From: Candidatus Gastranaerophilales bacterium
GTDB lineage: Bacteria; Cyanobacteriota; Vampirovibrionia; Gastranaerophilales; Gastranaerophilaceae
Assembly: GCA_944325075.1 (NCBI GenBank)
Contig: CALUYU010000018.1
Location: 1-36,302 of the forward strand
DNA: 36,302 bases
Direction of reading: 5' to 3'
Position 1 is the stretch's first letter, and each line of letters begins with the position of its first letter. The position numbers and the translations under genes are program-made. The notes beneath the pieces were generated by a model. The model did not search any database, was not told the origin of the DNA, and was given only the letters and a program-made list of their open reading frames with translations. This document shows, one piece after another, positions 1-36,302 of this stretch.

Positions 1-66
1 AAAATACCTTTCTTCAAATTTTTCACCAAATTAAAGTTTTCTGTATCAGATGTAAATAAATATTAT

Positions 67-90
67 GTTGGGGTGAACCCCCAACCTACA
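67..90. repeat. Palindromic repeat family A, copy 1
   Basis: GTTGGGG (67-73) is followed by CCCCAAC (79-85) and the tail CTACA. The same arm-loop-arm-CTACA unit recurs at 268-292, 29213-29237, 29249-29271 and 36227-36251. It lies inside the open frame of the prepilin-like gene, and a candidate GTG start (73) falls within the hairpin. Confidence 0.8.
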
Positions 91-1104
91 ATGAACTGTG
101 TTGGACGCATATGGAAAAGGTCGATAAAAGATTCCCCATGTCATCCTGAACTCGCAGCTCCTCTTGTTGCCGACGAAAAGGAGGCTTACAAGGGAGGGTG
201 CTCGCAGAGTATTTCAGGATCCTACCGCCTGCAAGAATATACAGATTTCAATATCAATGAATCTAATGTTGGGGTGGAAACCCCAACCTACAATAATATT
301 TCTCTGAATACTAAAGAGCGCAGCATAATATGGAAGTGCCTCAGGCACCACTCGCCTCGCAGGGTTGCATTTACCCTTGCAGAAGTTTTTTCACCTTACT
401 ATTTATCGCCTCGTCGAATTGCATTTACTCTGGCGGAAGTCCTTATAACCCTAGGCATAATCGGAGTTGTTGCCGCTATGACAATGCCGACTCTGCTCCA
501 GAAAGTTGAATCAGAAGTTATAAAAAGTCAGTTTAAGAAAGCGTATTCTGTTTTATCCCAGGCATATATAAAAGCAGAGGCCGATTTGGGTTATAAGCCA
601 TCTTGCGCTTACGGATTAACTAATACAACTGATGATTGTACTAAATTGCGCGAAACATTAGAAAAAAATCTTTCGATTATTAAAATCTGCGAGAACAATG
701 CGCTTAAAAACGGATGTTTTCCAAAATCATCATATGAGGGTATTGATACTGTAATAAAATCTAATAATCCGGATTTATCAGAGGAAGAATTAAAGGATGT
801 AGAAGATTTTATAACTGCAAATTGTAGCGGTTATAGAAAATCAAATATAGAAAATAATTCAAGGGCTGTAGTACTGAAAGATGGAGTAATTTTGTTTTAT
901 TATGACTCTATTGCTCATCCTGCCTTTATTGCTGTAGATGTAAACGGTACTAAGGGGCCTAACAAGTGGGGTTATGACTTGTTTTCGTTAGAAGTTATAT
1001 CATCTGCCTCAAAACCCTTGTATTTGGTAGGTAACGCGGGATGTATGCCTGTTGAAAAAGGCGGAATGAATTCACAGAACTTTCTCAAAAATTTGTATAA
1101 ATGA
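73..1104 (+). CDS. Type II secretion/type IV pilin-like prepilin with repeat-derived leader (5' end possibly outside window)
   Basis: This is a class III prepilin-like protein. Processing is expected at A^F within IAFTLAEVLITLGIIGVVAAM (A codon at 421, F at 424), giving a mature protein of about 226 residues with a hydrophobic N-terminal helix and a Cys-containing globular part. It should be cleaved by prepilin peptidase and act in a pseudopilus or pilus at the cell envelope. The start is unsettled. GTG at 73 or ATG at 91 are possible, but the frame has no stop back to base 1, so the real start may lie outside the window. Residues 1-98 from the GTG are mostly translated repeats: family A hairpins, the HPEL-type family B element, and LQEYTDFN. 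The cleavage motif is present twice (352-387 and 406-441). The C-terminus ends in FLKNLYK with no visible frameshift. No good ribosome binding site is seen before 73 or 91. Function beyond the prepilin class is unknown. Confidence 0.72.
   Translation: MNPQPTMNCVGRIWKRSIKDSPCHPELAAPLVADEKEAYKGGCSQSISGSYRLQEYTDFNINESNVGVETPTYNNISLNTKERSIIWKCLRHHSPRRVAFTLAEVFSPYYLSPRRIAFTLAEVLITLGIIGVVAAMTMPTLLQKVESEVIKSQFKKAYSVLSQAYIKAEADLGYKPSCAYGLTNTTDDCTKLRETLEKNLSIIKICENNALKNGCFPKSSYEGIDTVIKSNNPDLSEEELKDVEDFITANCSGYRKSNIENNSRAVVLKDGVILFYYDSIAHPAFIAVDVNGTKGPNKWGYDLFSLEVISSASKPLYLVGNAGCMPVEKGGMNSQNFLKNLYK
139..221 (+). repeat. Interspersed repeat family B, long form (HPEL...SGS)
   Basis: The ends form the palindrome TCATCCTGAACTCG ... 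TTTCAGGATC. The middle holds about 57 extra bases with CTCGCAG near both sides and an internal CTCCTCTTGT / ACAAGGGAG pairing. The copy at 29333-29415, in the opposite orientation, matches over 83 bp with one substitution. It is translated in frame as HPELAAPLVADEKEAYKGG and onward. Confidence 0.85.
262..292. repeat. Palindromic repeat family A, copy 2
   Basis: GTTGGGGT (268-275), loop GGAA, ACCCCAAC (280-287), then CTACA. It is read in frame as VGVETPTYN within the prepilin leader. The bases just upstream, encoding LQEYTDFN, are shared with the pilin pseudogene near 29100. Confidence 0.8.
352..441 (+). repeat. Tandem duplication of the prepilin cleavage motif
   Basis: Two 36-bp units, 352-387 and 406-441, match at 28 of 36 bases. 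They encode SPRRVAFTLAEV and SPRRIAFTLAEV, separated by FSPYYL. Only the second continues into the hydrophobic helix of a prepilin, so the first looks like a left-over copy. Confidence 0.8.
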
Positions 1105-1219
1105 ATATTTGTTATAATTGAATAATAAAAAAATTTTTGACTGTATACCTGCAAACTATCTGCTCTAAGTCATTTCAGAAACCCAATTAATGGATTTCTG
1201 CCCCATTAATATTCGCGGA

Positions 1220-1840
1220 TTACCAGTTGTTTCTTGTTAATATTTGTTTTGCCTTACGGTCAAACATTTTTTCTTTATACCAAACTCCTTTAAATTTTCC
1301 GTCGGGCTCATACACATACTGCAAATCTTTTGAGATAAAATATATTGCACCGGAAAGCTTTCCGTTTGCTCTGTATTGTTTTGAGTAGTAAGGAAAGTTT
1401 GGATAGCTTTCAGAACTTACATCAACATATATGAGTTTTCCTAAAGCAGAATAATAATACACAAACCGTTGGTTATTTTTGTACTGGATTGCATAACTGT
1501 ATAGTATATCGTCCCGGATAAAAAATCCGCAAAGATATGCGTCTTTTGTTTCTTTAACCCCGTTTACGATAAGTCTGTAGTGTGTTTTTACATTCGGGTC
1601 TTTTAAGAAATCTTTGTAAGTTTCTCTAAATTCTTTTTTCTTAATAGATTGAACTTCTCCGGAACCAAAGATTTTTTCCTTATATGTTTCTATAACTTCA
1701 TCTCTCTGAACCTGATCCATGTTAATCCAATTAAATTCAACCCCGGCTGAAAGTGTTGTTGTTTGACTTTCTTCTGCTGCGACGTAAGATCCCATAAGAG
1801 ACACAAATATTATTCCCAATATAATTAAAATCTTTTTCAT
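1220..1840 (-). CDS. Secreted/periplasmic protein of unknown function
   Basis: This 206-residue protein has a clear Sec signal peptide: MKK, a hydrophobic run ILIILGIIFVSLMGSYV, and likely cleavage at VAA^EES. The mature part is rich in Tyr, Lys and Asp. It contains short alternating strands such as YRANGKLSGAIYF and YEPDGKFKGVWY, which resemble MORN/YwqK-like repeats; this similarity is weak and is inference. The ATG at 1840 is preceded on the minus strand by AGGAG at a good distance, so the start is well supported. It stands alone, diverging from rpoB and converging with the prepilin-like gene. No catalytic motif is recognised. Confidence 0.75.
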   Translation of the reverse strand: MKKILIILGIIFVSLMGSYVAAEESQTTTLSAGVEFNWINMDQVQRDEVIETYKEKIFGSGEVQSIKKKEFRETYKDFLKDPNVKTHYRLIVNGVKETKDAYLCGFFIRDDILYSYAIQYKNNQRFVYYYSALGKLIYVDVSSESYPNFPYYSKQYRANGKLSGAIYFISKDLQYVYEPDGKFKGVWYKEKMFDRKAKQILTRNNW

Positions 1841-2007
1841 TAATACTCCTTATTTTATATTTTTACAATATAGCACAAAAAGGTTTTGAGGTAAAATCTT
1901 TGTCCGGGCCGCAGCTGTAAAATTTTTAAATAGGCATGCCCCGATTTTCATGACAGAATTTGTCTTTTTTTATTAAAAAATATATAGTATATATATTAAA
2001 TAAATTT

Positions 2008-2252
2008 ACCCTAAAATCCTCTGATATTCAAAGTTTTCGTTAATTGTAAATTTTTATAAATTTGATTTGTAACAAATATTTAACAATTCATATTATTATA
2101 TGAGAAATTTTCTTGACTATGAATTTTGTTAAGTCTATGATTAAATAACATGCAAAATTAAAGTTGGAGTAAGTGTGCCCGTACATTGAAACTCCAAATT
2201 TCATAAAAAAGTTTATCACCCTGAAACCATCTGATACCAAAACTTTCCGTTG
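2008..2252 (+). repeat. Direct repeat pair flanking the rpoB promoter
   Basis: 2008-2042 and 2218-2252 share 26 of 35 bases, including the cores ACCCT, TCTGATA and CGTT. One copy lies about 70 bp upstream of the promoter and the other is in the transcribed leader. It could be a regulator site or the trace of a local duplication. Confidence 0.5.
2113..2141 (+). promoter_or_regulatory. Sigma-70-type promoter of the rpoB operon
   Basis: TTGACT (2113-2118), a 17-bp spacer, then TATGAT (2136-2141). Transcription would start near 2148, leaving a leader of about 205 nt before the rpoB ATG. The leader holds a TTGGAGT/ACTCCAA pairing (2164-2170 with 2191-2197). The rest of the 1841-2353 gap is AT-rich, with no gene visible. 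Confidence 0.7.
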
Positions 2253-2353
2253 ATTTTGGTTTTAAGAGATAAAAGGTTAACAGCCTCAAGTTAGAATTTT
2301 TTGAAAACCATTTTTTGATAGTACGTACACCATTTATTTAACGAGGTGATTTA

Positions 2354-5300
2354 ATGTCTAAGACAACAATAGCTAAAAGAGTAACTCCTATGGGTATTCC
2401 ACATACTCGTTTGGATGATTTACCGGACCTTATTGAAGTGCAAAAAAAATCTTTTGAGTGGTTCTTAAAAGAAGGCTTGAAAGAAGAACTTCTTTCATTT
2501 AGTCCGATTAAAGATTACACCGGCAGATTGGAATTACATTTTCTGCCAAACTATACTTTTGACAATGCAAAATATACGGTTGAAGAAGCAAGAATTCATG
2601 ACGCAACTTATGCAAAACAATTACGCGTTATGATTAGACTGGTTAACCGTGACAGCGGTGAAATTAAGGAACAGGAAGTATATATCGGTGATATTCCTAC
2701 AATGACCGACAAAGGTACTTTTATTGTAAACGGCGCAGAACGTGTTATCGTTTCCCAAATTGTTCGTTCGCCTGGTGTTTACTTTAAACGAGAAGTTTCT
2801 CCGGCAGGTAAACGTCTTTACAATGCTACTATGATCCCTAACCGCGGGGCTTGGCTGAAAATTGAAACAGATTCAAATGATTTAATATATGTTAAAATAG
2901 ACAAAAACAGAAAAATCTTGGCTACAACATTGTTGAAAGCTATGGGTATTACTGTTTCTGAAATGGAATCTTTGTTTACCCACTTTGATTTCTTAAAGAA
3001 AACTTTGGACAAAGATACTGCTGAAACTACTGATGATGCTTTAATAGAAGTTTATAAAAAATTAAGACCGGGCGATCCGGCCTCCCCTCAGGGCGGGAGA
3101 CAAATTCTTGAAGCCCGTTTCTTTGATGAAAAGAAATATGATATCGGACGTGTTGGTCGTTATAAATTAAATAAAAAATTGAATTTGAATATCCCGAAAA
3201 ATCAAAGAACATTAACTGTTCAGGATATCGTTGCATCAATCGAATACTTAATTAATTTGACATACGATGAAGGAACCGTTGATGATATTGACCACTTAGG
3301 CAACAGAAGAATACGTTCGGTAGGCGAATTGTTACAGAACCAATTCAGAGTTGGTCTTTCAAGAATAGAAAGAATTGTTAAAGAAAGAATGACTCTTCAG
3401 GATTCTGAAACATTGACACCTTTGAACCTTTTGAATACAAAACCTCTTGTTGCGTCTTTGAAAGAATTTTTCGGAAGTTCACAGTTATCACAATTTATGG
3501 ACCAGATTAACCCTCTGGCTGAATTGACTCATAAAAGACGTATTTCAGCTCTCGGGCCGGGCGGTTTGATGAGAGAACGTGCAGGTTTTGCTGTTCGTGA
3601 TATTCACCCTTCACATTACGGACGTATTTGTCCTATTGAAACTCCTGAAGGTCCGAACGCTGGTTTGATCGGTTCTTTGGCAACTCACGCAAAAGTTAAC
3701 GATTACGGATTTATCGAAGCTCCGTTCTTTGTTGTAAAAGACGGCGTTGTAACTGATGAAGTTGTATATATGACTGCTGATGAAGACGAAAATTATCGTT
3801 GTGCTCCGGCAGATGTTCAACTGAACCCTGACAACACATTCAAAGATGAATATGTACCGGTTCGTTACAGATCGGAATTTACAATGGATCAGTCAAGCAA
3901 AGTTGACTTTGTGGGTGTTTCACCTATTCAGATTATCTCAGTTGCGACATCCTTAATTCCGTTTATCGAACACGATGACGCAAACCGTGCATTGATGGGT
4001 TCAAACATGCAGCGTCAATCAGTACCTCTGCTGATTACAGACAGACCGGTTGTAGGTACTGGTATGGAGGCCCGTGCAGCAAAAGACTCAGGTATGGTTG
4101 TTGTATCTGAAGTTGACGGTGTGGTTGAAAGAGTTGTCGGTGAAGAAATCGTAATCCGCGACAAGCAAAATAAACCGCATATCTATCCGCTTGTTAAATA
4201 TTTAAGAAGTAACCAGGATACTTGCATTAACCAAAAACCAATCGTAAGAGAAGGTGATGAAGTTAGCGTCGGCGATATTATTGCAGATGGTGCTTCTACT
4301 AACTGCGGAGAACTTTCATTAGGTAAGAACGTTCTTGTTGCTTATATGCCTTGGGAAGGCTATAACTTTGAAGATGCGATTCTGATTTCTGAAAGATGTG
4401 TTCACGATGACATATTTACATCTATTCACATTGAAAAATTAGAAATAGATGCGCGTCAAACTAAACTCGGGCCGGAAGAAATCACCCGTGAAATCCCGAA
4501 CGTTTCAGAAGACGCTTTAAGACATCTGGATGAACGCGGTATTGTTCGTATCGGTGCAAGAGTTTATGCTGATGATATCCTTGTTGGTAAGGTTACTCCT
4601 AAAGGCGAATCAGAACATCCGCCTGAAGAAAAATTATTAAGAGCAATCTTTGCAGAAAAAGCAAGAGATGTTAAAGATAATTCTTTGAGAGTTCCTCACG
4701 GCGAGGGCGGCAGAGTTCTTGACGTTAAAGTATTTGACAGAGAAAAAGGCGATGAACTTCCTCCTGGAGCAAATACAGTTATCAGAGTTTACATTGCACA
4801 AAAACGTAAAGTTTCTGTAGGTGATAAACTTTCAGGACGTCACGGTAACAAAGGTATTGTTTCAAGAATATTGCCTAGAGAAGATATGCCGTTCCTTCCA
4901 AACGGAACTCCGATTGATATTGTGTTGAACCCTCTTGGTGTTCCTTCACGTATGAACGTTGGTCAAACTTATGAATTACTGTTAGGTTTGGCAGCATATC
5001 TGACCGGAAACTATTATGAGGCTCCTTCATTCGATGAAAGATACGGTGAAAATACCTCTGAAAAGGCTACAAAAGCTGAACTGATTAAGGGTATAAAAGA
5101 ATCAGGATGTGATTGGGTCAATGAGGATGGAAAAGTTACGTTGATTGACGGAAGAACCGGTGAACCGTTCGATAGACCGGTTGCTGTTGGTCTTTCTTAT
5201 ATCTTGAAACTTGTTCACCTTGTTGATGATAAAATTCACGCAAGATCTACCGGCCCTTACTCATTGGTAACACAACAGCCTTTAGGTGGTAAAGCACAGT

Positions 5301-5671
5301 TCGGCGGCCAAAGATTCGGAGAAATGGAAGTATGGGCGCTTGAGGCATATGGTGCGGCTTATACATTGCAAGAAATGCTGACTATCAAATCAGATGATGT
5401 TAACGGCCGTAACAGAGCTTATGAAGCAATCGTTAAAGGTGATAATATTCCAAGACCTGGTATTCCGGAATCATTCAAGGTTCTTGTAAGAGAACTTCAA
5501 AGTATCGGTCTTGATATTACGGTAGCGAAAAAAGATGGTGCAGAAGTTGATTTAATGACTGATATGGATGACTTGAGAAAGTCTGCTCCAAAAAGAACTC
5601 TTTCTGACATTGATTCAGAATTGTTAAATATTAACTTCTTTGAAACACCAACTACATTCGGTGACCTATAA
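2354..5671 (+). CDS. rpoB: DNA-directed RNA polymerase subunit beta
   Basis: The protein of 1105 residues is a normal length for the cyanobacterial beta subunit, which forms half of the active-site cleft of RNA polymerase. Seen directly: the rifampicin region [19 protein letters not shown] with D383, H393 and S398 (E. coli D516, H526, S531); the switch/flap region with [16 protein letters not shown]; and the C-terminal clamp-binding segment [20 protein letters not shown]385 replaces E. coli N518. The start ATG follows GAGGTGA. The gene heads an operon with rpoC1 and rpoC2. The ribosomal protein genes rplJ/rplL are not upstream, which fits the cyanobacterial arrangement. The complete set of conserved blocks makes this a secure call. 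Confidence 0.99.
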
Positions 5672-5689
5672 GCCGGTGGAAACTGCTTG

Positions 5690-5775
5690 CAGTGCTGTTT
5701 TAAATATAAACAGCTTACACTGGCAAAAGACATAATTAAAACAATGATAATTTAATGGGGGAATTTATTCCCCCA
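5690..5775 (+). promoter_or_regulatory. Two hairpins in the rpoB-rpoC1 spacer
   Basis: Hairpin 1 spans 5690-5722: CAGTGCTGTTT with AAACAG then CACTG. Hairpin 2 spans 5756-5775: TGGGGGAA, loop TTTA, TTCCCCCA, an uninterrupted 8-bp stem. Neither is followed by a U tract, so a terminator is unlikely. Processing, pausing or mRNA stabilisation inside the operon is possible. The rpoC1 ribosome binding site AAGGAG follows directly. Confidence 0.6.
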
Positions 5776-5795
5776 GATAAAAGGAGAAATTATAA

Positions 5796-7508
5796 ATGTC
5801 AACAAGTATTGATTATTTTGACTATATACGAATTAGCATTGCTTCACCAGAGAGGATTTTGAAGTGGTCTTACGGTGAAGTTACAAAACCGGAAACAATT
5901 AACTACCGTACATTAAAACCGGAAAGAGACGGTCTGTTCTGTGAAAGAATATTCGGACCATCAAAGGACTGGGAATGCTATTGCGGTAAATATAAAAGAG
6001 TTCGTCACAAAGGTATTATCTGTGAACGCTGTGGTGTAGAAGTAACAGATTCAAAAGTAAGAAGACAAAGAATGGGGCATATCAAGCTTGCAGCTCCGGT
6101 GTCCCATATCTGGTTCCTAAAAGGAATTCCTTCTTATTTAGGTTTGCTGCTAGATATGACTTTAAAAGATCTTGAACAGGTTATTTACTTTAATAATTAT
6201 GTAGTTCTTGATCCGGCTGATAGCGAATTTAAAAAGCTTCAACTGCTTAGTGAAGAAGAATATGAAGACTTTATGGCTGAGCATGAAGACAGTGCATTAA
6301 GAGTTGGTATTGGTGCAGAAGCTATTAAAGAATTGTTATCAGAACTTGATATAAAATCAATGGCTGAAGAAATGAGAGACGAATTAAACGGTAATGTTAC
6401 TTCAGTACAGAGAAAATCTAAATTAATTAAAAGATTAAGATTGTTGGATTCTTTGATTTCATCGGAAACAGATCCAACATGGATGATAATGGATGTACTT
6501 CCGGTAACACCTCCGGATTTACGCCCAATGGTTCAATTGGATGGCGGACGATTTGCTACATCTGATTTGAACGATTTATATAGACGTGTAATTAACAGAA
6601 ATAACCGTCTGCAAAGATTATTAGAAATGGGCGCTCCTGAGATCATCGTACGAAATGAAAAACGTATGCTCCAGGAAGCTGTAGATGCGCTGATTGACAA
6701 CGGCCGCCGCGGAAGAACTGTAGTTGGCCCTAACAACCGTGCGCTGAAATCTTTATCAAATATTATTGAAGGTAAACAAGGCCGTTTCCGTCAAAACTTA
6801 CTTGGTAAACGTGTTGACTATTCAGGCCGTTCCGTAATTGTTGTAGGCCCTCAATTGAGCTTAAATCAATGCGGTTTGCCTAAAGAAATGGCAATTGAAT
6901 TGTTCAAACCTTTCGTTGTTAATAAACTGATTGAAAGAGGTTATGTTCAAAATATAAAATCAGCTAAAAAGAAAATTGAGCGTTCCGAAGCAATCGTTTG
7001 GGATATATTAGAAGAAGTAATTGACGGCCATCCGGTTCTCTTAAACCGTGCCCCAACCCTTCACAGATTAGGTATCCAGGCGTTTGAACCAAAATTGGTA
7101 GAAGGACGTGCAATTCAGCTGCACCCGTTAGTATGTACAGCGTTTAACGCAGACTTTGACGGTGACCAAATGGCTGTTCACGTGCCGCTTTCAATCGAGG
7201 CTCAGACTGAAGCCAGAATGCTTATGTTAGCAACAAACAACATTCTTGCTCCGGCAACCGGTAAGCCTATTATTACTCCGTCCCAGGATATGGTACTTGG
7301 TATGTACTATCTGACAATTATGAAAAATCCGGAAATGGAAGTAAAAGGTTATTTCTATAACTTCCAGGATGCAATTTCTGCACTTGAAGTAGGTATAATA
7401 GAACTTCACGATAAGATTGTTGTAAGGGATGAAAAAGGCCAGAGAATTGAAACTACTCCGGGGCGGATTATATTCAACGAAACAGTTAGAAAAGCGATCA
7501 CTTTATAA
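5796..7508 (+). CDS. rpoC1: DNA-directed RNA polymerase subunit gamma (RpoC1)
   Basis: The 570-residue protein matches the N-terminal part of bacterial beta'. The zinc ribbon has C61, C63, C76 and C79, the same spacing as E. coli C70/C72/C85/C88. The catalytic loop NADFDGD is at 451-457 and supplies the Mg-binding aspartates 453, 455 and 457. The protein stops after [15 protein letters not shown], where cyanobacterial RpoC1 also ends, so this is a natural split and not a frameshift. AAGGAG precedes the ATG. It is somewhat shorter than the usual cyanobacterial gamma subunit of about 620 residues. It acts with rpoB and rpoC2, and the 49-bp gap to rpoC2 fits one transcript. Confidence 0.98.
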
Positions 7509-7557
7509 AATTGATACTCAAGTAAGCGTAAATAAAGAAAATTGAGGAAATAACAGA

Positions 7558-10500
7558 ATGGAAACAACATATACAAATTCAAAAAAGACCTTGGACTTCA
7601 TAAACAAACAGATGGATAAAAAGGCGTTGAATCAATTTTTATCCCAGATGTATTTGGAGTTCGGCGGGGCAACAACCGCAGAACTTGCAAACAGCTTGAA
7701 GAACCTAGGTTATAAATATGCAACCAAATCAGGAACAACAATTTCAATTGCTGATTTGCAGGTTCCGGCAGTGAAAAAAGAACTTCTTCAGGAAGCTGAA
7801 AAGGAAATCGAAAAATCAACTAACAGATACTTAAAAGGTGAAATTACTGAAGTAGAAAGATATACAAAAGTTATTGATACCTGGTCTGAAACAACAGCAA
7901 AATTAACATCAAGTGTTGTTGATAACTTTGACCGTCTAAATCCTGTTTATATGATGGCATTCTCAGGTGCCAGAGGTAATTTGTCCCAGGTATCACAGCT
8001 GGTGGGTATGCGCGGATTGATGGCTGATGCGCAAGGTCAGATTATCGACTTGCCGATTAAGGCAAACTTTAAAGAAGGCTTATCCGTTACAGAATACATT
8101 ATTTCTTCTTACGGTGCAAGGAAAGGGCTTGTAGATACCGCGTTGAAAACAGCAGACTCAGGTTACCTTACAAGACGTCTTGTAGACGTTGCTCAGGATG
8201 TTATAATCAGAGCTGATGACTGCCATACAACCAAGTCAATTAATATGAAACCGATTTGTGACGGAGAAACAGTTATTGTTCCTTTGATCGACAGATTGCT
8301 CGGTAGAACGGTTGCTCAGGATATAACTGATGAAAACGGTAATGTTATTATAACTAACGGGACAACATTGGATCGTAAAGACATTAGAAAAATTTCACGT
8401 TTAAATCTTCAGGAATTGAAAGTTCGTTCAGGTTTAACATGCGGACTTGAATACGGCATTTGCCAAAAGTGTTATGGCTGGGCAATGACTACCCAAAAAC
8501 TTGTTGATATCGGAGAAGCTATTGGTATTATCGCAGCTCAATCAATTGGCGAACCGGGTACACAGCTGACAATGAGAACATTCCACACCGGCGGTGTATT
8601 TAAGGGTTCCGGTGCAATGAAATCTATTGAATCAGCTATTTCAGGTGAAGTAGTTTCAAACGTAAAAACAAGAGAAGTAAGAACCCGTCATGGTGATGTT
8701 GTAAAAGTTTCAAACTATGAAACAGATATTGAGGTTCGCGGTGACAAGAAAACCGAAAAATATCATATCCCTGCAGGTTCAAATATTTTCTTTGAAAACG
8801 GAATGAAAATAGAAAAAGGCTTTAAGCTTGCAACATATGAACCGGTATCTCAAGGAGACGGTTCACGTTTGACTGAAAAAGCTACAAAAGATATTACAAC
8901 TGATTTGTCCGGAGAAGTTCTGTTTGAAGACTTTGTAGCGGATGAAAAGAAAGACAGACAAGGTAATATCTCAAGAACGACCAATAAACAAGGTGTTATT
9001 TGGGTTCTTGGCGGGGATGTTTATAACCTTCCGGGCGGCTCAAAGGTTATTGTTCAAAATGAACAAAAAGTTAAAGCCGGTGAAAAATTAGCTGAAACTC
9101 TTACAATTTGCGAACATGGCGGAGAAGTAAGATTTGGTGAAGACCTTGTTGTTGAAAATGTTAAATTTGAAGGAAAAACTATTAATAAAATAGTTCAAGG
9201 TAAAGAAATTACGATTGTAATCGCATCTTTATCACCTGAGAATGCAACATTTGAACAAACTAAGAAAGAGCAGATCTGGACTGTTGACAAAACCGGTGAA
9301 AAATACATTGTAAAAGCTCCGGTTGATACTCCTGTAGAAAACGGTATGATTATTGCCGAATTAATTGACGATGAGTGTGCTGTAACTTCTTCAGGCGAGA
9401 TAAGATATGTAGATGTAGAAGTTGATGAAAATCAAATTATTACAAAACCCGGTGCTGTAGTATTTATTCCGGAAGAAATTCACCAGATATCCAAAGACAG
9501 CTCTTTGAAGATGGTAGAAAACGGTACATACGTAACATCAGGAACTGAAGTAGTTAAAGATGTATACTGCCATATAGATGGTATTGTCGAATTTAAAGAA
9601 TATAATGATATTATTCACGAAATTACAATAAGACCTGGTGAAATACATACTTTACCAAATGTCGGCGCATTAAAGGTCGATGAAGGTGAAGTTGTTAAGA
9701 AAGGTACTGTAATTGCGGATGGAATAAAGGCGAAAGAAACATCTATTATTACAATAATGGATTCTTCTATGGATGATCTTGCAATTGATGATTTGGATGA
9801 GGAACTTGATACAAACTTGTCTTTGGATGAAGATAGTATTTCAAATCAACCGATACAAATACTTATAAGACCGGTTCAGGTTCTAAATGTGGATCAGAAA
9901 GATGTTTCAATTAAGTTTAATACTACAGACGGCTTAATTGATATCGTTCCAGTAACCCAACTTCAGTATAAAGACGGTGCAAGAGTTCGTAATTTAGATG
10001 GCTCAACTATTACAAGAACAAGTCTTGTTCTTCAAATGCAAGGATATTTATCACATTTGAAAGGTATGGTAGAGCTTGACAGCAATAACAATTTGAGAAT
10101 AGTTGTTCTTGAAAATCTTATTGTTCGTCGTGAGATGGAAGGTACTTCAAAGTTGGTATCATCCCTTCAAACTGAATTACTTGTAAAAGACGGCCAGATT
10201 ATTGAACCGAAAACTCCGATTGCAAAAACTCAGGTTCTTGCAATAAACGACGGTGTTGCCTCTGTAAATAATATGGAAGAAGATTCAAGAAGATTGCTTT
10301 TGACAAGTCATTTGTATGAAACCACTGTTAAAACATCATCAAAATCATTAGTTCAAAAAGGTGATTTTGTAAAACTTGACCAGCTTCTAACTGAAGGCGG
10401 AGATAGAGCAACCGTTTCAGGCCAAGTAATTGCAGTAAATAAAAATGCGATTACTATCAGAAACGGCAGACCTTATTTGATCAGCCCTGGAACAATGTTA

Positions 10501-11424
10501 ATTGTAGATTCCGGAGCACTTGTTCTGCGCGGGGATATGATTGCAACATTAGTATTTGAAAGACAAAAAACCGGTGATATTGTACAAGGTTTGCCAAGAG
10601 TTGAAGAACTTCTTGAAGGCCGTAAGCCAAAAGATTGTGCAATATTAGCAGAAGAAGACGGTGTTGCTGAAATTGAAACTGATGAAGATCTGCCAAGACT
10701 ATATCTTGTTACTGAAAACGGCAGAACTGAAATTAAGTATGCAATTGATGCAAACATTGTCGTACAAGATAAACAAAAGATTAAAAAAGGTCAGCCTCTG
10801 ACTTCAGGCCCGTTAAATCCGCATGACGTAATCAGACTTTGCGGACCGGAAGCGGCTCAACAGTATCTTGTAGATGAAGTTCAGCGTGTATATCGTTCTC
10901 AAGGTGTAGAAATTGCTGATAAGCACGTTGAAATCATTGTTCGCCAAATGACTAAGAAAGTAAAAGTCATTGAAGCCGGAGATACAAAACTTTTACCTGG
11001 TGAACTTGTTGAGGTTCAGGTATTTGAAAAAGAAAATGCAGAGGTAGAAAAGAATGGCGGAACTCCTGCAAAATGCGAATACATGTTGCTTGGTATTACA
11101 AAAGCCTCTTTGAATACTGAAAGTTTCATTTCAGCGGCATCATTCCAGGAAACAACCAGAATACTTACAGAAGCGGCTGTTGAAGGAAAGAAAGATATGC
11201 TGAGAGGTTTGAAGGAAAACGTTATTATTGGTAGATTAATCCCTGCCGGTACCGGTTTCCACCATCTTTCCAATGCAAATGAAGAAAAAGAAAGAGAGGC
11301 ACGCAAACGCGCTGTCGCTCAAAGAAATCAGGCAAGAAAACCTTCTGCTATATTAGAGGAAATTGAGGGTATGTTCGGTGCTCCTGATTTGACAATTGAT
11401 GATCATGGAATACAAGGTGAATAA
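7558..11424 (+). CDS. rpoC2: DNA-directed RNA polymerase subunit beta' (RpoC2)
   Basis: This 1288-residue protein is the C-terminal portion of beta'. The second zinc site is complete: C222, C295, C302 and C305. The bridge-helix/trigger-loop region includes GIIAAQSIGEPGTQLTMRT, with S329 within it. The conserved GDIVQGLPRVEELLEGRKP resumes only at residue 1006. The roughly 640 residues between are the trigger-loop insertion (SI3, sandwich-barrel hybrid modules). Its size is typical of Cyanobacteria and far above the 188 residues of E. coli. GAGGAA precedes the ATG. A strong terminator follows, closing the operon. Confidence 0.98.
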   Translation: METTYTNSKKTLDFINKQMDKKALNQFLSQMYLEFGGATTAELANSLKNLGYKYATKSGTTISIADLQVPAVKKELLQEAEKEIEKSTNRYLKGEITEVERYTKVIDTWSETTAKLTSSVVDNFDRLNPVYMMAFSGARGNLSQVSQLVGMRGLMADAQGQIIDLPIKANFKEGLSVTEYIISSYGARKGLVDTALKTADSGYLTRRLVDVAQDVIIRADDCHTTKSINMKPICDGETVIVPLIDRLLGRTVAQDITDENGNVIITNGTTLDRKDIRKISRLNLQELKVRSGLTCGLEYGICQKCYGWAMTTQKLVDIGEAIGIIAAQSIGEPGTQLTMRTFHTGGVFKGSGAMKSIESAISGEVVSNVKTREVRTRHGDVVKVSNYETDIEVRGDKKTEKYHIPAGSNIFFENGMKIEKGFKLATYEPVSQGDGSRLTEKATKDITTDLSGEVLFEDFVADEKKDRQGNISRTTNKQGVIWVLGGDVYNLPGGSKVIVQNEQKVKAGEKLAETLTICEHGGEVRFGEDLVVENVKFEGKTINKIVQGKEITIVIASLSPENATFEQTKKEQIWTVDKTGEKYIVKAPVDTPVENGMIIAELIDDECAVTSSGEIRYVDVEVDENQIITKPGAVVFIPEEIHQISKDSSLKMVENGTYVTSGTEVVKDVYCHIDGIVEFKEYNDIIHEITIRPGEIHTLPNVGALKVDEGEVVKKGTVIADGIKAKETSIITIMDSSMDDLAIDDLDEELDTNLSLDEDSISNQPIQILIRPVQVLNVDQKDVSIKFNTTDGLIDIVPVTQLQYKDGARVRNLDGSTITRTSLVLQMQGYLSHLKGMVELDSNNNLRIVVLENLIVRREMEGTSKLVSSLQTELLVKDGQIIEPKTPIAKTQVLAINDGVASVNNMEEDSRRLLLTSHLYETTVKTSSKSLVQKGDFVKLDQLLTEGGDRATVSGQVIAVNKNAITIRNGRPYLISPGTMLIVDSGALVLRGDMIATLVFERQKTGDIVQGLPRVEELLEGRKPKDCAILAEEDGVAEIETDEDLPRLYLVTENGRTEIKYAIDANIVVQDKQKIKKGQPLTSGPLNPHDVIRLCGPEAAQQYLVDEVQRVYRSQGVEIADKHVEIIVRQMTKKVKVIEAGDTKLLPGELVEVQVFEKENAEVEKNGGTPAKCEYMLLGITKASLNTESFISAASFQETTRILTEAAVEGKKDMLRGLKENVIIGRLIPAGTGFHHLSNANEEKEREARKRAVAQRNQARKPSAILEEIEGMFGAPDLTIDDHGIQGE

Positions 11425-11456
11425 TTTGTTTATCTGATATTTCAAAAGTTACGGAA

Positions 11457-11492
11457 AAACACGGCACTTATTTTAAGTGTCGTGTTTTTTTC
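11457..11492 (+). terminator. Rho-independent terminator of rpoB-rpoC1-rpoC2
   Basis: AACACGGCACTTA (11458-11470) pairs with TAAGTGTCGTGTT (11474-11486), with one G-U wobble. A run of T follows. It lies 33 bases after the rpoC2 stop. Confidence 0.9.
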
Positions 11493-11539
11493 ATCTATTT
11501 AAACTATGTAAAAATTTTTAAAAATGTTAAACTTAAACT

Positions 11540-12682
11540 ATGCAGGTAAATAAAAATTATACTAATTATAAAGAGGAATTTGAACGGATATATAATGATA
11601 AAATTCTTGCCTCCCTGCTTTCAATAGAGAAGGAGAGACAGGAAAAGCTTGTCAGTATGATATTTAATGAGTGTCTAATACTCATTCTGTTTGCCGGGAG
11701 CTTATTTTTGTTCGTAAACATTATTCTTTATCTTCAGCCAATTATATGCGCTTTTTGTTTCCTGATTGTTCTTTTTATCTTTGTTCTTTTGTGTGTGTAT
11801 CCTTCTTGTAAAAATTATGCATTTGCAAATAAATTAAAAAGCATGTACCTTGCTAAAATATTAAACATTATAGGGAAATTTGAGTATGGCACCCGTGAAA
11901 CTCATATCCCGATAGAAACAATTAAAAAAAGCGGTCTTTTTACCGGTGGTACAGAAGTTATATATGATGACTGCTTTTCAGGAAATTATAAAGGTGTGGA
12001 TTTAAAAATTAATGAAATAAACTTATCAGCACCTCAAAATGCCAATGCAAAGGGGGCTTTACCATTTAAGATTTTCCGTGGAGTAATAATCAATATGGCA
12101 TTTAATAAAACGATAAAAAGTAATACTCTGGTATATTCTAAGGAAGATATTCATGTTAAAGGCTGGCGGCTTAGATATATGCTTTCGGCTATAATAGCAT
12201 TGTGTATAGTATGTTTTGTTTTGAAGGTTGCAGGGATTATAATGTCAAGCCCGGAATTTTATGCAGTGCTTATACTTGTATTACTGATACTTGCATATAG
12301 CTATATTACTCTTGCCTGGGCTTTCAAGGAAAAATTGAAAAATGTTAACGGATTAAATGAGCTTAAATTAGAAGATACAGAATTCAATAAACGTTATAGT
12401 GCTTTTTCATCTGATCAGGTAGAGGGAAGATATCTTATAACCCCTGCGTTTATGGAGAGATTTAAAAATATTCAGACTGCATTCGGGACAAAACAAGTAA
12501 AGTGTTCTTTTTTTGATAATAGTTTGATGCTTGCAATATCAACCGGTAAGAATGTTTTCGAGTTGGGCAATTTGTATACTCCTTTGAATACTACAAAACA
12601 TATGGATGAATTTTTTGATGAACTTTTATCAATTTTAGTTTTAGTTGACCACTTTAAATTAAATGAAAGTACAAAATTATAA
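11540..12682 (+). CDS. DUF3137-type membrane protein, paralogue 1
   Basis: The 380-residue protein has two predicted membrane hairpins, about residues 43-87 and 210-265, each pair separated by a short turn. The N-terminal helix and the central domain (about 90-205) would lie in the cytoplasm. The C-terminal block SSDQVEGRYLITPAFMERF with following ISTGKNVFELGN is the part I recognise as DUF3137. No enzymatic residues are evident and the family function is unknown. It is the most divergent of three tandem paralogues and the first in the set. No clear ribosome binding site precedes the ATG at 11540, so the start is less sure. The gap to paralogue 2 is 14 bases. Confidence 0.85.
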   Translation: MQVNKNYTNYKEEFERIYNDKILASLLSIEKERQEKLVSMIFNECLILILFAGSLFLFVNIILYLQPIICAFCFLIVLFIFVLLCVYPSCKNYAFANKLKSMYLAKILNIIGKFEYGTRETHIPIETIKKSGLFTGGTEVIYDDCFSGNYKGVDLKINEINLSAPQNANAKGALPFKIFRGVIINMAFNKTIKSNTLVYSKEDIHVKGWRLRYMLSAIIALCIVCFVLKVAGIIMSSPEFYAVLILVLLILAYSYITLAWAFKEKLKNVNGLNELKLEDTEFNKRYSAFSSDQVEGRYLITPAFMERFKNIQTAFGTKQVKCSFFDNSLMLAISTGKNVFELGNLYTPLNTTKHMDEFFDELLSILVLVDHFKLNESTKL

Positions 12683-12696
12683 GGTAATATAACAGT

Positions 12697-13830
12697 ATGG
12701 CAAAGATTGGAACGTTAAATAATACAATTTCAGAGTATAGAAGAAATTTTTATAATATTTATCATAAAAGTATTATTCCAATATTTGAACAATATGAAAT
12801 TCAGCGGAAAAATAAGGTATTGTTTGTTGTAATAACTTGTTTAATTTTATTGGCTTTTATTTTATTTATGGTTGTAGATATTTGTACAAATCCTAATCCC
12901 AATGATGGTGATGTGTTAAAATATATTCTTGGAACTGTTGCATTAATTGCACTGATTTTTCTTCCGATACATGAAAATAACAAATTTGTTTCTATGTTAA
13001 AAAACGGCTGTATGATGCAAATTCTTACTGCTTTCGGCAATATATCATGGATTGAGAATGTAAACATGATTACGGATTTTGAACTGAATAACAGTGATTT
13101 GTTTTCAACATATAACCGTCGGAGTTCAGCAGATTCTTTTAAAGGTGTCTATAAAGATGTTGATTTTAGTATTTCGGAAACAAACCTTAAGTATGAGACA
13201 GGCTCAGGAAAAAACAGAAGAATTTATCCGGTTTTTAAGGGTGTGGTTATAAAGTTTGAAGCTAACAAAGTAATTAAAAACAAAACAATTATTGCCACCC
13301 GTGGAGATAATAATATTAAAAGAAATAATCCGGGATTGACAGTAACAATTATAGGTCTTGTTTGTTATTTTGTGTCTTGTTTTTTTGACCAAGGGCTAAA
13401 TTTAATAAGCATAATGGTTATATTATTTATTGGTTTTATAGTATTTCTTGCTTGTAAGATTTTTATGAACCAAACAAATGGTATTTTAAAGCGGGAAATT
13501 CTTTCAGAGGTTAAGCTTGAGGATCCCGAATTTAGCAGAAAATATGTTGCATATTCATCTGACCAGGTAGAGGGAAGATATCTTATAACTCCTGCGTTTA
13601 TGGAAAGATTTAAGAATATAGAGACGGCCTTTGGCACTCATAAAGTAAAATGTTCCTTTTACAGAGACAGTATAATGTTTGCAATCTCAACGGATAAAAA
13701 TCTGTTTGAGATAGGAAATCTATATCACAGCCTGAAAGATCCAAAACAAATGACAATATTTTTTAATGAATTAGCATCAATACTTGTATTGATTGACTAT
13801 TTCAAACTTGATGAGCAAACCAGATTATAA
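12697..13830 (+). CDS. DUF3137-type membrane protein, paralogue 2
   Basis: The 377-residue protein has the same plan as its neighbours: a charged N-terminus with YHKSIIPIFEQYE, a membrane hairpin about 45-90, a second about 210-255, and the DUF3137 block SSDQVEGRYLITPAFMERF near residue 285. AAGGTAA upstream may serve as a weak ribosome binding site. The last 155 bases differ from the end of paralogue 3 at only four positions, while the rest of the genes has diverged much more. Tandem placement with a 14-base gap before and a 3-base gap after suggests co-translation and perhaps a hetero-oligomeric membrane complex; the complex is inference. Confidence 0.87.
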   Translation: MAKIGTLNNTISEYRRNFYNIYHKSIIPIFEQYEIQRKNKVLFVVITCLILLAFILFMVVDICTNPNPNDGDVLKYILGTVALIALIFLPIHENNKFVSMLKNGCMMQILTAFGNISWIENVNMITDFELNNSDLFSTYNRRSSADSFKGVYKDVDFSISETNLKYETGSGKNRRIYPVFKGVVIKFEANKVIKNKTIIATRGDNNIKRNNPGLTVTIIGLVCYFVSCFFDQGLNLISIMVILFIGFIVFLACKIFMNQTNGILKREILSEVKLEDPEFSRKYVAYSSDQVEGRYLITPAFMERFKNIETAFGTHKVKCSFYRDSIMFAISTDKNLFEIGNLYHSLKDPKQMTIFFNELASILVLIDYFKLDEQTRL

Positions 13831-15033
13831 TAAATGGATAATAAAATGAAAAGTGTAAATAATTTAATGTCAGACTACATGAAAAACTTTTATAATGTTT
13901 ATCATAAAAGCATTGTTCCTCTTTTTACACAATATGAGCTTTTAAGAAAACGCAGATTATCAGTTCTTATAATATTAAGTCTTATTCTAGTATCTATAAG
14001 CGTTTTACTTCTGGTAGAGGTATATTCCGGGGAGGCAATGAGACGAGCAAATGCTGACAATATCCGCAGTCTTGCTGAAGCGGTGTTGATTATTAGTGAA
14101 TTTTTGTTAGCAATTGTACTGCCGGCTCTTGTAGTTTATATGCACATTTATTTTAATAATAAATTTGTCATGGAATTGAAAGATAACTGCATGTCAAAGA
14201 TTTTAGCTGCATTTGGCAATATCAGTCCAGCTGATGATAAAAATCTGATTTCAGACGAGGAATTGGCTAAAAGCAATTTATTTTCTGAATATGGATACCG
14301 CAGCAATCTGGATTCATTTAAGGGCGTATATAAAGATGTGGAATTTGATATTTCTGAAATAATACTAAAACAAGAGAATAATACCAGAAATATCCGCCAT
14401 CCGTTAATGTTGTTTGGCGGTGTTGTAGTTAGGTTTAAGGCTAATAAAACTATCAGGAATAACACTATTATAGCTTTAAGAAGAGATAAAAGTGTTAAGA
14501 ACTCCGCCCCTGCTGCTATCCTTCTTATAATAAGTCTGTTTTCTTTAGTTTTTTTGCTGGTGGATAAGGCTGGCGGGATTCGGGAGATGCTGAATAATCC
14601 GGTCTATCTGCTTACTGGAATTTATACACTTTTTGGTGTTGTTTTGATGTTTATCGCGGTTTTGTGTAAATATAAAGAGAATAAATTATTAAAAAGTGAG
14701 GCTCTTTCCAGTGTTAAGCTTGAAGATCCTGAGTTCTCCAGAAAATATTCTGCATATTCATCTGACCAGGTAGAAGGAAGATATCTTATAACTCCTGCAT
14801 TTATGGAAAGATTCAAAAACTTGGAGATTGCATTTAGTTCCGGGAATATAAAATGTTCTTTTTACGATGATAAAATAATGTTTGCAATCTCAACGGATAA
14901 AAATCTGTTTGAGATAGGAAATCTATATCACAGCCTGAAAGATCCAAAACAAATGACGATATTTTTTAATGAATTAGCGTCAATACTTGCATTGATTGAC
15001 TATTTCAAACTTGATGAGCAAACCGGATTATAA
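13676..15033 (+). repeat. Near-identical 3' tract shared by DUF3137 paralogues 2 and 3
   Basis: 13676-13830 and 14879-15033 are aligned end to end with four mismatches in 155 bases, encoding FEIGNLYHSLKDPKQMTIFF and neighbours. Sequence outside the tract is clearly less similar, which points to gene conversion or recent partial duplication. Confidence 0.85.
13834..15033 (+). CDS. DUF3137-type membrane protein, paralogue 3
   Basis: The 399-residue protein is the longest of the three; its first membrane hairpin carries extra residues (about 48-110). The second hairpin is near 225-275, followed by SSDQVEGRYLITPAFMERF and the conserved C-terminus. The ATG at 13834 is three bases after the stop of paralogue 2. 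A second ATG at 13846 (MKSVNNLMSDYMKNFYNVYH) is equally possible, and neither has a strong ribosome binding site, which suggests translational coupling. No terminator is obvious after the stop, but a separate promoter precedes ftsH. Confidence 0.86.
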   Translation: MDNKMKSVNNLMSDYMKNFYNVYHKSIVPLFTQYELLRKRRLSVLIILSLILVSISVLLLVEVYSGEAMRRANADNIRSLAEAVLIISEFLLAIVLPALVVYMHIYFNNKFVMELKDNCMSKILAAFGNISPADDKNLISDEELAKSNLFSEYGYRSNLDSFKGVYKDVEFDISEIILKQENNTRNIRHPLMLFGGVVVRFKANKTIRNNTIIALRRDKSVKNSAPAAILLIISLFSLVFLLVDKAGGIREMLNNPVYLLTGIYTLFGVVLMFIAVLCKYKENKLLKSEALSSVKLEDPEFSRKYSAYSSDQVEGRYLITPAFMERFKNLEIAFSSGNIKCSFYDDKIMFAISTDKNLFEIGNLYHSLKDPKQMTIFFNELASILALIDYFKLDEQTGL

Positions 15034-15082
15034 TCTTACAATAATTTAAATTATTAATTCAAATGTTACTTAAGTTTATCTA

Positions 15083-15112
15083 TTGCCAATTATGGGCTTT
15101 TTAAGTTATAAT
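15083..15112 (+). promoter_or_regulatory. Promoter of the ftsH operon
   Basis: TTGCCA (15083-15088), an 18-bp spacer, then a perfect TATAAT (15107-15112). The start of transcription would be about 25 bases before the ftsH ATG, whose ribosome binding site is GAGGAA. Confidence 0.7.
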
Positions 15113-15144
15113 AATTTTACTACACAAAATAAGCGAGGAAAAAT

Positions 15145-17028
15145 ATGAATAAAAATCAATCAGCGGGTATGTATATAGTCCTGGCAATAGTTGCTATGGT
15201 ATTTATTTCATCCGTATTTATGTCGGGGCCGACAACAAGTACATCCGAAATATCCTATTCTGAATTCTTACAGAAACTGGATAATGGAGAATTTTCCCGC
15301 GTTGAAAAGGCTGATGATTTTTTAATTGCGGTACCTAAAAATCAACCGAAGGCAGAAACAAAGTCTACAGACGTCCCTCTTAGTCCTTTGGGAGTTGAAC
15401 GTAAGATGCCGACAGTTCAATACAAGGTTCTTACTCCAAAGGATAACGGCTTGATGGAGAGATTGGAAAATGCTAACGTTGATATATCCGTAAAAAAACC
15501 GTCAGAATCTTCCCAGATGTTAGGTTTGTTGGGAAGTGTAATGCTGCCGTTACTATTTATAATATTTTTGGTTGTTATGGCTAAAAGCCTTCAAGCCGGC
15601 GGTTCGCAGGCTATGAGCTTTGGTAAAAGCAAGGCAAAAATGCTTTTGGATAGCAAAGTTAAAACAACATTCAAGGATGTTGCGGGTATTGATGAAGAGA
15701 AAAAAGAACTGGAAGAAATTGTTGACTTTCTTAAAAATGGTGAGAAATATGTAAAATTAGGGGCAAGAATTCCTAAAGGTGTATTGCTTGTCGGCCCTCC
15801 GGGTACCGGTAAAACTTTGATGGCAAAAGCTGTTGCCGGAGAAGCCGGTGTTCCGTTTTTCTCAATAAGCGGTTCTGATTTTGTTGAGATGTTTGTAGGT
15901 GTTGGTGCAAGCCGTGTAAGAGACTTGTTTGACCAGGCCAAAAAACATCAGCCGTGCATAATTTTCATTGATGAAATTGATGCTGTAGGCCGTCAGCGTG
16001 GAGCCGGGTTGGGCGGAGGCCATGACGAAAGAGAACAAACCCTGAATCAGCTCCTTGTTGAAATGGACGGATTTGATGAAAATACTAATATTATTGTGAT
16101 TGCGGCAACTAATCGGCCTGATATTCTTGATAATGCACTTCTAAGACCTGGCCGTTTTGACCGTCAGATTTATATTAATGCTCCTGATGTAAGAGGTCGT
16201 GAAGAAATTTTAAAAGTTCATGCTAAAAATAAACAGCTTGATGATGATGTTGATTTAAAAGTACTTGCAAAAAGAACTCCTGGATTTACCGGAGCTGATT
16301 TACAGAATCTGTTGAATGAATCTGCTCTTCTTGCAGCCAGAAATAATAAACAAAAAATTTCAATGAGTGATATTGATGACTCTATTGATAGAGTTATTGC
16401 CGGAGTTGAAAAGAAAAGTAAGGTTTTGACTGATTCTGATAAGGAACTTACTTCTTATCATGAAGTTGGTCATGCTCTGATAGATAAATTATTAAAAGAT
16501 TCTAATGAACTTCATAAAGTTTCTATTATTCCTCGAGGAATGGCTTTAGGTGTTACATGGACAAGACCTAAAGATGAAAAAGTTCATGTAAGCAAGGCTA
16601 AATTACTTGCAAAGATTACTGTTTCCTTGGGCGGACGTGCTGCCGAGGAACTTATATATGGTGTTGACAATGTTTCTACCGGAGCATCTCAGGATCTTAT
16701 TAACGTAACTAATATTGCTCGTAAAATGGTTACTGCTTGGGGTATGTCTGAAAAACTTGGAAATCTTGCATATGGCAAAAATGAAGATAATGTTTTTATG
16801 GGTCGTGATTTCGGGCACCAGAGAGATTACTCCGAACAGATTGCTTTTGAGATTGATAAAGAAATAAAGCAGATTGTGGATAACAGATATGCTATAGCTA
16901 AAAATCTTTTGAGTGAAAATCGTGATATGTTGGATGCTATTGCCAGAGAATTACTGGAAAAAGAAACTCTTGATGAAAAAGAATTTGAAGAGATTATGGA
17001 TAGGGTAAGAGGTGAACGTCAAGCATAA
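15145..17028 (+). CDS. ftsH: ATP-dependent zinc metalloprotease FtsH
   Basis: This 627-residue membrane-bound AAA+ protease degrades misfolded and regulatory membrane and cytosolic proteins. Seen in order: a membrane helix (about 8-26), an extracytoplasmic domain, and a second helix (about 123-145). Then come the Walker A motif GPPGTGKT (217-224, K223), Walker B D276/E277, the second-region-of-homology arginines in [11 protein letters not shown], and the zinc site HEVGH (439-443) with the third ligand D517. The spacing H439 to D517 equals that of E. coli H414 to D492. GAGGAA precedes the ATG. The last 17 bases overlap the next gene, so the CFeSP-like pair is probably on the ftsH transcript. 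No missing residues are seen. Confidence 0.98.
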
Positions 17029-17857
17029 TCAAATTAGAAAAGTTATATTCGATGGATTTGAAATAGGGGGAGAAACTTCTTTCCCTATTTTTAAGCCGGC
17101 TTTTGCGTTAAATGTGCCAATATATAATCCTGATGACAGTTTTGAAATTGTCAAACGATTTTATGGTACAAATAACAGAAATGAAATTATAAAAAAAGCT
17201 CTTGCAAGCGATTGTGACATCTTATGTCTGAAGTTCAACCTGCAAAGTCCAAGCGAAATAGAAAAAGCTGTAGAAATTTTTACGGAATATGTTTCTTTAA
17301 TTAATAAGCCGTTAATGATTTCCGGGGCAGATAATGATGAGATTGACCGTGTGCTGCTTGCAGAAATTGCGGGTGCTTCTAATCGGGAGCTTATAATTTC
17401 ATATGTTAATGAAAATACATACAAAGATATTGTTCCGGCTGCGGCTGATAGAGGTCATGTTCTTGTTCTAAGAAGTCCTATTGATATAAATCTTGCGAAA
17501 GAGTTAAATATTTTGTCGGCTGATTTGGGCCTTGACCTTAATAAAATACTGATAGATACGGATATTGGCGGGCTTGGTTATGGACTTGAATACGGCTACA
17601 GCATAATGGAAAAAATTAAATTAGAAGGGCTTAACGGCGATAGTTATTTAAATATGCCTCTGATAAGTTTTGTAAGTTGTGAGTCATTAAAGACTAAAGA
17701 AGCAAAGTCTGATAATTTTGACGAAAACTGGGGAAAACTTGAAGATAGAACGCAATACTTTGAATTAGCCTCTTGTTCTGCTGTTATGGCGGCCGGGGCA
17801 GATGTAATAGTGATGAATTATCCTCCGAATATTTCGGTTATGAAGGGACTTAAATAA
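17012..17857 (+). CDS. acsD: Corrinoid iron-sulfur protein small subunit homologue (AcsD/CdhD-like)
   Basis: The 281-residue protein matches the small (delta) subunit of CFeSP, the TIM-barrel partner that helps present the corrinoid methyl group to methyltransferase and acetyl-CoA synthase. The family signature is visible near the N-terminus (GFEIGGETSFPIF), as PIDINLAKELNIL, and as GGLGYGLEYGYSIMEKIKLE from residue 186, then MPLISFVSCES. It is shorter than typical AcsD (about 310-320 residues). The likely start is GTG at 17012, inside the end of ftsH. Its TAA shares one base with the ATG of the large-subunit gene, an arrangement that usually means coupled translation in a 1:1 complex. AcsA, AcsB, AcsE and activator genes are not in the window, so its role is uncertain. 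Confidence 0.87.
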   Translation: MNVKHNQIRKVIFDGFEIGGETSFPIFKPAFALNVPIYNPDDSFEIVKRFYGTNNRNEIIKKALASDCDILCLKFNLQSPSEIEKAVEIFTEYVSLINKPLMISGADNDEIDRVLLAEIAGASNRELIISYVNENTYKDIVPAAADRGHVLVLRSPIDINLAKELNILSADLGLDLNKILIDTDIGGLGYGLEYGYSIMEKIKLEGLNGDSYLNMPLISFVSCESLKTKEAKSDNFDENWGKLEDRTQYFELASCSAVMAAGADVIVMNYPPNISVMKGLK

Positions 17858-18990
17858 TGGAATTATCAGGGTTACAGATTTTTAAATTTCTTCCGGCTGC
17901 TGCCAAGGCTGAGAATTCTAACTGTAAAAAGTGCGGTTATCCTACTTGCATGGCATACGCTTTAAAACTGGCAAAAAATCAGGCCGAACTTGTTCAATGT
18001 CCGTACGTTCCCGATGAGTTAAAAAGTTTATATGAATTTTCTTACACAAATCCACAGAATACAGTTGAGATAAATTCTCTTAAAATAGGCGGTGAAAATG
18101 TTCTTTACAGACATGAAAAGACCTTTGTGAACAAAACTGCACTTGCTGTAATCATTGATACGGAAAAACCTGGATGGGAAGAGAAATTTAAACGTGTAAA
18201 AAATTTTGAAATTAAACGTGTAAACGAGATTTTGAAAGTGGATCTTGTGGTATTTAAGGGGAAAATTCCTGTCGATATCGTTGAATGCAACGTAATTTCT
18301 TATGAAGATTTTATCAAATTACCGCTTAAATGTATTGATAATTCTGATTTTAAATCTAATATTGAGGATTTAATTAAAACCAGAACCGCGGCAGTAAAAA
18401 ACCGGGACAAAGATTGTTCATCCCCGGTATATATACATATTAAAGCAGATTCCGATTTGGCTCAAATCTGTGCAAAAGCCTCTTTCTATATTTGTAAGTA
18501 TGCGAATTTACTTTTATTTGATGATTTTGACGAGAGCTTATTTACTACGCTTCTAATTCTTCGTCAGAATATCTTTACGGATCCGCAAAAACCGCTTCAG
18601 GTAGAGGCTAAGATTTATGAATTTAATAATCCTGATGAAAATTCTATTATTTTTATGACTACAAACTTTGCACTTACATTTTTTGCAGTGGCAAATGAAC
18701 TTGAAAATTTGCCGGTTCCTTCTTACCTGATTGTGACCCCGGCTGATGGTATGAGTGTGTTAACAGCGTGGTCTGCTGAAAAATTTACTGCTAAAATGGT
18801 TGCCAATACACTTAAGAAATGGAATTTTGCAGCTAAAGTTAAAAATCGTAAGATTATTATTCCGGGACTTTTGGCCCATATGAAGGAAGAACTGGAAGAA
18901 GAAATTAAAGATTTTGAAATTGTTGTCGGAACAGTTGAGGCTTACGCTATTTCGGATTTTGTAAAAAATTTGGCGCCGGCTGTGAAATAA
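17857..18990 (+). CDS. acsC: Corrinoid iron-sulfur protein large subunit homologue (AcsC/CdhE-like)
   Basis: The 377-residue protein has the CFeSP large-subunit layout. An N-terminal [4Fe-4S] domain has C23, C26, C31 and C48 (spacing 2-4-16, as in the classical C17/C20/C25/C42). A central part contains LYRHEKTFVNKTALAV. A C-terminal corrinoid-binding-type domain contains RKIIIPG (331-337) and EIVVGTVEAYAISDF. In acetogens this subunit carries the methyl-cobamide. It is about 70 residues shorter than typical AcsC; the loss seems to be in the middle barrel. The overlap with the upstream gene (TAATG) implies a heterodimer. Whether cobamide still binds cannot be told from sequence alone. Without a neighbouring acetyl-CoA synthase it may serve another methyl-transfer route. 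Confidence 0.88.
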   Translation: MELSGLQIFKFLPAAAKAENSNCKKCGYPTCMAYALKLAKNQAELVQCPYVPDELKSLYEFSYTNPQNTVEINSLKIGGENVLYRHEKTFVNKTALAVIIDTEKPGWEEKFKRVKNFEIKRVNEILKVDLVVFKGKIPVDIVECNVISYEDFIKLPLKCIDNSDFKSNIEDLIKTRTAAVKNRDKDCSSPVYIHIKADSDLAQICAKASFYICKYANLLLFDDFDESLFTTLLILRQNIFTDPQKPLQVEAKIYEFNNPDENSIIFMTTNFALTFFAVANELENLPVPSYLIVTPADGMSVLTAWSAEKFTAKMVANTLKKWNFAAKVKNRKIIIPGLLAHMKEELEEEIKDFEIVVGTVEAYAISDFVKNLAPAVK

Positions 18991-19052
18991 ATATTTCTGC
19001 AAAGAGAATTTTTTGATTTATATATATTTTATATTTGGATATGTTGTTTTGA

Positions 19053-19058
19053 TATAAT
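19053..19058 (+). promoter_or_regulatory. Possible -10 element before the 848-codon gene
   Basis: A TATAAT lies in the 146-base spacer after the CFeSP genes. No good -35 box is seen at the right distance, so the promoter is tentative. Confidence 0.35.
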
Positions 19059-19145
19059 ATGTTAAATAGTGTAAATATTTTTATATCATGGGCTTGCGTA
19101 AAATATTTATTCGATTAATACTAATTTTCGGGAAGGATGAATAAA

Positions 19146-21683
19146 ATGCAAATAGGTAAAACTGATTATCTTATTAAACCTAAACGAAAAGAATCAGGGT
19201 TTTTATCCCCAAAGTTAAGCACTTCTCATTCACAGTCAGCGTTTCAATTAAATAGTTTAAATAATAAGGGACCTTTAAATAATAATCAACATGATTTATC
19301 ATTTAAAGGTTCTTTTTTATATAAAGAAGCTAACAACGGTAATAAGTATCTGAAAAAAGAACTTTTGGACTTTGTTAGAAAAAATCTGGGCCATATGGGT
19401 GAGGATTTGTATAACCATATTGCGACATCTGAACTGCCTCTGGCCAAAAAGATGTTCCATGTTGACCCTAAAACAGAAGAGATTATTTTCCATAAAAAGT
19501 CCATCCCTCATTTAATAGGCGATGGACTTATTTTAAGAAACCTTCCTACCGATATACTGAATGGAATGGTTGATCTTTTAGGAAAAATTAAACCATTAGA
19601 AGGATGGGCTCAGAAAACTCATAATTCTCCGTTTATGAAAAAATTGCGGGCAGAATCTAAAATAGAAGCACAAATCAGTGCTTTAAGAGGTCTTGCTGAA
19701 ACAAGAGCAAAATTGATTAAAGAGGGGAAAACTCCTGAAGAAATTCAATCCTTTATGTTTCAGAGAAAAATGAAGATGTTTGACCCGAAATCAGGAAATT
19801 ATGATACAAAACATGAAAGATCTTTAAACAGAATTATATCAGGTATCCCTCCTGCAATTTTTCTTGCAAATGACGCTTATAACTTATCCAGAATGATGGA
19901 TGATGATAAAGATAAAGCTGAGAATGAAAAGAAAATTCGTTTCAGACAAGAAATAAGCAGAATAGGATTGAACGCATACATCACCCTTATTACATTTGGG
20001 GCACTGCAAAAGTTAATGAATAATTCTAATCTTGGAATTATGCTGACTACCGGTTTGACCGCTTTGTTTACGGAATCTTTCTCCCGTTTATCAAATGGCA
20101 AGCACATTAAACGTTTGACCCCTGAAGAAGCAAGAGCTGAAAATGAAAGAAATAATGCCCCGGAAAAAAATATTAAACCGGATACCTCTTTTAAATCTAA
20201 TAATCAAATAGAAAAAACAAATGACAAAAATCAACATAAACCGTTACTTTCGATTGATACGCTGGCAAAAGCCTCAGCAGGTGTTATTGCAGCTGGATTT
20301 GCAATAAAAGGGATAAGAAAGTTCCGGCCTGTTGACAATGCTATTAACAACTTTTTTAAACCATTTAAAAAATTGTATGCACAATTAACGGTTACTCCTG
20401 ATTACCGTATTGATGTAGAAAAATTTGAAAGAATAGTGGATGTATTGAAGGAAAACGGTTTTTATGCTGGCAAGGATAAACATAAACAGACTCTGACTGT
20501 CTTGGAAAGATTTCTGGTTAATCCGTTTAAAACCAGCTGGAATAAATTTGCAGATAAAATGAATATCAATCGCAAATTCCCTGAAAATCATACGATTAGT
20601 TATGCAACTGATCTTGCGGATGATTATATTCGGGTTGCCGCATATGCGAGAAATGCTGACGGAACAATCAGTCTTGGAGCAAGAGATAAAAAAATAAAAC
20701 CGCTTGTTAATTTTGTTATCGCACCGTTCAAGTTTGCCTGGAATACGGTAACTCTTCCGTACAGGCTTGTTGATAAATGTATAAGAGCATTTACTAAACA
20801 GCCTAAACTTGTAAAGATGCCGATTAATGATCCTAAAACTATTCAGACTATTGCTGAAAATATGAAAAAGGATTTGAAACTTAATGAAGATTTTGTAAAT
20901 AATATTGAAAGTTTTGTATCAACGCTGAAAAAGAAAACTCCTTCTGAATTAACAGATATAGAAAAGAAATTCTTATGTAGATTAGGAGATGTTGAAGCGC
21001 TTGCTAAAAGTATTGACAATATTGGGAAACAGGCACTTAAAGATAACTTTAATCCGAAAAAATTCCATGATTACGTAAGTGATAATCTGTTAAAAGCTTT
21101 TAATGCTGATACAATGTCAAATGTTTCTAACGCAGAACTTTCAAACCTGGCAAAAACCGCAGCAACAGCCGCAACATTATGGTTCCTTATGACTGATAAC
21201 TATAATATGGTTATGTTGAAATCTAACGGTAATGATGTTGACGGAGCTCAAACTAAGTTTAAAGAACGTTTTGTTCAGGAAGTTTCAAGATTATTCTATC
21301 AAACACTTCTAATTGATTTATTCAACAGTACATTCAGAAGTCAATACAACAAATCTCTGTTTGGTATGAGCTGGATTACTCTTACAAATACAACAATGGG
21401 TGAATGGTTGACAAGAAAATCCGTCGGGGTTCCTGTCGGAGCGCATACGAGAGACGAGCTCCTTGAATTGGAGGAAAAGCAGGATAATGCTACCGGTTTC
21501 TTGAAAGGTTATTACAACTTTATGCAAAGACTAACCGGAAAACGTTCAATTAAATCTTATGACATAAAAGCGAAAGGAAATAGCGTTCATTCAGATAATG
21601 TTCTTGACAGGCCGGAGCCGATGTTCCATTCTGACATCCCTTTTGAAAAAAGAACTGCTTTTAAAGATTTTATTAAGTCTTAA
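19146..21683 (+). CDS. Large protein of unknown function with an internal duplication
   Basis: I do not recognise a named family. ATG codons occur at 19137 and 19146. GGAAGG at 19131-19136 abuts the first but sits nine bases before the second, so I prefer 19146 (845 residues). Residues are numbered here from 19137 (848 residues). The first 60 or so are low-complexity and polar, ending in LSFKGSF. Two related segments are visible. About 239-325 has PPAIFLANDAYNLSRMM, then RFRQEISR and a hydrophobic stretch. About 679-765 has WFLMTDNYNMVML, then KERFVQEVSR and another hydrophobic stretch. Further hydrophobic parts (about 375-395) suggest membrane association. The middle contains two similar NPFKTSWNKF / APFKFAWNTV stretches. 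No catalytic motif is evident. It is probably lineage-specific. Confidence 0.8.
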   Translation: MQIGKTDYLIKPKRKESGFLSPKLSTSHSQSAFQLNSLNNKGPLNNNQHDLSFKGSFLYKEANNGNKYLKKELLDFVRKNLGHMGEDLYNHIATSELPLAKKMFHVDPKTEEIIFHKKSIPHLIGDGLILRNLPTDILNGMVDLLGKIKPLEGWAQKTHNSPFMKKLRAESKIEAQISALRGLAETRAKLIKEGKTPEEIQSFMFQRKMKMFDPKSGNYDTKHERSLNRIISGIPPAIFLANDAYNLSRMMDDDKDKAENEKKIRFRQEISRIGLNAYITLITFGALQKLMNNSNLGIMLTTGLTALFTESFSRLSNGKHIKRLTPEEARAENERNNAPEKNIKPDTSFKSNNQIEKTNDKNQHKPLLSIDTLAKASAGVIAAGFAIKGIRKFRPVDNAINNFFKPFKKLYAQLTVTPDYRIDVEKFERIVDVLKENGFYAGKDKHKQTLTVLERFLVNPFKTSWNKFADKMNINRKFPENHTISYATDLADDYIRVAAYARNADGTISLGARDKKIKPLVNFVIAPFKFAWNTVTLPYRLVDKCIRAFTKQPKLVKMPINDPKTIQTIAENMKKDLKLNEDFVNNIESFVSTLKKKTPSELTDIEKKFLCRLGDVEALAKSIDNIGKQALKDNFNPKKFHDYVSDNLLKAFNADTMSNVSNAELSNLAKTAATAATLWFLMTDNYNMVMLKSNGNDVDGAQTKFKERFVQEVSRLFYQTLLIDLFNSTFRSQYNKSLFGMSWITLTNTTMGEWLTRKSVGVPVGAHTRDELLELEEKQDNATGFLKGYYNFMQRLTGKRSIKSYDIKAKGNSVHSDNVLDRPEPMFHSDIPFEKRTAFKDFIKS

Positions 21684-21699
21684 ATCTTATGAAATATTC

Positions 21700-21728
21700 T
21701 AAAAAAAATGAGTCATCACTGACTCATT
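21700..21728 (-). terminator. Terminator on the minus strand (mutL side)
   Basis: AATGAGTCA (21707-21715), loop TCAC, TGACTCATT (21720-21728) form a perfect 9-bp stem. The A8 on the left side becomes a U tract only on the minus strand, so it fits mutL transcription. It is merely a hairpin for the plus-strand gene ending at 21683. Between here and the mutL stop (21729-21943) there is AT-rich sequence with a CCCGATCGGG palindrome and no gene. Confidence 0.75.
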
Positions 21729-21943
21729 GGAATTAAGAATAGCTGGAAGTATGAAAAAGATTTTTAATTTTTACATTATAATTAAAATAAATAAGTGTAA
21801 ATAATACAATCCCCCGATCGGGTATATTTTTATAATTATTTCAATAAAATATATAATTGATTTATTTTTTTTACTGAAAATAAATCTTTTGGAATTGATA
21901 TATGTAACATCCGGGTATAAAACATCCACCTGAAGTGAAGTAT

Positions 21944-23734
21944 TCAGGCATTTCTTTGAAACCAGCTTGCAAGTTCTTTATGCGGAATAATTTTATTAAT
22001 AGGACGACCATGCGGGCATGTATATGGGAGTTTTGTCGTCCGCCATTTTTTTATAATTTCCTGCATTTGCCACATAGAAAGCTTTTGCCCGGCTTTTACA
22101 GATGCTTTACAAGCAGTTGTTTTGAGAATATTTTCCTCAAGCCCGTCGATGTTTCCTTCAATATTGTCGAGTATATCGCTTAGAATTTCTTTTGGATTTG
22201 CCTTAACCAGAAGCTGCGGAACTTTTCTGAAAATAAGTTCTGTATCTGAGGTAAACTCTATTCCATAACCAAATTTTTCAAACTTATCTAAATTTTCTTT
22301 TATAAGCTCGGCCTCTGTTGCTGAAACACTAAGCACATCTGATATAAAAAGCAGTTGGGATGTAATTTGTTTTTCCTGCTGCAGTTTTTCGTAAATATAT
22401 CGTTCTTCAGCAATATGCTGATCAACAATTTCCAGCCCGTCCTCAAGTTCTATAAGAATATAAGTATTTTTGTATTGTCCAATGATTATATCTTCCGGTT
22501 CAGTTTCCGGCTCAGTTGTTCGGAAAAACTGCTGCTGTTCGGTTTCTCCACCTATTGTTCCCGGATTGAAGTTTGGCTGTTGGTTTTCATAAATATTGTT
22601 ATCGTTATTTATAAATTTATTATCTTTCGATTTGTCAAAGAATATATCGGCCGGGTTTTCACGCGGAGGAAATTCTATAATATTTTCAGTTTGGGAAATT
22701 GCATGTTGTGCGGTTGAAAACGGCGGGGTTTTGTATTCCCTTTCTTTATGATTTGACAAGCCGGCAAGTATACCGGACATAATAAAATTAAATACCTGAT
22801 TAATATTTTTGTACCGGACTTCTTTTTTTGTCGGGTGTACATTAACGTCTACTTCAGAAGGAGGAATTTCCAAGTTTAGAACGACAAAAGGATATTTCCC
22901 GTTTGCCATAAGATTTTTATAAGCCATATCAATAGCTTTTTGAAAAACCGGGCATTTTACTGTTCTTGAATTTATATAGATATGGTAATCTTTTTTGCTT
23001 GACCGGCTGAAATCAGGTGTGCTTACAAATCCGGAAATCTTTAATCCTGCAAGGTTGTCCGTTTTTAAAACCTCTTTAAGATTATCTGTAATGTTTGATG
23101 AAAAAATTTCTTTAAGATTTCTTTTTAAGTCTTGCTGTGCAGTTGTTTTAAGAACAGTTTTCCCGTTTTTCTTCAACTCAAATGCAATATCGGGATGAAT
23201 AATCGCAATAGACTGGACTATTTCCTGAATGTAAGAAAATTCTGTATTTGGATTCCGTAAAAATTTCAGGCGAGCAGGAAGGTTATAAAATAAATCTTTA
23301 ACATCCATTATTGTACCCACAGCACATCCGGTCTGGCATTGTTCGACCTCTGAGTTTTCGCAGGTAACTTTTGTTCCGTTTTCAAAATCTTTTGTTCTTG
23401 TTGTGCAGGATAATTTGGAAATTGAAATAATACTTGAGAGGGCTTCTCCGCGAAATCCTAAAGTTTCAATATCAAACAGATCTTCATCATTTTGAATTTT
23501 GCTGGTTGCATGTTTTGAAAAAGCCAGCATAATGTCATCAGGATGTATGCCGGATCCGTTATCTGCTACACGTATATTCCTGCATTCATTTGTTATTTCA
23601 ACGCTGATTTTTGTTGCGCCGGCATCAACAGAGTTTTCAACAAGTTCCTTTACCACGGATGCCGGTCTTTCAATTACCTCTCCTGCTGCAATCTGGTTTA
23701 TAAGATGTTTTGATAGTTGTTTAATTCTTCCCAT
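21944..23734 (-). CDS. mutL: DNA mismatch repair protein MutL (endonuclease type)
   Basis: The 596-residue protein couples mismatch recognition by MutS to strand incision. The N-terminal GHKL ATPase motifs are clear: NQIAAGEVIERPASVVKELV, DAGA, DNGSGI, KHATSKI, and TLGFRGEALSSI. The C-terminal domain has the metal-dependent nicking motif DQHA(X)2E(X)4E as DQHIAEERYIYE (D438 to E449, with Ile for Ala), plus ACKASVKAG and CPHGRP. It is therefore the nicking form found in bacteria without MutH. The variable linker (about 345-415) is Asn/Gln-rich. The ATG follows GAGGGAT. It diverges from the methyltransferase gene across 127 bases. Confidence 0.97.
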   Translation of the reverse strand: MGRIKQLSKHLINQIAAGEVIERPASVVKELVENSVDAGATKISVEITNECRNIRVADNGSGIHPDDIMLAFSKHATSKIQNDEDLFDIETLGFRGEALSSIISISKLSCTTRTKDFENGTKVTCENSEVEQCQTGCAVGTIMDVKDLFYNLPARLKFLRNPNTEFSYIQEIVQSIAIIHPDIAFELKKNGKTVLKTTAQQDLKRNLKEIFSSNITDNLKEVLKTDNLAGLKISGFVSTPDFSRSSKKDYHIYINSRTVKCPVFQKAIDMAYKNLMANGKYPFVVLNLEIPPSEVDVNVHPTKKEVRYKNINQVFNFIMSGILAGLSNHKEREYKTPPFSTAQHAISQTENIIEFPPRENPADIFFDKSKDNKFINNDNNIYENQQPNFNPGTIGGETEQQQFFRTTEPETEPEDIIIGQYKNTYILIELEDGLEIVDQHIAEERYIYEKLQQEKQITSQLLFISDVLSVSATEAELIKENLDKFEKFGYGIEFTSDTELIFRKVPQLLVKANPKEILSDILDNIEGNIDGLEENILKTTACKASVKAGQKLSMWQMQEIIKKWRTTKLPYTCPHGRPINKIIPHKELASWFQRNA

Positions 23735-23861
23735 ATTTTATCCCTCGCTTATTTAAAATTTACATCAAATAAAATTTCATCTAAACGTTTGATTACAAAT
23801 TTGAAACATTTCTATAAGATTAAATAGTAAAAAAGTATATTAAACGGGAGAGAGGGATAAG

Positions 23862-24734
23862 TTGGCTAAGTTGAAATCCAATACAATATTACAACCGGTC
23901 AAAAAAGCCGATTTGCAGGTAGTCAAGCCTATAAAAACTACCAAGTACAGTGATATAAATTTGAATGAATGGAAAAGTTACGACCATATAAAAACAGATA
24001 CTCTTTGGGAATTCCCGGCCCGTTTGAAGGAAGGCGGGCATTCAAACGAATATCATGGAAATTACATCCCGCAAATTGCCCAGCAGCTTTATGAAAGATT
24101 TACAAAGAAAAATGATATTGTACTTGATATGTTTTTCGGTTCCGGAACCTCCGGGATTGAAGCAATAAATATGAACAGACGCTGTATCGGGGTTGAACTT
24201 AAAGAGGATTTGGCAGAAAGTGTATCTGAAAAGTTCACGCCAAAACAGCTTGTTACAGATGTAAATATTATTTGTGCCGATAGTACAACAGAGATTGCTG
24301 TAGAAAAGGTCAAGGCAAGGCTTGATATTATGGGCGAAGAAAAGGCTCAGTTTTTAATGCTGCACCCGCCTTATGATGATATCATCAAGTTTTCCGATAA
24401 AAAGGAAGATTTATCCAATTGTGCTACAACCGAAGAATTTTACGATTTGTTTGAAAAAGTAGCAAAGAACGGATACAATTTGCTTGAAAAAGGCCGTTTT
24501 GCCGCTTTAATTATCGGTGACAAATATGCAAATTCACAGCTTATTCCGCTTGGTTTTGAGTGTATGAGAAGAATGAATAATGTTGGATTTATTACTAAAT
24601 CGATTATTGTGAAAGATATGCAGGGAAATGAACGCGCTAAAGGTAAGAACGCAAACTTATGGCGATATCGTGCTTTAGCCGGTGGGTTTTATATTTTTAA
24701 GCACGAATACGTTATGCTCTTTCAAAAAGTGTAA
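23862..24734 (+). CDS. Solitary DNA methyltransferase (N6-adenine/N4-cytosine class)
   Basis: The 290-residue protein has a SAM-binding motif I, LDMFFGSGTSGIEA (from L88), and a catalytic-type motif IV written HPPY (168-171) in place of the usual DPPY/SPPY. The motif order is I before IV, preceded by a motif-X-like GNYIPQIAQQLYERF. The start is TTG at 23862, six bases after AGAGGGAT; no nearby ATG is better. No restriction endonuclease or specificity gene is adjacent, so this looks like an orphan enzyme, perhaps for regulation or strand marking. The target sequence cannot be read from the protein. It diverges from mutL, a suggestive but unproven link to repair. Confidence 0.85.
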   Translation: MAKLKSNTILQPVKKADLQVVKPIKTTKYSDINLNEWKSYDHIKTDTLWEFPARLKEGGHSNEYHGNYIPQIAQQLYERFTKKNDIVLDMFFGSGTSGIEAINMNRRCIGVELKEDLAESVSEKFTPKQLVTDVNIICADSTTEIAVEKVKARLDIMGEEKAQFLMLHPPYDDIIKFSDKKEDLSNCATTEEFYDLFEKVAKNGYNLLEKGRFAALIIGDKYANSQLIPLGFECMRRMNNVGFITKSIIVKDMQGNERAKGKNANLWRYRALAGGFYIFKHEYVMLFQKV

Positions 24735-24783
24735 TTCCTTACCGTTCATGCATTCATGATATTTTATATAAAAGAAAGTATAG

Positions 24784-24817
24784 AAAACCGGAAGTTATTT
24801 AACTTCCGGTTTTTTCT
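24784..24817. terminator. Bidirectional terminator between methyltransferase and LysM genes
   Basis: AAAACCGGAAGTTA pairs perfectly with TAACTTCCGGTTTT across a two- to three-base loop. A T6 run follows on the plus strand and a T4 run on the minus strand. It lies between two converging genes. Confidence 0.9.
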
Positions 24818-24828
24818 CTATATATTTT

Positions 24829-25512
24829 TTATTCTGTTGCTTCGGTTGTTTGTTCTGTTGAACTGTTATTTTCACTCATCGGAATAATTAGCTTTTGTCC
24901 GATTGCCAGTTTATTTGGATCAGTCATATTATTCGCTTTCATAATCATATTAATTTTATCCGGCGAGTAGGAACCGTAAAATCTTCTGGCAATACTTTCC
25001 ATAGTATCTCCGCTTTGAACAGTATACTCTTCATTTGCAGCAACTGACGCAGATGTTTCTGTAGCTGTTGTATTTGTGTCACTTTCAGATGACGGAAGGA
25101 AATTCAATTTATCATCCTGATTAGTTTGCGTTTTTGCAGACGGAGCAGTGGCTGCCGGCAATTTGAAGTTTAGTTTGAAATTAGGATGAAAATTCCCTGA
25201 ACTCATTCGTATAAATGCTGAGACAAGTAAAGTTGCAATTATTCCGGCAACAAACCCTATGCCGAGATAAACAATAGGGGATCTTTCGCCTTTAGGCATT
25301 TTAAAATCTTTCCATAACAGGTCAAGTTCTTTTTCTTTATTAGGTCTTACGTAGACTTCCGGCGAACCGTCCTCTATCGGTTCACTGTTGATACTAATAT
25401 CATCATTGCTATTTGTTGTGCTATTTTTAAATTTTGTTAATGCTTCCAGCACGGCCATTTTCTCCTTTGATAAGTTTGATCTTCTGATAGTTGAACTTTT
25501 CATTCTTTCCAT
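24829..25512 (-). CDS. LysM-domain single-pass membrane protein
   Basis: The 227-residue protein has a cytoplasmic N-terminal tail (1-78, rich in Ser, Lys and Asn), one membrane helix (79-101, IVYLGIGFVAGIIATLLVSA), a Ser/Thr/Ala-rich linker, and a LysM module at 163-211 beginning YTVQSGDTMESIARRFYG. LysM binds N-acetylglucosamine-containing glycans, so the protein probably anchors at or senses peptidoglycan. The start is ATG at 25512 or the in-frame ATG at 25503; GGGGT sits close upstream and favours neither strongly. No enzymatic domain is attached. It converges with the methyltransferase. Confidence 0.88.
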   Translation of the reverse strand: MERMKSSTIRRSNLSKEKMAVLEALTKFKNSTTNSNDDISINSEPIEDGSPEVYVRPNKEKELDLLWKDFKMPKGERSPIVYLGIGFVAGIIATLLVSAFIRMSSGNFHPNFKLNFKLPAATAPSAKTQTNQDDKLNFLPSSESDTNTTATETSASVAANEEYTVQSGDTMESIARRFYGSYSPDKINMIMKANNMTDPNKLAIGQKLIIPMSENNSSTEQTTEATE

Positions 25513-25588
25513 ACCCCAATCCAGTTATTCTTCTATTATGTGTTTGTATGTTAGCATGACTAACCACGTATTACAAGCTTTTGTAAAT

Positions 25589-26073
25589 TTAAGTGAAGAA
25601 TAACCATAACGTCTGCTAACATTATTAAGTTGTTATCCGAATGTTATAGTTTTTGTTCACTTTTTCTTTTTGAAAGCAGGCAAAAAGAAAAAGTGAACCG
25701 AAAAAGAAAAACTTGCCATGCACCTTCACCGCCTTAGGCGGTGATTAGACCAAATGATAAACTGAAATGCTAACGCATTTCCACTTTATGGCTCACTATC
25801 ACGCTCATTATTATTCGCGCACGTTCGCCTGCCGAGCGTGTGCAGTAGCACAATAGCGAGGCTAAAAGTTTTTGTGCATTAGCACAAAAGTTTTCATTAG
25901 TATTTATTCGGCGACCATAGGGAGACGATGTTTAATTGCGTGTTTCCTTTTCTTTGGTTCGTTTCTTTTCCTTTGTTGCGATGCAAAGGAAAAGAAACGA
26001 ACACAAAACAACCAAAACTTCTGCCTATCAATTTTAATAATAGCGGCAGACGTTATGGTTATTCTTCACTTAA
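25589..26073. mobile_element. 485-bp non-coding element with terminal inverted repeats and a chain of hairpins (MITE-like)
   Basis: The ends, 25589-25616 and 26046-26073, are perfect 28-bp inverted repeats beginning TTAAGTGAAGAATAACC. After a 4-bp mismatch they pair for 8 more bases (25621-25628 with 26034-26041). The interior holds successive hairpins: 25655-25698 (18-bp perfect stem, GTTCACTTTTTCTTTTTG arm), 25727-25743 (CACCGCC/GGCGGTG), 25764-25781 (GAAATGC/GCATTTC), 25817-25843 (11 bp with two wobbles), 25870-25889 (TTTTGTGC/GCACAAAA) and 25957-26002 (19-bp perfect stem). The element accounts for most of the 663-base gap between the LysM gene and fusA. No plausible gene is inside; open frames there are short and hairpin-derived. 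TTAA or TA at each end could be target duplication. A mobile, non-autonomous element is inference; a structured RNA is the alternative. Confidence 0.75.
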
Positions 26074-26086
26074 CTTCATAACATTC

Positions 26087-26114
26087 TTGAAAAATTCTAT
26101 GTTCATGAGATAAT
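26087..26114 (+). promoter_or_regulatory. Likely fusA promoter
   Basis: TTGAAA (26087-26092), a 16-bp spacer, then GATAAT (26109-26114). It begins only 14 bases beyond the right end of the TIR element, so the element sits directly upstream of it. Confidence 0.5.
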
Positions 26115-26175
26115 TTGGATAAGGCTAAATAATAAATAGCAGAAGTTACACAATTATATAAAAAGGAAAAACAAA

Positions 26176-28266
26176 ATGGCTAGAAAAACTCCATTAGAAA
26201 AAATCAGAAACATTGGTATTGCCGCTCACATTGACGCCGGTAAAACCACTACTACTGAACGTATTTTGTTTTACACAGGTAAAACGCATAAAATCGGAGA
26301 AGTTCATGACGGTGCTGCTGTAACAGACTTCATGGAACAGGAAAGAGAAAGAGGTATCACAATCCAGTCAGCTGCTGTAACCGCAACCTGGAAAGGACAC
26401 CAAATTAATATTATTGATACCCCGGGACACGTTGACTTTACAATTGAAGTAGAACGTTCTTTGCGTGTATTAGACGGCGTTGTTGCTGTATTCTGTGCAG
26501 TAGGTGGTGTTCAATCACAGTCTGAAACAGTTTGGAGACAAGCTAACAGATATGAAGTTCCTCGTATGGTATTTGTTAACAAAATGGATCGTACAGGAGC
26601 TAACTTCTATCGTGTAGTTGACCAAATCAGAAACAGATTAGGCGCAAATGCACATCCTATCAGACTTCCAATCGGGGCAGAAGATAAATTTACCGGTTTG
26701 ATAGATCTTTTCACTATGAAAGCTGAAATCTATACAAATGACCTTGGTACTGATATTAAAGAAGAAGAAATTCCTGCTGATATGCTTGAAGAAGCTAAAA
26801 AATACAGAGAAGCTCTTGTTGAAGCAATCGCAGAAACAGACGATGATTTAATGATGAAATATCTTGAAGGTGAAGAAATTACTGTAGATGAGTTGAAGAA
26901 AGGCTTGAGAAAAGCTGTTTGCGATAACAAAATCGTTCCGGTAACTTGTGGTACAGCCTTCAAAAATAAAGGTGTTCAGCTGCTCTTAGACTCAATCGTA
27001 GAACTTATGCCATCACCGGTTGATGTAAAGGCTATAGAAGGTGAACTTGAAGACGGAACTAAGGTTGAAAGACATTCATCTGATGATGAGCCATTCTCTG
27101 CACTTGCATTCAAAGTTATGACAGACCCTTATGTTGGTCGTTTAACTTTCTTGAGAATATATTCCGGGAAATTAACTTCAGGCTCATATGTTCTTAACGC
27201 TACTAACGGTAAAAAAGAACGTATTTCAAGATTGGTTCAAATGTATGCTGACCAGAGAATCGAAGAAGATGAAGTTTACGCAGGCGATATCTGTGCTGCT
27301 GTTGGTTTGAAAGATACTACAACGGGTGATACATTATGCGACGAAAAAGCCCCTATTATTTTGGAAAGAATGTCTTTCCCTGAACCGGTTATTTCAGTTG
27401 CTATTGAGCCTAAAACAAAAGCAGACCAGGATAAAATGGGTATTGCTCTTCAAAAACTTGCAGAGGAAGATCCTTCATTCCGTGTTAAATCAGATTCTGA
27501 AACCGGGCAAACAATTATTTCAGGTATGGGTGAACTTCACCTTGATATTATTGTAGACCGTTTGTTAAGAGAATTTAAGGTTGACGCTAACGTTGGTAAA
27601 CCTCAGGTTGCATACCGTGAAACTATCCGCGGAAATGCTGATCAGGATTCTAAATTTATTCGTCAGTCAGGCGGTAAAGGTCAATACGGTCACGTTAAAA
27701 TCAGAATTTCTCCTGCTGAAGAAAATGCCGGTTTTGTATTTGAAAACAAAATTGTTGGTGGTGCTATTCCGAAAGAATACATTGAACCTGCAAGAAAAGG
27801 TATGGAAGAAGCTCTTGAAGGTGGTATTTTGGCCGGATTCCCTATGATAGACGTAAAAGTAGAACTTTATGACGGTTCTTACCACGAAGTTGACTCTTCA
27901 GAAATGGCATTCAAAATCGCCGGATCTATGGCTATTAAAGAAGGCTGCCGTAAAGCAAAACCTTGTATTCTTGAGCCTATGATGAAGGTTGAAATTGAAG
28001 TTCCGGAAGAAAATACCGGTGATATTATCGGTGATATTTCTTCAAGAAGAGGACGTGTTGAAGGTATGGAAATTATCGAAGGCACAGGAATTCAGAAAAT
28101 CAACGCTATTGTTCCTCTGGCTGAAATGTTTGGTTATGCAACCGACATAAGATCAAAAACCCAGGGAAGAGGTACTTTCTCTATGGAATTCAAATGCTAT
28201 GAGCAAGTGCCGGCTAATATTGAAAAAGAAATTATTGAAAAATCGGGTGTTACATCTAAAGAATAA
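26176..28266 (+). CDS. fusA: Translation elongation factor G
   Basis: The 696-residue GTPase drives ribosomal translocation. Seen: the P-loop AHIDAGKTT (17-25, K23), the switch motif [15 protein letters not shown] from D81, NKMD at 135-138, then domains II-V, ending with the domain IV/V signatures GGKGQYGHV and [13 protein letters not shown]. Length and motifs are canonical. AAGGA precedes the ATG. The usual str-operon neighbours (rpsL, rpsG, tuf) are absent here, so this copy stands alone, with its own promoter and a terminator after it. Confidence 0.97.
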
Positions 28267-28290
28267 TTTCTTTGAAAATATATCTATAAT

Positions 28291-28325
28291 AAAAAGACTT
28301 CTGCAGTTTGCGGAAGTCTTTTTTG
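28291..28325. terminator. Terminator after fusA, usable from both sides
   Basis: AAAAAGACTTC (28291-28301) pairs with GAAGTCTTTTT (28313-28323), followed by T. The A5 on the left gives a U tract on the minus strand, which serves the converging pilin pseudogene. Confidence 0.88.
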
Positions 28326-29137
28326 CTGGAAAGCTATCTATAGCCGACTTGCGTGATTTATAGCTTATACGGGTAATCATCTTTAAACTCCCATCCGTCT
28401 ATTTCAAGCAGACGAGTGCAGCAGCTTAAACTTGTTCCTTTACAGCTGTTAAGAAGTTGATTTCAGTCATTCCTTGCCTGAATGTTAAGGCATCCTGCGC
28501 CAAAATATTGATTTTTGTTTTCAAAATATATGTTCTTGTGGTCGCCGGCACATAAATAAAATCGGAATATATCTCTCCCGTCTGTATTGGGGTTACTCCG
28601 ACCGTTTATATCATAATGAAAATCAAGACAATCTCCGTTATGAACCATGACAATTGCTTCATCACTAAAATAAATAGTTGTCAGATCATCAAAGTCAGAA
28701 TCCTTTTCAACAACTTTAGTATATTTAATGTATGGCAAAATATAGGTATTTAAGAATGCCATAGTATCTTTACCGCCTGCATCTCTATCATACTGCTTTT
28801 GCCATTGTCATCTAAGATTGGATTACCATTATCATCTTTTAAAATATTATTTGGAGTTTTCGTCCAGTATTTGGGTTCTCCGTAATCCTTTTGAGCCATA
28901 AGAATTGCCTGGCTCATTGTACTGTTAAACTTTTTAAGCCTTGATGAGTATTCTATTTTTCTTTGGTTTGCCAATAATGCCGGCAAAGTCATAGCAGCAA
29001 CAACCCCGATTATGCCCAGGGTTATAAGAACTTCTGCTAACGTAAATGCGGCCCTGCGTGGCATTTTGTTGGTTGGGCATACTTGGCAAACATTAGATTT
29101 ATTGACATTGAAATCTGTATATTCTTGCAGGTGGCAA

Positions 29138-29163
29138 GATCCTGAAACGAGTTCAGGATGACA
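29138..29163 (-). repeat. Interspersed repeat family B, short form
   Basis: The palindrome GATCCTGAA ACGA GTTCAGGAT then GACA is the uninterrupted version of the long elements at 139-221 and 29333-29415. On the minus strand it reads as HPELVSGS within the pilin leader. Confidence 0.85.
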
Positions 29164-29212
29164 TGGGGAACTATTTATCGACTTTTTCCCCATGAGGTCA
29201 TTACAGTTTTTA

Positions 29213-29237
29213 TGTAGGTTGGGGTTTCTACCCCAAC
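29213..29237. repeat. Palindromic repeat family A, copy 3
   Basis: TGTAG precedes GTTGGGGT (29218-29225), loop TTCT, ACCCCAAC (29230-29237). It is opposite in orientation to the copies at 67 and 268. Confidence 0.82.
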
Positions 29238-29248
29238 AATATTTTAAT

Positions 29249-29271
29249 GTTGGGCTGAAAGCCCAACCTAC
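29249..29271. repeat. Palindromic repeat family A, copy 4 (variant arms)
   Basis: GTTGGGC (29249-29255), loop TGAAA (29256-29260), GCCCAAC (29261-29267), then CTAC. The G-to-C change in one arm is matched in the other, so pairing is kept. A half copy (GCCCAACCTACA) lies near 29492-29503. Confidence 0.78.
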
Positions 29272-29332
29272 TTTATCTAATACTTCTTTCCCTGATACAG
29301 TGCAGATTGTCACACCTTTTTGCCGGTGGCTA

Positions 29333-29415
29333 GATCCTGAAATACTCTGCGAGCACCCTCCCTTGTAAGCCTCCTTTACGTCGGCAACAAGAGGAGCTGC
29401 GAGTTCAGGATGACA
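29333..29415 (-). repeat. Interspersed repeat family B, long form, second copy
   Basis: This is the inverse-orientation copy of 139-221: 83 bp with one substitution. It encodes HPELAAPLVADVKEAYKGG in the leader of the pilin pseudogene, the same frame as in the first gene. Confidence 0.85.
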
Positions 29416-29631
29416 TTGTAAATTTTTTATTGATCTTTTTCCTATGAGTCCCACACGGCGGAGCGTTATAGGAAGGTTCCTCAAGGACAAAGCCCAACCT
29501 ACATTGTTTTCTTCCTTACCCGCTTTTTTGAACAATTTATTCATAAAATACCTCCTTTTATTATCGAAAAACTTTGCAGCACAAAACGACGAAAAAAGAT
29601 TTCGCCTATAAAAATTTTGCAAACCCAAAAA

Positions 29632-29659
29632 CAGAGATACGGAATACTTCCGAACTCTG
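29632..29659 (-). promoter_or_regulatory. Terminator-like hairpin upstream of the pilin pseudogene
   Basis: CAGAG (29632-29636) and CTCTG (29655-29659) enclose CGGAA (29640-29644) / TTCCG (29648-29652). On the minus strand T5 follows the hairpin, about 90 bases before the ATG at 29544. This could be an attenuator or the terminator of some earlier transcript. Confidence 0.45.
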
Positions 29660-29689
29660 CTTATAACTTTATTATCCCCCGCAAAATAC

Positions 29690-29759
29690 CTGATACCAAA
29701 GGTGAAAAATGTGGTCAGATAAGGCTTTCGGCCTTCAGTCTGCCCCCCCCCCTATCAGG
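29690..29759. other. Structured intergenic segment containing a C10 tract
   Basis: CCTGATA (about 29690-29696) pairs with TATCAGG (about 29753-29759). Inside lies a hairpin CAGA-T-AAGGC-TTTCG-GCCTT-CAG-TCTG followed by ten C (29743-29752). The rest of the 29545-29991 gap holds the pilin ribosome binding site, the hairpin at 29632-29659 and the pheT promoter; I see no gene in it. Confidence 0.5.
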
Positions 29760-29943
29760 AAAAACGTTTCTATGATTGAGTTTTGCGAATTTATAATCTT
29801 CATAAAAATCCTTACTATATTATTATAAACGTATTTTGAATATTTTCAACTTTTGTGTATATTTCTTTGTACAAAATTTCCCGAAAAATGGCTAAACTTG
29901 TCATCCCGGAACCTTGCAATCCCTCTTGCAGCTGTTTTCTGTT

Positions 29944-29952
29944 TGTTATAAT
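29944..29952 (+). promoter_or_regulatory. Extended -10 promoter of pheT
   Basis: TGT immediately before TATAAT (29947-29952) forms an extended -10. A TTGCAG lies 15 bp upstream. Transcription would start about 33 bases before the ATG. Confidence 0.5.
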
Positions 29953-29991
29953 ATTTCAGTATACAGTTATAATTAGTAGAGGGAAGTATAA

Positions 29992-32472
29992 ATGCAAGTA
30001 TCAGTAAATTGGTTAAATGAATTTGTAGATTTGTCAAATGTGGATGAGGAACAGCTGGCTCATGAACTTACTATGAGTGGTTTGGAAGTTGAAGCCATTG
30101 AGCATGTGGAACCGAAATTTACAAATATTATTACAGTAAAAATCGAAAAAATTGACGCACATCCAAATTCAGACCGATTACATCTTGTTACGGTAAACAC
30201 CGGTATAGGGTTAAAAACTGTTGTTTGCGGGGCCCAAAATATTAAAGAAGGTCAAATAGTTCCTTATGCCTCTGTTGGAAGCCGGGTTCTTGATCGCAAA
30301 ACCGGGGAAACTTTTACACTTACTAAAGCTGTTATAAGAGGAGTTGAGTCTCAAGGCATGCTATGTTCTGCCGATGAGTTGGGCCTGGCTGAGAGAAATT
30401 ACCAGGAAGAAGACGGTATTCTTATACTTAACCGTTTTATCCCAAATGTTCAAATCGGCTGCAATCTTTTGGATGTTATTGATTTTGAGAAAGATACTAT
30501 CATTGATGTTGCTCCTACTACAAACCGCGGGGATCAGATGTCAGTAATTGGTGTTGCTCGCGAACTAAGTTCTTTGTTTAATACTGCTTTAAAATTTTCA
30601 CCTCTCGAATCGGCAAGAGATTTAACAACTGATAAATTTAAGGTTGAAATTCTTGACAGGGATGTTTGCAAATATTATTCCGTCGGTGTTTTGAAAAATA
30701 TAAAGATTAAGCCTTCTCCTGAATGGATGCAAAAAAAGCTTATTTCATCAGGAATCAGAGCAATAAATAATGTTGTGGATATTACTAACTACGTTTTACT
30801 AGAGTATGGATGTCCGCTCCATGCATTTGATTTGGATAAATTGAACGGGTATCTTTGCGTAAGACGAGCCAAAGAAGGCGAAAAACTGGTTACATTAGAC
30901 GGTGTTGAGCGCGATTTGACAAATGATACGGTTGTTATTGCCACAAAAGAGGAACCTGTTTGCCTTGGCGGTGTCTTTGGCGGATTAAATTCTGAAATAG
31001 ATGACAACACGACGTCAATTGCTTTAGAGGCAGCATATTTCACTCCTGCAAGCAACAGAAAAAGTTCTCGCAGTGTAGGTTATAGAAGTGAAGCGTGTGC
31101 AAGGTTTGAAAGAGGGATTGATATTGAGACTGTAAAACCTGCTTTAATGCGTGCTATGCAGTTACTTGTAGAGCTGGCTGATGCTGAAATTGTAGGTGTT
31201 GTTGAAGATGGTGAAAATCACCTTGAACCGGTTGAAATTACATTAAGATACTCTCAGGTTACAAAGTTACTTGGATGTGAAATTGTCCCTGAAAGATGCG
31301 ATTCTATTCTCTCAAATTTAGGATTTAAAAAACTTGGCGGGAATATTGCTGCTGCAAAATTTTTGGTTCCGTCTTTCAGAGCATATGATGTTACAAGAGA
31401 AGTTGATTTGATTGAAGAAATTGCAAGAATTAACGGTTATGATAAAATTACCCCGACCTTGCCTGAAAAGACAATGGCTCCTCAGATTTCTTTGGAAGAA
31501 AGAGTTATTAAAAAAATTCACAGCTTAATGCTTGCTTCAGGGTTTAATGAAATAATAACAAGCTCATTAATCGGCAAACCTCTTTTGGACAAATATTTGA
31601 TTACTTATGATGAGGAAAAGGCCGTAAAAGTTTGTAACCCTGTGAGTGATGAATGTACTATGCTTAGACAAACTCTGGCTGTTTCAGTACTTAACTGTAT
31701 GAAATATAATTACGACAATGGACAGAAAAATTTCTGGGCTTACGAGCTTGGAAAAACTTATGAGATAGAAAAGTCTGCTGATCTGAAATTTTCAGGGGTT
31801 AAAGAAACTCAGGTTCTTGAAGGTATACTGACCGGCGAGATTGAAAATTCAAAATGGCAGAATAACTCTCAGACTGATTTCTATACGGTAAAAGGTATTG
31901 TTGAAAATCTTTTTGATGAATTTGGTGTAGAAAAAAGGATTAAACTGGTTCCGCTGGAAGAGTCTGTATTGGCAAAAACTCACTCCATACTTCACCTTTA
32001 CAGAAGTGCCGCAATTTGTATTCTTGGTAAAAATCTTACAACTATAGGGTATATGGGCCAGATACATCCTGTTTTAAAAGATAAAATGAAACTGAACCAG
32101 GAAGCATTTATATTTAAAGTGGATGTTGATGCTTTAATATCTATTGTAAAAGAAACTGTACCTAGATTTAAACATCTTCCTCAGTTCCCTGAAGTGCGCC
32201 GTGATTTGGCATTTGTTATAAATGAAGATATTCCGTTTGAAGATATTCAAAAAACAATAAAAAGCGGTGTCCAGCAGAATATATATCAAGGTTGTGATGT
32301 ATTCGATGTTTATCAGGGTGATAATATCCAAAAAGGATACAAGAGCATTGCCGTAAGAATAAAAATGCTGGATGAAAATGCAACTTTAACCGATAATATT
32401 ATTGATAGAAATATGCAAAGTGTTAGAGAAAAATTACAGAAAGCTTATGCAGATATTTCTTTCAGGGAGTAA
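29992..32472 (+). CDS. pheT: Phenylalanyl-tRNA synthetase beta subunit
   Basis: The 826-residue protein is the tRNA-binding and editing subunit of the alpha2-beta2 enzyme. Seen in order: the N-terminal tRNA-binding fold (about 40-150, VKIEKIDAHPNSDRLHLV), the B3/B4 editing domain (about 210-385, with NNVVDITNYVLLEYGCPLHA), B5 (about 400-480, DVTREVDLIEEIARINGYDK), the core domain, and the C-terminal FDX-ACB anticodon domain (FPEVRRDLAFVINEDIPFED). GAGGGAAG precedes the ATG. pheS, usually just upstream, is not there. The next gene begins three bases after the stop. Confidence 0.97.
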   Translation: MQVSVNWLNEFVDLSNVDEEQLAHELTMSGLEVEAIEHVEPKFTNIITVKIEKIDAHPNSDRLHLVTVNTGIGLKTVVCGAQNIKEGQIVPYASVGSRVLDRKTGETFTLTKAVIRGVESQGMLCSADELGLAERNYQEEDGILILNRFIPNVQIGCNLLDVIDFEKDTIIDVAPTTNRGDQMSVIGVARELSSLFNTALKFSPLESARDLTTDKFKVEILDRDVCKYYSVGVLKNIKIKPSPEWMQKKLISSGIRAINNVVDITNYVLLEYGCPLHAFDLDKLNGYLCVRRAKEGEKLVTLDGVERDLTNDTVVIATKEEPVCLGGVFGGLNSEIDDNTTSIALEAAYFTPASNRKSSRSVGYRSEACARFERGIDIETVKPALMRAMQLLVELADAEIVGVVEDGENHLEPVEITLRYSQVTKLLGCEIVPERCDSILSNLGFKKLGGNIAAAKFLVPSFRAYDVTREVDLIEEIARINGYDKITPTLPEKTMAPQISLEERVIKKIHSLMLASGFNEIITSSLIGKPLLDKYLITYDEEKAVKVCNPVSDECTMLRQTLAVSVLNCMKYNYDNGQKNFWAYELGKTYEIEKSADLKFSGVKETQVLEGILTGEIENSKWQNNSQTDFYTVKGIVENLFDEFGVEKRIKLVPLEESVLAKTHSILHLYRSAAICILGKNLTTIGYMGQIHPVLKDKMKLNQEAFIFKVDVDALISIVKETVPRFKHLPQFPEVRRDLAFVINEDIPFEDIQKTIKSGVQQNIYQGCDVFDVYQGDNIQKGYKSIAVRIKMLDENATLTDNIIDRNMQSVREKLQKAYADISFRE

Positions 32473-32475
32473 CTT

Positions 32476-33120
32476 ATGAAAAAATTTCTCTTTACTGTAA
32501 TGTTGATAGTCATTTTAGGCTGCAAAACTTTTGCTGCAAATGTTATACCTGATGCGGTAAGCCTGAATAATACAAATACGTTTGGAGTTTATCAGGTCGG
32601 GCATTCTCTTGTTTTATACTCAGAACCGAATGAGAAGTCAGCTGTTAAACAAAGAATAGTTTGGAGTAAAGATGAGGTTATCCCTCAAAATTTAAAGCAT
32701 GTAGATTTGTTCGTGCTATATCTTGAGAAAAAAGACCTTGCATTAATGGCTGTAACGGATGAGACTGATGACTGGGTTGAGGTGATTTATGATAACAGCA
32801 CAGGTGATAAAGGCTGGATTAAAAAGGATGATCCTTACAAGTTTAATACATGGATGAATTTTTACAGTATGTACGGAAGAAAGTACGGTTTGACCATTCT
32901 TAAAGGTGCGCCTGAAAGTGTGAATAACATGTATGGATCTACAGATGATAGTGCAAAGGTTATTTCTACTATAAATAAGCCTGATATAATTAATCTAAAT
33001 GTTATCCGCGGGAATTGGATGCTGGTAACTGTTGTTGATGTTGACCGGATTCCTAAGACCGGATATATAAGGTGGAGGAGCGATGACGGTATAAAATATT
33101 TATTCCCGAAATTTGAATAG
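32476..33120 (+). CDS. Exported SH3-like protein
   Basis: The 214-residue protein has a signal peptide MKKFLFTVMLIVILGCKTFA. Cleavage at FA^AN is likely, although ILGC could act as a weak lipobox. Two SH3b-like segments follow: about 43-120 (HSLVLYSEPNEKSAV to GDKGWIKKDDP) and about 136-214 (LTILKGAPESVNN to GYIRWRSDDG). Such folds often bind cell-wall peptides, but no ligand can be assigned. The ATG is three bases after the pheT stop, and GGGAG overlaps the end of pheT, so translation is probably coupled. The gene ends 22 bases before the converging porin gene, with no clear terminator between them. Confidence 0.83.
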   Translation: MKKFLFTVMLIVILGCKTFAANVIPDAVSLNNTNTFGVYQVGHSLVLYSEPNEKSAVKQRIVWSKDEVIPQNLKHVDLFVLYLEKKDLALMAVTDETDDWVEVIYDNSTGDKGWIKKDDPYKFNTWMNFYSMYGRKYGLTILKGAPESVNNMYGSTDDSAKVISTINKPDIINLNVIRGNWMLVTVVDVDRIPKTGYIRWRSDDGIKYLFPKFE

Positions 33121-33142
33121 TGTTTTGTAAACGGAGGTTTGT

Positions 33143-34534
33143 TTATAGCAGTATTTGAGTTCCGATTAAGAATCTGTGGCTATCTTCCATATTATCGTTC
33201 TGACAGTATATGTAGTTTAGAATTAACCTCAGCGCCTGACCTTTAATGAAATAATTAATCCCGGCTGTGTATTCCCTGCGCATGTCTCCCGCGACATCTC
33301 TATTAGGGTCAAACTGATCGTATCTTCCTATGATTTGCAGCCGTGGATGAATTTTGTATCCGACAGTTCCGTAAAATCCGGAGGCTTTTTGATCCACAAC
33401 ATAACTTCCGTTGTATCCGTCCGCGGCTGCAAGTTCAAAACTCGTCCATAATTTTTTATACTTATACCCGAGATATAAACTTCCAACAGTATAATTAGTA
33501 TGATTATGTCCTGCATTTAACCCGCCGCCGATTATGAGCCTGCCATATCTTCCATCTGTTTTCCCAAGCGGTTTTAAATCGACCCATCCGGTAAATTCGG
33601 GCCCGGCAAACCAGCTGTGAAAATATCGGTCAGAACTATTGAATGCAAGGTTATAATCAATAAGATCAAAACTTCCAATAAGTCTTACCCCCAGAGCTCG
33701 TGTTGAACCAAAATTTCTTGATAATTGCGACCGCATAATAAATGGAAGAATGTAAGAACTTGAACCACCTTCTTTTCCAACCTGGTTTCTGGAATAGCCC
33801 ACAACAATTTTATGATGTGGAATTGAGCTGTTAATAAGGTAAGCATCAGCAAAAAAATTCTGCATGTAATTTCTTTCACTTGAACCTCTTGGATTAACAA
33901 CAACCTTAAAGTCTGTTTTTGTCCCTCTTATCTTTCCGATTGCTCCCAGTTGAAGAAATCCAAAGTCATATGATGTATCATAATCTCCGCTATCCCAGGT
34001 TGATGATAAATAACCATTATATGCTCCGTAATATTGTACTTTGCTTACCGGCCCCTTTTTAGGGTGGAATGTAAGTTCTTCACTTAAAAGATATGAAGGA
34101 ATATCTGTTCGTATAATGTCTCTTGCAATCATCTTGCCAAGAAGTGTATCTTCATCAATTTTATTGTCATCATCTTTATCTAAATCAAAATTATTAAAAA
34201 AATTAAATTCTGACTCAATATTCCCAACCATTTCTTTTAAGGGTTTTTGGGGCGGAGAATATGACTGTATTTGATTGTTATTTTCAGGCAGCGAATCATC
34301 TATTGCTTCTAAATCAACATCCTCTTCATCCTCTTTTATTCTCTCAGGATTTGGATTGCTATTTTTTTCAATTATTAAATTGTTGGTTCTTTGCCCGCTG
34401 AACGTTTTGGGCGGAAGTTCAAGCCTGATTTCTTCCATAGAAGAGTTGTCCTCTATGTTGTTTTGGGCAAAAACACCATTCCGGGAAAGAATAAAGACTA
34501 ATGTAAAAAATATAATTCCAATAAACCTGTTCAC
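33143..34534 (-). CDS. Outer-membrane porin, OprP/OprO-like
   Basis: The 463-residue protein has a signal peptide (MNRFIGIIFFTLVFILSRNGVFA^QNN), an acidic Asn/Asp-rich region (about 24-140) and a beta-barrel part from about 165 to the end made of alternating aromatic strands. The last third (GRYDQFDPNRDVAGDM, then YTAGINYFIKGQALRLILNY) resembles phosphate-selective porin O/P. The ion or solute preference is not readable. The C-terminus is ILL, not the Phe typical of proteobacterial porins. The start is GTG at 34534 with no ribosome binding site; TATAAT lies about eight bases upstream on the minus strand, so the mRNA could be leaderless. Its presence supports a diderm envelope. Confidence 0.82.
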   Translation of the reverse strand: MNRFIGIIFFTLVFILSRNGVFAQNNIEDNSSMEEIRLELPPKTFSGQRTNNLIIEKNSNPNPERIKEDEEDVDLEAIDDSLPENNNQIQSYSPPQKPLKEMVGNIESEFNFFNNFDLDKDDDNKIDEDTLLGKMIARDIIRTDIPSYLLSEELTFHPKKGPVSKVQYYGAYNGYLSSTWDSGDYDTSYDFGFLQLGAIGKIRGTKTDFKVVVNPRGSSERNYMQNFFADAYLINSSIPHHKIVVGYSRNQVGKEGGSSSYILPFIMRSQLSRNFGSTRALGVRLIGSFDLIDYNLAFNSSDRYFHSWFAGPEFTGWVDLKPLGKTDGRYGRLIIGGGLNAGHNHTNYTVGSLYLGYKYKKLWTSFELAAADGYNGSYVVDQKASGFYGTVGYKIHPRLQIIGRYDQFDPNRDVAGDMRREYTAGINYFIKGQALRLILNYIYCQNDNMEDSHRFLIGTQILL

Positions 34535-34595
34535 AAATATTAATTATAACATAAAATACTTGATTTTCATGATTTTTTTATAGTATATTTTTATT

Positions 34596-36020
34596 ATGAC
34601 AAATGTAACAAAAAACAGCCGATTAATAAAAGTAAAAGCCCCTATTGTAGATGCCCTGAAACAAGCTTATGAAAACCCTACATATCAGTTTCATATTCCC
34701 GGCCATACAAAGGGAAATGGCGTGTTGCCTGAATTTAAAAAATTAATAGGAAATAAAGCTCTTTCTATTGATACAACAGATGAATTTGATAATTTAGGAA
34801 CACTTCATCCTGCCACCGGCCCTATAAAAGAGGCGCAAGAACTGGCTGCAAAAGCTTTCGGAGCAAAGAAAACATTTTTCCTTTTAAACGGATCTACTGC
34901 GGGAAACCTTGCAATTGCAATGGGTTTAACTAAAAAGGGGCAGAGAATTTTAACTAACAGAAATTGTCATCGTTCAATTTTGACCGGCATGATTATCTCT
35001 GGTGCCGAACCTTTATGGTTAATCCCTAAAAAGTTTGAAGAGTGGGGAATTTGGGGGAATGTTACCCCTGAAAATGTTGAAGAAATGCTTGCGGCACATG
35101 ATGATGTTTCTATGGTATGGATTACAAACCCTACTTATGAGGGAGTTGTATCTGATATAAAATCTATTGCATTAGTTTGTAAAAAATATAAAGTCCCGCT
35201 TATTGTGGATGAGGCGCATGCGTGTTTATGGAATTTTAGCAAACATTTGCCAACCTCAGCGCTTCAGTTGGGAGCAGACGCTGTTGTTCATTCTCTTCAT
35301 AAAACCGGCGGCAGTATGAGCCAGAGTTCAATGCTCCATATTGCGGAAAATTCAATACTTGATGTTGACGCTGTTGAGAAAGCATTAAAACTTTTGCATA
35401 CAACAAGTCCTTCGTTAATTTTGCTTGCAAGCCTTGATGCTGCAAGGGCAAATTTGGACAGCGCAAGGGGCAGAAAACAATTAGAACGGGCAATTGCAAA
35501 TGCAAAATATCTGCGCCGTGAAATTGAACAATTGGAACATATCCATGATTTGAAACCTGATTTCGGGTATTTAACAGATGTTACAAAAGTATTTATACGT
35601 GATGATCGGCTATCAGGCAAGAGATTAGAATCTATTCTTGAAATTGATTTTGGGATTGAGGTGGAAAGTGCTTCAGACGCCGGGTTGCTGCTGTTATCAA
35701 ACCTTGGAAATACCAGGGCTGATATGGAATATCTGGTAAAATGCCTGCAAAAAATTGATAGTTCAAATTATTCGGATATCTATTATTTGGAGAAGAAAAA
35801 GCACATGCCTATGCTTACTCCTCAGATCAAGATGAGCTTAAGAGAGGCATTTTATTCTGAAAAAGAAACTATTCCAAAGGATTTGGCTATAGGCAGAATT
35901 TCTGCTGAAGTTATAGCTGAATGCCCTCCGGGAATTGCTATTTTGCTTCCTGGTGAACTTATCACGGAAGAGCATTTGCCTTATTTGACGGATTACGATT
36001 TTATTGAAGTTATAAAATAA
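34596..36020 (+). CDS. PLP-dependent Orn/Lys/Arg decarboxylase family protein
   Basis: The 474-residue fold-type I enzyme is expected to remove the carboxyl group of a basic amino acid, feeding polyamine synthesis. Seen: the N-terminal PTYQFHIPGHTKG; FFLLNGSTAGNLA, which contacts the cofactor phosphate; VDEAHA with D205 (pairs with the pyridine nitrogen) and H208; and HSLHKTGGSMSQSSM with the Schiff-base lysine K236. The C-terminal ECPPGIAILLPGE completes the signature. The length matches the compact Bacillus SpeA/YaaO-type enzymes, not the 700-residue acid-induced forms. Substrate (Arg or Lys) cannot be chosen from sequence alone. It diverges from the porin across 61 bases; no downstream partner is visible. 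Confidence 0.92.
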   Translation: MTNVTKNSRLIKVKAPIVDALKQAYENPTYQFHIPGHTKGNGVLPEFKKLIGNKALSIDTTDEFDNLGTLHPATGPIKEAQELAAKAFGAKKTFFLLNGSTAGNLAIAMGLTKKGQRILTNRNCHRSILTGMIISGAEPLWLIPKKFEEWGIWGNVTPENVEEMLAAHDDVSMVWITNPTYEGVVSDIKSIALVCKKYKVPLIVDEAHACLWNFSKHLPTSALQLGADAVVHSLHKTGGSMSQSSMLHIAENSILDVDAVEKALKLLHTTSPSLILLASLDAARANLDSARGRKQLERAIANAKYLRREIEQLEHIHDLKPDFGYLTDVTKVFIRDDRLSGKRLESILEIDFGIEVESASDAGLLLLSNLGNTRADMEYLVKCLQKIDSSNYSDIYYLEKKKHMPMLTPQIKMSLREAFYSEKETIPKDLAIGRISAEVIAECPPGIAILLPGELITEEHLPYLTDYDFIEVIK

Positions 36021-36033
36021 ATATTTATTAAAG

Positions 36034-36276
36034 CTAATCCAAAATGAGTAACAAACATATTTGTTGAACTGCATTTGCTGTGTTTTGTGTCGGCGCAAGC
36101 TTGCCCGTAATAAGGTTAAAACCAAAGACTGTTGTATTTTGTTCCAGAGGGACATCATAATAACGCTGCGCTTTCTGACCCCCCGAATAATCCAAGAGGA
36201 AAAAAGTAAGCAAAAAAGAAAGTTGATGTAGGTTGGGGTTTCTACCCCAACAAAAATAAAGAAATTCAAAAAACAA
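36034..36276 (-). CDS. Possible partial small protein joined to a family A repeat
   Basis: The frame is open from the right window edge to a TAG at 36034; the only start in view is TTG at 36276. The first part translates a family A repeat (CWGRNPNLH). The last 50 residues (YSGGQKAQRYYDVPLEQNTT and onward to a hydrophobic CLLLILD end) have coding-like composition and no repeat. I recognise no family. It may be the 3' end of a gene whose 5' part lies outside the window, or a decayed fragment. Confidence 0.3.
   Translation of the reverse strand: MFFEFLYFCWGRNPNLHQLSFLLTFFLLDYSGGQKAQRYYDVPLEQNTTVFGFNLITGKLAPTQNTANAVQQICLLLILD
36227..36251. repeat. Palindromic repeat family A, copy 5
   Basis: TGTAG, GTTGGGGT (36232-36239), loop TTCT, ACCCCAAC (36244-36251). 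It is base-for-base the same unit as 29213-29237. Confidence 0.82.
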
Positions 36277-36281
36277 CCAAC

Positions 36282-36302
36282 TGTCATCCTGAACTTGTTT
36301 CA
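36282..36302 (+). repeat. Interspersed repeat family B, cut by the window edge
   Basis: TGTCATCCTGAACTTGTTTCA matches the start of the short form of family B. As at the other loci it lies close to a family A copy. Confidence 0.75.

Follow-up and report, generated by a model that had tools for sequence, protein, structure and literature searches.

Background

Potential intrastrand triplex motifs number in the hundred thousands in bacterial genomes, with no function assigned to them in the study cited here, and purine-motif intrastrand triplexes have been described for bacteria (PMC4666352). The triplex formed by the E. coli motif is stable in vitro and was not seen by in vivo footprinting; the loci carrying this motif are rearranged more than controls, linking them to instability (PMC4666352). 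The element considered here is a DNA palindrome, containing no gene, that lies upstream of the essential gene fusA in Candidatus Gastranaerophilales bacterium. In common with the E. coli PIT elements, BoxC and TMECO (PMC4666352), it carries a pyrimidine arm, a purine arm and a mirror purine third strand on one DNA strand, the arrangement that defines a potential intrastrand triplex, and it belongs to a multicopy repeat; inverted (palindromic) pairs are known among the E. coli elements too, which are linked to local genome instability. It differs from them in having A-dominated, A/G-rich stems of 18-19 bp where theirs is a 9-nt G/C-rich stem, such that the TMECO consensus, which describes an E. 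coli subtype only (C/G-rich 9-nt stem), is not matched. Furthermore, its motifs form the two ends of a palindrome of ~0.5 kb bounded by terminal inverted repeats (TIR), and in an exact-tail search the motif is confined to the family of the window, the latter being the whole stretch of 36,302 nucleotides that was analysed.

As in REPINs and BIMEs (PMC3116915, PMC2817692), inverted doublets of palindromic units would be the replicative entity, singlets are dispersed, the copies are extragenic and hairpins are predicted in single-stranded DNA; as inverted doublets, REPINs (PMC3116915) are the nearest analogue. The units described here are, however, much longer, carry the triplex motif and TIRs, and show no association with a RAYT gene among the 16 genomes tested. 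The element also resembles MITEs in being non-autonomous, free of genes, bounded by TIRs, intergenic and multicopy in related genomes. Unlike MITEs, neither a parent transposon nor a consistent target duplication was found, and the TIR sequences vary between genomes while the inner architecture stays. Judged from its sequence, the element is a palindrome of MITE/REPIN-like type, with an intrastrand-triplex motif at either end. No description of the repeat family was found in the literature on Gastranaerophilales repeats.

Structure of the element

The window is carried by a draft genome of 2.26 Mb in 107 contigs (G000), and the features of the locus are listed in Table 1. The original prediction of perfect 28-bp TIRs, perfect 18- and 19-bp stems with 8-nt loops, and a gene-free interior was borne out, with no ORF of at least 80 aa inside the element. 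The chain of hairpins that it described is also present, consisting of the two long stems and five smaller ones of 7-8 bp each, one of which lies within the left TIR. The TIRs are nested in a longer inverted repeat (48 nt, 85%, 25581-25628 / 26034-26081). Relative to 60 dinucleotide shuffles for each strand and type, folding energy gave z scores of -13.8 (RNA, + strand), -13.0 (RNA, - strand), -13.5 (DNA, + strand) and -14.7 (DNA, - strand).

Table 1. Coordinates of the element, its parts and the flanking genes within the window
Feature	Position	Strand	Remarks
Gene with LysM domain	24829..25512	-	divergent; marks the orthologous site
Whole element	25581..26081	.	two head-to-head half-units forming an imperfect palindrome over the full length; inverted repeats reach slightly past 25589-26073
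Left TIR	25589..25616	+	28 bp, perfect, TTAAGTGAAGAATAACCATAACGTCTGC
Left half-unit	25650..25829	+	dispersed repeat of the host genome
H1, long polypurine hairpin	25655-25672/25681-25698		perfect, 18 bp; loop AAAGCAGG, 8 nt
Potential intrastrand triplex 1	25655..25712	+	pyrimidine arm 25655-25672, loop 25673-25680, purine arm 25681-25698
Triplex 1, mirror third strand	25700-25711	+	13/13 mirrored, counting the next base
Small hairpin	25726..25744	.	TCACCGCC-TTA-GGCGGTGA
Small hairpin	25764..25781	.	GAAATGC-TAAC-GCATTTC
Central imperfect hairpin	25820..25840	.	CACGTTCG-CCTGC-CGAGCGTG; at the dyad between half-units
Right half-unit	25830..26016	-	diverged inverted homologue of the left half-unit
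Small hairpin	25870..25889	.	TTTTGTGC-ATTA-GCACAAAA
Triplex 2, mirror third strand	25955-25943	-	13/13 mirrored
Potential intrastrand triplex 2	25943..26002	-	pyrimidine arm 26002-25984, loop 25983-25976, purine arm 25975-25957
H5, long polypurine hairpin	25957-25975/25984-26002		perfect, 19 bp; loop TTGCGATG, 8 nt
Right TIR	26046..26073	-	28 bp, perfect; reverse complement of TTAAGTGAAGAATAACCATAACGTCTGC
fusA promoter	26087..26114	+	-35 TTGAAA 26087-26092, -10 GATAAT 26109; outside the element
fusA (elongation factor G)	26176..28266	+	

Three properties escaped the earlier reading: the full-length palindrome, the mirror third strands and the likeness of the outer part of the left TIR to sequence in congeners without the insert. 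From TIR to centre, the two halves of the element align with one another as inverted repeats with a score of 160, compared to a mean of 45 and a maximum of 79 in 200 shuffles. Because the right half, once reverse-complemented, aligns with the left one, the element consists of two head-to-head half-units, and it thereby shares with REPINs and BIMEs an organisation as an inverted doublet of palindromic units. Each half-unit runs from a long polypurine hairpin with its mirror third strand, through small hairpins, up to the central dyad. Such a head-to-head pair is found in every full copy tested, and similar half-against-half scores were obtained for one copy from G006, a genome of the same genus, and one from G021, of another genus.

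Distribution among related genomes

Eight further genomes of the genus have the LysM gene and fusA side by side in divergent orientation, without the insert; the distance between the two genes is 183-234 bp in these congeners, as opposed to 672 bp in the host, and their flanks, intact fusA promoter and leader align with those of the host. In the sister species G011, both outer arms are present in diverged form with a prepilin-like gene between them, the ORF of which encodes an N-terminal methylation motif and contains a poly-G run close to its start; this locus rests on an inferred join of two contigs, and the genomes compared are drafts. As G011 shares the outer arms but has other contents, the site gained an insert before the split of G000 and G011, the contents of which differed afterwards. 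The outer part of the left TIR (~TTTAAGTGAAGAATAA) resembles sequence in the congeners without the insert, and hence the perfect TIR may in part derive from native flank copied to the opposite side.

The left half-unit (25650-25829) is present in the host genome as about ten longer copies, 80-90% identical, along with shorter pieces, and several of these copies adjoin prepilin-like genes; many copies are also found in G011. A DNA search of the host genome gave no further copy of the right half-unit, and both the full element and its TIR occur once there. By contrast, full-length copies are numerous in G006 and G021; their parts follow the same order, and they are bounded by TIRs of their own (ACATAANNCATGTTAT and ACATAATATATGTTAT), measuring 394-705 bp in G006 and 394-467 bp in G021. 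All 20 of the full-length copies examined are intergenic, lying between divergent, tandem or convergent gene pairs, and none disrupts an ORF. A second locus, adjacent to a reading frame labelled MutS2-like from its peptide by eye, is filled in G021, G424 and G148 and free of the element in G420, G142 and G372. In G148 (L239:2301-3271) a nested version of 970 bp was observed, with a hairpin-chain element inside another long inverted repeat, both lying between the same outer TIRs.

An exact 19-nt tail motif is found, often several times, in 18 of 386 Cyanobacteriota genomes, all of them from the family of the window, and reversed-pattern controls gave zero matches; diverged related matches occur elsewhere in the order. 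Collections of plasmids, phages and viral contigs yielded no match, the plasmid and phage searches using a low-complexity filter.

The suggestion in the original prediction that this is a non-autonomous mobile element is supported by the empty sites in eight congeners, the multicopy relatives with TIRs and the second locus with filled and empty sites. Full-length copies are found in G006 and G021, but within the host the multicopy part is limited to the left half-unit. The properties shared with MITEs are those of a non-coding, TIR-bounded, intergenic sequence with insertion polymorphism between species, repeated within one genome at full length in G006 and G021 and as the half-unit only in the host. 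Given the empty sites and the full-length TIR-bounded copies in G006 and G021, the element can be placed in a family of non-autonomous palindromic repeats, the mobility of which on an evolutionary timescale is well supported.

The prepilin-like genes have features of their own. Several (L058:2664-3746 on the - strand, L029:1-130, L003, L004 and L006) have a 5' module in common, in which ATGGAAAAGTCAAGTATAGTACGGCATAC precedes ~12 consecutive G residues; contigs often end there, and slippage at these residues could give phase variation. Some (window 73-1104 and 28750-29628; L058:2664-3668) contain palindromic repeats read in frame upstream of the methylation motif, encoding HPELVSGS-type peptides and perhaps comparable to the Rickettsia palindromic elements. 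The window also holds three tandem paralogous genes (11540-15033), the first of which matches DUF3137, and two rpoC pieces, as would suit a relative of the cyanobacteria.

Mirror third strands

After each long stem, on the inner, centre-facing side only, lies a perfect mirror copy of the purine arm. The sequence from arm to tail reads AAAAAGAAAAAG-TGAACC-GAAAAAGAAAAA at H1 and, on the - strand, AAAGGAAAAGAAA-CGAACC-AAAGAAAAGGAAA at H5. Matches of 13/13 to the arms were reached by 4 and 17 of 20,000 composition-preserving shuffles of the two tails. Across 77 distinct polypurine hairpins from the fetched loci, one flank was mirrored at 10/11 or better in 66% of cases and the other flank in 1%; for other long hairpins, the better side reached this level in 9%. 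When 13 arm patterns, which are related by descent, were compared with their tails, an arm matched its own tail at 11.9 of 13 positions, and re-dealt tails gave a mean of 8.9, with none of 20,000 deals reaching the observed value, even though one pattern was scored with its outer flank, which lowers that value. In own tails, 28 of 30 G positions of the arm have a mirrored G, as against 31% with the tails of other patterns.

The third strand is A-rich, but it played no part in the selection of the hairpins. In the stems, sequence changes from H1 to H5, and from one copy to another (e.g. GTTCAC/GTGAAC and GTATGC/GCATAC), preserve pairing, but as the hairpins were selected for pairing, this evidence taken alone is partly circular. 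In one half-unit (L008:219-387), the purine arm and third strand are shortened alike (CAAAAAAAGTGAAC / CGAAAAAAAC) and the pyrimidine arm is not, such that the mirror is kept and the stem is not.

An origin of the third strand as a direct repeat was rejected, as the copies are mirrored, not direct, where the pattern is asymmetric, e.g. AAAGGAAAAGAAA with AAAGAAAAGGAAA; the inner purine core of H1, AAAAAGAAAAA, is symmetric, so direct and mirror copies coincide for that core. Inverted duplication makes no mirror repeats, and hence selection for a triplex appears the simplest reading. The triplex layout is well supported at the level of sequence, and suggests that the two main hairpins fold as DNA triple helices. 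Because purine-motif triplexes cannot form in RNA (PMC4666352), the structured form is more likely to be single-stranded DNA than RNA.

Possible modes of spread

The element probably belongs to a family of gene-free, non-autonomous Gastranaerophilales palindromes that spreads via a single-strand stage, for which triplexes at the ends are proposed. One strand would become single either during lagging-strand replication or in a cruciform extruded by supercoiling, whereupon each hairpin and its mirror tail could fold as a purine-motif intrastrand triplex, while the TIRs would pair the two ends of the element. Such triplexes might either block copying or serve as the target of an enzyme provided in trans; a mobilising gene was not found. 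Stalling of the fork and template switching at the palindrome would explain how inner contents change while the ends remain constant, as well as the native flank in the TIR. The specific proposal that recognition of the single-stranded form depends on intrastrand DNA triplexes, one at either end, is put forward tentatively.

An ordinary MITE, i.e. a duplex element with its TIRs cut in trans by a DDE-type transposase and with inner hairpins that are by-products of a palindromic origin, would account for the empty sites and for the copies of defined length, bounded by TIRs, at unrelated intergenic sites in G021 and G006. This is nevertheless doubtful: facing pairs of exact TIRs in these two draft genomes lie no more than ~745 bp apart, with no autonomous copy among them; inspection of the copy ends in G021 and G006 found no consistent target-site duplication; and the conserved mirror third strands are left unexplained.

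Growth could alternatively be passive, with template switching at small palindromes extending, copying and swapping inverted arms without a dedicated enzyme. The right arm does look like an inverted copy of the left, the outer TIR of which resembles empty-site sequence, the TIRs of one G006 copy run on into the flank, and centres and contents vary between orthologous sites, as with the 970-bp version in G148 and the prepilin-like gene in G011. However, this process by itself does not explain near-identical full-length copies at unrelated loci, and as a full account it is unlikely.

A role as a transcribed structured RNA, or in regulating or insulating fusA or the LysM gene in cis, is improbable. 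The predicted fold is very stable, some G021 copies sit close upstream of genes and, as the original prediction pointed out, the right end of the element is near the fusA -35 box TTGAAA, although the distance is 13 bases and not 14. Against an RNA, both strands are equally stable, a search of the element against Rfam at gathering thresholds gave no match, copies occur in all gene contexts and the mirror third strands are of a DNA type that plays no part in RNA pairing; the earlier suggestion of a transcript is therefore disfavoured. The proposed insulation or modulation of fusA also lacks support, as the promoter aligns across all ten genomes compared, promoter and leader are conserved whether or not the insert is present, and the eight congeners without the element, which are most of those compared, have the same promoter. 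A promoter-linked function was likewise rejected, copies being present in all gene orientations, including between convergent genes. Hence the element at fusA is most likely a tolerated passenger.

Movement of a REPIN or BIME by a RAYT (Y1 transposase) is very improbable, despite the REPIN-like combination of inverted doublets of hairpin units with singlets (PMC3116915), because PF01797 is lacking in G021, a 99% complete genome with full-length copies, and found in G005, where the element has no match, and because the units are of ~240 nt and not 20-40 bp.

Conclusions

A purine arm and a third strand that change together across many patterns provide comparative evidence of the kind that separates a selected DNA structure from chance, with a natural control in the outer side of the same hairpin, which has no mirror strand. 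If spread through single-stranded DNA and triplexes is true, this co-variation of three strands would be evolutionary evidence for a selected intrastrand DNA triplex in bacteria. The family is also a tractable one in which to study the spread of palindromes that contain no gene, and have no obvious transposase, within a gut lineage that has received little attention.
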